A DNA stretch of 64,000 nucleotides from Thermococcus radiotolerans (GTDB lineage Archaea; Methanobacteriota_B; Thermococci; Thermococcales; Thermococcaceae). Under the pieces are notes generated by a model. That model ran no database searches and had not been told where the DNA came from. It was given only the letters and a program-made list of their open reading frames with translations. The stretch is taken from contig NZ_CP015106.1 of the NCBI RefSeq assembly GCF_002214565.1, positions 1,798,001 through 1,862,000 on the forward strand. The letters are read 5' to 3'. Positions 1 through 64,000 of the stretch are shown here, piece by piece (the first letter of the stretch is position 1; the number at the start of each line of letters is the position of its first letter). The translations under genes and the position numbers were made by a program.

Positions 1-69
1 GAGAGCGTTGAGAAGAGGATTGGCCTGATGCGGGAGTTTGGAAAGGAGTTCGAGCCGAATTCATGCTGA
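1..69 (+). CDS. 3' end of an upstream gene (partial), possibly PurD
   Basis: An open frame runs from the window edge to a TGA at 67-69 and encodes the last 22 residues of a protein, ending VEKRIGLMREFGKEF and a short tail. The stop lies 10 bases before the purP ATG, so the gene is probably in the same purine operon. The basic, helical tail resembles the C terminus of phosphoribosylamine-glycine ligase (PurD), but so short a piece does not settle identity. Confidence 0.45.
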   Translation, partial: ESVEKRIGLMREFGKEFEPNSC

Positions 70-79
70 GGTGGTTGAG

Positions 80-1222
80 ATGATAAGCCGTGAGGAGATT
101 TTGAGCGTTCTTGAAAGCTACGATCCGGAGAAAATCACTGTCGGAGTTATTGGAAGCCACTCCGCGCTGGACATAGCCGACGGTGCAAAGGAGGAAGGTC
201 TTCCGGTTCTCGTTGTTGCCCAAAGGGGCAGGCACAGAACCTACGCCGAGTACTTCAAGCTTCGGAAGACGAGGGACGGTCTGAGCAAGGGCTTCATCGA
301 CAAGGTTATTGTCCTTGAGAAGTTTGCCCAGATCATTGATGTCCAGGAGGAGCTGGTCAAGAGAAACGTCATCTTCGTGCCGAACCGCTCCTTCGTGGTC
401 TACACGGGCATTGATAGAGTTGAGAACGACTTCAGAGTTCCCCTCTTCGGCAGCAGAAACCTCCTCAGAAGCGAGGAGAGAAGCGAGGAGAAGAGCTACT
501 ACTGGCTCCTTGAGAAGGCCGGGCTTCCCTATCCGGAGCCCGTTAAGCCAGAGGAGATTGACGAGATAGGCCTCGTCATCGTCAAGCTCCCGCACGCGAA
601 GAAGAGGCTCGAAAGGGGATTCTTCACAGCTGCTTCCTACAATGAGTTCCGCGAGAAGGCTGAGAAGCTCATCAAGCTCGGCGTAATCACCGAGGAAGAC
701 CTCACCAGGGCCAGAATCGAGCGCTACATCATCGGGCCGGTCTTCAACTTCGACTTCTTCTATTCACCGATCGACGGGGAGATTGAGCTTTTGGGCATAG
801 ACTGGCGCTTTGAGACCAGCTTAGACGGTCACGTGCGCCTTCCTGCTTCCCAGCAGCTTACCCTGCCGGGGCACCAGTTCGAGCCGGAATACACCGTCAC
901 AGGTCATGCATCCTCAACGCTCCGCGAGTCTCTCCTTGAGAAGGTCTTCGACATGGCCGAGCGCTATGTGAAGGCCACCCAGGACTATTATTCCCCTGGA
1001 ATCATCGGGCCCTTCACCCTCCAGACGGCCGTTGACAAGGATCTGAACTTCTACATCTACGACGTGGCTCCAAGAACCGGCGGCGGAACCAACATTCACA
1101 TGGCGATGGGTCATCCCTACGGCAACGCCCTCTGGAGGAAGCCGATGAGCACCGGAAGGAGGGTTGCCCTTGAGATAAAGCGCGCAATCGAGCTCGACGA
1201 GCTTGAGAAAGTCCTCACATGA
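80..1222 (+). CDS. purP: FAICAR synthetase PurP
   Basis: 5-formaminoimidazole-4-carboxamide ribonucleotide synthetase: ATP- and formate-dependent formylation of AICAR, which replaces the PurH transformylase in archaea. The 380-residue protein has the family's N-terminal domain (ESYDPEKITVGVIGSHSALD) and an ATP-grasp C-terminal part ending in PRTGGGTNIHM. An upstream in-frame ATG at 38 would overlap the preceding gene; the ATG at 80 has GAGGTGG at 69-75 and gives the usual start. purS follows after 10 bases. A second PurP-family gene lies at 4291. Confidence 0.93.
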   Translation: MISREEILSVLESYDPEKITVGVIGSHSALDIADGAKEEGLPVLVVAQRGRHRTYAEYFKLRKTRDGLSKGFIDKVIVLEKFAQIIDVQEELVKRNVIFVPNRSFVVYTGIDRVENDFRVPLFGSRNLLRSEERSEEKSYYWLLEKAGLPYPEPVKPEEIDEIGLVIVKLPHAKKRLERGFFTAASYNEFREKAEKLIKLGVITEEDLTRARIERYIIGPVFNFDFFYSPIDGEIELLGIDWRFETSLDGHVRLPASQQLTLPGHQFEPEYTVTGHASSTLRESLLEKVFDMAERYVKATQDYYSPGIIGPFTLQTAVDKDLNFYIYDVAPRTGGGTNIHMAMGHPYGNALWRKPMSTGRRVALEIKRAIELDELEKVLT

Positions 1223-1232
1223 GGTGGTTGGA

Positions 1233-1475
1233 ATGAGATGGAAGGTTACCGTCATCGTTCGTCTTAAGGAAGGACTGAACGACCCCGAGGGAAGGGTCAT
1301 AGGAAACGCCCTCAGAAACCTCGGATACGCCGTGGATAATCTTCGCGTTCCCAAGTACTTCGAGTTCGAGCTGGAGAGTGAAGAACCGGAAAAGGAAGTA
1401 GAGGGGATGTGCAAAAAGCTCCTCGCTAACCCGCTCATCCACGACTACGAGTACAGCATAGAGCCGGTGAGCTGA
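1233..1475 (+). CDS. purS: FGAM synthetase subunit PurS
   Basis: Small subunit (80 residues) of the three-part phosphoribosylformylglycinamidine synthetase. It bridges PurQ and PurL so that ammonia can be channelled between them. The sequence has the family pattern: beta strand [12 protein letters not shown], then DPEG and NALRNLGY. The ATG at 1233 follows a GAGGTGG motif at 1221; a possible earlier GTG/ATG at 1203 would overlap purP. purQ starts one base after the stop. Confidence 0.93.
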
Positions 1476-1476
1476 G

Positions 1477-2148
1477 ATGGTCCGCTTCGCCGTGATCGTA
1501 TTCCCCGGAACGAACTGCGACTTCGAGACAGAGAGGGCAATAAGAAAGGCCGGTGCCGAGGCCGAGCGCGTCTGGTACAGAGCCAACCTCAAGGACTTTG
1601 ACGGGGTTGTTCTGCCAGGTGGCTTCAGCTACGCTGATTATCTCCGCGCTGGGGCGATAGCCGCTCGTCAGGAGATAATGGAGGAGGTCAAGGAGTTCGC
1701 CCGAGAGGGAAGGCCCATCCTTGGGATATGTAACGGCTTCCAGGTTCTGACGGAGGCAGATCTCCTTCCGGGAGCACTGAGGCCGAACAGAATCCCGCGC
1801 TTCCTCTGCAAGTGGGTTCATCTTCGCGTTAACGACGTCGAGACGCCGTTCACTTTCCTCTACGAGCCGGGAGAGGTCATAAGAATGCCGATAGCCCATG
1901 CGGAGGGCAACTACTACATTGACGACCCGTCGAAGGTCAGAGTAGTTTTCCAGTACAGCGACGAGAAAGGAAACGTGAGCGAAGAAGCCAATCCCAACGG
2001 CTCGGTTCTCAACATAGCGGCGATAGCCAACGAGGGGGGCAACGTCCTCGGAACCATGCCCCACCCGGAGCGTGCGAGTGATCGCTTTTTAGGCAGTGAA
2101 GACGGCCTGAGGCTGTTCAAAAGCATGGTTGAGTGGGCGAGGAGGTGA
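1477..2148 (+). CDS. purQ: FGAM synthetase glutaminase subunit PurQ
   Basis: Class I glutamine amidotransferase subunit (223 residues) that releases ammonia from glutamine for PurL in the fourth step of purine synthesis. Visible motifs: [10 protein letters not shown] at the N terminus, the nucleophile elbow GICNGFQ (catalytic Cys near residue 86), and the catalytic His/Glu in MPHPERAS near the C terminus. It starts one base after purS and its end overlaps the ribosome-binding region of purL. Confidence 0.96.
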
Positions 2149-2152
2149 TTCT

Positions 2153-5286
<3,134 letters not shown>

Positions 5287-5310
5287 AACTGTTTAATTCC
5301 CGCTCGGATA

Positions 5311-5322
5311 GGTTTATAAATT
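5311..5322 (+). promoter_or_regulatory. TATA box of the GMP synthase operon
   Basis: GGTTTATAAATT at 5311-5322 is a good archaeal TATA element. Transcription would begin near 5340-5345, downstream of the ATG at 5332. This argues that translation of the synthetase subunit starts at 5356, which has its own AGGTGGTG site. Confidence 0.7.
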
Positions 5323-5355
5323 GACGTCCGAATGGTTGGCAAAAAGGTGGTGCTC

Positions 5356-6279
5356 ATGTGGGAGAGGTTCATCGAGGAGAAGGTTGAGGAGATTAGGGAA
5401 ACGGTCGGCGATGGTAAGGCAATAATAGCACTCTCCGGCGGCGTTGACAGCTCGGTCGCTGCGGTGCTTGCTCACAAGGCCATAGGCGATAAGCTCCACG
5501 CGGTCTTCGTCAACACCGGCTTCATGAGGAAGGGCGAACCTGAATTCGTCGTCAGGACATTCAGGGACGAGTTCGGTCTCAACCTGCACTACATCGATGC
5601 CGGCGAGAGGTTCTTCAGCGAGCTCAAGGGCGTCACAGACCCCGAGGAGAAGAGGAAGATAATCGGCAGGGTCTTTATCGAGGTCTTCGAGGAGGTCGCG
5701 AGGGAGATTGACGCCCAGTTCCTCATCCAGGGAACGATAGCCCCGGACTGGATCGAGAGCAAGGGGAAAATCAAGAGCCACCACAACGTTGGCGGACTGC
5801 CGGAGAGGCTCAACCTCAAGCTGATAGAGCCGCTCCGCGACCTCTACAAGGACGAGGTCAGGGAGCTTGGCAGGGAGCTCGGCCTCCCGGAGAAGATATA
5901 CAACCGCATGCCCTTCCCGGGGCCCGGCCTTGCCGTCCGCGTCCTTGGAGAGGTCACGCCGGAGAAGGTTGCCATTGTTAGAGAAGCTAATGCTATAGTC
6001 GAGGAGGAGATCGAGAAGGCGGGACTGAAGCCCTGGCAGGCATTCGCTGTTCTGCTGGGAGTGAAGACCGTTGGCGTTCAGGGCGATATAAGGGCCTACA
6101 AAGAAACAATCGCCGTCCGCGTCGTTGAGAGCCTCGACGGCATGACCGCCAATGCCATGAACGTTCCCTTCGAGGTCCTGCAGAGGATAGCCTTCAGGAT
6201 AACCAGCGAGATTCCTGAGGTTGGAAGGGTGCTCTACGATATCACCAACAAGCCCCCGGCGACGATTGAGTTCGAGTGA
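5356..6279 (+). CDS. guaAB: GMP synthase, ATP-pyrophosphatase subunit (GuaA-B)
   Basis: Synthetase subunit (307 residues) of the archaeal two-subunit GMP synthase. It adenylates XMP and replaces the adenylate with ammonia. The PP-loop is [15 protein letters not shown] near residues 30-42, and the C terminus has the dimerisation domain with the typical end [12 protein letters not shown]. The ATG at 5356 follows AGGTGGTG and lies downstream of the inferred transcript start. The glutaminase subunit follows after 9 bases. Confidence 0.95.
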
Positions 6280-6288
6280 GGTGGTGGT

Positions 6289-6858
6289 ATGATAATCATA
6301 ATGGACAACGGCGGGCAGTACGTTCACAGGATTTGGAGGACTCTGAGATACCTCGGTGTCGAGGCCAAGATAATCCCCAACACGACACCGCTTGAGGAGA
6401 TAAAGGCCATGAAGCCAAAGGGCATAATCTTCTCAGGCGGCCCGGACATCGAGAAGACCGGCAACTGCTCCGCCATCTTGGAGCACTACGACGAGTTTAG
6501 CGTCCCCGTCCTTGGCATCTGTCTTGGCCACCAGCTGATAGCGAAGCACTTCGGTGGAAAGGTCGGAAGGGGCGAAAAGGCCGAATACAGCCTCGTTGAG
6601 GTGGAGATACTGGAGGAGAACGACATCTTCCGGGGACTTCCGAAGAGGCTCAAGGTCTGGGAGAGCCACATGGACGAGGTGAAGGAGCTTCCCGAGGGCT
6701 TCAGGCTCTTGGCCAGAAGTGAGACCTGCCCGGTCGAGGCCATGAAGCACGAGAGCCTTCCCCTCTACGGCGTTCAGTTCCACCCCGAGGTCTTCCACAC
6801 CGAGCGTGGGGCAGACATTTACCGCAACTTCGCGGAGCTCTGCGGGGAGCTCAGATAG
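6289..6858 (+). CDS. guaAA: GMP synthase, glutaminase subunit (GuaA-A)
   Basis: Class I glutamine amidotransferase (189 residues) that supplies ammonia to the GuaA-B subunit encoded just upstream. Visible: [17 protein letters not shown], the nucleophile elbow GICLGHQ (Cys near residue 77), and [13 protein letters not shown] with the catalytic His/Glu. The GAGGTGGT motif at 6278 precedes the ATG. A pyrimidine-rich stretch follows the stop (6859-6912) and may end transcription. Confidence 0.95.
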
Positions 6859-6969
6859 TCGGTCCTCTCCCCATCTTTTGTCGGCAACGGGTTCTCTCAT
6901 CCTCGCTCCTCCATCACGTTGGGGCCACTATGAAAATTCTTGCTGGTTACGACTAAAGATTGCAAATTA

Positions 6970-6982
6970 GAAAACTTTTTAA
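6970..6982 (+). promoter_or_regulatory. TATA box upstream of the gene at 7013
   Basis: AACTTTTTAAAG near 6972-6984 is an A/T-rich TATA-like element 30-40 bases before the TTG start at 7013. A GGTGAT motif at 7004-7009 provides the ribosome-binding site. The remainder of 6859-7000 contains no convincing gene. Confidence 0.5.
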
Positions 6983-7012
6983 AGTTTAGTTCTTACTATC
7001 TTTGGTGATAGT

Positions 7013-7288
7013 TTGGGGCACACGGTCTACTACCGCACCAAGATTGATAGATGGGAGGAGTTCAGGGGGTTCCTAAAGAAGATCTGCGAAGGGCTCGGTT
7101 TCGGTTTCCTTGAGGGCGAAGATGCAGTCATAATCTTTCCGGAATGCCACGGTGTCGAGCCCTTGGAGATAAAGAAGAGGGGTAAGGGGTTCGTCAAGAC
7201 GAACCTCGTCGAGCCCTGTCACTCGATTTATCTGCTCGTTCTTCATTCGGTTTCTTCATTCGGCTCTGTCGAGCTCTGGGAGGACTGA
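7013..7288 (+). CDS. Small conserved-type hypothetical protein
   Basis: 91-residue soluble protein of unknown function, starting with TTG after GGTGAT. It begins GHTVYYRTKIDRWEEF and contains FPECHGVEPLEI and VEPCHSIYLLVLH. The two Cys-X-X/His patterns (ECHG, PCHS) could bind metal, which is inference. Its 3' end overlaps the convergent gene 7243-7989 by 46 bases, so the two transcripts are antisense at their ends. Confidence 0.6.
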   Translation: MGHTVYYRTKIDRWEEFRGFLKKICEGLGFGFLEGEDAVIIFPECHGVEPLEIKKRGKGFVKTNLVEPCHSIYLLVLHSVSSFGSVELWED

Positions 7289-7989
7289 TCCGTGAGGTAG
7301 ACCTCTATTATCTTGACCGGAACCGCTCCCTTGAGCTTTCTGTCCTCCACGATAAGCTTCACCACCCTGCCAATCTCTAGGTCTTCCACGGCATCGACCC
7401 AGTAGTGGCCGGGCTTGACGTTTGCCGCTATGTCGTCGTGCACAAAGACCCTGACGACATCGCCTTTGATCTCTTCAACAATGCCGTAGGTGTAGTCCCT
7501 CCCGTATCTCTGCTTGAAGTACCACCTGAATGCCATGACGACTGCAAAGGCCACAAGGAGATATGCGTAGTAATAGTAGATGCTCGTGGCTATCCTGCGT
7601 ATCATCAGGTACCCGAGGAAAACTGCAAAGGAAATTGCCGATATTGCATAGTAGAAGAACCTGTACGGCTCGTGCTCAACAAAGAACTCTCTGTTTCTGA
7701 CCAGGGTATAGCGAAGATAGAGGAAGTACACCACTGCCACTCCCACAAGCCACAGTGGACTAGCCTTGATGAAGAGCAGGCCGAGGTTCACAATAAGGTA
7801 AAGAAGAAATGCCAGTTGGAGCTTGAGGCTGAGGTACTCATGAGTTGTGAGCCTCTTTTTCACGAGCCTGCTCAGGTACTTAAAGCTCGGCGGTTCCTTT
7901 GAGGGGGAGGGATTGATGAAATCTATGATGCCGTGGATCGCTGAATCCACAGACTCACCGATTCCGTAGAGGATGTCTTCCACCGACAT
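7243..7989 (-). CDS. DUF2101-type membrane protein, last gene of the CetZ-pilin operon
   Basis: 248-residue integral membrane protein. The N-terminal cytosolic part contains INPSPSKEPPSFKYLS. Four to five membrane segments lie at roughly residues 55-165, and a soluble C-terminal beta-rich domain has VRVFVHDDIAANVKPGHYWVD and ends in a Ser/Thr/Glu-rich tail. It resembles archaeal DUF2101 proteins, whose function is unknown. It starts 4 bases after the preceding pilin-like gene, with GGGGTGAAATC as ribosome-binding site, so it is probably co-expressed with the pilins and could serve as a membrane partner in their assembly (inference). Confidence 0.65.
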   Translation of the reverse strand: MSVEDILYGIGESVDSAIHGIIDFINPSPSKEPPSFKYLSRLVKKRLTTHEYLSLKLQLAFLLYLIVNLGLLFIKASPLWLVGVAVVYFLYLRYTLVRNREFFVEHEPYRFFYYAISAISFAVFLGYLMIRRIATSIYYYYAYLLVAFAVVMAFRWYFKQRYGRDYTYGIVEEIKGDVVRVFVHDDIAANVKPGHYWVDAVEDLEIGRVVKLIVEDRKLKGAVPVKIIEVYLTDQSSQSSTEPNEETE

Positions 7990-7993
7990 GATT

Positions 7994-10510
7994 TCACCCC
8001 TTCAGCAGGTCCTCTGCTCCTGTAGGTCCGAGTATCGCAATGGCCGTCTGGTTATCCATAAAGAACGGCACTATGCTTAAGTCTCCAGTCAGTGCACTTG
8101 TGCCGTAGGAAATGCCCCAGACACGGTAGCCGGGCGTCTTTGTCATGCTTCCGAAGTAGTAGTTGAGGAAGTAGTAGTCAACGCTCGTCTGCCCTTCTTC
8201 GACTGATATTCCAAAGTTGTTGAATATGTCAAAGAGCTTTCTGTCGTAGTCTGCATTGGGCACCATAAAGCTGACGAGACCTATCGGATAGTACTCTCCA
8301 CCGTACTTCAGTCCGAGCTCGTCCTGTATGCTCTTTGCTAGTTGGAAGTACTTGTTGTGGTTTACCCTGCTGTTTTCAAGGCGCTCGAAGAACGATACGC
8401 CCGTGTAGGTTCCAAAGTACTTCTGGTCTATTATGCACGATATCAGCGGCTGGAGGTCATAGGCTCTCCCTGCTGTTATTTGTATTTGTGCATTTTGAGT
8501 TGGTCTTTGTTCTATTTGAGTTGATATTGTGACTGTTGGAGGAATCTGTGTATATTTACGAACACGTATCCAGTCAATGTACCCATGCCTTGTATCTGAA
8601 TCTGTATCCGCAGCGATCTGCAGATGGAACCTTGTTAGAGGGGGCGACACTCCACTAGTTAACCAGCTATTTGAATAAGAATCCCAAAATTGTATCTGAG
8701 TGCCAGTATAAATCACTTGAAAACCTTGCCACTCTGTGGACCTTATTTGATTCCCAACAGCAGGATACGAGTCGTATACTCTTAGGGATTTATAGTTCCA
8801 AGAGTACCCATCATAGTCATACCCATCGTACCATGCATAAATAGCGGAATTGCTGAGCCATGGTGTGGTTTGTTGTGGTACTAGACCGATGGTTAAATCG
8901 GTATCATACAGGTATACATTCCTCCCTCTGTAATAAGTGTATCCTCCAAGCCTCCAAACACCTTCAATAATCACATTCGGAACAAAACTTTTGAGAGTAT
9001 TTATGTAGTATTGGTTGTTCCAGTTGCCCCACATCTTGATGTACCCATTTTCAATTGAATAATAATCTGTATTCGTTGTCCATTTTGTTGTGTCCAGTGA
9101 ATTTCCGTCAAACTCATCATAAAAATCAAATACCCTACTTGCATTTCCTAGTGTCTCTATACCGCTTGAATCAAAATATATACTAAGCGTTACTTGGGAA
9201 TTTGCTGGGATTGTGACATTAACCCATATCAGTGCCTCTTTGTCCGATGTATCCCAATTTTCAACCCAAAAGTTTACAGGATTGCAATTTGAGTCGTAGA
9301 TCTCCAGTATAGGGATGTTATTCCCATCGGGATCCGCAGTGTCAAAAAACGTGTTTAATGTATTTGGATCTGTGATGTGGGAGCTGTCAATGTAAATGGG
9401 AACTTGGAAGTTCGTTAGATCGTCCCCTCTGCTATTTTGGATAGTTACGTTAAGTCTGTTCCCCAATAAAGAGCACCAAGTGGCTCTTTCCGCTTCCCCA
9501 CTAACATTTTCAAAAATAAGAACTCCAACGTCATCGTCGTTGAAGACCTCTAGTGGCGAAATTGGGACGCCGTTTAAAGTAGTGTTTACAATGACGGGGG
9601 AGGATATGCTGGTTATATTGCCGTTGCGCAGTACGTATCCATCGGCACCGTCCCCAGGATATGTGTTTCCGTAGAAGATATGACCGGAATCCCAGGCCGT
9701 TGAGGAGTACTTTCCAAGGACGTGATCATCCTCACTCGTTCCGTTTCCATAGAGGGTCTTAATGGGCCTTTCTATGATCTCGGGGAAGGTATATTCACAG
9801 GGCTCAATTGAGCGGTAGTATCTGCCGTATGTTAGTGCAGAGAATATGGGATCTTCAAGGTTTTCGATTGAAATTGTTGAATATACGTAGTTTTCCCTTG
9901 GTATGGGGCCGGTATAAACAACCTTTCCGGAGACGTCTGAAATCGTTACATCTCTTATCTTGGCCCGTATGACTATCCTAAAGGCGTCCAATGGAGCAAC
10001 GGTTAGTTCGATGTTGCTCCTGAGGAAATTGCTCCTCTCAGAAGAACTCATGGTCCTAATCTCGCCGAGTGTTTTATTTGCTATCCTGAGCTCGTATCCT
10101 TGCTGCCTCAGCTTCTGAGAGATGTTACCGAGCCAGCCTAGAACCGTTTGATCCTTCATCAGCCGTTCGGAGTAGTTGCTCGCAACCTGTGTGGACTGGC
10201 CAAACAAAACTAGGTCACGTATTGTGGCGTTTGCCATGCCGTTTGGGTCATTTGGGTCCAAAAAGTCCCGTGTGTTTGCAATGTAATCTACAACGGTGAC
10301 TATAGCTCTTTTTCCGGATATCTCGAGGGTTCTTTGAAAGTCCAGCTCAACGTACGAGACTACCCTGTACGTTTTCTCAACCTGCGTTCTCTCGCTCTGG
10401 CTCATTATTATCTGAGACGAGACGTCCTCGTACGTCGCTAAGAGTAGCATCAGGGGTATGAGCAGGAGGATGACCGTTGAATTCATTAGGAACGCTCGCC
10501 GTTTTCTCAT
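7994..10510 (-). CDS. Large pilin-like surface protein with DUF2341 module
   Basis: 838 residues. The N terminus (MRKRRAFLMNSTVILLLIPL) is a basic patch followed by a hydrophobic helix like that of type IV pilins. The middle, from about residue 365, is a DUF2341-type module (DLTNFQVPIYID, SQVTLSIYFDSSGIETLGN) followed by a LamG/concanavalin-like region (FYDEFDGNSLDTTKW). This points to carbohydrate or surface binding. The C-terminal part has a separate composition and ends ILGPTGAEDLLKG. The gene's centre (about 8470-9420) is clearly more AT-rich than its ends. It overlaps the preceding pilin gene by one base (TGATG). Confidence 0.75.
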   Translation of the reverse strand: MRKRRAFLMNSTVILLLIPLMLLLATYEDVSSQIIMSQSERTQVEKTYRVVSYVELDFQRTLEISGKRAIVTVVDYIANTRDFLDPNDPNGMANATIRDLVLFGQSTQVASNYSERLMKDQTVLGWLGNISQKLRQQGYELRIANKTLGEIRTMSSSERSNFLRSNIELTVAPLDAFRIVIRAKIRDVTISDVSGKVVYTGPIPRENYVYSTISIENLEDPIFSALTYGRYYRSIEPCEYTFPEIIERPIKTLYGNGTSEDDHVLGKYSSTAWDSGHIFYGNTYPGDGADGYVLRNGNITSISSPVIVNTTLNGVPISPLEVFNDDDVGVLIFENVSGEAERATWCSLLGNRLNVTIQNSRGDDLTNFQVPIYIDSSHITDPNTLNTFFDTADPDGNNIPILEIYDSNCNPVNFWVENWDTSDKEALIWVNVTIPANSQVTLSIYFDSSGIETLGNASRVFDFYDEFDGNSLDTTKWTTNTDYYSIENGYIKMWGNWNNQYYINTLKSFVPNVIIEGVWRLGGYTYYRGRNVYLYDTDLTIGLVPQQTTPWLSNSAIYAWYDGYDYDGYSWNYKSLRVYDSYPAVGNQIRSTEWQGFQVIYTGTQIQFWDSYSNSWLTSGVSPPLTRFHLQIAADTDSDTRHGYIDWIRVRKYTQIPPTVTISTQIEQRPTQNAQIQITAGRAYDLQPLISCIIDQKYFGTYTGVSFFERLENSRVNHNKYFQLAKSIQDELGLKYGGEYYPIGLVSFMVPNADYDRKLFDIFNNFGISVEEGQTSVDYYFLNYYFGSMTKTPGYRVWGISYGTSALTGDLSIVPFFMDNQTAIAILGPTGAEDLLKG

Positions 10511-12729
10511 CAGCTCTCCCTCCAGACTCTGAGTGTTATGGTGATGGGCTGGAACAGGCCTGGTATGTTGCCCATGGAGACGAAGACTATGTTAACCGTT
10601 GGCGGTAGCTGCACCAGTATCGGGTCGGCCTGGGTCCCGTCTCCGCCCAGGTTGTTGAACAGCCTTATTATTGCGTCGTCGACTGCGTATCTGCCCCTAC
10701 CGTCGAGGAGGTCCTGGGCAGTGACATCGCAGTAGGGGGAATCTCCCGCGGTCACATAGTGAGGCGAGTTGTCCCCAACCCAGTAGTACGTTATATTGTA
10801 GCCGGAACACCCGGGTCTCAGAAGGGCTGGGAATACATTGCCGTAGCCTGCGAAACCCTGAATGACGTATGTGAGCTCTCCATATCCATATTTTGGTTGT
10901 AGTCTGTAATAGTTCCCTAATGATATCGTGATGCTGTTATCCCCTGGGGCGATCGCATTGGGGAGCGGGTCATATTTGTAGTCAAAGCTGTCTTTGGAAT
11001 ATCCAATCTGGGCAAAATGTGTAAACGGATTTGAGGGGTTACATGTTATATCTCCGCCTCCATCGTAGCAGTAAATATATGTTGGGGCTACTAGTAGAGG
11101 GTTACTAATCTGCATAGTTTGGTAGGGGGTTGTACCTGCATAGTATCTCCATGGGAATTGGAATCTTACCCACAGAGGAGTTGTTCCTTGGGGCACGTTA
11201 AAGTTTATTGCCACAGAGTCGGTCCAATCTTGATTCGGAAGGCTTATGGGCTCTGTTATATCTATGGTGTATGAAGTGAGGAGAACCCCGGGCGTGTAAT
11301 CGGCTTCTATGAATGACAAATCCCTGATTAGACGTATCCTCTTTGAATATTCCAAATCTTTGGAACTTTCATCCCCATTACCGCCGATGAAAAATTTAAG
11401 GACGACCCACTTGCCTGAGATTTGTGAATAATTGTATCCCGCACCACTTAGAGCCTGGGATATTGTTGCATTTGTCCAGTAACATGTTTTGATTTCTGTG
11501 GTGATATTGTATTGGCAATAAGTTGGGCTAACATTAACCTCATTGGTAAACACAAATCTCAGCGTGATATTATCGGTGGGACTTATGTTCTCTGCAGCCA
11601 CTTGAATGTTCATGCCAGTTAATATGCCCGGCACCATTAAGAACTTCCAGTATTCTATCCCATAGTTTGAGGTGACATCATCGAGATAAAACTTTTTGGG
11701 GAATTTTAACGTTGAGGGAGTCGATGTTTTGTACTTTACGGTCACATATTGAGCTGCATCTTCGCCCCCCCGGTAATACCACTCTCTGGTACGTCTATTA
11801 TAATAGTAGTTATCGTTGTAGTTCTGAACTTCGAACACAACTTCTTGGCCGTTACTAATAGCATCTTGGACTACTTCAACTAGATTACATGAATCTCCAT
11901 TGGTGGAGTCTCTGACTAAGTCATTCGCTTCAACAAGACTCCACTGGTCATACTGATTTCCGGTTATCTCTCCGGTGCATGTGACTGGGTTCCCATTAAC
12001 ATACAAGCGATATGTACTATCAACCCATGCTCCTTCAATAAACCATTTTACCTCCTCTATCACGGCATCTCTAGGAATAGTACCTGCGGGTATTACGTAC
12101 TTTATTGTCACGTGTTCATCAGAGTCTGGAGCTGCAGACTCAATGTATCCGCCCCTTATCGTGTATGTGTTCTCCTTGCTCCCCAGCTTGTTGAGGAATG
12201 CCCTCGCCATGTAGCCCCTCGGTGTCTGGTTGAAGGCGTAGCCGCTGAGTATAAGGGTCGCTGGGGTAACGTCCTGGGCGGCGGAGTAGTTGGAGCCGAC
12301 CTTACGGAGGTACGGGCTTGTGTAGTTGTTTATCAGGAGTTCGTAGTTGTAGTCCTTGAGGGTGCTGTTTAGTATGTACCCCAGTATAACTTCTGCCTTG
12401 TGGGTAAGGTTTGCTCCTGGAAAGAGCGGGGCTGTCGCCCAGTAAGTGGCAACGATATCTATAGGGGACATGTCCGGACTAACGAGGGCAAGATTCAGTG
12501 TTCCGTCGTCTGTCCAGTTCTTTATCACTCCTGGTGGGACGAACGTCCAAAGAGGCTGTGTTCTCATCGTTGTGAGGGAATCCTCTGCCAGGTACTTAGA
12601 TTGGGAGCGCATGTAGGTGGAGTACACCTGCGTGCTTGGATTGATTTGGGTTATGCTTACCACGAACATGGTGACTAGGAGAAGTGCAAGTATCGCATCC
12701 AGAGTGAATATGAATCCTCGCCTCTTCAT
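10510..12729 (-). CDS. Large pilin-like surface protein
   Basis: 739 residues. It begins MKRRGFIFTLDAILALLLVT, a class III (type IV pilin) signal: basic residues, a short polar stretch, then a hydrophobic helix with an acidic residue near its start. The following region is Thr/Ser/Asn/Tyr-rich and beta-like, as expected outside the cell. The centre (about 10870-12130) is more AT-rich than both ends, suggesting exchange of an external module. Its ATG overlaps the stop of the preceding reading frame (ATGA at 12726-12729), so that frame was meant to extend this far, which matters for the TAG at 12969. No known enzyme motif seen. Confidence 0.75.
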   Translation of the reverse strand: MKRRGFIFTLDAILALLLVTMFVVSITQINPSTQVYSTYMRSQSKYLAEDSLTTMRTQPLWTFVPPGVIKNWTDDGTLNLALVSPDMSPIDIVATYWATAPLFPGANLTHKAEVILGYILNSTLKDYNYELLINNYTSPYLRKVGSNYSAAQDVTPATLILSGYAFNQTPRGYMARAFLNKLGSKENTYTIRGGYIESAAPDSDEHVTIKYVIPAGTIPRDAVIEEVKWFIEGAWVDSTYRLYVNGNPVTCTGEITGNQYDQWSLVEANDLVRDSTNGDSCNLVEVVQDAISNGQEVVFEVQNYNDNYYYNRRTREWYYRGGEDAAQYVTVKYKTSTPSTLKFPKKFYLDDVTSNYGIEYWKFLMVPGILTGMNIQVAAENISPTDNITLRFVFTNEVNVSPTYCQYNITTEIKTCYWTNATISQALSGAGYNYSQISGKWVVLKFFIGGNGDESSKDLEYSKRIRLIRDLSFIEADYTPGVLLTSYTIDITEPISLPNQDWTDSVAINFNVPQGTTPLWVRFQFPWRYYAGTTPYQTMQISNPLLVAPTYIYCYDGGGDITCNPSNPFTHFAQIGYSKDSFDYKYDPLPNAIAPGDNSITISLGNYYRLQPKYGYGELTYVIQGFAGYGNVFPALLRPGCSGYNITYYWVGDNSPHYVTAGDSPYCDVTAQDLLDGRGRYAVDDAIIRLFNNLGGDGTQADPILVQLPPTVNIVFVSMGNIPGLFQPITITLRVWRES

Positions 12730-14138
12730 GAGTCATCCCACACCCACAGTTTTATAACGGTCGTCCTGAAGGAGGGTTTCATAAGGAGACCTATGTTGTC
12801 AAGATCGTTTATCGTGATGTTACTTCCGAAGGAGTTCTCATACACCCAAAGTTCTACAGGTTTTTCGCTGGTTTCATCGTTGAACTCCGAAAACAGTGCC
12901 CTCCATGGAATTTTGATGGAGGTTGTGTCCCCAGCATAAAACTCGGCGTAGGTTCTTTCGTTGGTCTTCTATGCTATGGTGGCATTCAAAGCATCTCCAG
13001 GAGAGCCCCTCTGGATTAGAATCCCCCTGAGGACGGTTCCATCGATCGCAACAAGGGTCAGGTTTCCAACACTGTTTTCGGGTACTTGGACTTCGAGATA
13101 CGCATAGCCCGGGACGTCGTGGATTAAGGTCCCCACGAGAATTGGAATCGGCTGTGTTGTTCCCACTACCCATGTTTTTTCGTATATCAGGTTCGAACTG
13201 ACAACTCTTCTTGAGATGTACTCCACCCATGGAGAACGGGATTTTGAGGCATTTATGGTACTCTCATCCTCGACAACGGTTCCGTTTATCACAGCAATCC
13301 TTAGGGAGGCGGTGGTTAGGTTGGCCGCTGGTATGACCACGTGCTTTATGGCGAGATTCCCCGCACTATTTCCGTGTATCATCAGTTTCACATGTCCATG
13401 TCCACCAATGTGTAGTGTACATGCGCCATCCGAAGAACCGAAGCTGTAATGATAGTTGCTCTGTGCGTCTACCAGTTTCACTGCTACGTATGACCCTGGC
13501 GGGATTATCCCCACCTGGGTATTTCCCGAAACCAAGACCTGGGCCTCGTCAACTGTTATAAATTCCAGGACGTCCCCTTTGTCCATCGTAAGGGGGTTTC
13601 CCGTTGGGGAGGGTTCGCCGTTAAGAAGGACACTGTCGCACTTCACCCGGAACGCCTTATTTCCTGAGTTGTCCGTTGAGAGTGCTATTTTGATGTTTTG
13701 TAACTCACTCGTGAGGTTCATGAGTATCTCCTCTGGAAACTCACCGGAGACCGTTATGTTTGTCGTGGTTAGGTAGAATTCAAGCTGGAAATCCTTAGAG
13801 TCCGCTATGCTGTAGAGGTTTGTAACTACGGATGAGACGTTGATAAAGTTGCCCAGCGCCTGAATTTTCTGAGAGCTTATTGCAAAGGGGTACGAATTGT
13901 CCCTGAGACCCAAAAGTACGATATTCGTGGGATTCTCCGTCCAGTTGTCGGGGGTTCCAGGGTTCTTCACGAGTATATCCAGCATGTTGTCGCCCACGTT
14001 GGCCCTCTCATACCAGCCCAGCACTGTGGTTATCTCCCCCTTTAGGGCGTTGGACGTCGTGGTTATCGTGCCAAGCAGGAGTATGATTATCACCATGGAC
14101 AGCATCGCATCGAGTGAAAGCAGCTGACCGCGCCTCAT
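12726..14138 (-). pseudogene. Pilin-like protein gene interrupted by an in-frame TAG
   Basis: The N terminus MRRGQLLSLDAMLSMVIIIL is a class III signal. The frame runs 389 codons to TAG at 12969-12971. The same frame then stays open for 80 further codons (KTNERTYAEFYAG ... IKLWVWDDS) to a TGA whose bases overlap the next ATG by four. Every other junction in this operon is tight, so the ancestral gene was almost certainly 470 codons. Explanations are a nonsense mutation, a sequencing error, or readthrough. The shorter 12969-14138 product would still carry its signal and most of the external domain. Confidence 0.75.
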
Positions 14139-14608
14139 CTTCTCACCACATCAACGTTTATCTCAATCTCTCTTCCCCGGAGGTACAGCTTTCCGTTCTC
14201 CCTAACGACGTTGGTCTTGGAGACTAGGTCGTCCTCTATGTACTGCTTTATGTTAGCCTCAATGGTGGCCTCCGGAAGCCCGGCCCCCGCGTAGGTTATG
14301 GTGATGTTGATCTGCATCTTGCCGTTTACGTCCGCACTGCGAACGCCGGCGAGCTGGAAAGCCCTGTACGTGTAGTTGCTCGCCGTTATTATGGCGTTGA
14401 GGGGAGAATATATGCTTTCGTTGCTAACAACGCCGGTATTTAGGTATGCGCACGCGTCGGAAGCCGAAGTGCGGACGTAGGATACCGCGGACATCGCGGT
14501 GTTCTCATTCAGGTACGATGGGGTCACCACGAGGACTCCCGCTAGGATTATCGCCAGGATGAACAGAACCTCTATGGCGCTCTGGGCCCTACGGCGAGAG
14601 GACGACAT
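14135..14608 (-). CDS. Small type IV pilin-like protein
   Basis: 157 residues. The N terminus MSSSRRRAQSAIEVLFILAI has the archaeal pilin signature: basic run, then Q-S-x-x-E followed by a hydrophobic helix, with processing expected before the Gln or Ser. The rest is a small, probably beta-rich extracellular domain (MQINITITYAGAG). It overlaps the downstream gene by ATGA and the upstream pilin by 20 bases. Probably a filament or pseudopilin subunit processed by a FlaK/PibD-type peptidase, which is not encoded here. Confidence 0.8.
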   Translation of the reverse strand: MSSSRRRAQSAIEVLFILAIILAGVLVVTPSYLNENTAMSAVSYVRTSASDACAYLNTGVVSNESIYSPLNAIITASNYTYRAFQLAGVRSADVNGKMQINITITYAGAGLPEATIEANIKQYIEDDLVSKTNVVRENGKLYLRGREIEINVDVVRR

Positions 14609-15035
14609 CGAGTCTCCCCTCCGTTTCGTTGTACGTCGCCACTATGCCGAAATCCCTCTTCGTGTCGGTAAGCGTTACCGAGCTGTTCTCGTATATTGGA
14701 ACCGGGCTCCTCTGAACGACGGTGTAGCCCCTTCCTCCCAGACTCGCGTTGACAACAATGCTATCAGGAGTAATCAGGCTGACAGTAACCTTGTCTCCTG
14801 AGTCCAGCTTTATCGGCAGCTCCTTCCTTACCGCGAATCCGTCTCCCGCCGCGTAAACCTTCACCACTGAGTCCCTGACGTCCACGGAGAATGCCTTCAG
14901 CTTTGCGATCGTGTCAAAGGTCTCGGAATGGGCCCTCTCGCTGTCCGCAATGTAGACTAGGTTGAGCATCGTGATGGTTATCAGGGTCACTGCGAAGAGA
15001 AAGTCAAGGCTTATCTGTCCCCGTTTCATCTTCAT
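14589..15035 (-). CDS. Type IV pilin-like protein
   Basis: 148 residues beginning MKMKRGQISLDFLFAVTLIT, a class III signal with processing expected at the RG/Q junction. The hydrophobic helix spans about residues 10-28 and is followed by a beta-rich domain (SGDKVTVSLITPDSIVVNAS). It overlaps both neighbours, by 4 bases with the upstream pilin and 20 with the downstream one. This suggests translational coupling and fixed stoichiometry among subunits. Confidence 0.8.
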   Translation of the reverse strand: MKMKRGQISLDFLFAVTLITITMLNLVYIADSERAHSETFDTIAKLKAFSVDVRDSVVKVYAAGDGFAVRKELPIKLDSGDKVTVSLITPDSIVVNASLGGRGYTVVQRSPVPIYENSSVTLTDTKRDFGIVATYNETEGRLDVVLSP

Positions 15036-15664
15036 CCACCGGGGTTTATGTTTATGTGAAGCTCACCGGTCGTTGAGTTGAACATCCATGAGTTGGGGTT
15101 GTCGGGGTTCCACTCAACGACTATCTCCAGCGTTGCCGGGAGGGTCGCGGGGTCGAGATCCAGCCCGTAGACCGTGGATGATCCAAAGGTGACGCTTCCG
15201 GACGGCGACCATACGGATGAGTTGGTGTACAGAACCGCCTGGTACATCGCCCTGCTCCAGAAGACGTTCTTGTTCCCGCCGCTGAGAACGGCGGTAACGT
15301 TGGTTCCGGTTACGGTGACGTACGTGCCGTTGCCTTCGGCGCTGTAGTTTCCGTAGGTTATAAACACGGAAGCGTTATTGACGTTCAGCCCTTTCCGGAG
15401 CATCTCGGGGTCTCGCAGGTACGTCAGTCTCACATAGGTGGTTGACTTGGCTCCAGGGCCCTGGGCGTAAACCTGTGATATCGTGTTGGAGATAGCATTG
15501 GCGAGGTTCTTCTCCTCAAGGCTTATCTGAATTCGAAGGGTCTCGGTTGAGGTTGAGCCCTCCCTGAACGTGATGTTGTTTACGGAGTAAAGCAGGAGTA
15601 TGAGCATCATTCCAAAGATTAACATGAACTCAAGTGAAACCTGACCACGCTTTTTTATCCGCAT
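15032..15664 (-). CDS. Type IV pilin with QxSxE motif
   Basis: 210 residues beginning MRIKKRGQVSLEFMLIFGMM, the classical euryarchaeal QxSxExxxL pilin signal. The helix runs to about residue 30. The C-terminal domain is Asn/Thr-rich with several N-x-S/T sites, compatible with N-glycosylated filaments. A GAGGGGAGAGAT ribosome-binding site precedes the ATG, and a TATA-like GATTAAATAG about 35 bases upstream could give the pilins their own transcript. This is the best candidate for the major subunit of the set. Confidence 0.85.
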   Translation of the reverse strand: MRIKKRGQVSLEFMLIFGMMLILLLYSVNNITFREGSTSTETLRIQISLEEKNLANAISNTISQVYAQGPGAKSTTYVRLTYLRDPEMLRKGLNVNNASVFITYGNYSAEGNGTYVTVTGTNVTAVLSGGNKNVFWSRAMYQAVLYTNSSVWSPSGSVTFGSSTVYGLDLDPATLPATLEIVVEWNPDNPNSWMFNSTTGELHININPGG

Positions 15665-15697
15665 ATCTCTCCCCTCAGTATGGTATATCTCCGAACA

Positions 15698-15707
15698 TCT
15701 ATTTAAT
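15698..15707 (-). promoter_or_regulatory. Possible internal promoter before the pilin genes
   Basis: On the minus strand GATTAAATAG at 15707-15698 lies about 35 bases before the QxSxE pilin start. The 38-base gap here is one of the few breaks in an otherwise overlapping operon. It could allow extra expression of structural subunits over the upstream CetZ and membrane protein. Confidence 0.4.
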
Positions 15708-16332
15708 CGTTACTCTCCGATTTTCCAGCGTTTACGACGGCGAAAAGGCCGGTTCCGACCCTTTTAGTCTCAACGCCGAAGTAATCTCCGCTGAATATCT
15801 TGAACTTGTACCTCTCAGGATGAAGGGAGTGTTTCTCTATCAGCTCGGCCAGTTCGTCGATGAAGAACTGCGTCAGCTCATAGTAGATTAAATCAAGCTT
15901 CTCACGGGTGGAGTCCCTGATCAGGAGAACCGCTGGCAGTATTGCAAGCCCGATGATGAAGTACGGCTGGCCAGTGAAGAAGGACGCGAGTGCAGTTGCA
16001 CCTATCGTCGCACCTATTGCGGCGTACAGGCCCTTCTCCCGCTTCTTCGCCTCTTTAATCTCCTTGACCTTCTGCTCCCAGATGTCGAGCAGCGCAGGAT
16101 TGTAGAAATCAAAGGCTGTGTGGCGCTTTCCCTTGGCTATCCTCTCCCGGATGAGGTCGTCCCAGTCGTCCTTGTAGTAGATGACCTCCCCGTGGAGCTT
16201 CGCCCTCTCGGCATCGAGGGAGGAGATAATTCGAATGATGTCCTCGGCGCTCTCGTGGGCAATGTGGGCGTAGACCTCCTTCTCGTTGAGGTCGAGGGCC
16301 ACCTCGACGGAGTCCTTTATCGGCTCAGTCAT
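15703..16332 (-). CDS. Membrane protein encoded with CetZ
   Basis: 209 residues, no family recognised. The N-terminal half is charged and helical (LDLNEKEVYAHIAHESAEDIIRII, cut here to its key part EKEVYAHIAHE). Two membrane helices lie around residues 100-140 (GLYAAIGATIGATALASFF and YFIIGLAILPAVLLI). A second helical cytosolic part, FFIDELAELIEKHSL, follows. Its start overlaps the CetZ stop by 8 bases, so it is translated with CetZ and may anchor CetZ filaments to the membrane (inference from position and topology). Confidence 0.6.
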   Translation of the reverse strand: MTEPIKDSVEVALDLNEKEVYAHIAHESAEDIIRIISSLDAERAKLHGEVIYYKDDWDDLIRERIAKGKRHTAFDFYNPALLDIWEQKVKEIKEAKKREKGLYAAIGATIGATALASFFTGQPYFIIGLAILPAVLLIRDSTREKLDLIYYELTQFFIDELAELIEKHSLHPERYKFKIFSGDYFGVETKRVGTGLFAVVNAGKSESND

Positions 16333-17494
16333 CCCTCTCCCTCCGGAGCCTCTTGCTTATACCTTCGATGTCCGGGTACTCTCCGTCGGGGATTCCCTTC
16401 AGCTCGCTCCCGCCCTTGGCGTAGACGTCGTCGAAGTCAGGCAGGCCGCTTAGGAGCTCCTTCTTTTTGTTCTCCGCTTCCTCTTTTGCCTCCATGAAGG
16501 ACTGGGCGTACTGCTTGGCGGTGATGATTATGTCCTCGATGCTCTTGCTCTCGTAGATGCCGCTGAGGAGGGTTACAACCTCCACCTCCCTCTCGCGCGG
16601 GTCCGGATAGAAGCCGCGGAATATCTGCTTGCCCCTTATCTTGTTGGTGAGATAGTTGAGCGCCTCGAATATGTCTGCGGCCTTCAGCATCTCCGGCGGC
16701 CCGTGAATCGCAACCAGCCCGTACAGCGCCGATTCGATGTTTGCCTCGAGGTACAGGCCTTCGCTCTCGAACGACTTGATGATGAGCCTTGAGAGGCTCT
16801 TTACCTTGCCCGCGTCGGCCTTGGCGTAGCCGACCGTTGCAAAGCTTCCGAAGGCCTTGAGAACGAACTTCAGGTCGCTCGCGTCCAGCGTCTGTTCGCC
16901 GGGAACGTCAACCAGGGCTAAGAGCGACGCTATCCTCTCGACTATCGTGTAGTTAATCCTCTCGTAGGCCTTGCTTATGTCGTCGCCCCCTTCCTTGAGC
17001 TTGTTGTTGTCTATGGCTATTATCGAGTCCGCGATCTTCGAGAGCTTGTCGATGGTTATCGCCGCGTTGATGGTGGGCCTTATCCCCTCCTCCTTGAGGG
17101 GGAGTGCGCCGATGGCCACCACCAAGGAGTCTGGGTACTCCTCTTTGAGCGCCTCGGCCAGGACGGGCGTTCCTCCGGCGCCCGTTCCGCCGCCGAAGCC
17201 AAAGGTCAGGAAGAAGATGTCGATATCCTCGTAGCCGATTATTGAACCTATCTTACGCATGACGAGGGGCAAATCGCGCTTCATGGCCTCCCTGCCGAGT
17301 ATCGGGTTCGCGTTGACCCCCTTGCCGCCGGTCAGGCTCTCACCTATGAGTATCCTCCGCTCCTGGGAAACGTGCTTGAGGTACTCCAGGTCGCCCCGGG
17401 AGGTGTTTATGGCCAGAGCCTCAAAATCAACCAGAGCGAAGAGGTCGGCTATCTTCGTTCCGCACTGGCCGACCCCTATGATTAGAGCCCTCAC
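16325..17494 (-). CDS. cetZ: CetZ, tubulin/FtsZ-superfamily GTPase
   Basis: 389 residues. The N-terminal Rossmann GTPase domain has ALIIGVGQCGTKIADLF and the tubulin signature FGFGGGTGAGGTPVLAEAL (GGGTGAGG near residues 100-107). NxT/T7-type contacts lie in EEGIRPTINAAITIDKL, and ADSIIAIDNNKL follows. The Gln in GQCG and the GAGGTP form are typical of CetZ rather than bacterial-type FtsZ. CetZ proteins polymerise with GTP and control cell shape and motility in haloarchaea (established). Here the gene heads a pilin operon, which suggests a role in placing or assembling surface filaments (inference). The charged tail is rich in Lys/Arg/Asp. Confidence 0.88.
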   Translation of the reverse strand: MRALIIGVGQCGTKIADLFALVDFEALAINTSRGDLEYLKHVSQERRILIGESLTGGKGVNANPILGREAMKRDLPLVMRKIGSIIGYEDIDIFFLTFGFGGGTGAGGTPVLAEALKEEYPDSLVVAIGALPLKEEGIRPTINAAITIDKLSKIADSIIAIDNNKLKEGGDDISKAYERINYTIVERIASLLALVDVPGEQTLDASDLKFVLKAFGSFATVGYAKADAGKVKSLSRLIIKSFESEGLYLEANIESALYGLVAIHGPPEMLKAADIFEALNYLTNKIRGKQIFRGFYPDPREREVEVVTLLSGIYESKSIEDIIITAKQYAQSFMEAKEEAENKKKELLSGLPDFDDVYAKGGSELKGIPDGEYPDIEGISKRLRRERDD

Positions 17495-17501
17495 CTCTTA
17501 A

Positions 17502-19724
17502 TCACCCCACGACTATTACCCGCACCTTACCGTTTTCGTTGAGGAGAACCATCGCGTCTCCCCTGATGTACCTTATGAAGCCTGTGGTGAAGACCTCCTT
17601 GGCAATTTCGGCGTTCTCCTGCTCGTAGAATACGAACAGGACGACTCCCTTGGGGGTCTTGCCAGGAATTAGAATGACCGCCTTGTCAACGGGCACCGTG
17701 ACGTTGCCGACGGTGACGGTTTCGTTTGTAAGGTGGAACTTCAGGTATGGGTTGTACGGTCTCACGAAGTACTCGCCGTAGTGGGTCATGACTATGTAGC
17801 TGCCCTCGCCTATCGTGGTTGTGTTGAGGGCTATGAAGCCGCCGCTGAAGAGGTCGTTGAGCATGTCTATCGTCTCGTTTACCGTGGCACCGTCCATGTG
17901 GGGTGCGATTATTCCGAACACATTGCTGTCGAGGGCGCCCCTTACATCGTAGAGGCTCACCGGCGGAACGTACTGGAAGCGGGAGAGGTAGTTTACTGCG
18001 CTGGCGATTTCTATCGTTTTGTTGTCTATGGCCCCGGAGTCCCTGGCGTTCATGACGAATTCAAGCGTCTCGTTGGTGTAGTTGTACCCGTAGTTGATCA
18101 GAAGGTCCGTTGCCCTGAGGGTGAGCTCGACGGTCGGCGTTCCCGGGAACTCCCTGTTCTTCTCCCAGACGTAGTAGGTCTTCCAGTACGGCCAGCCGCC
18201 CTCGATCCTCTGGTCAATGAGCCAGTCTATGTGGGGCTGGAGCTCTTCCTGGGAGGCTATTCTCTCCAGGGCCTCCAGGACGGTTATGGTCGTCAGCACG
18301 TCCGGCTTGAGCATGTATGAGTAGTACTTCGTCGTTACGTGGGTTCCCCATCCGTCGTTGCTTATGCCCAGGAGCCATTCCTTGGCCTTCTGAATCAGGG
18401 AGTCGTTTGCTGGGACTCCGAGCTCACGGAGGGCTTTGATGGCCAGTGCGGTCTCGTAGGGCTGTGGACCGAGAACGGTGTTGCCCCAGAGGCCGTAGTC
18501 GAGCTGAACGCTGCGTATCAGCTCCTCCGCCTGAGCCTTTTCCTCGGCGGTCAGGTTGTTGTACATGAGGAGCGTCTTCAGTGCGTAGTAGTAGCCGACG
18601 GACATCCTGCGCTCCTGCCTCATCCAGGCCGCGTCCCTCTCGAAGGCCTCTCTCGTCCACGCGAGGGCCTTTTCAATGCTCTCCTTCTCGGGATAGCACG
18701 CCTGGATGCTCATAAGTGCGTAGTAAGTGGCCTTCTCGTCGGAGGGCTCGTTGGGTCCGAGACCCCATCCCCCGTCGGGGTTCTGTATGTTCTTCAGCTC
18801 CTGGCATGGCATCTCGTAGGGGTTCTTTACCTCTTTCGCAGGTGGAAGCTCGAACGGTGTTGAGAAAGCCATGAGGGCGTAGGAGGTGGTGGCTATGAGC
18901 TCCGTCGATGAGAAGAGGTCTGGAGTGTTCATCCAGTAAACGAGGTCGTTCGTGCTCTTGCTGTACGATTCCAGCTTGATGAGTATCCTCGCCGTGTCGA
19001 AGTCTATGGGTGTGTGAAGTACGAGGGCGTACGTTAGCATGGCGCGCTCCTTCATCTTGAGGTTCTCGTCGTTGAGAAGGATTTCCTTGACGCTTTCAAT
19101 GGTCTCGTTATCGACGGGATAACCTGTGCTGTGGTAGGCTATGAGCTTCAGGGCGAGGGCCTCGTACTCGGATATCTCGCAGGTTGTGGTGTTCTCCACG
19201 TATTTTATCGCGTCCCTAACGACTTTGCTGTTGTAGTTGTATCCGCTCTCTCCAAGGGCCCATATCGCCACGAGGGTTGGATAGCACGAGGTCGGGGTTC
19301 CCGGCACGTAGCCCCATCCGCCCTTGTTCTCCGCGGAGAGGAGGTATGAAACTCCCCGGTTGATGGCGTCCCTTACGCTCTCTACCTGCAGTGCCCCGAG
19401 GATTGGGTCTGCCTTCTCTAGGGCGATAACTGCGTAAGCCGTGTCGAGGACGTTGCTGGTCTCGCCGGGGTACAGGCCCCATCCCCCGTCAGGGTTCTGA
19501 TACTTGAGAAGCGTCGTCACGAGGTTGTTCAGGTCTGGAGCCATGTCCCACTCCAGATCGTTGCTGGCCTCGGAGAGCGCCATTATAGCGAGGCTTATTT
19601 CCCTCGTCTGCTGGCTTGACTTGGCCGCATCCTTGAGAAACCTTGCGGAGCCGTCTATCGTTCCGGCGCTAACGGCTGGAATCAGCATGAGAACAATCAT
19701 TACTAGAGCCAGAACCTTCTTCAT
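17502..19724 (-). CDS. Secreted alpha/alpha-toroid (prenyltransferase/terpene-cyclase repeat) protein
   Basis: 740 residues. A Sec signal peptide (MKKVLALVMIVLMLIPAVSA) is followed by many copies of the prenyltransferase/squalene-cyclase repeat, e.g. YQNPDGGWGLYPGE, NKGGWGYVPG, IQNPDGGWGLGPNE, ISNDGWGTH and RIEGGWPYW. No DxDD or other cyclase active-site motif is evident and the protein is extracellular, so it is more likely a binding or structural toroid than a terpene cyclase. The C-terminal 130 residues form a distinct domain. Start at the ATG 19724 with GGGGTG seven bases upstream; a GTG at 19727 is possible. First gene of the CetZ-pilin operon. Confidence 0.75.
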   Translation of the reverse strand: MKKVLALVMIVLMLIPAVSAGTIDGSARFLKDAAKSSQQTREISLAIMALSEASNDLEWDMAPDLNNLVTTLLKYQNPDGGWGLYPGETSNVLDTAYAVIALEKADPILGALQVESVRDAINRGVSYLLSAENKGGWGYVPGTPTSCYPTLVAIWALGESGYNYNSKVVRDAIKYVENTTTCEISEYEALALKLIAYHSTGYPVDNETIESVKEILLNDENLKMKERAMLTYALVLHTPIDFDTARILIKLESYSKSTNDLVYWMNTPDLFSSTELIATTSYALMAFSTPFELPPAKEVKNPYEMPCQELKNIQNPDGGWGLGPNEPSDEKATYYALMSIQACYPEKESIEKALAWTREAFERDAAWMRQERRMSVGYYYALKTLLMYNNLTAEEKAQAEELIRSVQLDYGLWGNTVLGPQPYETALAIKALRELGVPANDSLIQKAKEWLLGISNDGWGTHVTTKYYSYMLKPDVLTTITVLEALERIASQEELQPHIDWLIDQRIEGGWPYWKTYYVWEKNREFPGTPTVELTLRATDLLINYGYNYTNETLEFVMNARDSGAIDNKTIEIASAVNYLSRFQYVPPVSLYDVRGALDSNVFGIIAPHMDGATVNETIDMLNDLFSGGFIALNTTTIGEGSYIVMTHYGEYFVRPYNPYLKFHLTNETVTVGNVTVPVDKAVILIPGKTPKGVVLFVFYEQENAEIAKEVFTTGFIRYIRGDAMVLLNENGKVRVIVVG

Positions 19725-19763
19725 CACCTTACACCCCTAAGCTCATTCTAAGCGGCCAGAATA

Positions 19764-19775
19764 AATAAACTTTTT
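19764..19775 (-). promoter_or_regulatory. Promoter of the toroid-CetZ-pilin operon
   Basis: On the minus strand GTTTATTTATTC (19775-19764), preceded by an A-rich GGAAAAA stretch, is a plausible BRE/TATA about 40 bases before the ATG at 19724. No other promoter of comparable quality is seen until 15.7 kb, supporting one long transcript. Confidence 0.5.
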
Positions 19776-19798
19776 CCATAATAGGAAGAAGAAGGGAC

Positions 19799-20800
19799 TC
19801 AATGTTTTATAAAGCGCCCTTCCCTTCCGCTGCCCCGGGGATCAACGTCGTCGCGCATTATGAGAACGACCCTGCTCGGCTCGTACTCGTCCTCGATGTG
19901 ATATCCGGGCAGATTCTTGACGAGTTCCTCCGCGAAGGCCTTTATCTCCTCGTGGCGCGGCATGTTGTTGATGGTGAGCCTGTTGCGCGAATAGCCGACG
20001 AACATGTACGCCTTCGCCTCGACGAACATCGGGTTGGCGAGCTTTATCAGCTTCGCGTAGCCCTCGGGGTTGTGCATGTTCTCGCCCTTGACGAGGGTCA
20101 GCCTCACGACGGTCCTAGTGGGGAGACCGTTCATCATTTCAAGGAAGGTCTTTATCCTGTCCCATCCGTCGGGAATCATCGGGACGTTGACCCTGTTGTA
20201 TGTCTCGACGTCGGGAGCCGTCAGCGAGACGTAGAGCTGGCTCGGCAGCTTGTCCTCCTTTATCATCTCCTCGAGCCTCTCCGGAACGGTTCCGTTGGTG
20301 ACGATGAAGGTCGTGAAACCGCGCTTGTGGAACTCCTCCACCAGGTCGCCCATGTACGGATAGAGCATCGGCTCGCCGGATAGGCTTATCGCTGCGTGCT
20401 TTGGATTCCACGCCTCCTCGAACTTCTTCATGTTTATGCCGGGCATCCCCTTGTAGCCGACGAGGAGCTTCCTCTGGGCTTTGATGCTCTCCTCGACGAT
20501 GAACGCTGGATCGTCCCACGGCTCCGGGAGCTCCGTGCCGAGGAAGCCCTCCATCGGGCGCCAGCAGAATATGCAGTTGTGGGTGCACCACGCCGTAACA
20601 GGCGTCATCTGCAGGCAGCGGTGGGAGTGTATGTTGTAGAACTTCTGCTTGTAGCAGAAGCGGTCGTGCTTTATGCTCTCCTTTAGCCAGTGGCAGAGCT
20701 TGACCGAGCTGTGCCTGCCCACGAGCGCGTAGTGCTGCTTCCTGAAGAGACTTGCAATCTCCTCCGGCATGTTCGGGTTGGACTTGAACGTTAACGCCAT
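19799..20800 (-). CDS. taw1: tRNA 4-demethylwyosine synthase Taw1
   Basis: Radical SAM enzyme (333 residues) that condenses N1-methylguanosine-37 of tRNA-Phe with pyruvate to form the tricyclic imG-14 base in wyosine synthesis. The SAM cluster motif is CTHNCIFC (Cys72, 76, 79). Three further cysteines (36, 49, 62) are spaced like those holding the second cluster in the Pyrococcus enzyme. LSGEPMLYP is the usual GGE-like SAM-binding motif. The ATG at 20800 follows GGTGAGG; an earlier GTG at 20809 falls inside that site. Transcribed alone, back to back with the small gene at 20944. Confidence 0.94.
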   Translation of the reverse strand: MALTFKSNPNMPEEIASLFRKQHYALVGRHSSVKLCHWLKESIKHDRFCYKQKFYNIHSHRCLQMTPVTAWCTHNCIFCWRPMEGFLGTELPEPWDDPAFIVEESIKAQRKLLVGYKGMPGINMKKFEEAWNPKHAAISLSGEPMLYPYMGDLVEEFHKRGFTTFIVTNGTVPERLEEMIKEDKLPSQLYVSLTAPDVETYNRVNVPMIPDGWDRIKTFLEMMNGLPTRTVVRLTLVKGENMHNPEGYAKLIKLANPMFVEAKAYMFVGYSRNRLTINNMPRHEEIKAFAEELVKNLPGYHIEDEYEPSRVVLIMRDDVDPRGSGREGRFIKH

Positions 20801-20943
20801 TAGCCTCACCTAATTCATCTCTCTGGGTTGGCTTTGAACGAGCCTTTTAAAAAGGTGATGGGTCGGGGGTGGGAAATTTTATCGTCGAAAAATACTTCGG
20901 CAATGTGCGAAAACTTTAAAAGCTAATCGTCGCTTTTTCCTTC

Positions 20944-21081
20944 ATGTTCGAAAGAGTGAAGCCAGAACCCGCGCTGAATGCAAGGGAGATTAAAATTGAC
21001 TTCTTCGAGGACGAGGTTGAGCCAGTGGAGAGGCCCAGGGTCAAATTCCTCTTCGAGGTCAAACGCAATCACTCGGCTTAG
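20944..21081 (+). CDS. Small acidic protein (45 aa), candidate gene
   Basis: ATG at 20944, 30 bases after the TATA-like AACTTTAAAAGC (20909-20920), opens a 45-codon frame beginning MFERVKPEPALNAREIKIDF and rich in Glu/Asp/Val. No Shine-Dalgarno motif is seen, consistent with a leaderless start. The codons look like real Thermococcus coding sequence. It converges with the HemK2-like gene and overlaps it by 23 bases. Function unknown. Confidence 0.5.
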   Translation: MFERVKPEPALNAREIKIDFFEDEVEPVERPRVKFLFEVKRNHSA

Positions 21082-21646
21082 CGTTTATCAGGACGATATC
21101 CTCGAAAAATACGTGCCTCTTAGCTACTATTTTTCCCCTCAGTCCGGCTTTTTCCAGCCTCCTCAGCGTTTCTTCCACCCCGGTTATCGAGCTCTGGACT
21201 ATCTGGACGGTTCCACCCGGCTTGAGATACTCCGGAACTTCTTGGATGAACCTGTCGAGGACTTCTCTACCATCCTTGCCCCCAACCAGCGCCAGGTCTA
21301 TCGGCTCCTCCGGCTCGCCGGGCAGGTAGGGGGCGTTGAACGTTACCACGTCGAACTTTCCTTCGACCCTCTCGAAGAGGTCGCTCAGGCGAAATTCGAC
21401 GTTTTTGATGCCGTTTATCCTCGCGTTTTCCCTTGCCAGCTCGACCGCGAGCGGATTGATATCCACTCCCAGAACGAAGCGGGCTTTTCTGGCCATCAGA
21501 AGTGCTATAAGCCCCGTTCCTGTACCGACGTCAAGGGCCGTATCTCCTTCCCTGACCGCGAGATTTTCAGCTAAGAGAAAGGTATCCTCGGCCGGTTCAT
21601 AGACCTGTGGGTGGAGCTTGAGCCTGATGCCGTAGTAGACTGGCAT
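21059..21646 (-). CDS. HemK2/MTQ2-like protein glutamine methyltransferase
   Basis: 195-residue class I SAM methyltransferase. It has motif I DVGTGTGLIALLMA, motif II VLGVDINPLAVELAREN, and an N-(P/A)-P-Y motif seen here as FNAPYLPGEPEEP. The length and HPQVYEPAEDTFLL N terminus fit the archaeal/eukaryotic HemK2 (Mtq2) group that methylates the GGQ glutamine of class I release factor aRF1 with Trm112. The second residue of the canonical NPPY is Ala (NAPY, residues 104-107), which is unusual. The target is inferred from the family. Confidence 0.8.
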   Translation of the reverse strand: MPVYYGIRLKLHPQVYEPAEDTFLLAENLAVREGDTALDVGTGTGLIALLMARKARFVLGVDINPLAVELARENARINGIKNVEFRLSDLFERVEGKFDVVTFNAPYLPGEPEEPIDLALVGGKDGREVLDRFIQEVPEYLKPGGTVQIVQSSITGVEETLRRLEKAGLRGKIVAKRHVFFEDIVLINAKPSDCV

Positions 21647-21719
21647 GGTACCATCTACCGCAACGTCCTTTTGAGGTTAACCCTTAGGGGATGTAGAAAA
21701 GCCGGAGGAAGGAGAAAAA

Positions 21720-21875
21720 TCACTTCCTCTTCCACTCGGTGTAGCCGCAGCGGCCGCAGCTCCAGCGGTCCTTGTGCTCGGCCATGAAGACGCCTGGACC
21801 GCAGCGCGGGCAGAACTTGTTCTTCCTCTTGACCTTACCGCCCTGAACCTCGTACATCTTCCACTTCTGCCCCAT
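21720..21875 (-). CDS. rps27ae: Ribosomal protein S27ae
   Basis: 51-residue zinc ribbon protein of the small subunit, [10 protein letters not shown] to GYTEWKRK. Two CxxC pairs (CPRC and CGRC) bind zinc. In eukaryotes the equivalent is fused to ubiquitin; here it is free-standing. It starts one base after S24e, preceded by GGAGGAGTG inside the end of that gene. Confidence 0.95.
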
Positions 21876-21876
21876 T

Positions 21877-22173
21877 TCACTCCTCCTCCTTCGTGATTAT
21901 TCCATCCCTTATGAGGACGTATTCCGGCTCGATGTAGAGCATCCTCTCCTTGCTCTCGTAGGCCTTGGCGTAGCCCTTGCTGATCCTGCTACCGAAGTAG
22001 CTCCTTATGTACTGGACGACTACCGTCTCGGGGTCGAGGTCGAGCATCGCCACGAGCTTGCCCTTGACGTCGGCCCTGCTCGGGGTGGCCTCTCCCTCGT
22101 GGATGACATCGAAGTATATCTCCTTTCTTCCGAGGAGCTTGTTCTCCTTAATCTCGGTAACCTTAATCTCCAT
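21877..22173 (-). CDS. rps24e: Ribosomal protein S24e
   Basis: 98 residues, full family length: [35 protein letters not shown], and the characteristic [16 protein letters not shown]. Small-subunit protein in archaea and eukaryotes. Its start overlaps the end of the dephospho-CoA kinase gene by 11 bases. The order RpoE'-Spt4-DPCK-S24e-S27ae is the conserved Thermococcales transcription/translation cluster. Confidence 0.96.
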
Positions 22174-22696
22174 CGCGAACCACCTCCATCTTCGACATGA
22201 GCTTCCCGCACTTGAGCTTGCATTCGGGTGTTACCCTTATAAGCACTACTCCCTCATCCGGCTGGCCGTAGAGCACGATGCTCCCGACGGGGGCGTAGAG
22301 CACGGCCGGAATGGCCGCCAGGTCTTCCTCTCCATACACCTTTATGTAAACCCTCCGGCCCCTTTCGGCCAGTCCAAACCCCTTTTTGATGGCGTTTAAT
22401 AAAGCTTTCGTTATTGTTCCGGCGGGGTTCTGGACGGTCATAACCACCGCGCCGGTCTCTATGTCCGGCGTGTACTCCCGCCTCTTCGTCCTGTGGTCGT
22501 ATATGGCCAGGCTCGGCTTTATGCCGACCTTGAGGACGTTCTCGGTGACCACGTCGCCGACTGTGACGACGTAACGCGCTTTTTCAAGCTCTCCCTTAAC
22601 CCTAAGGTACGGCTCGGGAATCTCGCCCCGGACGAGCTCGCCCAAGGGCTCCTTCAGCTCCCGTCTGAGTTCGGGCGTTAGTACGAACAGCATCAT
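22163..22696 (-). CDS. GTP-dependent dephospho-CoA kinase (DUF359)
   Basis: 177 residues of the DUF359 family, shown in Thermococcus kodakarensis (TK1697) to phosphorylate dephospho-CoA with GTP, the last step of CoA synthesis in most archaea. Visible family features: [15 protein letters not shown] near the N terminus, [11 protein letters not shown], and [12 protein letters not shown]. It overlaps Spt4 by 4 bases. Two adjacent ATG codons (22696, 22693) are possible starts. Confidence 0.9.
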
Positions 22697-22881
22697 CTAA
22701 CCCTTATGGCGTACTTTCCGGGCACCGTAACGCCCAGCTTCTGCGCTATCCTCGACTTCTCTGGGTCCGTGATTATGACGAGATCGAACCACTCGTCGCT
22801 CAAGTCTCTGCTCCCGCAGACGGGACAGCGGTCTTCGGTAGTTATGTAGTGGCAGTGTCTGCACGCCCTCTCCTTCGTCAT
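22693..22881 (-). CDS. spt4: Transcription elongation factor Spt4 (RpoE'')
   Basis: 62 residues with a zinc ribbon (CRHC and CPVCGS), then the Spt4 core DEWFDLVIITDPEKSRIA, and the end PGKYAIRV. Partner of Spt5 in transcription elongation. It overlaps RpoE' by 4 bases (ATGA), the usual archaeal arrangement. Confidence 0.96.
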   Translation of the reverse strand: MTKERACRHCHYITTEDRCPVCGSRDLSDEWFDLVIITDPEKSRIAQKLGVTVPGKYAIRVR

Positions 22882-23438
22882 GCCTCAGCCTCCTTGCGCT
22901 TCTCCTTCTCTATCCAGTCCCTCTTTCCGAGACCGGGCTGACGCATGGTAAGGCCTATCTTGTTCTCCCTGATAACGCGGCTCTTGATGCTTATGGCGAT
23001 GACCCTTGCCCTGACCTCGTCCCCGAGCTTGAGGATTCTCTTGGTCTCCTTGCCGAGGAACTGCTTGTTCTTTTCATCGAAGACGACGTAGTCGTCCATG
23101 AGCTGGCTGATGTGGACGAGACCGTCCATCGGGCCTATCCTGATGAACGCACCGTACGGGGCGACGTCTATGACCTCACCCTCAACGACCTCGTGCATCT
23201 CGGGCTTCCAGACGAGAACGTCGAAGACCACCTCGTGGTAGGTGGCACCGTCGCCGGGCACGATGACGCCCTGGCCGATGTCCTCGACGTCCATAATCGC
23301 AAGGATAACTCCCTCGTCCCTATCGTAGATGCCCTCGTAGGTCTCGCGGAGGACGAGCTTTGCCGCCTCCTTTGGATCCATCGTGAACATCCTGGGCGGG
23401 ATTCTCACAACGTCCCTAATCTTGAGGAGCTTGTACAT
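22878..23438 (-). CDS. rpoE1: RNA polymerase subunit E' (Rpo7)
   Basis: 186 residues: N-terminal RNP-like domain MYKLLKIRDVVRIPPRMF, and a C-terminal S1 RNA-binding domain (GEVIDVAPYGAFIRIGPMDG, HISQL) that forms the polymerase stalk with RpoF. It includes the typical VIVPGDGATYHEV. Promoter-proximal gene of this cluster, 36 bases downstream of pyrophosphatase. Confidence 0.96.
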   Translation of the reverse strand: MYKLLKIRDVVRIPPRMFTMDPKEAAKLVLRETYEGIYDRDEGVILAIMDVEDIGQGVIVPGDGATYHEVVFDVLVWKPEMHEVVEGEVIDVAPYGAFIRIGPMDGLVHISQLMDDYVVFDEKNKQFLGKETKRILKLGDEVRARVIAISIKSRVIRENKIGLTMRQPGLGKRDWIEKEKRKEAEA

Positions 23439-23474
23439 GCCTTTACCTCCCGTGGGGAATAAGAGGGAAAGAAA

Positions 23475-24011
23475 TCACTCCTTCTTTCCAAACTTTTCCT
23501 TGTAGAGCTCGATGGCGCGGAGGATCTCCTTCTTGGCCTCCTCGGCGTTGCCCCAGCCCTCTATCTTGGTGACCTTGCCCTGGAGCTCCTTGTAGCGCTG
23601 GAAGAAGTGGGCAACCTCGTCGAGGAAGGCCTTCGGGACGTCGTCTATGTCCTTCCAGTCGTCGAAGTACGGGTCTTCAACGGGGACGGCGAGGACCTTC
23701 CAGTCCTTATCTCCGGAGTCCTCCATCTTCATGATGCCTATCGGTCTCGCCTCGATGAGCGTGAGCGGGTAAACCGGCTCGCGCATGATGACCATAATGT
23801 CAAAGGGGTCGCCGTCGTCGTACCAGGTCTGCGGGATTATTCCGTAGTCGACCGGGTAGAAGAACGGGCTGTAGAGTACTCTATCGAGCTTTATAAGGCC
23901 GGTCTTCTTGTCGAGCTCGTACTTGTTCCTGCTTCCCTTCGGAATCTCTATGAGAGCGTAAACGACCTCTGGAACCTCCGGTCCGGGCTCAAGCTCGTGG
24001 AACGGGTTCAT
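23475..24011 (-). CDS. ppa: Inorganic pyrophosphatase (family I)
   Basis: 178-residue soluble pyrophosphatase. Metal and substrate motifs are all present: [40 protein letters not shown] (cut as [10 protein letters not shown]), and [18 protein letters not shown]. Hydrolyses pyrophosphate from nucleotide and tRNA reactions and drives them forward. GAGGTGG ribosome-binding site upstream. A TATA-like CTTTTAAAG lies near 24072 on the minus strand. Confidence 0.96.
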
Positions 24012-24122
24012 CTCTAACCACCTCTTACCTCTTGTAGAACTTCTAGGTTAGCCTTTCGGATAGGGCTTTTAAAGTTGTTGGTTACGAAAACCAGAAAAGC
24101 AGTAGGGGGAAGGGGAGGGCCC

Positions 24123-25145
24123 TCAGTTGGCCTCATCCCCTTCCTGGGGCAATGGCTTCCGGTACTCGTAGGATATTCCGTCGTCTATTATGGCGAAGAC
24201 CTCGTCCTCACCGTCTATATAGTGAAGTATCGGCTTGTCCACAAGCTCGAAGGTCGTCTCCAAATCCTTGGGGGTCTTCAGGACGACCCTCTTCTGCACG
24301 GGCCCTGGTGCGCCCTTGACTATGTACGGCCTTATCTTGGCCAGCTCATCCTTGGGCGGTCTTGCGGTGTACACGTATCCGAGGAGGGGTACCAGCATGA
24401 GGAGTGCCAGCAGTGTAGTTACCACTTTGGCTGTATCCAGGTCGCTCTCCACTCCCAGAACGTTTGCGCTGACTTCTTCCCTGGTCGTCTTTGTTAGCGT
24501 TCTCTTTGCGGTCTTGGTTGTGTCCGTGAAGTAGTAAAGGCCCGCACCGCCGTCCCTTACTAGCTCCACCTCTTGATCAAAGTTCTCGTTTATCGTCTTT
24601 CCACCGACTTCCCCGGTTCCTTCAACGGTGGTTGTGATGATAACGCGCCGGTTCAATCTCCGGATTCCGAGTTCTTCCGCCACGTTTGCGTTCATTTCGT
24701 CAAGTTTGCCCATATCAAGCGTGTATTCAACCGTGAATCCACCATTCTGGAGCTTACCCTTCTCGTCAAAGAGGGTTTCCTCCCACATTATGACCTCATC
24801 ACTACCCTTGTTGACGTAGTAGATGACCTTTCCCGTGACTTCGTATGTGCCGCTGCTCAGCGGGGGGTCTGAGCGGTACGTGTACATCAGCAGGAACCTG
24901 TCGACTAGGGATATTGGGTACTCGTCCCTGAACACCATGTAGCCGTAGAGTTCGTTGGGCTTGAGGTAGGCGGCATGCTTTAGCTGGCCTTCCTCCCTGA
25001 ACGTTCCAAGTCTCTGTGTGTTCACCACGTACGGGCTTGCGCTCATGAGCTTCACGGAATAAAATCCAAACACTAGGAAGAGAATCAGGAATACTCCCAG
25101 GACTTCCTTCCTCCTAATAAATCTCGAAACATCTTCTTTCTTCAT
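24123..25145 (-). CDS. DUF5305 membrane protein of the TasA-like filament cluster
   Basis: 340 residues. One N-terminal membrane helix (VLGVFLILFLVFGFYSV) is followed by a large extracellular beta-rich part with the DUF5305 hallmark HAAYLKPNELYG, a second helix near residue 250 (VTTLLALLMLVPLLGYVY), and a cytosolic C-terminal domain. DUF5305 proteins have no known function but recur beside archaeal signal peptidases. ATGA overlap with the adhesin-like gene makes this the last gene of the cluster; a membrane scaffold for the filaments is plausible but inferred. Confidence 0.75.
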   Translation of the reverse strand: MKKEDVSRFIRRKEVLGVFLILFLVFGFYSVKLMSASPYVVNTQRLGTFREEGQLKHAAYLKPNELYGYMVFRDEYPISLVDRFLLMYTYRSDPPLSSGTYEVTGKVIYYVNKGSDEVIMWEETLFDEKGKLQNGGFTVEYTLDMGKLDEMNANVAEELGIRRLNRRVIITTTVEGTGEVGGKTINENFDQEVELVRDGGAGLYYFTDTTKTAKRTLTKTTREEVSANVLGVESDLDTAKVVTTLLALLMLVPLLGYVYTARPPKDELAKIRPYIVKGAPGPVQKRVVLKTPKDLETTFELVDKPILHYIDGEDEVFAIIDDGISYEYRKPLPQEGDEAN

Positions 25146-26587
25146 CCTTCACATGCCTCCATGCCAGTGTCTGATTCTAACCCGGGGCCATCAATGTCGT
25201 TGACTTCGTTTACCCCGACTATGTTTTCTCCAGTTCCGTGGCAGCCGCATTTGTAAACGTAGACGTATTTCGGACAGCTTTTGCATCCGCATCCTACCAC
25301 GCATGGGCGACTAACCAACATGACCTTCTTCCTGTTGCAGTGTATGCTTATCCCGTCCGTGTGTTCGTATAGGTTGAGCTTTGCGGTTTCCCTTGGGGTA
25401 AGGTGAAGAGTCCAGGTTACTAGGGTCCTTCCGTCCGGCATATTGGTGGTTGAGACGGTACCTTTACTCGGGACGTAGTTTTCAAGTGTGAAGTACTTGC
25501 CTACGTACTGAACTATCGTTACGTCCTTTTCGTTGCCGGTGTTTTTGACAAAGATTCGTGTGTGATAGTCAGCGGGTTTGTTGACTTTCAAACATCCGGG
25601 TCCGCTGATCCAGCGGTTGGCAACGCGGAGCTTGCAGTCGTTGCCGCCGTCACACTTCACTGTGACGTTGATTCCGTTGCTCCTGATGTCGTAGCCTTTT
25701 ATCTCGGCACCCTCATTCAGTGGGTATTCTCCGCACGAGGTAAACTCCTGCTGTCCTCCATTGTTTATCCTGGTGAATATAGTTACGTTTATGTGGGCAC
25801 TTCCTCCCGCCGGGATCGTTACGTTCCATTCCATCTTCGTGGCCGGCTGGGCGTGTCCGCCTCCACAATGTCCTCCGCACTGGTGTCCCTCATTCGCTGC
25901 CCAGAACCTGTACGTGCCGGCACTTGCGCTGGTTCTGCCTAGGCTCACGTTGAATTCCGCAGGTATCGTGTCGGTTATGGTCAGGGTGAGGTCTTCTCCG
26001 GTGGGATTTGTCACAAGTATCTGGAAGACCCATTCCTGATACGTCTTTAGTGGTATATCGCTGGTGTTGCCGTGAAGGAGTATCTTTTCGATGGTCGGCC
26101 CGCCCCTTACGATTAGTTTTATGGAGCAGGTCTCTATGACGGCATCTCCCCCGTTCCAGCGGGCGTACATGGTGACTGGAATCACATACTCCCCAGGCAC
26201 AACGTCACTCACGCTCACGTGTCCGGCGAATGTGTACTCGTCTTCCGATGCTATCATTCTCTCGGTTCCGTCTTCCGTTTCTATGAACATGTCAACGTTG
26301 CCCGGAAGACCTGAGTAGTCCGGATCCAGCCGTATCCAAACGTTCTTCATTTCGTTCAGGTAGTTCCTGACAGTTAATGCATCAAAGTCGGTCTCGCTGT
26401 GGGGACCCACCTCCACAACTGCGGCGTAGCCGTCTTCACAGTCAAAGCCTAAGTATTCATTTTCGTGGGGTACAACCTGAACCTTAACCTCTCTCGATGC
26501 CTCGAAGCTTACAAAAGTTCCACTGGAGCCTACGAGAATCAGCGATGCCAGTGCAAGTGTTATGATGATTGAGAATAGAGCTTTCAT
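25142..26587 (-). CDS. Cys/His-rich adhesin-like protein with filament-subunit N terminus
   Basis: 481 residues. N terminus MKALFSIIITLALASLILVG is a signal segment, followed by GTFVSFEASREVKVQVVPHENE. This matches the mature N termini of the TasA-like subunits encoded downstream in coordinate order (FAYFEAERNVHIQIVPDDNE). Next come two Ig/DUF11-like beta domains (LTLTITDTIPAEFNVSLG; KPADYHTRIFVKNTGNEKDV). Inserted is CGGHCGGGHAQP, and the end holds a Cys cluster, CVVGCGCKSCP. A filament-tip or minor subunit is likely. ATGA overlaps on both sides. Confidence 0.7.
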   Translation of the reverse strand: MKALFSIIITLALASLILVGSSGTFVSFEASREVKVQVVPHENEYLGFDCEDGYAAVVEVGPHSETDFDALTVRNYLNEMKNVWIRLDPDYSGLPGNVDMFIETEDGTERMIASEDEYTFAGHVSVSDVVPGEYVIPVTMYARWNGGDAVIETCSIKLIVRGGPTIEKILLHGNTSDIPLKTYQEWVFQILVTNPTGEDLTLTITDTIPAEFNVSLGRTSASAGTYRFWAANEGHQCGGHCGGGHAQPATKMEWNVTIPAGGSAHINVTIFTRINNGGQQEFTSCGEYPLNEGAEIKGYDIRSNGINVTVKCDGGNDCKLRVANRWISGPGCLKVNKPADYHTRIFVKNTGNEKDVTIVQYVGKYFTLENYVPSKGTVSTTNMPDGRTLVTWTLHLTPRETAKLNLYEHTDGISIHCNRKKVMLVSRPCVVGCGCKSCPKYVYVYKCGCHGTGENIVGVNEVNDIDGPGLESDTGMEACEG

Positions 26588-27651
26588 ATCCTAAACACCT
26601 CCGATATCCCTCTAAGGAAGGAAGTCCTCCTTCTCCTGATTCTAAGAACATCCTCGTTTCCGACGCCTGAGACCATGTAAAGCACTGCCAAGAATGCAGA
26701 TATCTCGAGTAGAATTGCTAGGAGAGGAACCATTGGATGAATCTGATAGAGGCGACCAACAATTGAGGACGGAAGTATGGGGATGTACGCGTTGACCTGG
26801 ACTTTGGGGGCGTACATGGCAGTTGTCTGTGGGGCTTTGATGGTTACTACGATGGTTTCTTCCTCCCCACCTCCCAGCTTGAACTCTTCCTTTGATACAT
26901 CAGTTATCGTTGGTCCTGGGGAGATATAATACAGCATGGGGTATATGTTGTTGTTTTTGATCGTGAGTTCGTTCTGGAACTCCTCACCGGGGAGATACCA
27001 TCCCTCTCTCAGGCCTCCGGCAGAGGTCACGGAGTACGTTATTGGGATTGCTTCCCAGGATACAAATGTTGAAACTGCAACCATTAGGAGGAGAAAGACC
27101 GATGCCAATGCGTAGAGGGTCTTAAACTTTATTGTGAGCTTTTTTTTCCTTCTCTTTGCGCTCTTCGACGCCTCATCCCCCGTAAAAGCTAGAATTCCGA
27201 CGATGATCAAAAGTCCAGCAAAGAGTATCTTTCCTCTGTCAGAGATACCGGTTTCGAGATAGTTCCCCAGCCGGGGTATCTTTATAGGAGTCCCACTAAC
27301 AGTCACCACGGTTCCAGCTATCTTATCCCTGGATATAGGTTGGATGTTATGGCTTTGCTGGTCTGTTGCAATGTTATTGTCGCCTTTGGTTATGTAGCCC
27401 TCTTCCGTCACAGCGTAAACCCTGTGAACCGTCCATACGCTCCCAGTCTGGAACACTATTATGTCTCCAACGTCTGGATTTCTTGCCAGTGGATTTATGA
27501 AGAATATGTCTCCCTTGTTTATTGTAGGGGTCATGCTTTCAGAATACGCATAGGACATGAAAACGGGTCTGTCTAACAGTACCCCTGCTAATGATCCAAT
27601 AACTAGGATACCAATGATTGCAAGAAGGGGATATTCAATTAACGCCCTCAT
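26584..27651 (-). CDS. SipW-like signal peptidase I with extra extracellular domain
   Basis: 355 residues. N-terminal S26B peptidase domain: membrane helix, YSESMTPTINKGD with the catalytic Ser, and WTVHRVYAV with His in place of the bacterial Lys, as in archaeal/eukaryotic enzymes and SipW. KGDNNIATD follows. After a helix near residue 165 and a Lys/Arg run, a second helix ends STFVSWEAIPITYSV, then an Ig-like domain and a final helix. The ATG at 27651 overlaps the previous stop (ATGA). It probably processes the TasA-like subunits encoded in the same operon. Confidence 0.85.
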   Translation of the reverse strand: MRALIEYPLLAIIGILVIGSLAGVLLDRPVFMSYAYSESMTPTINKGDIFFINPLARNPDVGDIIVFQTGSVWTVHRVYAVTEEGYITKGDNNIATDQQSHNIQPISRDKIAGTVVTVSGTPIKIPRLGNYLETGISDRGKILFAGLLIIVGILAFTGDEASKSAKRRKKKLTIKFKTLYALASVFLLLMVAVSTFVSWEAIPITYSVTSAGGLREGWYLPGEEFQNELTIKNNNIYPMLYYISPGPTITDVSKEEFKLGGGEEETIVVTIKAPQTTAMYAPKVQVNAYIPILPSSIVGRLYQIHPMVPLLAILLEISAFLAVLYMVSGVGNEDVLRIRRRRTSFLRGISEVFRI

Positions 27652-28157
27652 CCGCAGCTTCCTCCCCAGGCTTCTATTGTTATGCTCTCGCTGTAATCTC
27701 CTAAGGGCAGGCCGTGGGTATCGACCCACACTCCGATGTTTACATTCTCATCGGCTTGAAGGGTCACCTCAATGACTTCGCTCCAACTGCCCTCAAAATC
27801 GTCCACGAAGAATCCTATTTTAGGTGTCTTTGAGCTTATCCTCACGCATATCTCATCGTATCCAGTCTCGCTTTGGTTGTTTTCGATTGTAAACACTCCC
27901 TCAAAAACGTAGGTGGTGTTTACACTAAGTCCATCACCTTCTCCGGGATAAAAAGGGTTGTTTGAGGATATGTCGACGACAAGAACTTCATTCTCCAGAT
28001 ACGCATACGGGGGAAGGGGATTCTCTACTGAGGGGTTTCCCTCCTCTGGAGTGGCATACACAACCGTGAGTGGGTCTGGGGGATATATTCCCCAGACTCC
28101 GATGAGCAGGATTATCATAATGCCAATGCCCGTAACAATCTTTGTCTTCGTTCCCAT
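27648..28157 (-). CDS. TasA/DUF1102-like subunit, third copy
   Basis: 169 residues. A basic start and a hydrophobic helix (IVTGIGIMIILLIGVWGI) are followed by a beta domain clearly related to the two neighbours: PPYAYLENEVLVVDISSNNP, SVNTTYVFEGVFTIENN, and a Cys-containing end. It is shorter and more divergent and lacks the VVPDDNELIDL segment, so it may be a specialised subunit such as an initiator or anchor (inference). Start ATG 28157 (28160 also possible) after GGGGGAG; a 72-base gap separates it from the upstream copy. Confidence 0.7.
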   Translation of the reverse strand: MGTKTKIVTGIGIMIILLIGVWGIYPPDPLTVVYATPEEGNPSVENPLPPYAYLENEVLVVDISSNNPFYPGEGDGLSVNTTYVFEGVFTIENNQSETGYDEICVRISSKTPKIGFFVDDFEGSWSEVIEVTLQADENVNIGVWVDTHGLPLGDYSESITIEAWGGSCG

Positions 28158-28229
28158 CATCTCTCCCCCTAATAATAAAGTAAGACAAAAGGAGCAAATG
28201 CTCCACAAACTAAACTATCACTGAGGTCC

Positions 28230-28781
28230 TCACTTACACTCTCCAGCTACTGCGTAGAAGTGTAACTGACCTGTGATGGACTCTCCGGCGTTCATATTAG
28301 TGCTGTCAAGGATCATGCCTATCCTTGCAACGTCTCCGGGCATTATGGTAACCTTGAGATGGTCGCTGCCAACGGTCTGGCCGGGCACGTAGTCGCCCTC
28401 AAAGAAGAGGATTCCACCGTCACCGGAGTAGGATATTTCCATACAGATTGGGGTCTGCTCCCAGAGGTCGTTGCTCACGCCGAATACTTCCTCAAAGACG
28501 TAGGTGCTGTTCGGGCTGACGCCCTCTCCGGGGTCAAATCCTTCCTTCACGAGTCTCTTGAATTCCGTATTGTTCTTACTGAGCTCTACAACGAGCATAC
28601 CTTTCCCTGTTATGTACGCGTAGGGCTGGAGCGGTGTCAGGTCAATGAGCTCATTGTCGTCGGGGACGATCTGAATGTGAACGTTCCTCTCCGCTTCAAA
28701 GTACGCGAAGTGGGCGCTGCTGGCAGCAACGGCGACTAGTAGTCCAATCATCAGTGCAAGGAGTCCGAGTATTTTTCTCAT
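28230..28781 (-). CDS. TasA/DUF1102-like filament subunit
   Basis: 183 residues. SipW-type signal segment MRKILGLLALMIGLLVAVAA, then SSAHFAYFEAERNVHIQIVPDDNELIDLTPLQPYAYI (key part ERNVHIQIVPDDNE), and a beta-sandwich-like domain (YVFEEVFGVSND, PICMEISYSGDGGILFFEGD) with two cysteines. Related to archaeal DUF1102 proteins and, by layout, to TasA/AbpA subunits that assemble by donor-strand exchange. The ATG at 28781 follows GGTGGCTGAG inside the end of the upstream copy. Confidence 0.78.
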   Translation of the reverse strand: MRKILGLLALMIGLLVAVAASSAHFAYFEAERNVHIQIVPDDNELIDLTPLQPYAYITGKGMLVVELSKNNTEFKRLVKEGFDPGEGVSPNSTYVFEEVFGVSNDLWEQTPICMEISYSGDGGILFFEGDYVPGQTVGSDHLKVTIMPGDVARIGMILDSTNMNAGESITGQLHFYAVAGECK

Positions 28782-28782
28782 C

Positions 28783-29436
28783 TCAGCCACCTCCGCACGA
28801 TACGTCATCCGGAACGTTGTCTGCTGGCCACGCCATAATGGTTATGGTCACGTCCTTGCTGCCGAGTCCATTGCCTGCTAGTTCCATGCCAACACCCAGG
28901 GCCTCCCCGGGTTCAAGAAGGAAGCAGACGTCTCCAAGGGCAGTGTCAGAGCTTGTGGGGGTGGTGTCATAGTCGCTGGTGTCATGCATCTTCCCCTTCT
29001 CAGCGTCATAGAATGAGACGGTACCATCATCTGAGGAGATAATCCTGACAACAATGGGCGTCTGCTCCCAGAGGTGGTTGCTCACGTTGAACACGTGGTC
29101 AAAGTTGTACCTGCTCTGCGGGCTCAGGCCGGCTCCTTTCGGCGCCACGGGCTGGTCGTCTTCCCAAATCCACCACTTCTCCCAATCCTTGTTGTACTCC
29201 GGGTTTCCGGGCCAGTGGGGGTTGTTCTTTGAGAAGTCAATAACCAGTTGCCCTCCATCATTTATGTATGCGTAGGGCTGGACCGGCGTTAGATCGATGA
29301 GCTCATCGTCGTCTGGAACGACGGCGATGTGGACGCTTCTCTGGGACCGGTAGTCCCTGAAGGTAGCGCTCGTGCCTAGTGCAAAGGCCGCCGCGATCAT
29401 CAGCCCCAGCATACCGAGGGCCAAAATTTTCTTCAT
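28783..29436 (-). CDS. TasA/DUF1102-like filament subunit, first copy
   Basis: 217 residues: signal segment MKKILALGMLGLMIAAAFAL, then TSATFRDYRSQRSVHIAVVPDDDELIDL and VQPYAYINDGGQLVIDFSKN. This copy carries an extra loop rich in Trp/Asp/Lys (NKDWEKWWIWEDDQP) absent from the next copy. Its position first in the operon, with its own promoter and GGAGGAATGT ribosome-binding site, makes it the likely major subunit. Start ATG 29436; an upstream in-frame ATG at 29460 would not fit the site. Confidence 0.78.
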   Translation of the reverse strand: MKKILALGMLGLMIAAAFALGTSATFRDYRSQRSVHIAVVPDDDELIDLTPVQPYAYINDGGQLVIDFSKNNPHWPGNPEYNKDWEKWWIWEDDQPVAPKGAGLSPQSRYNFDHVFNVSNHLWEQTPIVVRIISSDDGTVSFYDAEKGKMHDTSDYDTTPTSSDTALGDVCFLLEPGEALGVGMELAGNGLGSKDVTITIMAWPADNVPDDVSCGGG

Positions 29437-29517
29437 GGTACATTCCTCCATGTTTTCCAAACCGACACCCTAGGCGAAGGCCATCATAGGGATGTCTCAT
29501 TGACTATAGTGACGTCA

Positions 29518-29530
29518 ACCTATATAGTAA
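29518..29530 (-). promoter_or_regulatory. Promoter of the TasA-like filament operon
   Basis: Minus-strand ATTTACTATATAGG (about 29532-29519) is a TATA-like element. The predicted transcript starts near 29495 with a leader of about 60 bases before the ATG at 29436. It separates the structural genes from the two regulators upstream, so the two groups can be expressed separately. Confidence 0.5.
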
Positions 29531-29617
29531 ATTCCGGCTTACTGGGTGGTAATCCCTCGTTACCAGAGGTAAAAGGGCCCAGTTTGATTAGAAGAGACGG
29601 ATTGTAGCAGTATTCTG

Positions 29618-30052
29618 CTAAAACAGCCTCTTAATCTTCTTGTGGTGGATTATACTTATAATCAGATACACCATGGCAGCCAGCAACAACGGCATGCTGC
29701 CCAAGTACCAGCCCGCGATGATGAATATTACCGACGTTCCCATGTAGAAGGTACTCCAGCTTATGTCGTGCTTGTTGACTACCTCCATGTAAACTGTCAC
29801 ATCGTCGGGAACCTTCAGGAGCGTGACGACGCCGTGGTTGAAGGTTATGACGCCCTCCCTCTCTAACTTGGGAATGTGCGTCTGAACCAGGCTGACGTAG
29901 ACGCTTTTCCTGTGCTTCCGATCTGTGTCTCCTTCCCTCTCGGCTATGTACTCAACGAGCTCCCTGAGCTCGGCGTGTCCCTCTTTCTCCTTTAGGTACT
30001 CTATCATTAACATTCTTCTGTCGTTTCCGAGTATCGTGGTTGTCGCGCCCAT
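29618..30052 (-). CDS. Membrane-anchored winged-helix regulator
   Basis: 144 residues. N-terminal winged-helix domain (NDRRMLMIEYLKEKEGHAEL, LVQTHIPKLEREGVITFNHG) is followed by two C-terminal membrane helices (TFYMGTSVIFIIAGWYLGS and LLLAAMVYLIISII). This layout matches the DUF7344-type one-component regulators common beside archaeal signal-peptidase/surface clusters. The ATG at 30052 has GGTGATAGA directly before it; the longer frame from 30091 would overlap the upstream gene. Probably senses the membrane and controls the filament operon (inference). Confidence 0.75.
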   Translation of the reverse strand: MGATTTILGNDRRMLMIEYLKEKEGHAELRELVEYIAEREGDTDRKHRKSVYVSLVQTHIPKLEREGVITFNHGVVTLLKVPDDVTVYMEVVNKHDISWSTFYMGTSVIFIIAGWYLGSMPLLLAAMVYLIISIIHHKKIKRLF

Positions 30053-30056
30053 TCTA

Positions 30057-30272
30057 TCACCGCAACCTGTAATGCTTTCTCTTATTTCCATTGGTGTAGA
30101 ATGCTTCCACCTTCTTCTGCTCCACTAGTTTCCTGAGGGTTCTCTCAACCTTCTGCCTCGTGCAGAAAATGCCTCTCTCATTGAGGAACCGCGTCAGAAA
30201 AGCGACACTGAGTGATCCGTGGACCCTGAGGAGGTTCATAATCTCAACCTCCAGGTTAACTACATTGCTCAC
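30057..30272 (-). CDS. Small winged-helix DNA-binding protein
   Basis: 71 residues, nearly all one winged-helix domain: EVEIMNLLRVHGSLSVAFLTRFL, KVERTLRKLVEQKKVEAFY, NKRKHYRLR. GTG start after GGGGGTGAGGAT. It is followed 4 bases later by the membrane-anchored regulator, so the two form one transcript from a TATA-like CTTTTAAATAC at 30345-30335. Probable regulator of the filament cluster. Confidence 0.7.
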   Translation of the reverse strand: MSNVVNLEVEIMNLLRVHGSLSVAFLTRFLNERGIFCTRQKVERTLRKLVEQKKVEAFYTNGNKRKHYRLR

Positions 30273-30334
30273 ATCCTCACCCCCTCCATGTTAAGCAATA
30301 AGTATGTAACATCACTTTGAAACTTAGCGACATA

Positions 30335-30345
30335 GTATTTAAAAG
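30335..30345 (-). promoter_or_regulatory. Promoter of the two winged-helix genes
   Basis: Minus-strand CTTTTAAATAC at 30345-30335, about 65 bases before the GTG at 30272. On the other side, 30350-30680 holds no convincing gene; it is AT-rich with scattered short repeats and looks like ordinary spacer before tRNA-Gln. Confidence 0.5.
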
Positions 30346-30679
30346 TTCCTGAAAAGTCCGATTTTGGAATTCGGGGCTGTTTTATACCCATTCTTGGCTC
30401 AATCTCCTGTTTTCAAAACGAGCCTGGGAAATGCCCCCGTTATCTTCCTGTTCTCTGGCCGAGCCTTCCAACATCATTGTGGATTTTACTACATATTGGA
30501 AAAAATCCAACAGTATCTTGGACAAATTCCCATGGAAGTTGGAACATTGAACCTTCCCCAATGGTAACGTGGGAATACTGAGAACCAAGGGAATACTTCT
30601 TAAAGTATAATGTGTGGTTCGAAAGTCGAACTAAGAATGAGGAAGATTGTGGGGTTCGAAGGTCTGGAGCCCGATTGAA

Positions 30680-30755
30680 TGGTAGCCCCGCGGGGATTCG
30701 AACCCCGGTCGCGGGATCCAGAGTCCCGCATGCTTGGCCGCTACACCACGGGGCT
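30680..30755 (-). tRNA. tRNA-Gln (CTG)
   Basis: Minus-strand cloverleaf: acceptor AGCCCCG pairs with CGGGGCT, anticodon stem CGGGA/TCCCG with loop CTCTGGA (anticodon CTG), T arm CGGGG-TTCGAAT-CCCCG. Discriminator A at 30683 is followed by an encoded CCA (30682-30680). A TATA-like TTTATAAAT on the same strand lies near 30790-30782, about 30 bases upstream. Confidence 0.95.
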
Positions 30756-30799
30756 GTGCCCGTTGATAGGTTCAGGGCGGGATTTATAAATTTTATCCT

Positions 30800-31070
30800 T
30801 GAAACTTTGCCATGCAAAGTTTCATCAAAGTTCGTGATTCCTTACTTAGAATCCGCTAGGCAACGGGGGGTTTAAGTTGAAATCTGCAATTTTGGCCGGA
30901 TTCATTCCAAAAAAGACAACCATCGATAGGTTCGGCTTTTTTAGCGCTCCGGAGGAGCGCAGGTTGAAGTTGAACCCGCCAAAAAACGCCCTTTCGACAT
31001 GAATCCAACGTACAATCCAACCACTAAAACAAGAAAATCTACTAAAGATCTGACCACTCAATAAGAATCA
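30800..31070. repeat. Hairpin-bearing intergenic element between two tRNA genes
   Basis: No convincing gene. The region has a short direct/inverted run around 30800-30830 (AAACTTTGCCATGCAAAGTTT, arms AAACTTTG and CAAAGTTT) and a perfect hairpin at 30944-30960: GCGCTCC, loop GGA, GGAGCGC. Frames here translate to low-complexity sequence. The style resembles dispersed intergenic elements often seen near Thermococcus tRNA genes, but copy number cannot be judged from one window. Confidence 0.45.
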
Positions 31071-31153
31071 CGACCTTTTGATCAAACTCTGCGGGACTGT
31101 TATCCTTGCGTTGAGCAGAACTCGACGTCGTGTAGGCGAAGTTCTTGGGGGTG

Positions 31154-31258
31154 TGGGGGCGTTAGCCCCCCGGAGTTTTAGAGAAGAATGGGGTTGTGGG
31201 GCGAAGCCCCACTCCGGGGGTTTGAGAGTACAGAGAGATAAGGGGGCGGAGCCCCCTT
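31154..31258. repeat. Cluster of three GC-rich stem-loops plus a nested inverted repeat
   Basis: Three perfect hairpins: GGGGGC-GTTA-GCCCCC (31155-31170), GTGGGGC-GAA-GCCCCAC (31196-31212), AAGGGGGC-GGA-GCCCCCTT (31240-31258). In addition CCCCCGGAGT (31167-31176) is the exact reverse complement of ACTCCGGGGG (31211-31220), enclosing the second hairpin. The strand symmetry is higher than expected for spacer DNA. It lies directly 3' of tRNA-Pro, so it could be a tRNA terminator region, a recombination scar, or a mobile palindromic element. Confidence 0.6.
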
Positions 31259-31269
31259 GTCTTTCGTTG

Positions 31270-31347
31270 TGGTGGGGCCGCCGAGATTCGAACTCGGGTC
31301 CCCGGCTCCCGAAGCCGGAAGGATAGGCCAAGCTACCCCACGGCCCC
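31270..31347 (-). tRNA. tRNA-Pro (CGG)
   Basis: Minus-strand cloverleaf: acceptor GGGGCCG/CGGCCCC, anticodon stem CCGGC/GCCGG with loop TTCGGGA (anticodon CGG), T arm with GTTCGAATC, discriminator A (31273) and encoded CCA (31272-31270). Promoter: see the shared TATA at 31374-31383. Confidence 0.95.
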
Positions 31348-31350
31348 ATG

Positions 31351-31368
31351 CCCGCCCTTAAGGGCGGG
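31351..31368. promoter_or_regulatory. 18-bp perfect palindrome between tRNA-Pro and dpm1
   Basis: CCCGCCCTTAAGGGCGGG is a perfect palindrome. It lies between the TATA box and the tRNA-Pro 5' end, at the expected transcription start of tRNA-Pro. It could be an operator or form a stem in the pre-tRNA leader. Confidence 0.5.
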
Positions 31369-31372
31369 GGCA

Positions 31373-31384
31373 GGACTTATAAAG
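31373..31384. promoter_or_regulatory. Bidirectional TATA element (tRNA-Pro and dpm1)
   Basis: ACTTATAAAGT reads as ACTTTATAAGT on the other strand, so nearly the same TATA box is offered in both directions. Minus: tRNA-Pro 26-30 bases away. Plus: predicted start near 31400-31405 for the mannosyltransferase gene. Confidence 0.55.
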
Positions 31385-31421
31385 TTTACGGAACAGTTTG
31401 ATGAAGGTGGAGGGAAGCCCC

Positions 31422-32480
31422 TTGAGAATCAGCGTGATAGTTCCCACCTACAACGAGAGGGAGAACCTTGAGGAGCTCTTCGATAGAATCAGCAGAGCGC
31501 TTGAGGGTTACGATTACGAAATCATCATAGTTGACGACGATTCTCCCGATAGAACCTGGGAGTTTGCTCAGCAACTGGGTGAAAGATATCCCGTCAAGGT
31601 GATACGCCGTACCAAGGAGAAAGGCCTCTCCTCGGCCGTGATAAGGGGATTCAGAGAGGCCTCTGGCGATGTCTTCGTTGTCATGGACGCCGACCTTCAG
31701 CATCCACCGGAGGTTATTCCCGAGCTTCTGAAGGCCATTGAAGACGGTGCCGAGGTGGCCATCGCGAGTAGATACGTTCCGGGTGGCGGCGTGAGGAACT
31801 GGTACTGGTACCGGAAGCTAATCTCCCGAGGCGCGATAATGATAGGCCGCCTCGCGCTGCCCAAGATAAGGAACGTCAAGGACCCGGTGAGCGGTTTCTT
31901 TGCCCTCAGGAGGGAGGTAGTTGAAGGTGTAAATCTGAATCCGGTCGGCTTCAAAATCCTCATGGAGATTCTGATCAAGGGCAAATACGGGAAGGTGGCC
32001 GAGGTTCCCTTCACCTTCGGTCTCAGGAAAGCCGGGGAGAGCAAGCTGGGGACGAAGACGATGCTTAACTACCTCCGACACGTTTACAGACTCATGCGCT
32101 GGGAGGGGGAGCTGGACAGGCTGATCAAATTCACCCTCGTCGGTCTCTCCGGCGTTTTCGTAAACGAAGGCTTTCTCTGGCTCTTCGTCTCCGGTTTTGG
32201 CTGGGACAAGATACTCGCCAACGTCCCGGCGACCGAGCTGGCGATACTCAACAACTTCACCTGGAACGACCTCTGGACGTTCAAGGACCTCAAGAGAAAG
32301 CCCCTCTGGAGAAGGCTCCTCACGTTCCACATAGCGGCTTTAACCGGGGCCGTTGTTCAGTGGCTCATCTACGCCGGCCTCGTCTACCTGGGGCTGTACT
32401 ACCTCGTCGCCAACCTGATCGGGATAGTCGTTTCATTCGTCGTGCGCTTCCTCGTCAACAGGCACGTGACGTGGGGCTAG
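31422..32480 (+). CDS. dpm1: Dolichol-phosphate mannose synthase with GtrA-like membrane domain
   Basis: 352 residues, the length of the structurally known Pyrococcus furiosus enzyme. Transfers mannose from GDP-mannose to dolichol phosphate for N-glycans. GT-A/GT2 domain: ISVIVPTYNERENLEELF, VDDDSPDRTWE, and the metal motif DADLQHPPEV. The C-terminal 130 residues are a GtrA-like four-helix membrane domain (FTLVGLSGVFVNEGFLWL to FLVNRHVTWG). Start chosen at TTG 31422, which follows GGTGGAGG at 31406-31413; the ATG at 31401 sits at or before the inferred transcript start. Confidence 0.88.
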   Translation: MRISVIVPTYNERENLEELFDRISRALEGYDYEIIIVDDDSPDRTWEFAQQLGERYPVKVIRRTKEKGLSSAVIRGFREASGDVFVVMDADLQHPPEVIPELLKAIEDGAEVAIASRYVPGGGVRNWYWYRKLISRGAIMIGRLALPKIRNVKDPVSGFFALRREVVEGVNLNPVGFKILMEILIKGKYGKVAEVPFTFGLRKAGESKLGTKTMLNYLRHVYRLMRWEGELDRLIKFTLVGLSGVFVNEGFLWLFVSGFGWDKILANVPATELAILNNFTWNDLWTFKDLKRKPLWRRLLTFHIAALTGAVVQWLIYAGLVYLGLYYLVANLIGIVVSFVVRFLVNRHVTWG

Positions 32481-32897
32481 CGCCCCGGCGGCAACTCCTA
32501 TCACCGTCATGAAGTAAACGAAGGAGATAACTAGGGCAAACTCCTCTCCGATTCCAGTGGGGAGCCTTTTCGAGATCGCCGTCGCGATAAGGATGAAAAA
32601 GGCCAGCGTTCCAGGAAAGCCGAAAGCTACCGTGAGGGCAAAGAGTGAAAGCCCGTCTGCGTCTTCCCATCTCCTGAAGAGCCATGTGGCCAGGGCCACG
32701 GCGACGATAGGGAGCACGAGAAAGAGCAGGTCAAAGAAATCGTGGCACCGCAGGCTCCACTCGATGTCCGCAATCCCGAGGCAGATGCGCTTCCTGAAGA
32801 ACCACGAGGGGTTGAAGTAGTCTTCCAGCAGGAGGAGACCACCAGTGAGCCATGTTACGAGAAACCCGAAGATTCCCTCAGAGGTCCTGGTTCTCAT
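32433..32897 (-). CDS. Small membrane protein of unknown function
   Basis: 154 residues with four predicted helices: IFGFLVTWLTGGLLLLED, FDLLFLVLPIVAVALATWLF, ALTVAFGFPGTLAFFILIAT, and ALVISFVYFMTVIGVAAGAL. The loop between helices 1 and 2 has two Cys and several aromatic residues. Its 3' end overlaps the mannosyltransferase gene by 48 bases in convergent orientation. No family recognised. Confidence 0.6.
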   Translation of the reverse strand: MRTRTSEGIFGFLVTWLTGGLLLLEDYFNPSWFFRKRICLGIADIEWSLRCHDFFDLLFLVLPIVAVALATWLFRRWEDADGLSLFALTVAFGFPGTLAFFILIATAISKRLPTGIGEEFALVISFVYFMTVIGVAAGALAPRHVPVDEEAHDE

Positions 32898-33140
32898 GAT
32901 TGGTAGTAACCTGGGCCGAGATATAAACCTTTTGGGATTATTATCCGTTTGTTTGCCTCACAATGTTATGGCCTCGGATTTCCTTCGGTTCTAGGCCATT
33001 TGGAGGGCGGAGTTTGGCTTCTCTATGTGTCATCCGGTTACGTCACGCTTCACACCGCTTCTCACATTGTGGGTTCATCTGGACATCATTGGACACTTCA
33101 ACCTTAAATACCCTGGGAACGTTTATGTAATACGGAGGGA
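32898..33140. other. Intergenic region with promoter of the KaiC-like gene
   Basis: About 240 bases without a gene. It contains CCTTAAATACCC at 33101-33113, a TATA box about 40 bases before the ATG at 33147, and the GGAGGGA site at 33134-33140. No structured RNA was evident. Confidence 0.5.
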
Positions 33141-33146
33141 GTGATC

Positions 33147-33860
33147 ATGTACGTGGGAGAACTCCTCAAGAGTCTTGACAGGGTTTCAACCGGCGTTCCG
33201 GGACTCGACGATCTCATCGGTGGAGGCTTTATCCCCGGCAGGGTGTACCTGATCATCGGGCCCCCTGGCAGCGGAAAAACGACCTTCGGGATTCAGTTTC
33301 TGGTTGAGGGCGCCAAAAACGATGAGAAGGGGCTGTTCATATCCCTTCTGGAGCATCCCAAGATTATAACCCAGGACATGCTCAGGTACAACTTCGGGCT
33401 CCTGACCCACCTCAAGTCGAAGAGGATACTCTTCTACGACATGGGTGAGAGCATCTTTGGAGCCGGGAGGAGGTTCACCTGGAGCGAGATATTTGAGAAC
33501 ATCCTCCGCATCATCGAGGCGGAGGGCGTCAAGAGGGTGGTCATAGACTCGTTCACGTCGCTGGAGTACTCGGTTCTCGACCCCGAGCACAAGAGGATGG
33601 CGCTGGGTAGGTTCATAAGGAAGCTCCACGAGCGCGGGGTTACGTGCCTCATAGTGGCCGAGATGATGAGCTCCGAGAACTACACGGAGGACTACTACCT
33701 CACCGACGGCGTTATAGTCCTCCACCACTTCATGAAGAACTATCAGATGATAAGGGCCCTCCAGGTTCTGAAGATGCACGGCGTTGCCCACGACAGCAAC
33801 CTCAAGAAGCTCCGCTTCACCGAAGAGGGCATCAGGGTCTACCCGGAGGCGCCGTTCTGA
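33147..33860 (+). CDS. KaiC/RadA-like (RAD55 family) ATPase
   Basis: 237-residue single RecA-fold domain. N-terminal VSTGVPGLDDLIGGGFIPG leads to Walker A GPPGSGKTT (about residues 38-46). Walker B is RVVIDSFTSLEYS near residue 135, with the KaiC-typical ISLLEHPKIITQDM. Lacks the second domain of true KaiC and the DNA-binding parts of RadA. Such archaeal proteins are usually signalling or regulatory ATPases. A small partner follows after 9 bases. ATG 33147 is used rather than GTG 33141 because of GGAGGGA at 33134. Confidence 0.8.
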   Translation: MYVGELLKSLDRVSTGVPGLDDLIGGGFIPGRVYLIIGPPGSGKTTFGIQFLVEGAKNDEKGLFISLLEHPKIITQDMLRYNFGLLTHLKSKRILFYDMGESIFGAGRRFTWSEIFENILRIIEAEGVKRVVIDSFTSLEYSVLDPEHKRMALGRFIRKLHERGVTCLIVAEMMSSENYTEDYYLTDGVIVLHHFMKNYQMIRALQVLKMHGVAHDSNLKKLRFTEEGIRVYPEAPF

Positions 33861-33869
33861 GGTGGAAGC

Positions 33870-34277
33870 ATGGAGGAAGCGAAGAAGCTCGTACAGGAGG
33901 CCTACGAGTTCGGCTACTTCGTGGGCTACAAGGGGCACAGCGAGTGGGCGGAGTGGGTCCGCGAGCGCAGGGAGAGGCTCTACGCGAGGGCACAGGAGCT
34001 CGGCGTCTACGAGCTCGTCAAGAACGCCTACAATCGTGGGAAGCTGGACGGAGCGAAAAAGAGGGAGGAGGAGATAAGGAAGGGGCTCGGAAAGGAAACC
34101 GCCGGTGAGGAGCGGCCGAGGCCCAAGGTGGCTCCGGAGGAAGCCGAAGAGACGGCCGGGGCTCCGGAGATGGAGTTCGTCCGCTTCCTTGAGACCACGC
34201 GGCTCCTTCTTCCACCCGAGCTCCTCGACACGCTGAGGCACCTGAAGCCGCCGAGGATGCTTCACATGGGGCGCTGA
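33870..34277 (+). CDS. Helical protein encoded with the KaiC-like ATPase
   Basis: 135 residues, no known family. Residues 1-70 are charged helices (EEAKKLVQEAYEFGYFVGY, YARAQELGVYELVKNAYNRG), then a Lys/Glu/Pro-rich linker, then a short C-terminal helix-forming part ending PELLDTLRHLKPPRMLHMG. Starts 9 bases after the ATPase, with GAGGTGGAAGC overlapping its stop, so probably a dedicated partner. Confidence 0.65.
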   Translation: MEEAKKLVQEAYEFGYFVGYKGHSEWAEWVRERRERLYARAQELGVYELVKNAYNRGKLDGAKKREEEIRKGLGKETAGEERPRPKVAPEEAEETAGAPEMEFVRFLETTRLLLPPELLDTLRHLKPPRMLHMGR

Positions 34278-34297
34278 TTTCCATTTTTCTATGCGAG

Positions 34298-34310
34298 CAC
34301 CTTAAATATT
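34298..34310 (+). promoter_or_regulatory. TATA box before the M28 peptidase
   Basis: CACCTTAAATATTCC at 34299-34313 resembles a BRE/TATA pair. The inferred start near 34330 leaves a leader of under 15 bases before the ATG at 34339. Confidence 0.55.
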
Positions 34311-34338
34311 CCCTGGAGAACTATGCTTGGGGATAGTC

Positions 34339-36027
34339 ATGAGGCGCTTTTTAAAGGAAGCCGAGGTTTTTGACCCTTCAAACGTTCTGCACTACATAGC
34401 CGAGATAAGCCAATTCCACAGGATACAGGGTTCAAAGGAGCTCCCGGAGGCCGTTCGATTCATCCGGGAGGAGCTAAGGATATGGGGAATCAACGCGGAG
34501 CTTTACGAGGAGTTCTACGACGGAAAAAGCTGGTTCCTGACTCTGAAGTCTCCCATAGCATGGGACTTGGTGCATGGGAGGGTCGAGGTTCTGGAGAAAA
34601 CACTGACGACATCCCAGAGTCCCCTCGTCGTCATGGCCCACTCACCGAGCGGAAAGGCCGAGGGTGAGGTCGTGCACATAGCCCGCGAGGAGGACTGGGA
34701 GAACGCCGAGGGGAAGATAGTTCTGGTCGGAAGAGATTGGCGCGACGCCTACAGGAAGGCCAATGAGGCCGGTGCCCTGGGATTCATCGCCTACCGCGAG
34801 GGAACCGGGGATGCGATTCCCTACATCGGCCTTTTCCTCGCCAAGGATGACCTAGAATGGGCGAAGATTCCCGCCGTTGCCGTTCCCGAAAGCCTGGCAA
34901 AGGGCATCGTGGGAAAGCTGAACTCCGGCGAGAAGGTCGAGGCGAAGATTGAGGTTGAGACCCAGATAAACGAGCGTCAGGTTCTGCCAATCCTCTACGC
35001 GGAGGTGGGAAGGGAACCCTTCGTTCTCTTCACCGCTCACATCTGTCATCCGAAGCCAGGTGCCAACGACAACGCCTCCGGAAGCGCCATGCTGATGGAG
35101 CTCGCGAGGGTTCTGGGGAGGCTCTACGACGACTCCTTCCGATTCGGCTTCGCCTTTCTGTGGATTCCTGAGTACTACGGAACCCAGGCCTTCGTGGAGA
35201 ACTACGCGGGGCTGGACAGGTACTATGCCGTCATAAACCTCGACATGGTGGCCGGAAGCGAGGACCGAGCCGGTTCAACGATAATGCTTGTAAGGACTCC
35301 GTTGTCGAGGTTTTCGGTGGTTTCTGGCCTTCTGGAGTACTTCCTTGGGCTCTCCAACGCCGCCGGAAAGAGCTTCTCGGGAAGTCCAATGCCGCGTTTA
35401 AAGCTCAAGAGCTACCCCTACGAGATGGGCAGCGACCACGACGTCTTCAACTTCTTTGGAATCCCGTCGGTGATGTCGATAACCTGGCCGGACCGCTTTT
35501 ATCACTCCAGCGAGGACACGGTTGAGAAGGTGAGCAAAACCAGCATAGAAATCATTGGCAGGGCCGTTCTGGCCACCGCCCTGGCACTCGCCAAGGCTGA
35601 AACCGAGGAACTCCAGCGCTTTGCGCGCGGCTATGCCATGAAGTATCTCGGCGAGCTCTCCCTCGAGAGGGACACCGAACACGCGGAGAAGCTAGTCATG
35701 ATGGGCCTGGCCAGGGACTCGCACTTCCTGGGCATCGAGAGCGGTCACCCCTTCGAGAGGAAGCCCTGGATGCGGTGGGTTAGAAAAGGGCAGGTATCGG
35801 GCGCGCTCATAAAGAGCATCGACGAAAAGGCCTACGAGGAGTTCAAAGAGCTGACGAAGGACAGGAAAACGCTGGTGCACCTCCACGAGCTTCTCATGCT
35901 CGGCGAGCTCCTTCCAAAGGAGGATGCAATGCGCGCGCTGAAGGAGGAGTTCGGGGAAGTTGAAGAAGAGAAGCTGGAGAAGCTCCTAGCCCTGTTGGAG
36001 AAGACTGGGGTTATAGAGGTACTCTAG
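34339..36027 (+). CDS. M28-family zinc aminopeptidase-like protein
   Basis: 562 residues. No signal peptide, so cytosolic. A PA-like insert (residues about 100-200: KIVLVGRDWRDAYRKA) precedes the M28 domain. Zinc ligands are visible: FTAHICHPKPGANDNASG (His, Asp), PEYYGTQAF (Glu) and GSDHDVFNFFGIPSV (His). The C-terminal 130 residues are helical and may be a winged-helix-like or dimerisation part. Likely an aminopeptidase in peptide turnover. Its 3' end overlaps the convergent regulator by 4 bases. Confidence 0.85.
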   Translation: MRRFLKEAEVFDPSNVLHYIAEISQFHRIQGSKELPEAVRFIREELRIWGINAELYEEFYDGKSWFLTLKSPIAWDLVHGRVEVLEKTLTTSQSPLVVMAHSPSGKAEGEVVHIAREEDWENAEGKIVLVGRDWRDAYRKANEAGALGFIAYREGTGDAIPYIGLFLAKDDLEWAKIPAVAVPESLAKGIVGKLNSGEKVEAKIEVETQINERQVLPILYAEVGREPFVLFTAHICHPKPGANDNASGSAMLMELARVLGRLYDDSFRFGFAFLWIPEYYGTQAFVENYAGLDRYYAVINLDMVAGSEDRAGSTIMLVRTPLSRFSVVSGLLEYFLGLSNAAGKSFSGSPMPRLKLKSYPYEMGSDHDVFNFFGIPSVMSITWPDRFYHSSEDTVEKVSKTSIEIIGRAVLATALALAKAETEELQRFARGYAMKYLGELSLERDTEHAEKLVMMGLARDSHFLGIESGHPFERKPWMRWVRKGQVSGALIKSIDEKAYEEFKELTKDRKTLVHLHELLMLGELLPKEDAMRALKEEFGEVEEEKLEKLLALLEKTGVIEVL

Positions 36028-36365
36028 TTCCTCTGTTTAGAGGGGTTCTTGAGCTCCTTTTCGATTTCGTTTATCCTCTTTATCAGGTTCTCCTTCAAGT
36101 GCTCCAGCACCTCGCTCGGTGAGACGGCTGTGTATACGTAGCCCAGCCATCCCTGCTCGATGAGCCTTCTCCTGAGTATGCCCTTGCGGTACAGGCTCAG
36201 GACGTGCTCCCTAACCGAGCGCTCGCTTATGCCGAGCTCCCTCTGTATCTCGGTTATCCTCATGGGCTCGCTCTTCTCGAGGAGGAGGCGGTATATCCGC
36301 AGCTCCGTCTTCTTAACTCCAAGCGAACGCAGCAGTGCCTCAAGTCTCTCGTAGACGTCACTCAT
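36024..36365 (-). CDS. Winged-helix transcriptional regulator
   Basis: 113 residues beginning MSDVYERLEALLRSLGV. The helix-turn-helix is RITEIQRELGISERSVREHVLSLYRKG, followed by a wing with GWLGYVYTAVSP and a C-terminal coiled helix (LIKRINEIEKELKN). Resembles TrmB/MarR-like archaeal regulators without a sugar-binding part. Start ATG 36365 after GGTGACCCGGAG; the longer 130-codon frame would include the promoter. A 20-bp inverted repeat upstream suggests autoregulation. Confidence 0.78.
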   Translation of the reverse strand: MSDVYERLEALLRSLGVKKTELRIYRLLLEKSEPMRITEIQRELGISERSVREHVLSLYRKGILRRRLIEQGWLGYVYTAVSPSEVLEHLKENLIKRINEIEKELKNPSKQRN

Positions 36366-36382
36366 CTCCGGGTCACCTGATA

Positions 36383-36417
36383 TACTTTTATCCCACCTAT
36401 GAAGTATTCCCTTCATA
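36383..36417 (-). promoter_or_regulatory. Promoter with inverted repeat of the wHTH regulator
   Basis: Minus-strand TATA-like ATAAAAGTATAT (about 36392-36381). Directly upstream is TATGAAG (36398-36404), six bases, CTTCATA (36411-36417), a perfect inverted repeat of 7-base arms at the BRE position. A typical place for an activator or autoregulator site. Confidence 0.55.
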
Positions 36418-36466
36418 CCTTAATAAACTTTCCCCACCGGCGGGACAAAACGGCAACCTCTTGTTC

Positions 36467-37114
36467 CTATAGCGGAACACGCCCCAAGTAAATGCCCTCC
36501 GGGAGGAACGCCTCCCCCTCCCTTGAATCCTTCAGAAAGGGCACCATCTTTATCCCCTGCCTTACATCGAAGCCCTCGATGAAGGGGTTGATGGTTGGGA
36601 GGATTAAAAACCTGCCCACGCGGAAGAAGACCTTCGTTTTCCTGGATGTCCCGCCGCTCTTGAACGTATACGCTGGGTGTATGTGTCCCAGGTAGGCCTC
36701 CGAAAACTCCACCCTTGGAAGGTTTGTGTGCCCGTGGAGGAACAGAACCTCTCCGATGAGTGCATGCTCGACGACCTCAACGTTGGGAAACTTTTCGGCC
36801 ACTTCCTCTATCCTGCCGTCGTGGTTTCCCTTGGTTATCACCGTAGGTATTCCCCGGAGATCGGAGAAGAAACCCATAAGGAGGCGCTTCATCGTGAAGC
36901 TCAGTCCTATCGGCTCCTTGAGATCGCCGAGCAGAATCAGCAGGTCGGGGTCTTTTTCGGCTATGAACTCCGCGAGGCTCTCCTCGAAGTGAGTGCGTAT
37001 CCTCAGCCCTCGGGATAGTTCAAAGCCTATGTGGGGGTCGGCTATCAGGAGAGTTTTCCCTCTGGGAGTTTCAATCTCCATTGAGAGCCGCTCAAAGGAT
37101 TCAAAAGAGTACAT
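36467..37114 (-). CDS. Metallophosphoesterase
   Basis: 215 residues with all calcineurin-like metal motifs: LLIADPHIGFE, LLILLGDLKEP, KGNHDGR, and the C-terminal HGHTNLP and LGHIHPAY. Belongs to the archaeal UPF/YfcE-like phosphoesterases of unspecified substrate. Start ATG 37114 after CGGTGG; a longer frame from 37153 would run into the L41e gene. Stop only 38 bases before the L41e stop, same strand, so possibly co-transcribed with it. Confidence 0.85.
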   Translation of the reverse strand: MYSFESFERLSMEIETPRGKTLLIADPHIGFELSRGLRIRTHFEESLAEFIAEKDPDLLILLGDLKEPIGLSFTMKRLLMGFFSDLRGIPTVITKGNHDGRIEEVAEKFPNVEVVEHALIGEVLFLHGHTNLPRVEFSEAYLGHIHPAYTFKSGGTSRKTKVFFRVGRFLILPTINPFIEGFDVRQGIKMVPFLKDSREGEAFLPEGIYLGRVPL

Positions 37115-37152
37115 GGAACCACCGGGCAAAACGGTGGAGAAAAGGAGGAGCA

Positions 37153-37266
37153 TCAGATGAGTCCGCGCTCCTTCCTGCGCTGCCTCTTCAAGCGCCTAAT
37201 CCTCTTCTTGATCCACTTCCACCTCATCCTTCCCTTCTTCTTCCACTTCCTTGGGCGCCTCTTCAT
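37153..37266 (-). CDS. rpl41e: Ribosomal protein L41e
   Basis: 37-residue, extremely basic peptide, [19 protein letters not shown] then a Lys/Arg helix ending RKERGLI. The single-helix large-subunit protein L41e is one of the smallest known proteins and is easily missed. ATG 37266 follows GGGGTGATGATC. A TATA-like GCTTAAAAAGG lies near 37322-37312 on the minus strand. Confidence 0.92.
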
Positions 37267-37329
37267 GATCATCACCCCTGACTTTCTCTCCAGCCATAGC
37301 TCCAGCGGTTCCTTTTTAAGCTTTTCCAT

Positions 37330-37610
37330 GGGAAAGGGTCGATTACCTTCAAACCGTCGAAAAGCTGCCGTGCTGCTCCAACTGCCCCAAAAAGCCGTGT
37401 GAGAGCAGGTTCTGAGTTCCCCAACTTTTCACGTCTCTTGGTCCTTTTTGCTGTCATTCCGTAAACACATCTAGCTTTTACGATGAATGCGTTGTTATTC
37501 CTATCGCAATAGCTGATTTAAAACAACAATGGATTTATCTGCCAATGTCATTGGGTCTGAGGTTTGGAAAGGCCTTCCGCTAACCTTATCTATCTCGCGG
37601 GCGATGTTAG
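37330..37610. other. Intergenic region, no gene seen
   Basis: About 280 bases between L41e and the nitrilase gene. It contains a possible C-box-like ACGATGA and a CTGA about 35 bases later (37478-37515), but no second box pair, so a C/D guide RNA is not supported. A TATA-like AACCTTATCTAT lies near 37580 for the nitrilase gene. Confidence 0.4.
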
Positions 37611-37622
37611 GACGGTGGTAGC

Positions 37623-38417
37623 ATGAAGGTGGCTTACGTTCAGATGGAACCGGCCCTTCTCGAGCCGGAGGTTAACTATTCCAAGGCCGAGGAGCTGATC
37701 CGTGAGGCGGTCGATAGGGGTGCCCAGCTCGTCGTTCTGCCGGAGCTCTTTGATACCGGCTACAACTTCGAGAGCCGGGATGAGGTTGATGAGGTTGCGG
37801 GTCAGATTCCCGATGGACCAACGACTCAGTTTCTGATGGAGCTTTCGAGGGAGCTGGGAGTTTTCATAGTCGCCGGAACCGCCGAAAAGGACGAGAAGGG
37901 GAGGCTCTACAACTCGGCTGTGATGACCGGGCCGATAGGGAGCGGCTACATCGGAAAGTACCGCAAGGTCCATCTCTTCTACCGCGAGAAGCTCTTCTTC
38001 GAGCCGGGAAACCTTGGATTCCATGTCTTCAACATCGGCATCGCGAAGGTCGGCGTCATGGTGTGCTTCGACTGGTTCTTCCCGGAGAGTGCTAGAACGC
38101 TTGCCTTAAAGGGTGCCGACATCATAGCCCACCCGAGCAACCTCGTCATGCCCTACGCGCCCAGGGCTATGCCGATCAGGGCTTTAGAGAACCGGGTTTA
38201 CACGATAACCGCGAACAGGATTGGGGAGGAACGCGGACTTAGGTTCATAGGCAAGAGCACCATAGCCTCACCGAAGGCCGAGGTGCTGGCCATGGGGAGC
38301 GAGGATAGGGAGGAGGTGGCCGTCGTCGAGGTTGACCTATCCCTCGCGCGGGACAAGAGGCTCAACGACATCAACGATGTATTCGCCGACAGGCGACCCG
38401 AGTTCTACACGCCCTGA
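37623..38417 (+). CDS. Nitrilase-superfamily amidase/nitrilase
   Basis: 264 residues, close in length and sequence layout to the aliphatic nitrilase of Pyrococcus abyssi. Glu-Lys-Cys triad: VLPELFDTGYNF (Glu41), YRKVHLFYREK (Lys115) and VGVMVCFDWFFPE (Cys148). Cytosolic dimer expected. Substrates may be small nitriles or omega-amides; sequence alone cannot choose. ATG after GGTGGTAGC. A hairpin follows at 38501. Confidence 0.88.
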   Translation: MKVAYVQMEPALLEPEVNYSKAEELIREAVDRGAQLVVLPELFDTGYNFESRDEVDEVAGQIPDGPTTQFLMELSRELGVFIVAGTAEKDEKGRLYNSAVMTGPIGSGYIGKYRKVHLFYREKLFFEPGNLGFHVFNIGIAKVGVMVCFDWFFPESARTLALKGADIIAHPSNLVMPYAPRAMPIRALENRVYTITANRIGEERGLRFIGKSTIASPKAEVLAMGSEDREEVAVVEVDLSLARDKRLNDINDVFADRRPEFYTP

Positions 38418-38500
38418 CTTTTCCTCTCTTTGGAATTTTCCCATGTTCCCTCCTGGAGTTATGAAGTGTTGGCAATTCGGTTGTGATATTATCAAAACCT

Positions 38501-38528
38501 GGTTGGATGAATGCAATAACATCCAACC
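38501..38528. terminator. Stem-loop after the nitrilase gene
   Basis: GGTTGGATG (38501-38509), a 10-base A-rich loop, then CATCCAACC (38520-38528): a perfect 9-bp stem, followed by TTTGCG and a T-containing stretch. It lies 84 bases after the stop. A transcript-end or processing structure is most likely, although archaeal termination mostly uses U tracts. Confidence 0.4.
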
Positions 38529-38642
38529 TTTGCGTTCCTTCCTTGCAGGATCTTCATGAAAAATCGCCGCTCTATCCCCTGTTTCCTTTTTGGGGCGATG
38601 ATTCGAAAGGGTTTTAAGAACCAAGGCCAAATATGGTATTTG

Positions 38643-39026
38643 ATGACGAGAGGGAGAAGATACTTCCTTTTGCTGGTGCCCGTTGCGGTGGCGGTGGTGG
38701 TTACCCTAGTCGTCAATGCGGAGATGTTTCCCGATGATTACTCATACCAGAGGATCCTTTTTGGGCCGAACGACGTTCAGGCCGAGATTCTGCCCGTGAA
38801 TTCCCACATAGCCGGCTACATACTCGCCGAGAGGCCCTTCTCCGCCTACGTGGTCTCGTCGAAATCCGGCTACTTTGAAGGCAACAGCGATAACGTCCTC
38901 ATGAGATGGGAGAACGTCACGAACGTCACCCTCGACATCAACGTTTCCGGCGAGGGTTACTACCTAGTGATTAAAAACGGCAACGCGAGCCAGGAAATAG
39001 AGATGAGGTTCAAAGCGGAGCGCTGA
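38643..39026 (+). CDS. Small secreted or anchored protein
   Basis: 127 residues. One N-terminal membrane/signal helix (YFLLLVPVAVAVVVTLVVNA) is followed by a beta-rich extracellular part with NSHIAGYILAERPFSAYVVS and two N-x-S/T sites. Start ATG 38643, 30 bases after TTTTAAG; no clear Shine-Dalgarno, so perhaps leaderless. No family recognised. Convergent with the methyltransferase gene (17-base overlap). Confidence 0.6.
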   Translation: MTRGRRYFLLLVPVAVAVVVTLVVNAEMFPDDYSYQRILFGPNDVQAEILPVNSHIAGYILAERPFSAYVVSSKSGYFEGNSDNVLMRWENVTNVTLDINVSGEGYYLVIKNGNASQEIEMRFKAER

Positions 39027-39810
39027 AGTCCTCCAGCACAAGCCCTGCCACGTCTTTTCTTGGTTTCCTGAAGTAAAGCACGCCCCAGGTGTTCTCAACG
39101 CCTCGGCTCTCCCCCGGTATGAGCCGGGCCTCCCTGAAGAACATCCTTCCTATCGCGAGCTGCGTTGAGATGTCCCAGTAATGGAAGTCCACGCCGCTTA
39201 TCCTCCTGAATTCCGGCAGAAGGTAGTAGCCCCTCTTGAAAGTTCCCCTGACGAAGTCGTAGCCCTCGTGCATGGACGCTATTGTGTGGCCGTCCCTCCT
39301 TCCCTCAACCAGGAACCTCCTGTAGCCGATGCGGTACATTATCCAGTAAACCCTGTCCATGTCCTCTATCAGGAAAACGCCATCATCGCTGAGCGACAGG
39401 GCAACCCCCGCGAAGAGCCTGACGGCATCGAAGGGGTCGAAGTGCGGCATTGTGAACCCCCAGAGCACCGCAACGTCGTGCTCGTCCACCAGCTTTCCGA
39501 CTTCCCTGGCATCCCCCTGAACCATCCTCAGCTCAGGGTTTATCCCAGCCATTCTGAGCCATTCCCTCGCCAGCTCGAGGTCATCCTTTCTTGCATCGAG
39601 GACCGTCAAGCGTCTGGCTCCGGTTACCTTGGCGAGGGCAACGCCCGCTATGCCGGTTCCGGCGCATATATCCAGAACCCTGCCCTTTGAAGGCAGTTCA
39701 CCGGAGATTTTCTTGAAGAACTCCTCTATCCTCTCGAACCTCTCCCTCGCCCTCTCGTCCCCCGGGTTCATTCGCCAGTTTATGTAGCGGTAGAGCTCCT
39801 CAAGGGACAT
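39010..39810 (-). CDS. Class I SAM-dependent methyltransferase
   Basis: 266 residues. Motif I is VLDICAGTGIAGVALAKV and motif II LTVLDARKDDLELARE, followed by MVQGDAREV and VLWGFTMPHFDPFDAV. No NPPY or other nucleic-acid motif, so a small-molecule or protein target is possible. The substrate is unknown. Divergent from the Tfx operon with separate TATA-like elements in 39830-39870. Confidence 0.75.
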   Translation of the reverse strand: MSLEELYRYINWRMNPGDERARERFERIEEFFKKISGELPSKGRVLDICAGTGIAGVALAKVTGARRLTVLDARKDDLELAREWLRMAGINPELRMVQGDAREVGKLVDEHDVAVLWGFTMPHFDPFDAVRLFAGVALSLSDDGVFLIEDMDRVYWIMYRIGYRRFLVEGRRDGHTIASMHEGYDFVRGTFKRGYYLLPEFRRISGVDFHYWDISTQLAIGRMFFREARLIPGESRGVENTWGVLYFRKPRKDVAGLVLEDFSAPL

Positions 39811-39860
39811 CCCATCACCACGGTGAGGAATGTGTGAAATTATTTAAACCCATCGAAAGG

Positions 39861-39893
39861 CTTAAATATTTTGTCAACTTACATAGGTTGACA
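39861..39893 (+). promoter_or_regulatory. Promoter with TGTCAAC-N8-GTTGACA operator
   Basis: TATA-like CTTAAATATT at 39861-39870 is followed directly by TGTCAAC (39872-39878), eight bases, and GTTGACA (39887-39893), perfect 7-base arms. The repeat fills the space between TATA and the expected start near 39892, the classic place for a repressor. The operon it controls ends in a Tfx-like DNA-binding protein, the likely ligand. Confidence 0.65.
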
Positions 39894-39907
39894 CTTAGGT
39901 GATGGGT

Positions 39908-40630
39908 ATGCGGATCAAGGGTGCGGTGCCGATGAACTTCTCTGGCTTTCAACTCTTCCTGGCTGCCGTGGGCAGTGCCCTCATTCTGTTTGTTCCTATT
40001 CTCCTAGGCTACGTTTGGATTTCCCTCCTGGGCTGGTTTTTCTTGGCCGCGTCGTGGGGAACGTCGGTCGAGGTTGAAGGGGAGAGGCTGAAGTTCCGGT
40101 ACTTCTTTGGAAAGCTCTGCTCCGAGGTCCGAGTTGCCGAGATCAGGGAGTTGAAGACCGTCAATCGCCTGGAGAACGCCGTCATGGCGAGAGAATTTCC
40201 GGGGATGTTCATCCTCATCGTTTCCGTCATAATTTTCGCGTTTGTTGAAATCCTCACCCCCCCTCTGGTGGCGGAGTACGGCCTTAACAGCTGGTTCGTC
40301 CTTGAGGCCACCGGGCTGGTGTATCTGGGCTTCATGGTTTTGCCCTTCAAGAGAGAAACCCAAGCTTTCTCCCTCGTTCTTTTACCCCCAGTCCTTGGTT
40401 TCCTCGTGAACCGCGTGAAACCAGGCTCCATTGACGAGTTCTCAATTTTCATGGCAACCTTCATGGCTTTCTTGCTGCTCGTTGGATATTACAGAACGGA
40501 TTATATTGTCCTGAAAACCTCCCGGAGGAGCTATCTGATAGCCATCGAGAGCCGGGGAGGGGCTTTTAGGGTTCTGAGGGAAATGGTCCAACTTCAGGAT
40601 GGGAGGGGATTTCAGAATGCGGCTGATTAA
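39908..40630 (+). CDS. Membrane protein of the Tfx operon (copy 1)
   Basis: 240 residues. Two helices near the N terminus (LFLAAVGSALILFVPILLGYV) lead into a PH-like/bPH2 soluble segment (VEGERLKFRYFFGKLCSEVR, EIRELKTVNRLENA). Four more helices and a C-terminal soluble end (VLKTSRRSYLIAIESRGG) follow. The same plan is seen in the next gene, so the pair are diverged paralogues. ATG 39908 after GGTGAT; overlaps the next gene by 14 bases. Function unknown. Confidence 0.65.
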   Translation: MRIKGAVPMNFSGFQLFLAAVGSALILFVPILLGYVWISLLGWFFLAASWGTSVEVEGERLKFRYFFGKLCSEVRVAEIRELKTVNRLENAVMAREFPGMFILIVSVIIFAFVEILTPPLVAEYGLNSWFVLEATGLVYLGFMVLPFKRETQAFSLVLLPPVLGFLVNRVKPGSIDEFSIFMATFMAFLLLVGYYRTDYIVLKTSRRSYLIAIESRGGAFRVLREMVQLQDGRGFQNAAD

Positions 40631-41318
40631 GGCGGCCCCTTTTCCGGTTAGGGGTCTCCCGCTATTTCTATTCTCGGTGGGACTTATTGGAATATCCGTC
40701 GCGTGGTACGTTTCCAGGCTCACAGGGTTTTTTGTGGAGCCCATCTTCATAGGCCTCTGGATTTTCTCCAACGGTATGGGCGCCAAGGTTGGAGACGGAA
40801 AGCTCATTCTCCTCTACGGCTTTTGGCTCATAAGGCAGGAGATAGAGCTTAGCTCCATCGAGGAGATATCCCTCCTATCGAGGCTTGACCGGGGAAGCAT
40901 AACGAGGCATTTCAAAGCCTACTCCCTCACCTGGCTCGCGGTGGTTTTGTGGGCCCTCACTGACCTCGTGATTTTGAATGCAGGGAATAACGGACTCAGG
41001 CTCTACATGGACGTCTTTGTAATCTCTACCTTCACAGTTTTCTTCCTTGCACAAACCCTCCCAAAAAGCGAAAAGACCTTCCTCCGCTTGGCGGCGTTCG
41101 TATGCGCCGCGTTTCTAGTGGTTTTCCCTCTCTTCAAGTGGGGCCCAAAAACCCTCATCCCGGGGGCGTTCTTCGTCCTACTGATAGTTTTTATAGTAAA
41201 GACCTTCCAAAGGGGCGATCTCATCCTCATAGTCGCGGACGGAAAGTCTTATCTGCTCTCCTCGGATAGAGGGGAAGAGGTTCTAAAACTCATTAGGGAG
41301 GCCATGGAAAATGCTTAG
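40617..41318 (+). CDS. Membrane protein of the Tfx operon (copy 2)
   Basis: 233 residues with the layout of copy 1: N-terminal helices (GLPLFLFSVGLIGISVAWYV), a soluble segment with GDGKLILLYGFWLIRQEIEL and LSSIEEISLLSRLDRG, four helices, and a C-terminal VADGKSYLLSSDRGEEVLKLI. ATG 40617 follows GGGAGGGGAT. Overlaps the Tfx gene by 8 bases, indicating coupling. Confidence 0.65.
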   Translation: MRLIKAAPFPVRGLPLFLFSVGLIGISVAWYVSRLTGFFVEPIFIGLWIFSNGMGAKVGDGKLILLYGFWLIRQEIELSSIEEISLLSRLDRGSITRHFKAYSLTWLAVVLWALTDLVILNAGNNGLRLYMDVFVISTFTVFFLAQTLPKSEKTFLRLAAFVCAAFLVVFPLFKWGPKTLIPGAFFVLLIVFIVKTFQRGDLILIVADGKSYLLSSDRGEEVLKLIREAMENA

Positions 41319-41703
41319 ACTTCCAGAGGGCATGGAGAGGGTCTGGCTGATGAAGGCGAAGGGAATGCGCGAGGTTGAGATAGCCGAGGCCCTCGGGATC
41401 TCCCGCCAGGCGGTAAACAAGGCTCTAAAAGATGCCAGGGTGAAGCTCTTTGAGGCCTTTTTCGGCCTCGCGGAGGTTTTCTCGTGGGAGATTGTGAGGG
41501 TTAACGCCGAGAAGGGATTCATGGTCGCGAGGGGGAGGTGCCTCGATAAAAACGTCCGCGTTTACGCCTTCTACTTCCCGGGGAAGGGGATAAAGGCCTT
41601 CTTCGGCGAGGAACTTCCCGATTACGTGCTCGAGCACGCCGTTGAGATGGGGATAACAAAAAAGCTGGACAGAGGATACCTAGTTAAGGCTTTAGAGAGC
41701 TGA
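41311..41703 (+). CDS. Tfx-family DNA-binding protein
   Basis: 130 residues. The helix-turn-helix near residues 15-40 is AKGMREVEIAEALGISRQAVNKALKDA, the sigma-4-like Tfx motif. The C-terminal 75 residues (MVARGRCLDKNVRVYAFYF, ELPDYVLEHAVEMGITKKL) form the family's regulatory part. The first Tfx was described as a regulator of a methanogen molybdenum formylmethanofuran dehydrogenase operon; Thermococcus lacks that pathway, so here it probably regulates its own operon through the palindrome at 39872. Confidence 0.82.
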   Translation: MLRLPEGMERVWLMKAKGMREVEIAEALGISRQAVNKALKDARVKLFEAFFGLAEVFSWEIVRVNAEKGFMVARGRCLDKNVRVYAFYFPGKGIKAFFGEELPDYVLEHAVEMGITKKLDRGYLVKALES

Positions 41704-42076
41704 TGCCCTTCTCCGCCTTTTCCATCTTTTCAAAGGTCTCCAGTATTGCATCCACATCTGCTTTGAGTTCCTCTAGAACCGTCCGTCCGAGCTTCGTGAG
41801 GGAGTAGTACTTTCTCGGTCTCCCGCCGACCTCCGCCCAGGTGTCCTGAACTAGGCCGCTCTTTTTCAGGCTCTTGAGGATGTCGTAGAGTGCCCCTTCG
41901 CTCGGCACGATTCTGCCGTCGCTCAGCTCCTCAAGCCTTTTCCGTATCGCGTAGCCGTGTAGCTCCTCTTCCCTCTCCAGGAGCAGGAGGACTAGGTAGG
42001 AGTAGAGTCCTGAGCGAAGGTCCTTCCTCAGCTTTTTGAGGGCTTTCTCCTTTCTATCTATCAGCACGTCGCTCAC
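41684..42076 (-). CDS. PadR-family transcriptional regulator
   Basis: 130 residues. PadR winged helix: SGLYSYLVLLLLEREEELHGYAIRKRL (key part ELHGYAIRKRLEEL), VPSEGALYDILKSLKKSGLV, GRPRKYYSLTKLGR, and a C-terminal dimer helix. Start GTG 42076 overlaps the YhfC stop (GTGA). The much longer frame upstream is a shadow of the YhfC gene. Last gene of a ybjQ-yhfC-padR unit, so likely an autoregulator responding to a membrane or toxic compound signal. Confidence 0.88.
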   Translation of the reverse strand: MSDVLIDRKEKALKKLRKDLRSGLYSYLVLLLLEREEELHGYAIRKRLEELSDGRIVPSEGALYDILKSLKKSGLVQDTWAEVGGRPRKYYSLTKLGRTVLEELKADVDAILETFEKMEKAEKGISSLKP

Positions 42077-42777
42077 CACAGGGCTTCCTCTTCCTCCGGA
42101 AGCTCGAGCTTCGCCTTCGGAATCGTGTAGTACAGCAGACCCAGTGCGACGAGGGCGCTTATAACCTCTACCGCGTACATGACCGGTGCGCTTTTCGTGA
42201 GCTGGTAGTACGCCGCCATCGAGTCGATGACCGTGTGGATTCCTATCATCGCCATAAGGCCGGTCTTCCCGTAGCCCTCTCTGTATGCGTATGCCAGGTA
42301 TATTCCGGTCCCCACGTGGAAGAGGACGACGAAGTAGCGCTCCACCATCGAGATGAGTGCCGTGCTTAGCGGGACGTCGAGCGGCTTTCCGGTCGCCAGC
42401 GCTCCCGCGAGGGCCGCCCCGGCGATGATGAAGACCTCCGTTATTCCGAAGCCCAGGCCGAGGAAGAGCCCCGTGTTCAGGCTCTTTCCCTTCACCAGGA
42501 GGTACTTCGCTCCCTCCTGTATTATCCCAGCGATAAGACCGAGCCATATCGAAACACCTATGGTGAACGCGGTTCCTCTCGCTATAACGTCGGCGTTGGA
42601 CTTTATTCCCATCCCGAGGAGGGGAAGCTGCTGGACGGGGTTCTGGATAATCATGGCTATGAAGAACGCGGCCAAACCGAGGGCGAACTCTCCCCACCTC
42701 TGCTTCTCGAAGCCAAGAAAGTAAATCGTTGCCCACGCCAGCAGCCCGCCTATTATGGGGAACGGGAGGAGATACAT
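42073..42777 (-). CDS. YhfC-like intramembrane metalloprotease family protein
   Basis: 234 residues with about seven membrane helices. The GIIQEGAKYLL motif (Gln-Glu-Gly, near residue 85), GFGITEVFI and the late HTVIDSMAAYY supply conserved Glu and His residues like those of CPBP/PrsW-type intramembrane proteases. Activity is not proven for the family. ATG 42777 after GGAGGAG inside the end of ybjQ. Coupled to PadR by GTGA. Confidence 0.75.
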   Translation of the reverse strand: MYLLPFPIIGGLLAWATIYFLGFEKQRWGEFALGLAAFFIAMIIQNPVQQLPLLGMGIKSNADVIARGTAFTIGVSIWLGLIAGIIQEGAKYLLVKGKSLNTGLFLGLGFGITEVFIIAGAALAGALATGKPLDVPLSTALISMVERYFVVLFHVGTGIYLAYAYREGYGKTGLMAMIGIHTVIDSMAAYYQLTKSAPVMYAVEVISALVALGLLYYTIPKAKLELPEEEEALW

Positions 42778-42779
42778 GC

Positions 42780-43118
42780 TCACTCCTCCTCAATCTTCTC
42801 AACGACCACCGCCGTACCGTAGGCGTATATCTCGGCCATACCGGAGGCGACCGCGGAGGTCATGAAGCGGACCCCTATGACGGCATTTGCTCCCATGTCT
42901 TCAGCGTGGAGCTTCATCCTCCTCAATGCCTCCTCCCTCGCCTCCGCGAGCATTTGGGTGTACTCCTGAACCTCTCCGCCCTTGAGGTTCTTGAAGAACG
43001 CCATTATGTCCCTTCCGACGTGAGTGGCCCTGACTATGCCGCCCCTCGCGAGGCCTTTGACTTCGACCACGCGATAGCCGGGGATTTCCTCGGTGGTCGT
43101 TATGATAAAATCACTCAT
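42780..43118 (-). CDS. YbjQ/UPF0145 family protein
   Basis: 112 residues, pentamer-forming YbjQ family: EIPGYRVVEVKGLARGGIVRA, EALRRMKLHAEDMGANAVIGVRF, YAYGTAVVVE. Function unknown; often beside heavy-metal or stress genes. ATG 43118 after GAGGTGACAGGC; a GTG at 43127 lies in that site. First gene of the ybjQ-yhfC-padR unit; promoter TATA CCTTAAATAC at 43177-43168. Confidence 0.85.
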   Translation of the reverse strand: MSDFIITTTEEIPGYRVVEVKGLARGGIVRATHVGRDIMAFFKNLKGGEVQEYTQMLAEAREEALRRMKLHAEDMGANAVIGVRFMTSAVASGMAEIYAYGTAVVVEKIEEE

Positions 43119-43125
43119 GCCTGTC

Positions 43126-43150
43126 ACCTCGATGCATCGAACTTCGAGGT
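43126..43150 (-). promoter_or_regulatory. Nested inverted repeat, candidate PadR operator
   Basis: ACCTCGA (43126-43132) and TCGAGGT (43144-43150) are exact reverse complements, and inside lies the 12-bp palindrome TCGATGCATCGA (43129-43140). The site is between the TATA box and the ybjQ start, near the expected transcript start. The PadR protein of the same operon is the natural candidate to bind it. Confidence 0.5.
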
Positions 43151-43207
43151 ATTATTGACGTTGAAAGTATTTAAGGCTTTCTGTCCGGCAAAAAGAGTGG
43201 GGAAAGG

Positions 43208-43783
43208 TCAGGCGGAGTGCTGGTAGACCACGTGGGTGTCATCGTCGTCGTATATCTCCTGGGGAGCCACTCCCCAGAGGTACCTCCACGAGAAGTGCGG
43301 ATGGGCGTCGATATCGGGCCCGCCGCCGGCGATGTAAGCGGCCCAGACGAGTTCCGAGCAGTAGTATCGGTCTCCATGTACCTGCTTTGTCCAGACGGCA
43401 AAATCGTAGGGTTTCCCGAGCTGGGCGATGGCGAAGGCAACGGCGTTGGCCTTTACCTCTGCGGATGTCGAGACCCTCAAGAGCGCGACCTCATCGTACC
43501 TGGCCATGTACTCCCTTAGGGTTATTATTCTAACTCCGCTGAACCACGCCTCCACAACGTACCACTCACCGTTCTCCTCGTAGACCACCATGGCGCTGTG
43601 CGTCCAGTGGCCGGGAATGAGCCAATCGCTGCTCGGGCTGTGTCCCACAACCACGTCCCCGACCATCACGTCCGTTGGGTACGGATGCTCGTAACTTCCC
43701 CCTCCACCGCTGAGGGCGAGGGCCGGGGACTGAAACGCCAGAAAAACAAGAGGCAGGAGCACAAATAGGGCGTATCTCCTCAT
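43208..43783 (-). CDS. Secreted papain-like (NlpC/P60, YiiX-type) hydrolase
   Basis: 191 residues. Sec signal peptide (YALFVLLPLVFLAFQSPALA). GDVVVGHSPSSDWLIPGHWTHSAMV carries the catalytic His, and YYCSELVWAAYIAGGGPDID the Cys, in the permuted order (His before Cys) of the YiiX/NlpC-P60-like group. Acts outside the cell; substrate unknown, perhaps amide or ester bonds in surface peptides or lipids. A close paralogue lies next to it on the same strand. Confidence 0.8.
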   Translation of the reverse strand: MRRYALFVLLPLVFLAFQSPALALSGGGGSYEHPYPTDVMVGDVVVGHSPSSDWLIPGHWTHSAMVVYEENGEWYVVEAWFSGVRIITLREYMARYDEVALLRVSTSAEVKANAVAFAIAQLGKPYDFAVWTKQVHGDRYYCSELVWAAYIAGGGPDIDAHPHFSWRYLWGVAPQEIYDDDDTHVVYQHSA

Positions 43784-43920
43784 ACATATCCCTCCTGGGC
43801 TTTGTTAGAACTTTGACATTAACCAATAAATAGCTTTGTATTCCTCAAGGATATTTTGCCCGATTACGAGGATTGCATGAACGATTGTTCAACAGAATTG
43901 CATAAAAAGAAGGGGAAAGC

Positions 43921-44502
43921 TCAGACAGAGTGGTAGTAGACCACGTAGGTATCCCCGTCGTCGTAAATCTCCTGCGGGGCGACGCCGTTCAGGTAGGTCC
44001 ACGTCCAGCCGGGGTGCGCGTCTATATCTGGACCGCCAGCTGCTATGTAGGCTGCCCAGACGAGCTCGGAGCAGTAGTAACTGTCGCCGTACACCTGTTT
44101 CGTCCACCAGCCCCAGTCGTAGGGCTTGCCTAGCTGATAGTAGGCGAAGTAAACCGCGTTCTGCCTCACGTAGTCGCTGGTGGCGACGCGAAGAACGGCA
44201 ACTGTGTCGTACCTGCTGAGGAAGTCCGAGAGCAGGACCATTCTTATACCCGACTCCCATGCCTCTATAACCACCCAATCGCCGTAATAGGTGTCATAGT
44301 AGGCTATGATTCCAGTGTGCGTCCAGTATCCTGGTATGAAGAAGTCGCTCTTTTCGCCATGGCCTATGACGATGTCCCCGGGTATCACGTTGGTCGGGTA
44401 CGGGTGCCAGTAGTCTCCCCCGCCCTTGCTGAATGCCGAGACGGGGCTGGCCATTGCCAGGAGGATCAAAAATCCCAGAACTGCACCGATCTTCCTTCTC
44501 AT
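43921..44502 (-). CDS. Secreted papain-like hydrolase, paralogue
   Basis: 193 residues: signal peptide (IGAVLGFLILLAMASPVSA), GDIVIGHGEKSDFFIPGYWTHTGI with the His, and YYCSELVWAAYIAAGGPDID with the Cys, nearly identical blocks to the neighbour 137 bases downstream. Start ATG 44502; a longer frame from 44568 adds no signal. Tandem duplication is evident. Loops around YDTYYGDWVVIEAWESG and YDWGWWTKQ differ, so substrate ranges may differ. Confidence 0.8.
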   Translation of the reverse strand: MRRKIGAVLGFLILLAMASPVSAFSKGGGDYWHPYPTNVIPGDIVIGHGEKSDFFIPGYWTHTGIIAYYDTYYGDWVVIEAWESGIRMVLLSDFLSRYDTVAVLRVATSDYVRQNAVYFAYYQLGKPYDWGWWTKQVYGDSYYCSELVWAAYIAAGGPDIDAHPGWTWTYLNGVAPQEIYDDGDTYVVYYHSV

Positions 44503-44574
44503 GCTACCACCTCCGAGCGGCAGAGGTAATATGTGCATCGATGGTTGATAAGGTTTACTGAAAGCCACTGATGT

Positions 44575-45333
44575 CTATTGATGTTCCATCTGCCCCATGA
44601 AGAAGAGAACCGTGGCGACGCTCAGGGCCAGGGAGAGGGGGGCAGATAGCAGCAATCCTACCACTAGACCCGGTAGCCCGGTGTTCGTCACGATGAAGGT
44701 CAACGGGACTGAAATCAGCGCTCCCAGGGCGAGGTACTTGAGGGCGTAGTCTAGGTATTCCCCGCCCATCTTCGCCAGGTTGATGCTCTCCCCCAGGGCA
44801 TCGCCGAATCCAAGTCCGTGGATCGAGATCAGAAACGGTGTCCCGTAGATCGCGTAGAGGAACACGAGGAGCGCCGGAAAGGCCAGGAGGAACATGAAAG
44901 GCATGGCCATGAGAGGAATGATCAGGACAACCATAACGGCGTACAGCATCAGATTGAACTGAAGGAACTCGAAAAAGTCCCTTTTCGCATTATCGAGAAA
45001 GCTTCCCTCCACTATCCGCACCGCGTCCCTTATGCTTCCAAGGTAACCTGCCTCGAGGTAGCTCCCGAGGAGGATGAAGAGGGCCATGACCATGAGACCC
45101 TGGGCGGAAAACGTCAGGCCGGAAGCATTCGCCGGCAGGGAGACGAAGCTCCAGAGGGTCGGCGCGGGCTCGGGGAGCGGAAACCGGATTCCAAAATGGG
45201 TGCCTTCGAAGTTCAGGACTCCGATGACCTTCCCGTAGTCCATCAGGGTCATTATGATAGGAACAGGCAGGAGCCATTTGGTCTCCTCGAACCTGCCCAA
45301 TGCCTCGCCAAGGATCTCAGTGAACTCTACCAC
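44575..45333 (-). CDS. Polytopic membrane protein
   Basis: 252 residues, about six membrane helices (VPIIMTLMDYGKVIG, GLMVMALFILLGSYLEAGYL, LMLYAVMVVLIIPLMAMPF, ALLVFLYAIYGTPFLIS, LALGALISVPLTFIV and LVVGLLLSAPLSLALSVATVL). The GYLGSIRDAVRI and FGDALGESI segments resemble DUF4013/YciC-type membrane proteins, but this is weak. GTG 45333 after GGTGAAC; the longer frame is a shadow of dph2. Divergent from dph2. Confidence 0.65.
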   Translation of the reverse strand: MVEFTEILGEALGRFEETKWLLPVPIIMTLMDYGKVIGVLNFEGTHFGIRFPLPEPAPTLWSFVSLPANASGLTFSAQGLMVMALFILLGSYLEAGYLGSIRDAVRIVEGSFLDNAKRDFFEFLQFNLMLYAVMVVLIIPLMAMPFMFLLAFPALLVFLYAIYGTPFLISIHGLGFGDALGESINLAKMGGEYLDYALKYLALGALISVPLTFIVTNTGLPGLVVGLLLSAPLSLALSVATVLFFMGQMEHQ

Positions 45334-45438
45334 GTTGTTCACCGTTTCATGTTGCGATTTTTTGCTTTTAACTCTTTCCGATGGTATTGACGCCGATGGA
45401 CATTTAAACGCTTCCCAGCTACACAGTGTGGTGGTTCC

Positions 45439-46473
45439 ATGCACGAGGTTTCGACCCGCGAGATATTGAAAACCCTGCGAGAGCTCGGCGCGGAGAGGGT
45501 GCTCATTCAGACGCCGGAGGGTCTGAAGAGGGAGGCCCAGTCTCTGGCGGATTTCCTTGAGGAGAACGGAATCGAGGCGATAATAAGCGGGGATATAAAC
45601 TACGGCGCCTGCGACCCCGCCGATAGGGAGGCGATGCTCCTCGGCTGCGATGCTCTGATACACCTTGGTCACTCCTACATGCGCCTTCACCTCGAGGTCC
45701 CAACGATATTCGTTCCCGCCTTTGCGAACGTTGATGTGGTTCCATCCCTCGAGAAGAACCTGGGCGAGATTGGGAAGCTGGGAAGGAGGATAGCCCTCGT
45801 CACGACCGCCCAGCACATCCACCAGCTCGACCGGGCGAGGGAGTTTTTGGAAAAGCAGGGCTTCGAGGTCCTTGTGGGCAATGGGGACTCGCGCGTCAGC
45901 TGGCCGGGTCAGGTTCTCGGCTGCAACTTTGCCGCGGCGAAGGTTAACGCGGAAGGGGTTCTCTTCATCGGCGCCGGCTACTTCCACCCCATCGGCGTTG
46001 CCCTGGCAACTGGGAAGCCCACCCTCGCAGTCAACCCGTACTCAGGCGATGCGATCTGGATGGATAAAGAAGCGGAGCGCCTGATCAGGAGGCGCTGGGC
46101 ACAGATAGCGAAGGCCATGGATGCGGAGCGCTTCGGTGTGATAACGAGCACCAAAAAAGGACAGCTTCGCCTGGCCGAGGCGAAGCGCGTGGTAAAGCTT
46201 CTCCGCGAACACGGGAAGTACGCGAGACTCATAGCGATGAACCACATCAACTACCCCGCCCTCGAGGGCTTCGACTTCGATGCGTACGTTGTGGTAGCCT
46301 GCCCGCGCGTTCCGATAGACGACTACGAGAACTGGAGGAAGCCGGTGCTGACGCCGCCGGAGGTCGAGATACTCCTGGGCCTTCGCGAGGAGTACGCCTT
46401 CGACGAGATACTCGGCGGGAGGCGCGAGACCGACGAGTCGGTGGGCATAGCGCTTCACGGGGTGAGAGATTGA
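45439..46473 (+). CDS. dph2: Diphthamide synthase radical enzyme Dph2
   Basis: 344 residues. Transfers the aminocarboxypropyl group of SAM to the conserved His of elongation factor 2, first step of diphthamide synthesis, by an unusual [4Fe-4S] chemistry. Three cysteines, one per domain repeat, bind the cluster: NYGACDPAD (Cys58), QVLGCNFAAA, and VVACPRVPIDDY, spaced as in the Pyrococcus horikoshii homodimer. ATG after GGTGGTTCC. METTL5-like gene follows with a TTGA overlap. Confidence 0.95.
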   Translation: MHEVSTREILKTLRELGAERVLIQTPEGLKREAQSLADFLEENGIEAIISGDINYGACDPADREAMLLGCDALIHLGHSYMRLHLEVPTIFVPAFANVDVVPSLEKNLGEIGKLGRRIALVTTAQHIHQLDRAREFLEKQGFEVLVGNGDSRVSWPGQVLGCNFAAAKVNAEGVLFIGAGYFHPIGVALATGKPTLAVNPYSGDAIWMDKEAERLIRRRWAQIAKAMDAERFGVITSTKKGQLRLAEAKRVVKLLREHGKYARLIAMNHINYPALEGFDFDAYVVVACPRVPIDDYENWRKPVLTPPEVEILLGLREEYAFDEILGGRRETDESVGIALHGVRD

Positions 46474-47081
46474 AGAAAAAACACCTTGCCATGACTCTCT
46501 CCCGGCTGGAGGGCTTCAGGAATCCAAAACCTGAGCTTGAACAGTACCGAACCCCTGGGAATGTCGCGGCCGAACTGCTCTGGCTGGCGCACTCCCAGGG
46601 CGATATCGCCGGTAGAGTTGTTGCCGACCTGGGTGCGGGAACGGGGGTTTTGACCGTCGGTGCCTGCCTCCTCGGCGCTGGGAGGGTCTACGCGGTTGAG
46701 GTTGACGGCGATGCCGTCGAGGTTCTCCGCGGTAACGTGGAGCGCCTTGGGCTGGCGGACTGTGTTGAGGTCCTCCACACCCACGTCTCGGATTTTTCGG
46801 CGAGTGTTAACACCGTGGTGATGAACCCACCCTTCGGCAGCCAGAATCCCCACGCCGACAGGCCCTTTTTGACCAAGGCCTTTGAAGTGGGCGACGTTGT
46901 GTACTCCATCCACCTGGCCAAGCCCGAGGTAAGGCGCTTCATCGAAGCCTTTGTAAGGAACTTTGGTTTTTCGATAACGCATAGAGTAACCATTCCCTTT
47001 GAGATTCCGGCCCAGTTCTTCTTCCATCGGAAGAGGCTGGAGAGAATCTCCGTTGATGTGTACAGGTTCCAACGCATGTGA
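46470..47081 (+). CDS. METTL5-like RNA methyltransferase
   Basis: 203 residues. Motif I VVADLGAGTGVLTVGACLLGA (key ADLGAGTGVL), motif II VYAVEVDGDAVEV, and the amino-methylation motif NPPFGSQNPHADRPFL. This matches METTL5, which makes an N6-methyladenosine in small-subunit rRNA in eukaryotes; the archaeal target is probably the same helix region but is inferred. TTG start at 46470 overlapping the dph2 stop. Confidence 0.85.
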   Translation: MKKKHLAMTLSRLEGFRNPKPELEQYRTPGNVAAELLWLAHSQGDIAGRVVADLGAGTGVLTVGACLLGAGRVYAVEVDGDAVEVLRGNVERLGLADCVEVLHTHVSDFSASVNTVVMNPPFGSQNPHADRPFLTKAFEVGDVVYSIHLAKPEVRRFIEAFVRNFGFSITHRVTIPFEIPAQFFFHRKRLERISVDVYRFQRM

Positions 47082-47100
47082 AGCGAAAACAATATATTGG
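47081..47100 (+). promoter_or_regulatory. Promoter of HEAT-repeat gene 1
   Basis: AAGCGAAAAC (47081-47090) followed by AATATATTGG (47091-47100): a purine-rich BRE and TATA. The pattern AAGCGAAA-N2-RATATAT is repeated exactly before the paralogous gene at 48154. Confidence 0.65.
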
Positions 47101-47142
47101 ATGAAGTTCAATATCTCGTGGGTATAATGAGGGGTGGAACCC

Positions 47143-48096
47143 ATGGATCAAATTAGGGAGCTGGTGATGTCCTGGCGGGCGATGGATATAATTGACATTG
47201 CCAACGGGGACGAGTACGTCGTGACGTCCCTCCTTGGTCTCTTGAGAGACGAGGATGCCGCAACGCGCTTGAGGGCGCTAACGGCACTCGGAGAGCTCCT
47301 CAAGGAGCAGAATGGGCGGATAAAGTCCACCGTCCTTAGAAACGGCTTTAACAGACTGACGGTTCTTCTTGGAGACGAGGACGGCAGGATAGTCTCAAGA
47401 ACGATAGAGGTTCTCCTGCGGCTGTTCGATGGGGTTCAGATCGACGAACTCCGGCTCTTGGCGCTCATAGACGCGGTCGTCCCGGTCGTGGAGAGGAACG
47501 ACACCTTCCTGTACCTCTCGGTTCTAGACCTCTTCGGCAAGCTTCAGATGCCTCCCCTGAGCTGGAAGAGCAGGGAGAGGATAAACGAGCTTTTGTCCTC
47601 CGATAACCTCTACCTACAGGCCCTTGGAATGCGTCTTTTCCTGAACTCGGGGAGTCTGGACGGAAAGGGTCGTGCGGTTCTGGAGTGCATCTCGGGGCTC
47701 ATGACGAGCGACAATGTGCTTCTGGTGGAGGCTGGCCTCGATTTCCTCGAGGAGGTGCTGGCTTTCCACATGTCCCCAGATATGATGGGTCCGCTGGTCG
47801 GTTTTCTGCCGATTCTCAAGGACATCGAAAACGGGGCTGAGAACGTTCTCATCCGTTCCAGGGCTTCCAACGTGAGGACGGAGGTGGAGAAGGTTCTGTT
47901 TTCCTACTACAGCCCCAGGAAGGATGAGGCGCTTGATGTTATGAGGGAATTTCTCATCGAGGGTCGCGTGGAGGAGGCTCTTAACCTCGCCCTGATAATC
48001 GGCGGCACGGCCCTGCTGATGAAGCTCTGGGAGGAGGATCCCGAGGGGGTCGACCCGAGGCTCGCGGATCTGCTGGGCTTCTCAAGGGAGCAATGA
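47143..48096 (+). CDS. HEAT-repeat protein, copy 1
   Basis: 317 residues made of HEAT/ARM-like helical pairs: LLRDEDAATRLRALTALGELL, LLGDEDGRIVSRTIEVLLRL, SSDNLYLQALGMRLFL, LIRSRASNVRTEVEKVLF. Begins MDQIRELVMSWRAMD, like copy 2 (DELREMVLSWQINEA). ATG 47143 with GGGGTGG; the GTG at 47134 lies in that site. No enzymatic motif; a protein-interaction scaffold is expected. Own promoter. Confidence 0.7.
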   Translation: MDQIRELVMSWRAMDIIDIANGDEYVVTSLLGLLRDEDAATRLRALTALGELLKEQNGRIKSTVLRNGFNRLTVLLGDEDGRIVSRTIEVLLRLFDGVQIDELRLLALIDAVVPVVERNDTFLYLSVLDLFGKLQMPPLSWKSRERINELLSSDNLYLQALGMRLFLNSGSLDGKGRAVLECISGLMTSDNVLLVEAGLDFLEEVLAFHMSPDMMGPLVGFLPILKDIENGAENVLIRSRASNVRTEVEKVLFSYYSPRKDEALDVMREFLIEGRVEEALNLALIIGGTALLMKLWEEDPEGVDPRLADLLGFSREQ

Positions 48097-48112
48097 CCTC
48101 CGCGGATATTTC

Positions 48113-48130
48113 AAGCGAAAGTGATATATG
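48113..48130 (+). promoter_or_regulatory. Promoter of HEAT-repeat gene 2
   Basis: AAGCGAAA (48113-48120), two bases, GATATATG (48123-48130). The start predicted near 48153 coincides with the GTG at 48154, so the transcript is probably leaderless, which fits the lack of a Shine-Dalgarno motif. Confidence 0.65.
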
Positions 48131-48153
48131 TCAAGTTAGTTATATTACTCATC

Positions 48154-49866
48154 GTGCCGCTTGAAAGGACTATCCCCTCCAAGGATGAACTGCGCGAAAT
48201 GGTCCTCTCGTGGCAGATAAACGAGGCAGTCGAGCTGGCCCTCAGGGACAGTGACGTTCTTCTAATGCTCCTAGACCTGATTGGGCATGGGGACGAGAAC
48301 ACCAAGGTTAGGGCGCTTCTTGCACTCGGCGAGGTTCTGAAGAAGGGAGACGACAGGACGAAGTTCCTCGTCATGAACAACGGTTTTGGGACGATACTAT
48401 CGGCGCTGGAGTCCAAGGATCCGCGCTTGGTCACGAAGTCGCTCAAGGCCCTCTCCGCGCTGGTGGATGGATTTCCCCTGAGAAAGGATGAGTTTCTGTG
48501 CCTCGTGGATGTTCTGGTCAAGCTCATCAAGGACCCGGGGATGGAGTTCGCTTCGATCGAGATGAACGATCTCGTGACCAAACTCGCGGTTTCCCATCCC
48601 TCGCCGGCCGTTCGCTCCAAAGTCTCTTGGCTGGTCTCCCACGAGAACCCGCGCCTCAGGGCGATGGGGCTCAGGCTTCTGCTCAACATATTCGTCTTCA
48701 CCGGAGACGCCAAGAGCCTCCTAACCCTCCTTGAAGAGGCCTCGGACCTGCTCCTGAGTGAGGATGACGCCCTCCTTGTGGACTTCGTGCTTGACGTGCT
48801 TTCCGAGGCACTTCGCGCAGAGGTTCCGGAGGAGGCGATAAAGACCCTGCCCAAGGTTCTCTCCAGGGTTAAACGGGTCGCGGTTCAGAGCGGTGACTTT
48901 CTGATACGTTCAAAGGCAAAAAAGCTCCAGGGTAGAATCGAGGAGATCCTCGCCTCCCATTACCGCTCCAGGCCCGAGGAGGCCAAGAACGTTCTTCACA
49001 GACTTGTGTTGGATGGGGAATACTCGATGGCCATGGACCTGGCCATCTCCCTTGGGGACGGGTTCCTCCTGAGGTGGCTGTCCAAAACCTTGGAGCTGGA
49101 GGGGATAGAAGAGTTCACTCCCCGGTTCCAGGTCGTTGGCGGCCCTTCGGGAGGTTCAGCTGCCGTTCTTGAGTTCTCTCCTCCCGCTCCCAGCTCGGGA
49201 TCCGTGGAGGTGGAGGAAACACCTTCCGAAGAGGTCGCCGATGTCCCCGAGCTGCCCCCAATAGAAAAGCTCGTTGACGATGGTGACGCTTCGGCGCTTG
49301 CCAAGGTCCTCCGCACAAGGCCCGAGTCGGTATCGGAGCTGGAGAGTTTCCTGCGTTCTCGCGATGCGGAAAGGAGATCGAACACCCTGTGGGTGCTCTC
49401 CAAGCTTGTCTCTAGACTGAACAACGGGGAGCTCAAGGCTCTCCACCCCCTGATCCCAGCGCTCTTTGAGATCGTTGAATCCGGGAATCCATGGGAGAGG
49501 AGCAAGGCCGCGAAGATCCTGGCGTTTCTTGCCTCCCGCGGGGGCAGGAGGGACGTTCTTGATAGCGTTCTGTCCTTCCTTGAGGAGCGTCCGCTTCCAG
49601 CGCTGGAGTTCTTCGGTTACTACTTCATCTACACCTGGGACGAGGAGGCCGTGTCCAGGGTTCTGCAGTTTCTGAAGGATGCCCTGACGGACCCCCAGCT
49701 TCAGTTCCCCGCGCTCATGGTGCTCGACGCCATAACCATGTGGGGAATTCGTCCCGAGATAGACAGAACCGTTTTTGAGCCAATCCTCCTGAAACTCCTT
49801 GAATCGGATGATGAGGAAGTCCGGAAGGTCACGGCCAGGGTCATGGAAAGGTTCAAAACGGCCTGA
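48154..49866 (+). CDS. HEAT-repeat protein, copy 2 (two-part)
   Basis: 570 residues. N-terminal half (about 1-300) is homologous to copy 1: LIGHGDENTKVRALLALGEVLKKG, VSHENPRLRAMGLRLLLNIF. A Pro/Ser/Glu linker (SPPAPSSGSVEVEETPSEE) joins a second HEAT block (LRSRDAERRSNTLWVLSKLV, NPWERSKAAKILAFLAS, SDDEEVRKVTARVMERFK). GTG start inferred from the promoter. Likely a scaffold acting with copy 1, unknown partner. Followed by the NSUN gene after 23 bases. Confidence 0.7.
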   Translation: MPLERTIPSKDELREMVLSWQINEAVELALRDSDVLLMLLDLIGHGDENTKVRALLALGEVLKKGDDRTKFLVMNNGFGTILSALESKDPRLVTKSLKALSALVDGFPLRKDEFLCLVDVLVKLIKDPGMEFASIEMNDLVTKLAVSHPSPAVRSKVSWLVSHENPRLRAMGLRLLLNIFVFTGDAKSLLTLLEEASDLLLSEDDALLVDFVLDVLSEALRAEVPEEAIKTLPKVLSRVKRVAVQSGDFLIRSKAKKLQGRIEEILASHYRSRPEEAKNVLHRLVLDGEYSMAMDLAISLGDGFLLRWLSKTLELEGIEEFTPRFQVVGGPSGGSAAVLEFSPPAPSSGSVEVEETPSEEVADVPELPPIEKLVDDGDASALAKVLRTRPESVSELESFLRSRDAERRSNTLWVLSKLVSRLNNGELKALHPLIPALFEIVESGNPWERSKAAKILAFLASRGGRRDVLDSVLSFLEERPLPALEFFGYYFIYTWDEEAVSRVLQFLKDALTDPQLQFPALMVLDAITMWGIRPEIDRTVFEPILLKLLESDDEEVRKVTARVMERFKTA

Positions 49867-49889
49867 GCCAAGCTTCTCCTATCGGAGGG

Positions 49890-51224
49890 ATGAACTTGGG
49901 AAAACTCAAGCTCAGCGACAGGCAGCTGTATGCCCTTATAGAGGCCGTGAAGCTCGGGGAGGAGATCAAGCCCAGCCAGAGCGCCAAGAGAAAGGCCTTC
50001 GCGAGGTACAAAATCGAGGGCTGGGAGAACTCCAAGCTCACGGGGATATTCTATTCAATTCAGCGGAGGCTGGGCCTCATAGACGAGGTAATAGAGGAAC
50101 TTGTGGGCGTTTCTCCGCTCATCCTGGACCCCTGGCTCAGGGCGACGCTCAGGGTGGCCGTTGAGGTGGCGGTCTTCAGGGATCCCGGTGAAAGGACGCG
50201 GCAACATATGAAGGGCCTCGCCCAGTTTCTGTCGAAGAGAACGCACCCCTACGTGGGTTATTACTACTACGACCTCCTTCCGCGCATCCTGGAGTACGTG
50301 CCGGTCATCGACACCGAGGAGAAGCGCCTCAAATGGGACTACCTCTTTCCCGAGTGGTTCATAGCCAGGATGAGGAGGCTCCTCGGTGACGAGGCGGAGG
50401 CTCTCCTTAAGGCGCTCAACGAGACCCTGCCGACGAGCATCCGGGTTAACCTACTGAAGGCAAGCCCTGGGGACGTGGAAGAATACCTGAGGAAAAAGAA
50501 CGTCAGGTTCGAGAGGAGCGATAGAGTTGATACCGTTCTCAGAATCCTTGATCCCTTCAACCCGGAATGGCTCTTCAACAAGGGGTTCGCCATAGCGCAG
50601 GAGGAGGCGGCAGCGGTTGCCTCTCTGGTGCTGGCCCCGGAGCCTGGAGAAACGGTCGTGGATTTGGCCGCCGCCCCAGGGGGTAAAACCGCCCACATGG
50701 CTGAGTTGATGAACAACGAGGGGAAAATTTACGCCTTCGACGTGGACGGGGCCAGGATAAAGCGTATGAAGGAGGTTCTCAGGCGTACGGGCGTTGAGAT
50801 TGCAGAGACCATCAGGGCGGACGGCAGGAAGGCGCCAGAGATGCTGGGGGAGGGAATGGCCGACAGGGTGATGCTCGACGCGCCGTGCACCAGCGATGGG
50901 ACGATAGCGAAGAACCCGGAGCTTCGGTGGCGTCTCCGTGAGAAAAACATTCCAAAGGTCGTGAAACTTCAAAGGGAGCTCCTTGAGAGTGCGTGGAGGC
51001 TTCTCAAACCCGGAGGCAGGCTGCTGTATTCAACCTGCTCCATGCTCCCCGAGGAGAACGAGGAAGTGGTGGAGTGGTTCCTTGAGAGGCACGGGGATGC
51101 CGCGCTGATTCCGCTCGATGGACCATACGATGAGGGCTTTCTGCCCGGGACGATGCGCGCCTGGCCCCACAGGCACGGGACCATAGGCTTCTTCTACGCC
51201 CTGATGGAAAAGAAGGGAGATTAA
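49890..51224 (+). CDS. NSUN/RsmB-like m5C RNA methyltransferase
   Basis: 444 residues. N-terminal NusB-like helical domain (about 1-145), then the Nol1/Nop2/Sun catalytic domain: VDLAAAPGGKTAHMAELM (motif I), motif IV DAPCTSDGT with a catalytic/release Cys, and motif VI YSTCSMLPEENEEVV with the nucleophile Cys. C-terminal PHRHGTIGFFYALM. rRNA or tRNA target not determined. Start ATG 49890 or TTG 49896; GGAGGG directly before the ATG fits the TTG spacing better. Confidence 0.88.
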   Translation: MNLGKLKLSDRQLYALIEAVKLGEEIKPSQSAKRKAFARYKIEGWENSKLTGIFYSIQRRLGLIDEVIEELVGVSPLILDPWLRATLRVAVEVAVFRDPGERTRQHMKGLAQFLSKRTHPYVGYYYYDLLPRILEYVPVIDTEEKRLKWDYLFPEWFIARMRRLLGDEAEALLKALNETLPTSIRVNLLKASPGDVEEYLRKKNVRFERSDRVDTVLRILDPFNPEWLFNKGFAIAQEEAAAVASLVLAPEPGETVVDLAAAPGGKTAHMAELMNNEGKIYAFDVDGARIKRMKEVLRRTGVEIAETIRADGRKAPEMLGEGMADRVMLDAPCTSDGTIAKNPELRWRLREKNIPKVVKLQRELLESAWRLLKPGGRLLYSTCSMLPEENEEVVEWFLERHGDAALIPLDGPYDEGFLPGTMRAWPHRHGTIGFFYALMEKKGD

Positions 51225-52306
51225 GCCCTTTCCTCCCTTTCCCCGCTTTCCTCCACCTTCACCCTCAGCTCGTTGGCGAACCAGTTCACCCTCTGCGGGA
51301 ACGGTATCTCTATTCCGGCCTCGTCAAGGGCCTTCTTAACGTCCCGTATGATTCTCGTTCTGACGTCAAACCACTTCTCGCTGGGTGCCCATGCCCGTAT
51401 GGCGATCATAACCGCGCTGTCCGAGAGCTCGTTGACGTAAACCAGGGGCTCCGGCTCGGCCAGAACAAGAGGTATCCCATCCAGAACGTCTTTTATTATT
51501 CGGATGGCCTTCTCAGCGTCGGCGCTGTAGGATATGCCCATGTCAACGTCCACGCGCCTCACCGGATAGCGCATGAAGTTCACTATGTTGCTGTTGAAGA
51601 GCTTCTCGTTTGGAATCCTTATCAGAGTCCCGTCCCATGCCCTTATCCTCGTCGAGAGTATCCTTATGTCCTCAACGACGCCCTCCAGCTCGCCTATCTG
51701 CACCTGGTCGCCTATCGAGAGCGGCTTGTCAAAGTACATGAAGACTCCGGAGACGAAGTTCGAAACAACGGTCTGAGCCGCGAAACCGAGGACTATACCC
51801 GTTATTCCAATGGCCGCCAGAACCGCGCTCAGCTCACCGCTTACCCCTGCAAAGTTGAGTGCCAGGAAAAACGCCACCGTTAGGAAGATGTAGTAGAATA
51901 CCTTTGCCTTAACCATGACATCCGGCCGGGCCTCCTTTCCAGAGCTGGCGATCATGTAATCCTTGGACTTCTTGGCTATGAGGTACGCGAAGTAGAAGAA
52001 CCCTATCGCAAAGGCTATGTTCCCCACGGTGGTGTTCCATATCTCATAACTCATTATGCCGAGCAGGTACAGGGCCCAGATTATTCCACCGAGCACGAAC
52101 ATCCGAAAGATTATATCCGCCGTGTCCTCGTTGATTATCCATGTGAGGGTCGTCTCCTTGGATTTTCTGAGGATGAAGCGCCTCATGAGCCTGCCCAGAA
52201 CTATCATGCCCGCTATTATCAGGGCGGCCTCGATCAAAGTGAGGAGTGAGACGCCTATGTCCACGGGTATCTCTGGATGGGGAACCGTTGTGTTGTTCGT
52301 TGCCAT
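51221..52306 (-). CDS. MscS-family mechanosensitive channel
   Basis: 361 residues. Four or five N-terminal helices, then the MscS core: pore helix AVLAAIGITGIVLGFAAQTVVSNFVSG (key GIVLGFAAQTVVSNF), beta domain FDKPLSIGDQVQIGELEGVVEDI, and a C-terminal alpha/beta vestibule domain. Relieves osmotic pressure. ATG 52306 after AGGTGGTGACC. Starts at the end of the DUF432 gene, so they are co-transcribed. Confidence 0.9.
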   Translation of the reverse strand: MATNNTTVPHPEIPVDIGVSLLTLIEAALIIAGMIVLGRLMRRFILRKSKETTLTWIINEDTADIIFRMFVLGGIIWALYLLGIMSYEIWNTTVGNIAFAIGFFYFAYLIAKKSKDYMIASSGKEARPDVMVKAKVFYYIFLTVAFFLALNFAGVSGELSAVLAAIGITGIVLGFAAQTVVSNFVSGVFMYFDKPLSIGDQVQIGELEGVVEDIRILSTRIRAWDGTLIRIPNEKLFNSNIVNFMRYPVRRVDVDMGISYSADAEKAIRIIKDVLDGIPLVLAEPEPLVYVNELSDSAVMIAIRAWAPSEKWFDVRTRIIRDVKKALDEAGIEIPFPQRVNWFANELRVKVEESGEREERA

Positions 52307-52308
52307 GG

Positions 52309-52947
52309 TCACCACCTCATCCTGAAGTTGGGGAGCGGTTCAGCCTCGTGGGTTGGCTTCAGCGTTCCGTCCGGCGGATTTCCTGTGTTGTTGACCTCGT
52401 AGATTTCCTTCGTGGTGAGTATTATCAGCGGATAATACGCCCTGTCCTCGGAGTAGAACATCACGCTGTTCCTTATCGGGAACACTATCTTTTCCACGAG
52501 CTTCCAGCTCTCCGTCGGATTGTTGATAATCAGTTTCACAATTCCCGGTGAGTCGGGTATCTTCTCGTGGAAGTCGCTCACGTGATAGCGCGCTATAACC
52601 CCGATGGTTTTCTCTCCGTAGAGTGCGTATTTCTCCCTTCCGACGACGAAGCGGTCTATCTCTATATTCCCGCTCCTTACGGAGATGTCTATGGGCGCCG
52701 AGAGGTAGCCGGTCAGTTTCTCCCCGGGGGGTACGGCTATCCTCTCCGAGAGCTTTATCATCAGGAACTTCACACCGTAGCCCTCGGCGGGGGCCGGAAG
52801 AACCAGAAGATTTTCGCCGCCCCGCTTTATGAGCACGCTCACATCGTCCCTCCGATAAAGGACGGTATCCTCAGAACTCTCCACGAGGTGGATTTTCTTG
52901 TCGATGATTTTGATGAACTGGGTTTTCAGCTCGTGCTCACCGAACAT
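52309..52947 (-). CDS. DUF432 protein linked to MscS
   Basis: 212 residues, soluble, beta-rich: IERFVVGREKYALYG, PPGEKLTGYLSAPIDI, NPTESWKLVEKIVFPIRNSVMFY (key WKLVEKIVFP). Matches DUF432, unknown function, commonly next to MscS genes. No signal peptide. Ends 2 bases before the channel start, strong hint of a functional pair, possibly a cytosolic regulator of the channel (inference). Confidence 0.8.
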   Translation of the reverse strand: MFGEHELKTQFIKIIDKKIHLVESSEDTVLYRRDDVSVLIKRGGENLLVLPAPAEGYGVKFLMIKLSERIAVPPGEKLTGYLSAPIDISVRSGNIEIDRFVVGREKYALYGEKTIGVIARYHVSDFHEKIPDSPGIVKLIINNPTESWKLVEKIVFPIRNSVMFYSEDRAYYPLIILTTKEIYEVNNTGNPPDGTLKPTHEAEPLPNFRMRW

Positions 52948-53006
52948 GGGTAAAGATAGAACCTAAGAAAATTTAAAGTTTGTCAGAAATTGAAAATGGA
53001 AAGGGA

Positions 53007-54131
53007 TCACACCTTCTCAAAGGTCATGTCCTCGATCTTGATGTGCATGAAGACGTTCACACCCTCCTGCTGGGAAATGAAGACTCCCTTGGTCTCTATT
53101 GGTATCGGAAGGTTCGCGGTTATCGTCGCCTCTCCCTGACCGGTTGCACCCCCGAGGCTGTAGTTCCATCTCACGGTGGAGACCCTGAAGCTCTTTCCTC
53201 CGAGTTCTATCGTCCCATCGGGCTCTATCTCGTAGTTGTACTGGTAACCCATTGCTCCCCAGCTGTCTTTTGTTGAGGTATAGAGGTTCTCTTCCTCCAG
53301 AGCACCCCAGAAGCCGAAGTAGTAGAGTGCGTACCAGCCTATGTACAGGTCCTCGATGTCGGGTATGCTGGAGAGTACGTCGAGGCTTCCCTCCTGGTAG
53401 GGAGTGACGCTCATCTCCCCAACCGCCGCTGGGTTATAGAACGCGAACTCTTGATCTCCGTACTTTATCCAGACGCCTATGGCGTTTTCCGAGCCACCAT
53501 AGATGTTGTAGTAAAGGGTTGCAAACTCGAGGGTCGGGAACAGGAAGAACATGTCGGACTCTTCCGTTCTCTGTTTCACCCACACCTTGAACTCAAAGGG
53601 CTGATCCAGCCCCTCGCTTTTTACCGGGGTGATCTTACCGTAGTACTCGTAAACGTCAAACTCTCCGAGGTCTACCTTCTCCTGCTCACCAGTTTCCATG
53701 TTTATCTTCATGCCGTAGACGTGTATCTTTGCCTGTCCCCTCTTCTTCTCAACCTCGTACTCATAGATTGGGGCGCCCTCTTCCTTCCTTATCCTGAGGT
53801 AGTACTTGATGTAGCTTATGAGGTAGCTCTGTCCATCTATCTCAACGGGGTTGTACGCATCCCACGGGTTTGTCCACGAGGCGTACTCCGTGCTCGTCTC
53901 CGAGGGCGTTGTCGTTCCGGTTCCTCCGGGGCTCTCGGTTGTGCTGTACCCGCCGGAACTGCTTGTGGTGCCTCCCGAACCTCCGGCCCCTCCGCTGGAG
54001 GTCTGGCCACCTTCGGAGGCTTGGGACGTTGTGGTGCCCTCTCCGCCTCCACCTCCAAGACAGCCGGCGGCGACCACGCTAAAAATCAAAACCAGCACCA
54101 GCAGTATGGCAAACTTTCCCTTTCTTATCAT
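53007..54131 (-). CDS. Lipoprotein with Ser/Thr/Gly linker
   Basis: 374 residues. Signal ending in lipobox VVAAGC (Cys24), then a Gly/Ser/Thr linker of about 70 residues, typical of surface lipoproteins tethered through the S-layer and open to O-glycosylation. A globular beta-rich domain follows (YYLRIRKEEGAPIYEYEVEK, KIHVYGMKINMETGE). No enzyme motif. ATG 54131 after GGCAGGTGA. Neighbour 54201 is another lipoprotein on the same strand, but with its own promoter. Confidence 0.72.
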   Translation of the reverse strand: MIRKGKFAILLVLVLIFSVVAAGCLGGGGGEGTTTSQASEGGQTSSGGAGGSGGTTSSSGGYSTTESPGGTGTTTPSETSTEYASWTNPWDAYNPVEIDGQSYLISYIKYYLRIRKEEGAPIYEYEVEKKRGQAKIHVYGMKINMETGEQEKVDLGEFDVYEYYGKITPVKSEGLDQPFEFKVWVKQRTEESDMFFLFPTLEFATLYYNIYGGSENAIGVWIKYGDQEFAFYNPAAVGEMSVTPYQEGSLDVLSSIPDIEDLYIGWYALYYFGFWGALEEENLYTSTKDSWGAMGYQYNYEIEPDGTIELGGKSFRVSTVRWNYSLGGATGQGEATITANLPIPIETKGVFISQQEGVNVFMHIKIEDMTFEKV

Positions 54132-54200
54132 ATCACCTGCCTCCCTCATTAGTTTGTCTTTTCGAGTATTTAAATCGTTGGTTTGACAACAATGAAAAGG

Positions 54201-55322
54201 TCATCCTGCAGTGTAAAGCCAGAACCCCCCGGTCTCCCCCGAGACAAGCATGACTTTTCCGTCGTCGCTCAGCTTTATGTATCCGAGCGAATCGCCGGGA
54301 ACCTTCACGCTGAAGACCTCATGGAGGTCCTTCAGTGAGTAGCAGTGGATTACGCCGTCCTTCGAGGTAACGGCGAAGTTCTCGTTTGCGAAGTAGGGAA
54401 AGCCCGGCAGGGTTCCGATCTCCGTGAGGTTCCACGTGAGTAGATGAGTGTCCCCAAAGGGCTCGTGCCAGAGCAGGTATCTTCCAGTGGGAATCAGAGT
54501 CCACTTGAGCAGTATCGTCTGGTCGAATGGATAGCTCCCCTCGGCCAGTAACTTTCCGTCCTCGGAGAAAATCCTCAGCTTTCCGTTCTCGCTCACCAGC
54601 AGTTTATCGCGGTAAGCGAGTATCCTGCTCGTGTTGAACGTCAGGATTCTTCCCCCGTCCTTGAAGACGAACGCATTGTCCTTTTCCGACAGAACGACGA
54701 GCCCGGAGTCCGAGACGGACTTGAGGTCGTAATAGTCGGGGGTGAGCGTGATTTTTGCCCCGTCGCAGTGGAGCTCCTGCTCCGTGGGGGACACCGTCAC
54801 CAGGTAGCAAACGTGGTTTCCGCTCGGTGAGCGGAGCATGTAGTCGGCAACGGCTCCCGGTCCGCCGTGTCTCTCCTCGCCGGCAAGACCGTTCCAGGAA
54901 AAGATTCTTATTCCCGCGAACCCTTCGTACGACGCCAGAACCCAGGCCTGGTCTCCGACCACGGCGACGCTCGAAACCACCGGTTGTATTTCGCCCTCGT
55001 TCCTTCTGAGGTCCAGGGTCGTGTTGCTCCCATCCGGCTTGACCAGGTACAGAAGACCGCGGTTCCAGTCTATGGCCGCCGAGAGGCTTCCGTCCGGGTT
55101 CATGTCCATGAAGGGTATTCCCGTGGTGTCAGCGCTCCAGACTATTTTCATCTCCCAGGTTGATGGTTCAGGTGTCGTAGTAGTTTCGGGCTCACTCGTC
55201 GACGGCTGGCTTGACGTCGTGGGGGAAGGAGAGCCTGTGGCGGTCCATCCGCCGGTACAGCCGCTGGCGAGGACCATGCTGGCTATCAGAAGTGCCAGCA
55301 GGATCGCTTTGGTTTCCCTCAT
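54201..55322 (-). CDS. Lipoprotein with beta-propeller-like domain
   Basis: 373 residues. Lipobox VLASGC (Cys22) is followed by a Ser/Thr/Pro-rich linker and repeated four-strand units with WD/YVTN-like cadence (MDMNPDGSLSAAIDWNRGLLYLVKPDG; YMLRSPSGNHVCYLV; KLSDDGKVMLVSGE, key parts only). Surface-anchored binding protein likely. ATG 55322 after GGAGGTTTGC; the frame from 55433 has no signal. Confidence 0.7.
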   Translation of the reverse strand: MRETKAILLALLIASMVLASGCTGGWTATGSPSPTTSSQPSTSEPETTTTPEPSTWEMKIVWSADTTGIPFMDMNPDGSLSAAIDWNRGLLYLVKPDGSNTTLDLRRNEGEIQPVVSSVAVVGDQAWVLASYEGFAGIRIFSWNGLAGEERHGGPGAVADYMLRSPSGNHVCYLVTVSPTEQELHCDGAKITLTPDYYDLKSVSDSGLVVLSEKDNAFVFKDGGRILTFNTSRILAYRDKLLVSENGKLRIFSEDGKLLAEGSYPFDQTILLKWTLIPTGRYLLWHEPFGDTHLLTWNLTEIGTLPGFPYFANENFAVTSKDGVIHCYSLKDLHEVFSVKVPGDSLGYIKLSDDGKVMLVSGETGGFWLYTAG

Positions 55323-55455
55323 GCAAACCTCCTCCATCACCCGCCAAGAAAGAAAAGCGGGTACTGCGAAATATACCCCTACCTTGTACACGAATGTATT
55401 AAAAATTTTCCAAGGCTTCAAACGTCTTTGCACCTCTAAAACAGTTATCTGAATG

Positions 55456-56118
55456 TTAATATTCTTTTGAATACGCTTTTCTCAGGAGTTCAAAGAGATC
55501 GCCCGCCTCCCACCCGGCGAGCCTTCCCACGTGCGCTGCCAGGTCAAAGACGTGGGGAACCTTTGATATGATTCCGATGTCGGCGGTTGCGACGGTTTCG
55601 AAGGCCTTGAGCTCGAAGTCGGGGCTTTTGACGAGCCTCACCTCGGAGTTGACCCCCTCCCGAAGGAGGGCCTTTTCCGTCAGTCTCTTCACCTCCCCGC
55701 TCCTTGGAACCGCCGAGCCGTAGAAGAACACGACCTTTTTAAGGCCCAGCTCCCCGAGGGCGCGGGTGAGATCGCCAATGAGCCGCTCCGTGCCTTCGTT
55801 GAGCCTGTATCTGCCCTGGTACTTCAAATCCCTCACGAGCCCATCCTCGCAGAGTATGGCCCGCCCTTCGAGGAGCGATTCGAGTGTTATCAGGACGTTG
55901 AAGCCGTCTATCCCAAGAACCCTGCCCCTGAGCTCTTCCGGCATTAGGAGCTTTCTCCTTACCTCATCTATCCATTCGTCCGAGAACACGCACCTGGCCA
56001 GGAGGTAGCGCTCACCCTTTGTCAGCCTGTAGTGATTGGCCACGAACTCGAGGGCGTACTTTTTCCGGTAGCCCCTGTTGAGGAGGTACTTCAGATCGCG
56101 GTACGCATCGAGGAGCAT
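55456..56118 (-). CDS. DUF434 family protein
   Basis: 220 residues. N-terminal helical part (DAYRDLKYLLNRGYRKKYALEFV) and GIDGFNVLITLES, the DUF434 signature, then an alpha/beta part (KKVVFFYGSAVPRSGEV, VATADIGIISKVPHVFDLAAH). The acidic residues in GIDGFNV and TADIGI recall PIN/NYN nuclease folds, so a nuclease role is possible. Starts 21 bases after the HD gene, same strand, with AGGTAATG-type spacing weak; ATG 56118. Confidence 0.75.
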   Translation of the reverse strand: MLLDAYRDLKYLLNRGYRKKYALEFVANHYRLTKGERYLLARCVFSDEWIDEVRRKLLMPEELRGRVLGIDGFNVLITLESLLEGRAILCEDGLVRDLKYQGRYRLNEGTERLIGDLTRALGELGLKKVVFFYGSAVPRSGEVKRLTEKALLREGVNSEVRLVKSPDFELKAFETVATADIGIISKVPHVFDLAAHVGRLAGWEAGDLFELLRKAYSKEY

Positions 56119-56139
56119 GGATAAAGAAACGGTGGAGGG

Positions 56140-56910
56140 TTAAATAACCTTCTCCATTACCTCGGTGCCGGTGTGTATCCTGAGCCTGACCCTCCCGCCC
56201 AGGAGGGAGCTCTTGACCTTCTTCGTCAGTATCTCGTCCACCTGGAAGATTCCGGCGGGGTGCTTCATCCATATCTCGATGAGTATCGGCTGCTCCTCGT
56301 CCCCTTCCCTTATCTCCACCCTCTCGATGGCCAGGGCCGAGACGGCGTGGATGTCGACCTTGTCCCTCTTGTGGACGAGCCTGCTCCTTCCGGCCTCCAT
56401 GTCGCAGCCGTCCGCTATCGTAACGAGCGAGCCCTCGATGGTGGTGCACGGAACGGCTTCATCGTGGGTGTAGATGGCGTTCAGGGTGAGCGCCTTGAGG
56501 AGGAGCGGGTCGTCGGTTCCGAACTCCCTCACGAGCTTCTCTATTATCGGCTCCGCCAGGAGAACGCTGAACTGGTAGTGGTTTATCCTGTGTATCATGT
56601 TCCCGGTGTCGTGGAACAGTGCCCCGAAGGCCACTATGAACTTGCTCCAGCGGAAGGGCTTGCCGAGCTTCTCGGCCGTCGTCTGGATTCCGAACTTCCT
56701 AATGATGTTCAGAAGCTCCAGCGCGCGCCTGGTCGTGAGCAGAACGTGAATCGGTCCGTGGTCGTTGAAGCCGTAGACGTTCAGCACGATGTAGTTGGTC
56801 GTCTCGAAGTAGTAGTGGTACTCTCTGAATGCCCTCTCGTAGAGCCCGTAGAGCTCCTCGTCGCCGAGGAGTTCCCTAATCTCGCCCAGCAGTTCTTCCT
56901 CCGTGTACAT
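56140..56910 (-). CDS. HD-domain phosphohydrolase
   Basis: 256 residues. HD-domain ligands: NDHGPIHVL (His), FHDTGNMIHR (His-Asp), HDEAVPCTT and IADGCDMEAGRSRL. Conserved archaeal type (often annotated as HD superfamily hydrolase) with a C-terminal small domain. Substrate is unknown, probably nucleotide or phosphate ester. ATG 56910 after GGGTGGAAAAG. The 57003-56910 gap to the PIN gene holds a TATA-like TTAAAAC. Confidence 0.8.
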   Translation of the reverse strand: MYTEEELLGEIRELLGDEELYGLYERAFREYHYYFETTNYIVLNVYGFNDHGPIHVLLTTRRALELLNIIRKFGIQTTAEKLGKPFRWSKFIVAFGALFHDTGNMIHRINHYQFSVLLAEPIIEKLVREFGTDDPLLLKALTLNAIYTHDEAVPCTTIEGSLVTIADGCDMEAGRSRLVHKRDKVDIHAVSALAIERVEIREGDEEQPILIEIWMKHPAGIFQVDEILTKKVKSSLLGGRVRLRIHTGTEVMEKVI

Positions 56911-57002
56911 CTTTTCCACCCAAGGACGTGGAGAAGAGGGTGTTTTAAGGGTTGCCGTGGATGTTTTCCAACTCTTAGAATGGTTGAGGGAGACCCACGG
57001 TC

Positions 57003-57419
57003 TCACTCCAGCATGCCCTCGAGCTCGAGTATCTTCTTCGAGCGGAGGTAGACGACCGGGATTCCCCTCTCGCGAAGGCGTCTCTTCAGTCCCTTGTCGT
57101 TGGTGCAGACTATTACCCGCTCGTTCTTGACCGCGAAATCGAAGATCTGGTCGTCTATGGGCCTCTCACCAAAGCGGCCTATCTCAACGACCTCAAACCT
57201 CTCCACGAGCTTTTTGGCCATCCTAATGGCCATTAGGTCCTTTCCGCGGGATTTCCTCTCTATGACCTCCAGCTCCTGGAGGACGGCGTTCGGAACGGCT
57301 ATTCTGAACCTCACGTCGAGAACCCTGTTCAGTTCGCCGATTATGTCGACACCGAACTGTCCCGGAACCAGGAGAAAGTTCGTGTCCGGGATCACCAGCC
57401 ATTCCCGTCTTTCAGGCAT
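57003..57419 (-). CDS. PIN-domain nuclease (Fcf1/VapC-like)
   Basis: 138 residues. PIN acidic residues: VIPDTNFLL (Asp), LQELEVIERKSRG (Glu), DDQIFDFAV and CTNDKGLKRRLRERGIPV (Asp). Resembles archaeal Fcf1/Utp24-like proteins thought to act in rRNA processing. No antitoxin gene adjacent, which argues against a toxin. ATG 57419 after GGTGAGGCAG. Follows aIF2-gamma by 35 bases on the same strand: likely the same transcript. Confidence 0.82.
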   Translation of the reverse strand: MPERREWLVIPDTNFLLVPGQFGVDIIGELNRVLDVRFRIAVPNAVLQELEVIERKSRGKDLMAIRMAKKLVERFEVVEIGRFGERPIDDQIFDFAVKNERVIVCTNDKGLKRRLRERGIPVVYLRSKKILELEGMLE

Positions 57420-57454
57420 CTGCCTCACCGAAGGTTAATGAAAAAGAAGAGGGC

Positions 57455-58687
57455 TCACTCCCTTATGAAGCCGTAGCCTATGAGGCGCCACCTCGAGCCA
57501 ACCTGCCTGCTGATGGCGACCCTGTCGCCGACCTCGGCGCAGATGGGTATCTGGAGCTTGAGCTCGACCTCGTCCCTGCCGAGCCCCGTGACGAGACCCA
57601 TAGTTCTGGCCGTTCCGACGTTGAGGAGGAGAACCTCGCGCCTCTTTATCGGCTCGACCTTGAGCTCCTCCTCGGTCCCTACAACGCGCTCAAGGAGGTG
57701 AACCTCAAGCCTGAGCTCGTCCCAGACCGGCGGGAGCTTTCCGGGCTTTCCGACGACGTTTCCGGCCATCAGGTCGCCCTTGGTGAGGTACGGGTCGAGC
57801 TTGGTTCCAACGCCGACGAGTCCTCCTGGATAAGCCTCGTCCACGAACTTTCCTCCGGCCTGGAGGGAGGTTATCTCGGTGGTTATCGGCTCGTACTTTA
57901 TCCTGCCGTGGTCCTCGTAGGGGACACCCGGGCGAATCTCTATCTCGTCGCCGACCTTGAGCTTGCCCTGGATTATCGAACCGCCGATGACGCCACCGAC
58001 GAGCTTCTCGGGCTTGGTTCCCGGCTTGTTGACGTCGAAGCTCCTGAGAACCAGCATCTTGGGCGGCTTTTTGAGGTCGTGCTTCGGGGTTGGTATGAAC
58101 TCTTCTATCGCCGCGAGGAGAACGTCAACGTTCGCGCCGTGAAGGGCCGAAATCGGGATTATCGGGGCGTTCTCAGCAACCGTCCCCTTGACGAACTCCT
58201 TTATCTCGTGGTACCTCTCGATGACCTTCTCCTTGTCGACCAGCTCGATCTTGTTGAGGGCTATGACTATGTTCCTGTTGCCAACTATCTGGAGCGCCAT
58301 GAGGTGCTCCCTGGTCTGGGGCATGACACCCTCGTTTGCTGCTATGACGAGAACGGCACCGTCCATGAGGGAGGCACCTGCGAGCATAGTGGTCATGAGG
58401 GCCTCGTGGCCGGGGGCGTCTATGAACGAAACGCGCCTCTCGAAATCGGTCTCGGCGCCACAGTACGGGCAGACCGGCGAGTTGGAGTGCCTACCGCAGC
58501 TCGGGCACTTCCTTATCTCGGCATCGGCGAAGCCTATCTTGATTGTGATTCCCCTTCTCAGCTCCTCGCTGTGGGTGTCAGTCCAGATTCCGGTTAAAGC
58601 CTTTGTGAGGGTCGTTTTACCGTGATCAACGTGACCAACCATTCCGATGTTAACTTCGGCCTGCTTAAACTCCTTCTTCTTTGCCAT
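57455..58687 (-). CDS. eif2g: Translation initiation factor aIF2 gamma
   Basis: 410 residues, full length. G1 [14 protein letters not shown]3 DAPGHEAL, G4 NKIE, and the zinc knuckle [16 protein letters not shown] specific to e/aIF2-gamma. Binds GTP and initiator tRNA, bringing Met-tRNA to the small subunit with the alpha and beta subunits encoded elsewhere. Preceded by GGTGAGAG and, further up, a TATA-like CTTAATAAAC. Confidence 0.97.
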
Positions 58688-58699
58688 CTTCTCTCACCC

Positions 58700-58890
58700 C
58701 TAAATTTAGAGCGTCGGCCGGTTTATTAAGGTTACCTCGATGGGGAGAATTGGGTAATAAGCTGCCATTCCCTCCTTTAACTCTCTAAGTTGCTGATGCT
58801 AATCATGATGTCATGATGGTCAAGTTTATGGTCGAAATGTTCTTATACTGCCTCATGTGAATAACATATTGTTGACAAAGGGGAGGTATC
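58700..58890. other. Intergenic region between aIF2-gamma and the AT-rich gene
   Basis: Divergent spacer. Minus side: CTTAATAAAC near 58725 as TATA for aIF2-gamma. Plus side: the leader is AT-rich with possible TATA around 58840-58870, and GGGGAGGT at 58880 for the ATG at 58894. No integrase or att-like repeat visible. Confidence 0.45.
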
Positions 58891-58893
58891 ACA

Positions 58894-61029
58894 ATGCAGG
58901 AAAAGGACCTCCACTATCTTATAACCAGAATAATCAATCCATATCTAAACTGGGTCATCGTAGAGTTGCGTTCTGGGAATCGTGTTGTCTATGGTCGTGA
59001 TGGATATACTGGCTTAAAGTGGACCGATCATACAATTGGGGATTTTCTTGCTAGTGATTTAGAAGAATGGAGAAATGAGCTATGGTACAAATACAGAGAT
59101 AACTTCTTTGAGCGTGGACATGAAATCATTGACTCTCTCCTGGACATAATAGTTAGAATTGAAGCCAAGCTCCCAGATAGTGAGACCAAAGAACGGGTGA
59201 TGAAGGATTTGTGGGAAATGGCAGAAAAGGTAGGGGACTACCTAGAGATTGGAGATTATGTTGATTCAAAAAGACCTGAAGTAGAATCAAAGGCAGCCAA
59301 AATTAAGCGAGAGGATGAGGAACTGAAAAAGAGGATGGTAAAAGAGGCTCATGAGCACAGAGATGAAAAAACCATTGTACTCAGCCAGGACGGGAATCAA
59401 ACCAGGGATAGTACCTATAAGCCTGCAGTGTCTAGGGATTCAAAACCATCAAATGGGGGACACAAGTTTTCGTGGAAGAACTTCGTAGCGTTCTCTTTGG
59501 CAGTATTGCTTCTTTTTGCTCTTTGGGATTTAGCCCACAACGATGGAGCCATTATTAGTAAAGTGCTTCCAACTGGTAACAACGAGAGAGTTCTAGAGCC
59601 CAATGGAGGCAGTGATGGTTCCTCTCAGACACTCTCTCCGAGCTTTTTCAATGGCAGTAACACTTCCAAAGACGGCAGCACTATTGATGAACACAAAGCA
59701 GAATCCTCCTCCCATGATGCGGATAATGATGGCCTGGATGACAACATGGAGATCTCTCAAACTGGTACTGATCCTCTTAATCCAGATACCGATGGGGACG
59801 GACTCTCCGATGGAGAAGAAGTTCTGGAATACAACACGAACCCTCTTGTTAACGATACGGACGATGATGGTTTGACTGATAAGGCCGAGGTGGTTACTTA
59901 TCACTCTGATCCACTTAATGCCGACTCCGATGGGGATTACCTGCCAGATGGATACGAAGTTAAAATTGGCACGGATCCAACTTCTGACTGGAGATACGGT
60001 TCAATTGATGAAGAAACTTTGAAAGCTGGCCTCAGTAAATTACTGCGTGAGAGAATTAAAGGGATCTCCGAGCAGTTTTGGGAATACAACTCTACATTGG
60101 ATCGGGCATGGGCAATTCTCCAGTGGATTGATGAGAATATCCAATACAACGATACCAAGGCAGAGTACGTGGATAAAAGCGTTGAGATGTGGGATTATCT
60201 GAGTAGTTATAACAAGGAGTATTATGCTAATCTGACAAGACTTCAGGCGGTGAATGATACTGTTTTCAGGTACAAAAGTGGAATTTGTGGAGACTATGCT
60301 CTGCTCACTGCCGCTTTTCTTCTTGAGGCTAATGTAAGTCCAATATACGTTTTAAGCATTGACTATGTTGATCAAGAGGTGGGACACGCCACTGTGGCAG
60401 TAAAACTCGAGAAGGAATACTTTGTACTGGATCAGCATCTGCCAATGATACCCCTTGGGAACTATTATTGGTTCTCTATCTGGGGAGGCCTCGGAGAAAT
60501 CTCCAATGTAACTTTCTATAGAGTGGCCCTGAATGAAAATGGAGAAGTAGACATCAGAAACTGGACGTGGAGAAGTGGAAGCCTCAAAAAACGAGCCTAT
60601 AAGTTCACTTCGCAGGATCTCGAAGTGGTCCTAAACCTGACAAAGGAGATGTTTACTGAGCTTTATCCTGGATATCAACAGGATCAGAGGCTTAAGCGTA
60701 ACGCGGAGGCAGATCTTGAGTCAATTAAACAACGGAACGAAAGTGCAAGAACTCTGTTACCAGTAGGGTTTCACAAAGGATGGACCCTTTGGTGGTCCGA
60801 TCCAGGATTTCAGCTTTACTACCACCCACTGCTTGCGGAAAAACTCGTAAGATATTACTGGCCGGGACCAGCTTTCTCGAACGAGGACTGGGTTGGTCCA
60901 ATCAGAGAATGTGACAGGTACTATCTACTGGTCGATAGCGATGAATACAATACAGTCCTGATCCAGGACTCTGAGGGGGACTCCTATGAAATCAACCGCA
61001 TGGTGATGGTACTTCAAATTGCAACGTAG
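58894..61029 (+). CDS. Membrane-anchored transglutaminase-like protein with calcium-binding repeats
   Basis: 711 residues. Cytosolic N-terminal part (about 1-195) is followed by one membrane helix (NFVAFSLAVLLLFALWDL). A Ser/Asn-rich stalk leads to thrombospondin type-3-like repeats (DADNDGLDDNME, DTDGDGLSDGEE, DTDDDGLTDKAE, DSDGDYLPDGYE) that bind Ca2+. The C-terminal transglutaminase-like fold has KSGICGDYALLTAAFLLE (Cys), EVGHATVAVKL (His) and YFVLDQHLP (Asp). Clearly more AT-rich than its neighbours, with codon use to match: probably acquired. Protease or cross-linking activity cannot be told apart. Confidence 0.8.
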   Translation: MQEKDLHYLITRIINPYLNWVIVELRSGNRVVYGRDGYTGLKWTDHTIGDFLASDLEEWRNELWYKYRDNFFERGHEIIDSLLDIIVRIEAKLPDSETKERVMKDLWEMAEKVGDYLEIGDYVDSKRPEVESKAAKIKREDEELKKRMVKEAHEHRDEKTIVLSQDGNQTRDSTYKPAVSRDSKPSNGGHKFSWKNFVAFSLAVLLLFALWDLAHNDGAIISKVLPTGNNERVLEPNGGSDGSSQTLSPSFFNGSNTSKDGSTIDEHKAESSSHDADNDGLDDNMEISQTGTDPLNPDTDGDGLSDGEEVLEYNTNPLVNDTDDDGLTDKAEVVTYHSDPLNADSDGDYLPDGYEVKIGTDPTSDWRYGSIDEETLKAGLSKLLRERIKGISEQFWEYNSTLDRAWAILQWIDENIQYNDTKAEYVDKSVEMWDYLSSYNKEYYANLTRLQAVNDTVFRYKSGICGDYALLTAAFLLEANVSPIYVLSIDYVDQEVGHATVAVKLEKEYFVLDQHLPMIPLGNYYWFSIWGGLGEISNVTFYRVALNENGEVDIRNWTWRSGSLKKRAYKFTSQDLEVVLNLTKEMFTELYPGYQQDQRLKRNAEADLESIKQRNESARTLLPVGFHKGWTLWWSDPGFQLYYHPLLAEKLVRYYWPGPAFSNEDWVGPIRECDRYYLLVDSDEYNTVLIQDSEGDSYEINRMVMVLQIAT

Positions 61030-61076
61030 CAGGTTATGCACTCAGAAAAGCGATAAGTTTGGGGAAAGGAGGAAGC

Positions 61077-61454
61077 TCAGAAGACGAGCTTCATGTTGAT
61101 CTGGACGATCTCGGGGCTGATGGTGTTGCCCCTGACGGTCTTCTTCCTCCTCTCTCCCCTCTCCTTCGGCCTGAAGCCCGGACCCTTCGAAACGAGGATC
61201 TTGACCCTCCTCGGGCCGTGGACGTCGGGCCTCATGGCGAAGCCGTCCTTGTCGGTACCACCGGTTATCCTGAGCTTGACGTTGCCCGGAATCTCCTCCC
61301 CGAAGATCTCGGTGAGGTTGAGTCCGAGCTCGCTCGCGGGAATCTCCTCTCCTATGCGCTTTCCTATGAGCTTCTCGGCTCCTTCGCCGCTTATCTCAAC
61401 CTGCCTGGCTATGCCGTTCTTAGGGTTGGATATAACGAGCTTAAAGGTCGCCAT
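61077..61454 (-). CDS. rps6e: Ribosomal protein S6e
   Basis: 125 residues: [56 protein letters not shown] (key [14 protein letters not shown]), [11 protein letters not shown]. Full archaeal length without the eukaryotic C-terminal tail. Promoter: minus-strand AACTTTTTAAACACC near 61547-61533; GGAGGTGGGAGG ribosome-binding site. Confidence 0.97.
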
Positions 61455-61562
61455 TTCCTCCCACCTCCTGTGTCATTAGCGGGATTCATTGGGTAAACCC
61501 CTTATCCAGTGAGCGCTGTGGTTTGGTGTTTAAAAAGTTTCCTCTAAAAATAAAATGGAAGG

Positions 61563-61877
61563 TCAGCCGCCGCTCATGTGGTACAGCATCTCCCAGAGCC
61601 TGACGGTGTACTCAACCGTTGGAGGGTAGCTCTGAACTATTTCGGTGATCTCCATGTTCTTGTGGAAGGTTGGGGCATCTATTGTTTTCATGTACTCTTC
61701 GAGGGCTTCTCTGTCCTTGGCCCGCCATATCGTGTAACTTCCGCCGACGAAATTGTACGAAGCGAGGAACTCAACATCGCCCGTGAGGGGCAGCCGTTTG
61801 AAGAAATCGGCAGCTTCCTTAGTCGCTTTGATGCTCTCTTCATCTGAATAGCGATGGGTGACGAGGAACATCGCCAT
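61563..61877 (-). CDS. Small alpha/beta-barrel-type protein (DUF3303-like)
   Basis: 104 residues: MAMFLVTHRYSDEESIKATKEAADFFKRL, then VEFLASYNFVGGSYTIWRAKDREALEEYM (key parts FLVTHRYSDEES and SYTIWRAKDREALE). The beta-alpha-beta pattern resembles dimeric alpha/beta barrel (DUF3303/EthD-like) proteins of unknown role. ATG 61877 after GGGAGGTG at 61890-61883. It has an unusually long, GC-rich leader able to form a pseudoknot, so expression may be RNA-controlled. Confidence 0.6.
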   Translation of the reverse strand: MAMFLVTHRYSDEESIKATKEAADFFKRLPLTGDVEFLASYNFVGGSYTIWRAKDREALEEYMKTIDAPTFHKNMEITEIVQSYPPTVEYTVRLWEMLYHMSGG

Positions 61878-61925
61878 ACGAACACCTCCCATGTATCAAA
61901 TAACTTTCATATGTTCTTGCCAGAG

Positions 61926-61986
61926 GGAGCGCCGCTGGGTGAAAATGGTCGCTTGCTTCCGGGCGCTCCGCTTTAGATTCACCCAG
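61926..61986 (-). ncRNA. Pseudoknot-capable leader RNA upstream of the small protein
   Basis: On the minus strand CTGGGTGAA (61986-61978) pairs with TTCACCCAG (61943-61935), nine bases. GGAGCGCC (61969-61962) pairs with GGCGCTCC (61933-61926), eight bases. The partners interleave, giving a pseudoknot or two mutually exclusive hairpins. A TATA-like CTTTATATAC (62028-62019) predicts a start near 61995, just before the structure. The block is GC-rich in an AT-rich spacer, as for structured RNA in hyperthermophiles. Riboswitch-like leader or free small RNA are both open. Confidence 0.55.
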
Positions 61987-62017
61987 ACAGAACCTGCTGT
62001 GTAGGCATTGCCCTTAT

Positions 62018-62030
62018 TGTATATAAAGAT
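62018..62030 (-). promoter_or_regulatory. TATA box of the pseudoknot leader
   Basis: Minus strand ATCTTTATATACAA (62031-62018). Predicted start about 26 bases on, near 61995, nine bases before the first arm of the structure; leader to the ATG is about 115-120 bases, long for Thermococcus. Confidence 0.55.
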
Positions 62031-62104
62031 TGTGACCGAATTAACTTGCTATTTAAAAAGGAAAAAGTTATAAAAATTCAGCACGTTTTCAGAGGAGAAC
62101 CCCC

Positions 62105-62122
62105 AATCAAAACTTTTTTATA
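62105..62122 (+). promoter_or_regulatory. Promoter of the Sec61-beta gene
   Basis: CAAAACTTTTTTATACC (about 62107-62123) is a BRE/TATA-like element 40 bases before the ATG at 62161, which follows AGGGGTGAG. A second TATA-like run (TATTTAAAAAGG, 62050-62061) lies further up. Confidence 0.55.
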
Positions 62123-62160
62123 CCTTAGCGCCCGTAGGCACTCCTTGAGGGGTGAGATGA

Positions 62161-62331
62161 ATGGCAAAAGAAAGAACAACGCTTCCGCCAACCGGTGCCG
62201 GTCTCATGAGGTTCTTCGACGAGGACACCAGGGCAATAAAGATAAGCCCGAGGGGCGTCATAGCGGTTACGCTCATCTTGGTGGCCCTTGAGATACTCCT
62301 TCACGCCTTTGGAACGCAGCTCTTTGGTTAA
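62161..62331 (+). CDS. secG: Preprotein translocase subunit Sec61-beta (SecG)
   Basis: 56 residues: MAKERTTLPPTGAGLMRFFDED, then TRAIKISPRGV and one C-terminal membrane helix (IAVTLILVALEILLHAFG). Archaeal Sec61-beta, part of the SecYEG channel. Too short for most gene calls, but the match to the family (PPxxxAGLMRFF, I/KxxP) is strong. The stop overlaps that of the convergent coiled-coil gene. Confidence 0.93.
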   Translation: MAKERTTLPPTGAGLMRFFDEDTRAIKISPRGVIAVTLILVALEILLHAFGTQLFG

Positions 62332-62984
62332 ATGAAGCTCGTCTTCTTTAATCCCCTTGCGTTCAGCTCCTCGTTGATTATCGCCCTGACCACTTCTTCC
62401 AGCTGTGTCTGGATGAGCTTATCCACATCGTCCTTTATCTTGTCGATGTCGTGTCTGAGCCCTTCGAGGAGCCTTATGTAGTCCTTGGCCATCTCGAGCT
62501 GTCCCTCCTGCCTGACGAGCTGCTCCTTGAGGTGCTCGAAGTCCTCCTTCATCACCTGGAGCTTTCTAAGTTCCCTCTGCATCTCATCGAGCTTCTTTGT
62601 CAGCTCGTAGTTCTCCTCCTTGAGCTTCTCGATGAGCCTCTCCTTGGCCTCGAGCTCCCTCACGAGGGAGTTGTACTCCTCCGCTATCTGGTTTAGCCTC
62701 TCTATCTCCCTGAGCGGTGGAACCTTACCGTTCCCGAGGATTATAACGTCCGGCCCAACGTTGACTATATCGCTCGGCCTTATCTTGAGCTTCTTCTCGC
62801 TGGAGAACATGCTCTGGCCCTTTCCGAGGTTCTCCACTTCCTTCATCTTGAGGATGAAGTAGAACTGATCACCCTCAACCTCGACGTTTATGTCGGTCAC
62901 AAAGCCTAGTATCTTCCCATCCGTTAGGGATATGACGAATTTGTTGATGAGCTGGTTGGCCTTGGTTTCGCCACCCTCTACCAT
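62328..62984 (-). CDS. PRC-barrel and coiled-coil protein (CdpB-like)
   Basis: 218 residues. The N-terminal PRC-barrel-like domain has NQLINKFVISLTDGKILGFVTDI and IRPSDIVNVGPDVIIL. A long coiled coil follows (LVRELEAKERLIEKLKEENYEL and on to QTQLEEVVRAI), about residues 105-200. PRC-barrel proteins CdpA/CdpB act in haloarchaeal FtsZ-based division (established for haloarchaea); this one has an added coiled coil, so a division or membrane-scaffold role is plausible but inferred. ATG 62984 after GGTGGTG. Divergent from EngB. Confidence 0.7.
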   Translation of the reverse strand: MVEGGETKANQLINKFVISLTDGKILGFVTDINVEVEGDQFYFILKMKEVENLGKGQSMFSSEKKLKIRPSDIVNVGPDVIILGNGKVPPLREIERLNQIAEEYNSLVRELEAKERLIEKLKEENYELTKKLDEMQRELRKLQVMKEDFEHLKEQLVRQEGQLEMAKDYIRLLEGLRHDIDKIKDDVDKLIQTQLEEVVRAIINEELNARGLKKTSFI

Positions 62985-63077
62985 AAAACACCACCGTTGG
63001 GACTTATCCCTTCGCCTACTTAACTTTTCCGCCAAGGCTTATAAGGCGAAAGAACTTCATCGCTTACGGTGAGAGAG

Positions 63078-63707
63078 ATGATAATATTCGTGGGACGTTC
63101 GAACGTTGGCAAGAGCACGCTCATCTTTCGTCTGACCGGCAAGTGGGTCAAGAGGGGCAAGAGGCCAGGGGTTACTAGGAAGCCCGTGGAGATAAACTGG
63201 CGCGGGAAGCTGGTTGTGGACATGCCCGGCTTCGGCTTCATGAGCGGCGTTCCCAAGGCGAAACAGGAGAGGATCAAGGACGAGATAGTCCACTTCATCG
63301 AGGACAACGCCGATGACATCGAGCTGGCGGTTCTCGTGGTTGATGGCAAAGCCGCCCCGGAGATAATAGAGCGCTGGGAGAAGCGCGGGGAGATACCGAT
63401 AGATGTGGAGTTCTACGCCTTCCTCCGAGAGCTGGGAATCCCTGTGATAGTCGCGGTCAACAAGATGGACAAGATAAGGAACCTGCAGAGGACAATAAAC
63501 TTTCTAGCCGAGAAGTTCGGCGTTCCCTACAGCGAGGTGCCCGAGACCTTTGTTCCAATATCCGCCAAGTTCGGGAAGAACCTCCTTGAGTTGAGGAAGC
63601 TCATGGAGAAGAAGCTTAAAGAGGGCAGGAAGCGGCCCTCCGCGGAAACGGAGTCAGAGGACTTCGAGGACGATGTGGGTAATGGTCTCCTTGACGCCGT
63701 CGAGTGA
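63078..63707 (+). CDS. engB: EngB-type GTPase (ribosome assembly)
   Basis: 209 residues. G1 FVGRSNVGKSTLI, G2 PGVTRKPVE, G3 DMPGFGFM, G4 VNKMDK, G5 ISAKFG, all intact. EngB/YsxC-like GTPases act in large-subunit assembly. ATG 63078 after GGTGAGAGAG; the in-frame GTG 63069 lies in that site. The 3' end overlaps the convergent regulator by 54 bases. Confidence 0.92.
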   Translation: MIIFVGRSNVGKSTLIFRLTGKWVKRGKRPGVTRKPVEINWRGKLVVDMPGFGFMSGVPKAKQERIKDEIVHFIEDNADDIELAVLVVDGKAAPEIIERWEKRGEIPIDVEFYAFLRELGIPVIVAVNKMDKIRNLQRTINFLAEKFGVPYSEVPETFVPISAKFGKNLLELRKLMEKKLKEGRKRPSAETESEDFEDDVGNGLLDAVE

Positions 63708-64000
63708 GGCTATCTCCTCGAGGATATCGTCGAGCTTCGTCTTGTCGGCCTCGATGATGAGGTCTATGTCGCCGGTGACGCGGTATATCTTCTTTATCTT
63801 GAGCTCCTTAATGTGCTCGTAGACGTGCTTTCTCTTGGTGGGCTCTATCTTCACGAAGACGAAGACGTCGCCCTTCTTCTCGCCGAGAAGGTCAAGGGCC
63901 TTGTCGGTGAGGTCTATGAAGCCCCTTCCGGTCCTTATGTAGCCGAGTTCTTTAAGCACTTTAAGGTGATTGCTGAGGGCCTGCCTGGTGATTCCAAGCT
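63654..64000 (-). CDS. Winged-helix regulator with Lrp-type sensor domain (5' part outside)
   Basis: The frame is open to the window edge, so the start lies beyond 64000. Helix-turn-helix LGITRQALSNHLKVLKELGYI, then a wing, then a RAM/Lrp-AsnC-like alpha/beta domain: DVFVFVKIEPTKRKHVYEHI, YRVTGDIDLIIEADKTKLDDIL, VKETITHIVLEVL. Resembles Thermococcales Lrp-type regulators of metabolism. Ligand unknown. The visible 115 residues cover most of the protein. Confidence 0.8.
   Translation of the reverse strand, partial: LGITRQALSNHLKVLKELGYIRTGRGFIDLTDKALDLLGEKKGDVFVFVKIEPTKRKHVYEHIKELKIKKIYRVTGDIDLIIEADKTKLDDILEEIASLDGVKETITHIVLEVL

Follow-up and report, generated by a model that had tools for sequence, protein, structure and literature searches.

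A CetZ-containing pilus operon of the Thermococcaceae with mosaic surface genes around a conserved core

In most Thermococci, the loci of the clade-1 type IV pilus have been described to include a squalene cyclase and a GTPase of the FtsZ family (Makarova 2016, PMC4858521, citing Szabo 2007). All 15 Thermococcales cetZ regions analyzed by Brown & Duggin 2023 (PMC9856176) were pili-associated, and a scaffold role was proposed there for CetZ. In Haloferax, CetZ1 has been implicated in archaellum assembly and positioning (PMC11621097, abstract). Our literature search found no experiment linking CetZ to a pilus in any Thermococcales. The preliminary description of the locus studied here had seen in it the best candidate for an undescribed system, in which CetZ is organized with a filament or S-layer-linked structure, perhaps with the adjacent membrane protein as an anchor. 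The link between CetZ and pilins held up and the anchor is plausible. However, since the CetZ-pilus link is already published, and the locus itself appears in both Makarova 2016 (PMC4858521) and Brown & Duggin 2023 (PMC9856176), the operon is already known and the claim of an undescribed system is not supported. As far as our literature search reached, the following are new: the mosaicism of the pilin and toroid genes around a fixed CetZ-g8 core, the GLPDF(D/E)D end of every CetZ examined, and the recognition of g8 as a protein restricted to the Thermococcaceae, one of whose domains is strongly conserved and probably cytosolic.

The window analyzed here is a stretch of 64,000 nucleotides, from 1,798,001 to 1,862,000 of the closed 1.87-Mb genome of Thermococcus radiotolerans. 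The ORF listing of the window showed ten consecutive genes on the minus strand, from 7243 to 19727, at the places first proposed for them (Table 1). They are ordered, in the direction of transcription, as g10 (toroid), g9 (CetZ), g8, g7, g6, g5, g4, g3, g2 (DUF2341) and g1 (DUF2101), and Pfam matches bore out the identities given to CetZ, the toroid and DUF2101. The gene list and order of the preliminary description were thus right, but the spacing between g4 and g3 and the count of six pilins were not. Tiny gaps or overlaps had been described throughout, and most junctions indeed range from -20 to +38 bases; the g4/g3 junction, at 239 bases, is the exception. This gap arises because an in-frame TAG at 12969-12971 cuts g4. 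The same frame stays open for 80 more codons, to 12726, and ends in a conserved IKLWVWD stretch, with a 4-base overlap into g3. None of the relatives examined has an interrupted g4, and the same overlap is usual among them. The closest g4 alleles have Trp where the window has TAG; therefore, a single G-to-A change (TGG to TAG), either real or a sequencing error, explains the stop. A frameshift in the region 12969-14138 was rejected, as the break is an in-frame TAG. A TATA-like site was found 20 to 80 bases upstream of g10 in 50 of 54 genomes, against 17.6 expected from shuffled sequences, and the other operon genes had such upstream sites at, near, or slightly above expectation. Because the site is kept ahead of the toroid gene alone, the ten genes would form one unit, judging by sequence. 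A PADLOC search of six cluster proteins for defence-system membership gave no match.

Table 1. Features of the operon, listed in the direction of transcription (positions in the window)
Feature	Position	Strand	Basis or remark
BRE/TATA-like element GGAAAAAGTTTATTTATTC	19759..19777	-	operon's only conserved promoter-like site
g10, toroid	17502..19727	-	Pfam SQHop_cyclase/Prenyltrans/TED; secreted; first operon gene
g9, CetZ	16325..17494	-	Pfam Tubulin 108 bits and CetZ_C 60 bits
g8, membrane protein paired with CetZ	15703..16332	-	alignments, AlphaFold model
g7, minor pilin, N terminus GQVSLEF (canonical class III)	15032..15664	-	Class_IIIsignal PF04021 27.8 bits
g6, minor pilin-like, GQISLDF	14589..15035	-	N termini across relatives
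g5, minor pilin-like, AQSAIEV	14135..14608	-	N termini across relatives
g4, large pilin-like, GQLLSLDA, in-frame TAG	12726..14138	-	389 aa before TAG, 80 codons after
g3, large pilin-like surface protein, GFIFTLDA, probable tip or adhesin partner	10510..12729	-	N termini; covariation with g2
g2, DUF2341 surface protein, probable tip protein	7994..10510	-	PF10102 76 bits; N termini
g1, DUF2101 membrane protein	7243..7989	-	PF09874 264 bits; three hydrophobic segments

Of the 94 genomes of Thermococcaceae that were searched, 89 had a close match to cetZ, full or partial. The remaining five are fragmented assemblies with only more distant tubulin homologues, and the g8 match was missing in the same five. 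We then compared the cetZ neighborhood, a region of about 19 kb, across 56 other Thermococcaceae genomes. Nearly all of them had the ten genes in identical order and on the same strand, far beyond chance. The toroid gene was absent in two genomes (L082 and L093), where taw1 lies directly upstream of cetZ, and among the 56 regions g1 was not found in L100. An apparent loss of the toroid or g8 gene in L085 and L088 was an artefact of ORF calling. A location of cetZ apart from the pilin genes in most relatives, named beforehand as the outcome that would speak against the link, did not occur: cetZ adjoins pilins in every readable Thermococcaceae region, and the link is real.

The tubulin GTPase and CetZ C-terminal domains of g9 both scored over the cut-off, and its closest solved structures are the archaeal CetZ proteins 4b46, 4b45 and 3zid. 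The GGGTG loop and the catalytic pair of the T7 motif (DxSD) were found in 57 of 57 CetZ proteins, those of g9 included. Since the GTPase loop and the T7 residues are intact, CetZ should be an active tubulin. All 57 CetZ proteins also end, after a linker helix, in a GLPDF(D/E)D peptide. FtsZ carries a partner-binding peptide at the corresponding C-terminal position.

The gene next to cetZ, g8, was present in 89 of the 94 Thermococcaceae genomes. Among 16 genomes of sister families in the class, CetZ and g8 were both absent, save for one weak g8 match; this 20-bit match, in a sister family, was rejected as a relative, the gene lying in an unrelated context. g8 is a Thermococcaceae-specific protein, strictly paired with CetZ. 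It consists of an N-terminal domain, a hydrophobic hairpin and a small C-terminal domain (AlphaFold pLDDT, 80). Its topology differed by method, hydropathy giving one clear transmembrane segment and the model a hairpin. The charge around the hydrophobic hairpin suggests that both ends are cytosolic, so the conserved N-terminal domain is probably cytosolic as well. In alignments, the N-terminal 95 residues or so were nearly invariant, whereas the membrane part was much less conserved. Searches of PDB and viral structures gave no match with an E value below 0.1, and assignment of g8 to a known fold was rejected. The strict pairing with cetZ and the near-invariant N-terminal domain slightly strengthen the proposal that g8 is an anchor, which remains plausible. 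Adjacency, pairing and conservation point to a possible physical contact between CetZ and g8.

The confidently predicted structure of g10 has two alpha/alpha toroids followed by a C-terminal alpha/beta domain (AlphaFold pLDDT, 88), and its Foldseek relatives were squalene-hopene cyclase and C3d/TED folds. Neither the DxDDT(A/T) cyclase motif nor the C(G/L/A)EQ thioester motif was found in any of 54 g10 orthologues. The possibility that g10 is a functional terpene cyclase or a thioester protein was rejected, since these reactive motifs are missing. With related folds and no reactive motifs, the modeled g10 protein is likelier to have a binding role than a catalytic one.

Six proteins had been described as having class III signal-like N termini. 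Three of them are good fits, g7 and g5 with Glu and g6 with Asp; g4 and g3 carry "xLDA" variants, and g2 had to be removed from the list. Only one of the five pilin-like proteins, g7, scored above the PF04021 cut-off. The N terminus of g2 reads RRAFLMNST in the window and RRGFLLNS in relatives, and a comparison of N termini found an acidic residue at about position +5 of mature g2 in no genome sampled. A pilin without this residue is expected only at the tip, as for GspK of type II secretion. A tip position is probable for g2, in agreement with the placement of DUF2341 proteins at the pilus tip in Makarova 2016 (PMC4858521). The locus encodes five proteins with pilin-like N termini and a DUF2341 tip-like protein, in line with the five or more minor pilins of a clade-1 locus.

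The preliminary description had pointed out that neither PilB nor PilC is encoded within the cluster, which is correct, and had taken this as an argument for a new system. This argument failed, because PilB, two PilC-type proteins and EppA are encoded in the same genome. Two PF00437 ATPases scored over the cut-off, one of which belongs to the archaellum operon (L046, with Arch_flagellin). The other, PilB, lies at 1,565,271-1,567,133 of the genome (T2SSE, 175.6 bits; G000:C1:1566015), preceded by a DUF515 protein and followed by two adjacent T2SSF platform proteins (86.8 and 58.9 bits; TadB/C, PilC-type). An orthologue of this PilB was found in 92 of 94 genomes, including all 74 good ones. By coordinates in 34 genomes, the distance between pilB and cetZ ranged from 31 to 971 kb, with a median of 251 kb, and it was at least 31 kb in every closed genome compared. 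An EppA-type prepilin peptidase of 406 aa (Arc_PepC PF06819, 101.5 bits) is encoded beside a 54-aa class III pilin, and two further class III pilins, of 60 and 62 aa, at 605.8-606.2 kb, are candidate major pilins. Among 14 control genomes, DUF515 was found in one (M. jannaschii) and DUF2341 in two, M. jannaschii included. Thus, the parts of a clade-1 pilus as defined in Makarova 2016, namely PilB, two TadC-type platform proteins, a predicted EppA and small stand-alone pilins, were all found in this genome. The pilus genes of Methanococcus maripaludis are likewise scattered over several loci (PMC3875500); therefore, the absence of PilB and PilC from the operon is ordinary.

The genes of the operon differed in how they were inherited. 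In 18 genome pairs whose CetZ proteins were at least 97% identical, 13 fell below 60% identity in one or more further genes: the toroid gene in 6 pairs, g4 in 7, g3 in 7 and g2 in 6, and CetZ, g8 and g7 in none. At the nucleotide level, the window and L049 were 90% identical up to g6, mostly unalignable from there to g1, and then 80 to 87% identical. Similarly, L061 and L063 were 92% identical up to g5 and 89 to 95% identical again beyond a divergent stretch, and L083 and L089 diverged sharply inside the toroid gene and also had shorter gaps, located in g3 and g2. The g2 to g6 products of L049 were 75 to 88% identical to those of L058, with CetZ at 89%, and 36 to 52% identical to those of the window, with CetZ at 97%. 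A tree of CetZ and g8 grouped the window, L049 and L050 with a support of 99, and a g3 tree holding these three together was rejected (AU test, P = 2.7e-11) for a clade that was picked after the distances had been viewed and with long branches present. Nearest-neighbor incongruence in 57 genomes was highest for g2 (26), followed by g3 (22), g4 (20), g7 (11), g1 (10), g6 (7), g5 (6), the toroid (4), g8 (2) and CetZ (0, by construction, since CetZ is the yardstick). This rank follows the expected exposure of the proteins. After removal of the CetZ and g8 distance, g2 still covaried with g3 (partial Spearman, 0.65) and the toroid with g5 (0.56), each with 0 of 999 permutations reaching the value. 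These comparisons indicate that the pilin/adhesin genes and, separately, the toroid gene are mosaic with sharp breakpoints, that genomes whose CetZ proteins are 97-99% identical carry unrelated alleles, some of them from other species, and that CetZ and g8 stay put while the pilin block is repeatedly replaced. Such mosaicism suggests that the exposed subunits are under strong selection.

The reading that we favor, and consider probable, is that the operon encodes the minor pilins, the tip or adhesin and accessory parts of the putative clade-1 type IV pilus of Thermococcales, with CetZ and g8 as a membrane-anchored scaffold; the scaffold role in the pilus is the step that we infer. EppA would trim the pilins, and the small stand-alone pilins would be assembled into a filament by the distantly encoded PilB and platform proteins, with g5 to g7 as the primer. 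g2, g3 and g4 would lie towards the exposed tip, with g2, which lacks the acidic residue, in a terminal position like that argued for GspK. g8 may hold CetZ at the membrane, perhaps via the invariant C-terminal peptide, and CetZ may position or stabilize the pilus base, with the secreted toroid binding the exposed part. Recombination in conserved flanking and core DNA would swap the exposed genes between species, probably under selection on recognition by viruses, surfaces or mating partners, with the cytoplasmic CetZ-g8 core inherited vertically. In Sulfolobus, pilins have been linked to virus susceptibility (PMC7217056), and in Sulfolobales they set species-specific recognition (PMC7064770).

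The pilus could possibly be the DNA-uptake pilus behind the natural competence of Thermococcales, a doubtful but not far-fetched function. T. kodakarensis and P. furiosus are listed as competent, and transformation of M. maripaludis and Methanoculleus thermophilus depends on type IV-like pili (PMC10133366); however, the pilus of M. thermophilus may be of a different clade, adhesion is another function of pili, and the papers found contained no test of a Thermococcales mutant. The exchange within the operon does show that these organisms acquire and recombine foreign DNA, by whatever route. Competence would be a use of the pilus, compatible with the reading favored above. A bolder version seems to us unlikely: that the CetZ-g8 scaffold is dedicated to a DNA-uptake/recognition pilus, and that cells use the exchange to swap exposed subunits in blocks between species, keeping the base constant.

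Similarly unlikely, in our judgment, is that CetZ and g8 form a general cell-shape or envelope module that shares the pilin-operon promoter for co-regulation only. CetZ controls haloarchaeal cell shape, CetZ and g8 evolve vertically next to exchanged pilins, and the two covary more strongly with one another than they do with the pilins, which would fit a general envelope role too. Brown & Duggin 2023 (PMC9856176) also place cetZ away from pilins in Archaeoglobales and methanogens, but they report an independent link of cetZ2 to pilB2/C2 in haloarchaea, and in the Thermococcaceae the linkage has been kept family-wide despite repeated replacement of the pilin block. Least probable is a short type II secretion-like pseudopilus or surface-anchored adhesin complex rather than a long pilus, which would export the toroid as cargo or have it as a partner, the stand-alone pilins forming long pili independently: most pilin-like proteins of the operon are indeed large and minor-pilin-like with the small major-pilin candidates elsewhere, the toroid is secreted and encoded first, and the single non-archaellar PilB over the cut-off means that both structures would share it, but a separation of minor pilins from the major pilin and PilB is the clade-1 rule (PMC3875500, PMC4858521), and in two species that lack the toroid the rest of the operon is retained in full.

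Under the favored reading of a pilus scaffold, CetZ is fixed in the pilus operon of genetically tractable species, which makes the pilus role of an archaeal tubulin directly testable. g8 is a named partner gene and the C-terminal peptide a candidate docking peptide, and both can be mutated. The mosaic pilus genes also offer a natural record of interspecies recombination.

Compared with the clade-1 type IV pilus and cetZ loci of Thermococci, as presented in the available sections of PMC4858521 and PMC9856176, the operon has the same FtsZ-family GTPase, squalene-cyclase-like protein, five to six predicted pilins, DUF2341 protein and membrane proteins; the mosaic exchange, the CetZ C-terminal peptide and the pilB-cetZ distance found here are not reported in those sections. 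The EppA-dependent pilus of M. maripaludis (epd locus) similarly has three separate loci, one for minor pilins, one for the ATPase and two platform proteins and one for the small major pilin, as well as a dedicated EppA. It differs in that its EppA sits inside the minor-pilin operon and in that Methanococci are not among the CetZ orders listed by Brown & Duggin (PMC9856176). In haloarchaea, cetZ2 beside pilB2/C2 (subclade 4F; PMC9856176) also ties a CetZ gene to a pilus locus, but there PilB and PilC are in the locus, the pilus belongs to another clade, and the linkage is patchy and mobile-looking. Finally, the VARTIG modules of Thermococcales (PMC8416519) are another case, within this archaeal order, of surface proteins that recombination between species diversifies. 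They are patchy, shuffled gene sets with Ig domains, whereas the cetZ operon is family-wide and of fixed order, with its alleles swapped in place.

The large pilin-like gene g4 of the window is an outlier allele. Its best match within the genome set reached only 45%, but the adjoining g5 is 93% identical to its counterpart in the region L050, and g4 seems, from this comparison, to have been swapped by itself, without its neighbor. The reading frame of g4 contains an in-frame TAG; in the nearest alleles, the corresponding codon encodes Trp. This stop codon is either a nonsense mutation or a sequencing error. Long g4 alleles of 818 to 918 aa were found in L064 and L094, two regions fetched from other genomes, and both of them contain a bactofilin-like region that scored slightly under the Pfam cutoff.

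Coordinates of the features discussed
Source	Positions	Feature
Window	12726-14138	g4
Window	12969-14138	g4, part up to and including the stop
Window	12969-12971	TAG
L064	7587-10343	long g4 allele
L094	8839-11295	long g4 allele
L136	6135-6836	233-aa membrane protein
L045	12232-16171	genes downstream of the PilB locus

The neighboring genes g3 and g2 usually encode proteins of about 700 aa and 800 to 1150 aa, respectively. A second layout, with a g3 of about 860 aa and a g2 of about 367 aa, was found in L051, L055, L056, L063, L073-L075, L090, and L094. No DUF2341 match was present in the short g2 in the three genomes checked (L051, L064, and L094). The T. radiotolerans genome has additional DUF2341 proteins (L153, L154, and L155), one with a weak match inside a 4057-aa open frame.

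The C-terminal half of the profile of g8, the membrane protein paired with CetZ, weakly matched (20 bits) a stand-alone protein in a sister family without CetZ (L136).

Downstream of the locus for the T2SSE ATPase PilB, genes for a MoxR-type AAA ATPase, DUF58, and DUF4129 lie on one common strand (L045). The PilB match ended at residue 459 in about half of the genomes (L105 and matches across Thermococcaceae), where the open frame was about 820 to 1230 aa. The interrupted match and enlarged frame suggest an intein, an element known from KlbA in Pyrococcus and Methanocaldococcus.

Follow-up and report, generated by a model that had tools for sequence, protein, structure and literature searches.

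A gene cluster of Thermococcus radiotolerans predicted to encode an AbpA/Tafi-type donor-strand-exchange pilus

Analysis of a 64,000-nucleotide stretch of the Thermococcus radiotolerans genome (hereafter, the window) was centred on a cluster of eight genes located on the minus strand at positions 24123–30272. All parts of the gene set described there by an earlier note on this DNA are present (Table 1). The genes had been said to be joined by overlaps. Overlaps of 4 nt were found only at the C/peptidase, peptidase/large protein and large protein/DUF5305 junctions, while subunit genes A and B are separated by 1 nt, B and C by 69 nt, and the regulator and A by 181 nt. Likewise, one of two regulators placed in front of the cluster, the DUF7344 protein, is confirmed as a winged-helix protein (Pfam E-value 3e-20) and is encoded by the only DUF7344 gene in the genome, whereas the 71-aa protein preceding it matches winged-helix families only weakly.

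Table 1. Features of the cluster, with positions in the window. Starts (the higher coordinates) of subunits A, B and C, the peptidase and the DUF7344 regulator are corrected ones.
Feature	Positions	Strand	Description	Basis
71-aa putative winged-helix protein	30057..30272	-	GTG start; first gene of regulator pair	weak winged-helix matches below Pfam cut-offs; kept in most Thermococcaceae loci
DUF7344 winged-helix regulator	29618..30052	-	144 aa; C-terminal transmembrane segment	Pfam; hhalign to Tafi-cluster regulator
Subunit A	28783..29436	-	DUF1102 pilin, 217 aa; signal peptide, site TSA/TF, donor-strand segment	Pfam, alignment
Subunit B	28230..28781	-	DUF1102 pilin, 183 aa; site SSA/HF, donor-strand segment	Pfam, alignment, predicted structure
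Stem-loop	28191..28204	-	GGAGC-ATTT-GCTCC with T-rich tail, between pilin and accessory genes	covariation, conservation
Subunit C	27648..28160	-	DUF1102 domain behind N-terminal hydrophobic segment; proposed base/end subunit	Pfam, hhalign
Signal peptidase	26584..27651	-	additional SipW-like Ser-His enzyme; extra transmembrane segments, extracellular domain	NCBIfam, motifs, hhalign
Large protein	25142..26587	-	481 aa; signal peptide, donor-strand segment, pilin-like domain, Ig/DUF11-like and Cys-rich parts; proposed tip	hhalign, alignment
DUF5305 protein	24123..25145	-	transmembrane segment, beta-sandwich ectodomain, transmembrane segment, small cytoplasmic domain; proposed assembly/anchoring platform	Pfam, hhalign, predicted fold

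Pfam searches revealed DUF1102 (PF06510) in three consecutive genes, with E-values of 6e-37, 8e-37 and 6e-30 and scores of 127 (A), 127 (B) and 105 (C) bits, all above the gathering cut-off of 22.2 bits. When PDB sequences were searched with subunit A, subunit B and the DUF1102 profile, neither AbpA nor TasA was matched and nothing else relevant was found. A, B and the large protein have in common an N-terminal strand and a conserved signal-peptidase site, in which Ala or Gly is followed by x-Phe. Ala23 and Phe25 are invariant in an alignment of 21 A/B sequences; a conserved F-x-x-x-x-A-x-R segment follows the signal peptide, and few parts of the pilins are as well conserved as this N-terminal segment. 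In 23 aligned large proteins Phe25 and Arg32 are invariant, and the pilin-like domain of the large protein matches the subunit domain with an hhalign value of 98%. Subunit C has a hydrophobic N-terminus and lacks both the donor strand and the Ala-x-Phe site. The earlier description of three related secreted subunits therefore holds as regards relatedness, while secretion of C, which is without the cleavage motif of A and B, is unproven. A V-x-A motif is conserved in subunit C; this may simply be a normal cleavage site, in which case the idea, considered below, of C as an anchor would fall.

The peptidase is an archaeal signal peptidase I (E-value 5e-18; NCBIfam TIGR02228 above cut-off) with Ser-His enzyme motifs S-x-S-M-x-P (SESMTP), V-H-R (VHRV) and KGDNN. 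These archaeal/ER-type motifs and the predicted substrates encoded beside it place it in the SipW type. Three further signal peptidases are encoded in the genome. The DUF5305 domain (PF17231) was detected with an E-value of 5e-12 and 46.1 bits, above the gathering cut-off of 29 bits. Thus the peptidase, the DUF5305 membrane protein and the large protein sharing the N terminus of the subunits, all named from the letters alone, were borne out by Pfam, NCBIfam, catalytic motifs and hhalign. A functional reading of the DUF5305 fold was dropped, as its matches were generic Ig-like ones (CsgC was the best with Z 7.7, then transglutaminase and Asf1 domains). Homology of the peptidase ectodomain with DUF5305 (hhalign 1.6%) was dropped as well.

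DUF1102 was found in 76 of 81 Thermococcaceae genomes, and the gene set retains its order in both Thermococcaceae and Archaeoglobi. The same gene order, with gene losses included, was observed in 20 of 20 Thermococcaceae loci and in the majority of 40 other loci, which excludes a chance association. The presence of the same set in other Thermococci was thereby confirmed, and it is from this synteny that the description of the system as complete and self-contained draws its support. A literature search returned no paper naming DUF1102 or DUF5305, and no sign of anyone looking for such a fibre in the Thermococcus group.

A model of the mature subunit B monomer was predicted with a pLDDT of 86. 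A fold search with this model produced AbpA (7ueg_A, Pyrobaculum bundling pilus) as the sole PDB match at E < 0.001 (8e-5). AbpA was also the top match in a second comparison (Z 7.9, 3.4 Å, 116 residues), and the Tafi pilus 9p0a gave Z 7.3; FimA, 9p0a, Csu and the Sulfolobus thread are among the matches listed. The model thus points to a beta-sandwich like that of AbpA, as the earlier note had expected, with a match that is moderate (TM 0.4, Z < 8) for a type of fold that resembles many proteins. TasA fibre structures are absent among the matches listed, which is not evidence against a relationship. Residues 1–6 of the model have pLDDT below 50 and the mean of block 1–10 is 49; such low confidence is what a strand requiring a partner should show. 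Self-complemented FimA is matched from residue 1 of subunit B onward, and AbpA from residue 19.

The stem-loop after subunit B is kept in 37 of 43 loci versus 0.3 expected, compensatory base changes in the stem demonstrate covariation, and it is the sole terminator-like site within 23900–30600. An Rfam search gave no match. Matches to bacterial sigma-70 promoters were at the level of shuffled sequence and are irrelevant to archaea. Located just 3′ of the second pilin gene, the stem-loop probably sets a high pilin-to-accessory ratio. That it is instead an mRNA-stabilising 3′ end and not a terminator or attenuator is possible, if on the doubtful side: archaeal terminators depend on T-tracts more than on hairpins, and some stem-loops are followed by few T residues (3 of 12 in L077, L079 and L081), but a T-rich tail is present behind most of them, and T6–T8 tracts without a hairpin occupy the equivalent place in most Archaeoglobi loci.

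We propose, with a probability of about 80%, that the cluster encodes a donor-strand-exchange pilus system of the AbpA/Tafi kind, in which strand exchange is what we infer. Subunits A and B would be exported and cut just before x-Phe by the cluster's own SipW-like peptidase; polymerisation would follow as each subunit inserts its released N-terminal strand into the groove of the next. Subunit C probably caps and anchors the base, because it combines a pilin domain without a donor strand with a hydrophobic N-terminus that is kept. Since additional Ig-like domains accompany its donor strand and pilin-like domain, the large protein is probably a tip adhesin. DUF5305 and the peptidase ectodomain would be membrane-bound beta domains, probably guiding assembly, the DUF7344 regulator would control cluster expression, and the stem-loop would lead to more pilin than accessory transcript. 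The pilus may function in adhesion or aggregation and might have a role in biofilms.

It is unlikely that the DUF1102 proteins form a coat on the cell surface, whether secreted or attached to the membrane, or a strand-complemented adhesin complex of few subunits, without polymerising into long pili. The gene order (two secreted subunits, a membrane-bound C and a large Ig-like protein) would fit a short tip fibrillum as well, and a 2013 review, in which the archaellum is the sole surface appendage of Pyrococcus furiosus (PMC4187195), counts in the same direction. However, an abundant product is suggested by two consecutive pilin genes that have a gap of their own in front and a conserved stem-loop behind them. 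In addition, the families to which the homologous haloarchaeal cluster belongs take their name from a pilus with a solved structure (9p0a), and the top fold match, AbpA, is a polymeric pilus. A true TasA/camelysin biofilm-matrix system, directly copying Bacillus tapA-sipW-tasA in an archaeon, would account for the SipW-like peptidase (matched by the NCBIfam SipW model at 36 bits), the A-x-F cleavage site and the several related subunits, yet is very improbable, as Peptidase_M73 and TIGR04088 miss the DUF1102 subunits while matching another operon of the genome, and both the regulator and DUF5305 have their matches in the haloarchaeal cluster.

A wider form of the pilus proposal is put forward tentatively, at somewhat less than even odds: Thermococci and Archaeoglobi may share a near-universal donor-strand pilus that has so far gone unseen. 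Its base would be formed by a membrane-anchored pilin lacking a donor strand, and a conserved, covarying RNA stem-loop between pilin and machinery genes would set the pilin-to-accessory ratio. The proposed pilus offers a concrete function for DUF1102, DUF5305 and DUF7344, and unites the pili of Thermococci, Archaeoglobi and haloarchaea in a single cluster type that shares a peptidase and a regulator. Under this proposal, nearly all Thermococcaceae would be expected to carry a surface pilus; in P. furiosus, a member of this group, the sole appendage was reported to be the archaellum (PMC4187195). Because Thermococcus kodakarensis is genetically tractable, gene deletions there could test assembly, anchoring and the expression ratio.

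Among described systems, the haloarchaeal Tafi pilus (NCBIfam TafA, TafC, TafE and TafF; PDB 9p0a, Natrinema sp. J7-2), not named in the earlier note, is the nearest relative. At the profile level, the components marking a Tafi cluster are found here: a signal peptidase with ectodomain homologous over its full length (hhalign 100%, 340 columns), a membrane-bound DUF7344 regulator homologous over its length (99.7%) and DUF5305 (95.5%), the last present in one of three haloarchaeal clusters (L147). Unrelated pairs gave 0.7–6% in these comparisons. Tafi and Thermococcus pilins have a common N-terminal F-x4-A-x-R-x-V motif, and TafF seems to contain a domain like DUF1102 (95.2% with the A/B profile). 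Matches of subunit C to TafF (59.7%) and of the large protein to TafC (23.8%) are weak, and the TafA model scored A and B at 12.0 and 13.1 bits against an equivalog cut-off of 190. Haloarchaeal pilins begin with a twin-arginine-like MNRR, whereas Thermococcus pilins do not; TafC has ConA-like or bactofilin-like domains in contrast to the Ig-like domains of the large protein; and TafF has a C-terminal transmembrane segment in two of three loci, while that of subunit C is N-terminal. Because the DUF1102 proteins fall short of the cut-offs for TasA in Pfam and TafA in NCBIfam, the system would be a distinct variant of a known pilus type.

AbpA, the structure of which was reportedly determined by Wang et al. 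in 2022, is the best fold match of subunit B and is likewise a secreted beta-sandwich subunit with an N-terminal strand, but has no detectable sequence similarity to DUF1102 subunits. The earlier assignment to AbpA/TasA-type fibres therefore stands for AbpA by fold, while by sequence the subunits are outside the TasA family: TasA/camelysin models (PF12389 Peptidase_M73 and TIGR04088) did not match A, B, C or the large protein. The TasA/TapA/SipW fibres of Bacillus are donor-strand-exchange fibres (PMC9674648), and another report describes TasA as having Phe at P2′ and being cut by an archaeal-type SipW (PMC10269814). The cluster resembles this system in its SipW-type peptidase, the aromatic residue at P2′ and the proposed donor-strand principle; it differs in having subunits outside Peptidase_M73, no TapA, and extra DUF5305 and DUF7344 proteins. 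A true TasA-family operon forms a second, separate locus of the same genome (L057:3126-7864), with subunits matching TIGR04088/Peptidase_M73. A profile link from DUF1102 to these subunits is weak (35–37%) and is not claimed. That operon has a regulator of the Sso10a/HTH_45 type and is without DUF1102, but it includes one of the further signal peptidases, a SipW-like enzyme paired with DUF5305, as here (hhalign 97.8% and 98.6%).

The window is part of a complete 1.87-Mb Thermococcaceae genome. Eight consecutive genes run on the minus strand from 30272 to 24123; their starts were adjusted using GGAGG-like sites upstream and homologues. Genes A and B are separated by 1 nt, and the pairs C/peptidase, peptidase/large protein and large protein/DUF5305 overlap. 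Larger gaps separate B from C (69 nt) and the regulator from A (181 nt).

Features of the putative filament cluster and of TasA-family genes elsewhere in the genome
Feature	Position	Strand	Product or description
Gene 1	from 30272 (cluster end)	-	71-aa putative winged-helix protein
Gene 2		-	DUF7344 winged-helix protein, transmembrane segment at C-terminus
Genes 3-5		-	DUF1102 proteins A, B, C
Gene 6		-	Signal peptidase
Gene 7		-	481-aa large protein
Gene 8	to 24123 (cluster end)	-	DUF5305 protein
Terminator-like site	28204-28191		Immediately 3' of B
L057 operon	L057:3126-7864 (G000:C1:1633125-1637863)		TasA-family operon
L057 regulator			Sso10a/HTH_45 type
L057 subunits			Two Peptidase_M73/TIGR04088 proteins
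L057 small protein			Two TM
L057 third subunit			SipW-type
L057 remaining genes			SipW-like peptidase; DUF5305
Solitary gene	L129:6680-7426	-	TasA family
Solitary gene	L130:6392-6988	-	TasA family

A predicted structure of mature subunit B, built from 60 sequences, reached pLDDT 86. Among 350,542 PDB chains the sole match with E below 0.001 was AbpA of the Pyrobaculum calidifontis bundling pili (8e-5). A second alignment program likewise ranked AbpA first (Z 7.9, rmsd 3.4 A, 116 residues, 11% identity) and gave the Natrinema Tafi pilus Z 7.3 and FimA Z 7.1; values below 8 can reflect a common arrangement. Since PapD-like and SPD-2 domains, which are unrelated beta-sandwiches, score nearly as high, the fold assignment of the model leans on the agreement of two programs and on the many donor-strand pilins among the high-ranking matches. 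Alignments to self-complemented FimA include the N-terminus of the model, whereas those to polymeric AbpA and Tafi start at residue 19. These range ends are as expected if the N-terminal strand fills its own groove in the monomer and a neighbour's groove in the fibre, as we infer.

The hydrophobic segment is followed by G/S-A and x-Phe in A and B and by S-G and x-Phe in the large protein. All 21 A/B sequences have Ala23 and Phe25, and all 23 large proteins have Phe25 and Arg32; such a site was absent from subunit C in all 27 sequences examined. PMC10269814 describes TasA with an aromatic P2' residue as poorly processed by the E. coli enzyme and cleaved by archaeal-type SipW. Because the genome has three signal peptidase genes besides that of the cluster (one lies in the L057 operon), the cluster peptidase is an extra and probably dedicated enzyme. 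In one other locus (L056:6772-7838, minus strand) a frameshift or a sequencing error divides the peptidase frame between two overlapping ORFs.

Subunit C is clearly a DUF1102 protein (100% against A/B in profile comparison), but its sequence starts with the domain's second part and has no donor strand. DUF1102 homology (98%) spans residues 1-150 of the large protein; we read the following stretch as Ig/DUF11-like, Pfam matches there being sub-threshold only. The window copy has an additional Cys-rich C-terminal part that many relatives lack. The DUF5305 model (pLDDT 90) comprises a TM segment, a long-stranded beta ectodomain, another TM segment and a small cytoplasmic domain, and its fold matches are generic. 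Since DUF5305 is common to the cluster, the L057 operon, which like the cluster has its own SipW-like peptidase, and one haloarchaeal Tafi cluster, the simplest guess would be a role in assembly or anchoring. The solitary L129 gene adjoins two ArsR-like winged-helix regulator genes.

The site 3' of B is the sole terminator-like site within 6.7 kb. A GC-rich hairpin lies within the first 60 nt past B in 37 of 43 Thermococcaceae loci (0.3 expected from shuffling), a count that demanded pairing and no particular sequence; counts 3' of other genes are 0-3. In 27 distinct sequences, chosen for pairing and hence "100% paired" by construction, two-sided changes occur at four of five stem pairs, with covariation of 0.344 versus 0.146 for shuffled and at most 0.187 for slid versions. 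Most Archaeoglobi loci have T6-T8 tracts in place of the hairpin. In our reading, the stem-loop may favour pilin transcripts by partial termination or 3'-end protection.

Of 81 sampled Thermococcaceae genomes, 76 carry DUF1102 (70 of the 72 high-quality ones do, with all six genera represented), and the domain is almost missing from other families of the class. The order regulator-A-B-peptidase-DUF5305 is kept in 20/20 fully read loci, of which 13 contain subunit C and 19 the large protein. Scanning 84,980 species genomes added 40 loci, in Thermococci and Archaeoglobi, mostly with the same gene order where the contig was sufficiently long. In five Archaeoglobi loci (L084, L085, L088, L093, L096) the DUF5305 gene lies in the opposite orientation ahead of the regulator and not at the operon end. 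The peptidase tree contains two Thermococcaceae locus types (L065, L067 versus L068, L072, L089-L095). Archaeoglobi peptidases branch between and within both, which suggests, several forks being weak, that the locus was exchanged or replaced between the two groups. On one Thermococcus contig (L073:2340-7036) regulators and pilin genes are separated by roughly 5 kb of related genes in tandem, whose products share a GKHL...DCPEYKGKH pattern and resemble immunity-type repeats.

The haloarchaeal Tafi pilus, the closest described relative, is represented by the NCBIfam families TafA, TafC, TafE and TafF and by PDB entry 9p0a ("Natrinema sp. J7-2 Tafi pilus"). Many haloarchaeal genomes encode up to a dozen proteins resembling TafA only in the N-terminal 40-60 residues, which suggests a large family whose members combine a shared export and donor-strand segment with varied bodies. 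Three TafA-bearing haloarchaeal clusters (L147-L149) were compared with ours, control pairs giving 0.7-6%. The signal peptidase is homologous across 340 columns, ectodomain included (100%); the membrane DUF7344 regulator is homologous too (99.7%); pilins match at 92%, within the N-terminal segment, TafF at 95% against the A/B profile, and DUF5305 (95.5%) in one of the three clusters, L147. In contrast, the TafA model gives A and B 12-13 bits only. So the predicted system would work like Tafi and has an ancestor in common with it, yet its pilins are not TafA.

Follow-up and report, generated by a model that had tools for sequence, protein, structure and literature searches.

The window, i.e., the whole stretch of DNA analysed, comprises 64,000 nucleotides of Thermococcus radiotolerans and contains on its minus strand a gene for a 104-aa protein (61563..61877, ATG at 61877) with a predicted ferredoxin-like fold. 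A Shine-Dalgarno sequence (SD), GGAGGUG, is located 12 nt 5' of the start codon (61883..61889, minus strand), and a TATA box, TTTATATA, was recognized by its sequence further upstream (62020..62027, minus strand). Applying the TATA-to-start spacing of ~23 bp that is given in the accessible part of PMC4247193, we predict that transcription starts near 62000, ~23 nt 3' of the box. The predicted leader, or 5' untranslated region (61878..62000, minus strand), would have a length of ~120 nt up to the ATG at 61877, a slight revision of the ~115 nt of the original prediction.

Two perfect stems were found within this leader. Stem a, of 9 bp, joins CTGGGTGAA (61986-61978) to TTCACCCAG (61943-61935), and stem b, of 8 bp, joins GGAGCGCC (61969-61962) to GGCGCTCC (61933-61926), all on the minus strand. 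Listed as minus-strand features, the 5' strand of stem a is CUGGGUGAA (61978..61986) and its 3' strand, a', is UUCACCCAG (61935..61943), whereas the 5' strand of stem b, GGAGCGCC (61962..61969), contains an SD-like GGAG, and its 3' strand, b', is GGCGCUCC (61926..61933), the end of which is also complementary to the SD. The strands follow each other in the interleaved order a-b-a'-b' from 61986 to 61926, with a loop of 8 nt between a and b, a loop of 18 nt between b and a', and a single base between a' and b'; the TATA box lies ~34 nt 5' of stem a and the SD 36 nt 3' of b'. A conserved structured RNA was matched at 61917..61999 (minus strand) by a covariance model with 49.5 bits, the window's own sequence being included in that model. 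The minus strand fits the gene, the TATA box, and the spacing of the element, and the strand assignment is based on the promoter, the SD, and the association with the gene.

We also considered whether the element leads the Sec61-beta gene on the plus strand and rejected this reading: that gene has a TATA-like sequence of its own near 62119-62126, and the element accompanies the minus-strand gene into other neighbourhoods. Also on the plus strand, at 58894-61029, the window encodes a protein of 711 aa that combines TSP3 repeats with a transglutaminase-like DUF553 domain.

The interleaved stems, which the original prediction had described without naming a strand, were confirmed on the minus strand. 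When the 105-nt region was shuffled with its dinucleotides preserved, an interleaved pair of perfect stems as long as these (at least 9 and at least 8 bp) arose in only 1 of 20,000 cases. Such a pair occurs at exactly one place in the real 64-kb window, and 40 shuffled 64-kb windows contained 4 pairs altogether, i.e., 0.1 per window. The folding energy of the leader was unremarkable in a plain fold (z = -0.22), ordinary folding being unable to represent a pseudoknot. The computed energies of the two stems were still negative at 80 to 85°C, at about -3 to -6 kcal/mol each.

Homologous genes were sought with the protein sequence in 94 Thermococcales genomes and with a profile in 115 genomes of the phylum. 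The 26 genes retrieved form one family and are present in 25 genomes; a weak match in genome G012 and two weak fragments were set aside from this count. The distribution of the gene is patchy, and it is absent from most of the 94 Thermococcales genomes. No homologue was present in the viral contigs and plasmids searched. A leader of the order a-b-a'-b' precedes all 26 genes. Its knot core spans 60 to 75 nt, and the SD follows b' at a distance of 29 to 39 nt in 26 of 26 cases. A matching TATA box is found in 25 of the 26 homologous leaders, at a distance of 31 to 39 nt 5' of stem a (in G097 the pattern gave no box). Between clades, the loops show little conservation, unusually for a small-molecule aptamer. 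The 104-aa protein gene carries a stop or frameshift in G108 (L046), G102 (L062), and G087 (L056), with the leader still present. The fragmentary assembly of G115 contains two diverged copies of leader and gene (L147 and L145) in different neighbourhoods.

Weak covariance-model matches were also inspected. Among the true leaders, that of G087 scored lowest with model R1 (25.4 bits) and was missed by model R2 at an E value of 0.005. The R1 matches in G090 and G028 (28.6 bits), which exceed the score of G087, were judged false; they have a possible stem a and no stem b, span the start of a transporter gene, and were not listed by R2. The R2 match in G075 (26.4 bits) was also judged false, there being no such leader at that place, and the inspection of 14 other, weaker model matches (about 23 bits or less) revealed no such leader. 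In 151 genomes of another phylum, R1 reached at most 21.5 bits at an E value of 0.001, and covariance-model scores did not exceed 20 bits in nine genomes of genus g12, which we take to be Pyrococcus.

The stems themselves change in sequence among relatives. In the clade of the window, stem a is CTGGGTGAA; other clades have AGAAGAGGAG or AGAAGGGGAG, a third group has GGAAGAGGAG, and the opposite strand is in every case the complement or near complement. Stem b varies inside and has kept an outer GGAGC or GGGGC in 23 of 26 leaders. In a hand alignment of the 26 leaders, in which nine pairs of stem a and eight of stem b were counted and which leans towards the structure, 401 of 442 stem cells are standard pairs, alongside 30 A-C and 11 other mismatches. 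For the 25 distinct cores, 385 of 425 cells are paired, as compared to 275.6 ± 23.0 under a tree-based null, in which the same substitutions were redistributed over the stem columns of the tree; changes on both sides were seen in 12 of 17 pairs, as compared to 4.0 under this null. Neither value was reached in any of 1,000 runs. Stem a alone accounts for 202 paired cells of 225 (null, 116.1; 0 of 1,000 runs as high). The support for stem b is weaker, because on its own it has 183 of 200 cells paired against 175.6 ± 3.8, a value attained by 9 of 1,000 null runs. Sliding of the partners lowers the pairing to 203 to 251 of 425 cells. An alignment made with MAFFT, which is blind to structure, gave 85.6% paired cells versus 77.0% after shuffling and a covariation score of 0.346 versus 0.208, with 0 of 500 shuffles as high in both cases. 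Under a strict per-pair test (APC-corrected G-test against the tree null), no base pair had an E value of <0.05; the variation is dominated by two clades. Conservation and compensating changes in relatives, on which the original prediction had staked itself beforehand, were both found.

Two limits apply to what the pairing data say. With 21 G-U pairs as against 30 A-C mismatches in the 26 leaders, wobble pairs are not in excess and do not identify the RNA strand. Furthermore, a' and b' are nearly contiguous, so that covariation supports each of the stems and not the coexistence of both. As only a few bases separate a' from b', simultaneous formation of the two stems may put strain on the a-b loop; a switch between stems that exclude each other would be just as natural.

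The leader is not confined to the 104-aa protein gene. A covariance model that holds only stem a recovered the known leaders and two more, in G103:C4 (43.6 bits) and at G108:C1:263007-263094 (33.4 bits). Both have 9 of 9 pairs in stem a and 7 of the 8 counted pairs in stem b, and both precede a gene for a 49-aa membrane protein, which is intact in G103 (L103 3516-3664, minus strand; G103:C4:47517-47663) and decayed in G108. As read from its sequence, the 49-aa protein appears to have one membrane helix. Its relatives, about 30 to 54% identical, are found in many Thermococcaceae, and among the 20 scanned loci with this protein the leader is present at 2, those of G103 and G108. In G103, a presumed thiamine gene cluster, named from the sequence, runs towards the 49-aa protein gene. 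The occurrence of one RNA before two unrelated genes favours a regulatory element over a gene-specific structure.

Most copies of leader and gene are found in the neighbourhood of Sec61-beta and ribosomal protein S6e; the copies in G062, G061, G098, G115 (two), and G031, together with the two membrane-protein copies, are located elsewhere. In some species, exporter genes of the ArsP-like or MFS kind adjoin the 104-aa gene. The copies in G103, G099, and G108 are followed by an ArsR-type HTH gene and a split ArsP_1 permease and that in G102 by an MFS exporter, and CBS proteins are neighbours in G062, G115, and G031, as identified with Pfam on one example of each type. No single function is common to the neighbouring genes. 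The ArsP_1 and MFS neighbours are no more than a hint that the cue might be a toxic compound or ion.

The 104-aa protein of the window had no Pfam or NCBIfam match at cut-off and no match to PF14026 at an E value of 0.1, and a sequence search of the PDB retrieved no relative (best E value, 0.86). Weak profile matches were obtained among 21 members, namely, to the SCO4226-like family (PF14026) in 7 and to DUF3303 in 2, with best E values of 4e-4 and 1e-3, respectively, and this likeness of some members is too weak for an assignment. AlphaFold modelling with 21 sequences gave a mean pLDDT of 84 and a succession of strands and helices of E-H-E-E-H-E-H. Structure searches with this model returned only the common ferredoxin-like arrangement (best Foldseek E value, 2.7e-3; VIA Z score of at most 8.5); the match of the monomer model to 4oi6_A (Z of 7.8, rmsd of 3.1, 78 residues) was tied with many ferredoxin-like folds. 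In the model, the protein is like dimeric alpha/beta-barrel proteins, at middling scores that are common to many families. SCO4226 has, according to the accessible part of PMC4186839, a ferredoxin-like dimeric fold with a Ni-1 site formed by His76, Asp43, and Ser46. The SCO4226-like family is nickel-responsive, and for the 104-aa protein nickel is a lead only.

In the Rfam covariance-model search that had been suggested with the original prediction, only tRNAs reached the gathering score; neither the leader of the window nor those at 17 related loci were matched, in line with the original prediction, which had recognized no known riboswitch in it. We found no description of the element in the literature covered on Thermococcales leaders and riboswitches, which mostly lay outside subscription journals. 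The H-type pseudoknot translational riboswitches (SAM-II, SAM-V, SAM/SAH, and preQ1) likewise have, as far as the available descriptions go, two interleaved stems in the 5' leader near the SD, with control proposed at translation. The present element differs from these classes in that a' and b' nearly abut and a long loop separates b from a', and in that it lacks an Rfam match; the classic H-type pseudoknot has a near-zero loop at the position of this long loop. The crcB fluoride riboswitch, present in Thermococcales according to the accessible text of PMC4247193, is also a structured leader in this order, was not called here by Rfam, and has different downstream genes. By description, the nearest published Thermococcales RNA is sRk28 of Pyrococcus abyssi, which the available portion of PMC3124441 presents as a 70-nt, putatively preQ1-like RNA with a possible pseudoknot and covariation. 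The same portion places it next to PAB1992 and in all genomes compared except that of T. sibiricus, a distribution that differs from that of the present leader, the comparison being one of descriptions and not of sequences.

How the leader might act on translation can be outlined from the pairing partners of b'. The transcript would start just 5' of stem a, after which the two interleaved stems would form. The GCUCC of b' has two potential partners: inside the knot the SD-like GGAGC of b, and 36 nt further downstream the real SD. In the pseudoknot, probably stabilized by a ligand, b' would be held by b and the SD would be free, whereas in its absence b' could mask the SD and translation would fall. 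When the window leader was folded without the knot, the probability that b' paired with the SD was 0.84 (37°C) or 0.29 (80°C). With the knot strands occupied, overall SD pairing at 37°C dropped to 0.48 from 0.84, and at 80°C it dropped to 0.29 from 0.51. A probability of b'-SD pairing of at least 0.25 at 37°C was obtained for 12 of the 26 leaders, and with the knot strands occupied at this temperature SD pairing falls in 16, is unchanged in 3, and rises in 7. Translational control via b' is thus possible in these models and is not conserved across members. Attenuation at a T tract is unlikely, since a run of five Ts after the knot is present in none of the 26 leaders.

Taken together, sequence comparison indicates that the leader is real, conserved, and structured, and its transcription is predicted. 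We consider, with moderate confidence, that it is probably a cis-acting structured leader RNA of the riboswitch type, representing a new family in Thermococcaceae that is absent from Rfam and did not appear in the papers searched. A more specific proposal, which we advance tentatively, is an archaea-specific riboswitch class: the pseudoknot would be an aptamer sensing a small molecule or ion, the SD mimic in b would compete with the real SD for b', and the small ferredoxin-fold protein and the membrane peptide would be under its control. Such a comparatively supported orphan leader, shared by two unrelated genes and tied in its position to the SD, opens RNA-based translational control in hyperthermophiles to direct testing, and a ligand, if found, would also provide an unnamed protein family with a function.

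Several other explanations were weighed against a riboswitch-type leader. A protein, either the product of the gene itself or another one, might bind the pseudoknot and repress or activate translation without a small molecule; the fixed association of leader and gene (26/26) suits such feedback, and variable loops with a preserved helix shape, as observed here, are seen in some protein-binding leaders. We nevertheless regard this as rather unlikely, as the same leader before a different, 49-aa membrane protein is not expected of self-binding and the 104-aa protein looks acidic from its sequence and has no RNA-binding family match. Less probable still is a 5' structure that is constitutive and senses no ligand, serving to protect the mRNA, to fix a basal rate of translation, or to react to temperature. 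Stem energies that remain negative at 80 to 85°C would agree with it, as would the persistence of leaders before broken genes in G108 and G102, but a mere stabilizer has no obvious need for interleaved stems with conserved SD spacing, nor for the nearly constant GGAGC:GCUCC core.

A DNA-level operator, in which a transcription factor reads interleaved inverted repeats, would be compatible with A-C mismatches being as common as G-U pairs, which leaves RNA pairing unproven by wobbles. This reading appears very improbable given that the element lies 3' of the predicted start site, that the arms of each stem are interleaved and tens of bases apart, and that from lineage to lineage both arms are replaced by unrelated sequences that are again complementary. 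Just as improbable in our estimation is a free trans-acting small RNA, processed from the leader or ending within it, even if processing of a structured 5' end is conceivable, as the accessible part of PMC3124441 proposes for P. abyssi leaders. The element is always directly 5' of a gene at a fixed distance from the SD, and none of the 28 copies lacks a downstream gene or gene remnant. The original prediction had named a riboswitch-like element and a free small RNA side by side; from the sequence, the former is the best reading, and the latter is less likely owing to the position before the SD, which is fixed in 26 of 26 homologous loci.

Two further observations concern the promoter region. 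The promoter and leader of G035 (L007) are nearly identical to those of G032 (L054) and G025 (L048), and the protein of G035 is just 69% identical to that of the window, which may reflect recombination or a stronger constraint on the leader. In several relatives (L002, L005, L006, and L007), an inverted repeat, CATCAAGATTTTTGATG, directly precedes the TATA box; it may be an operator and is absent in the window.
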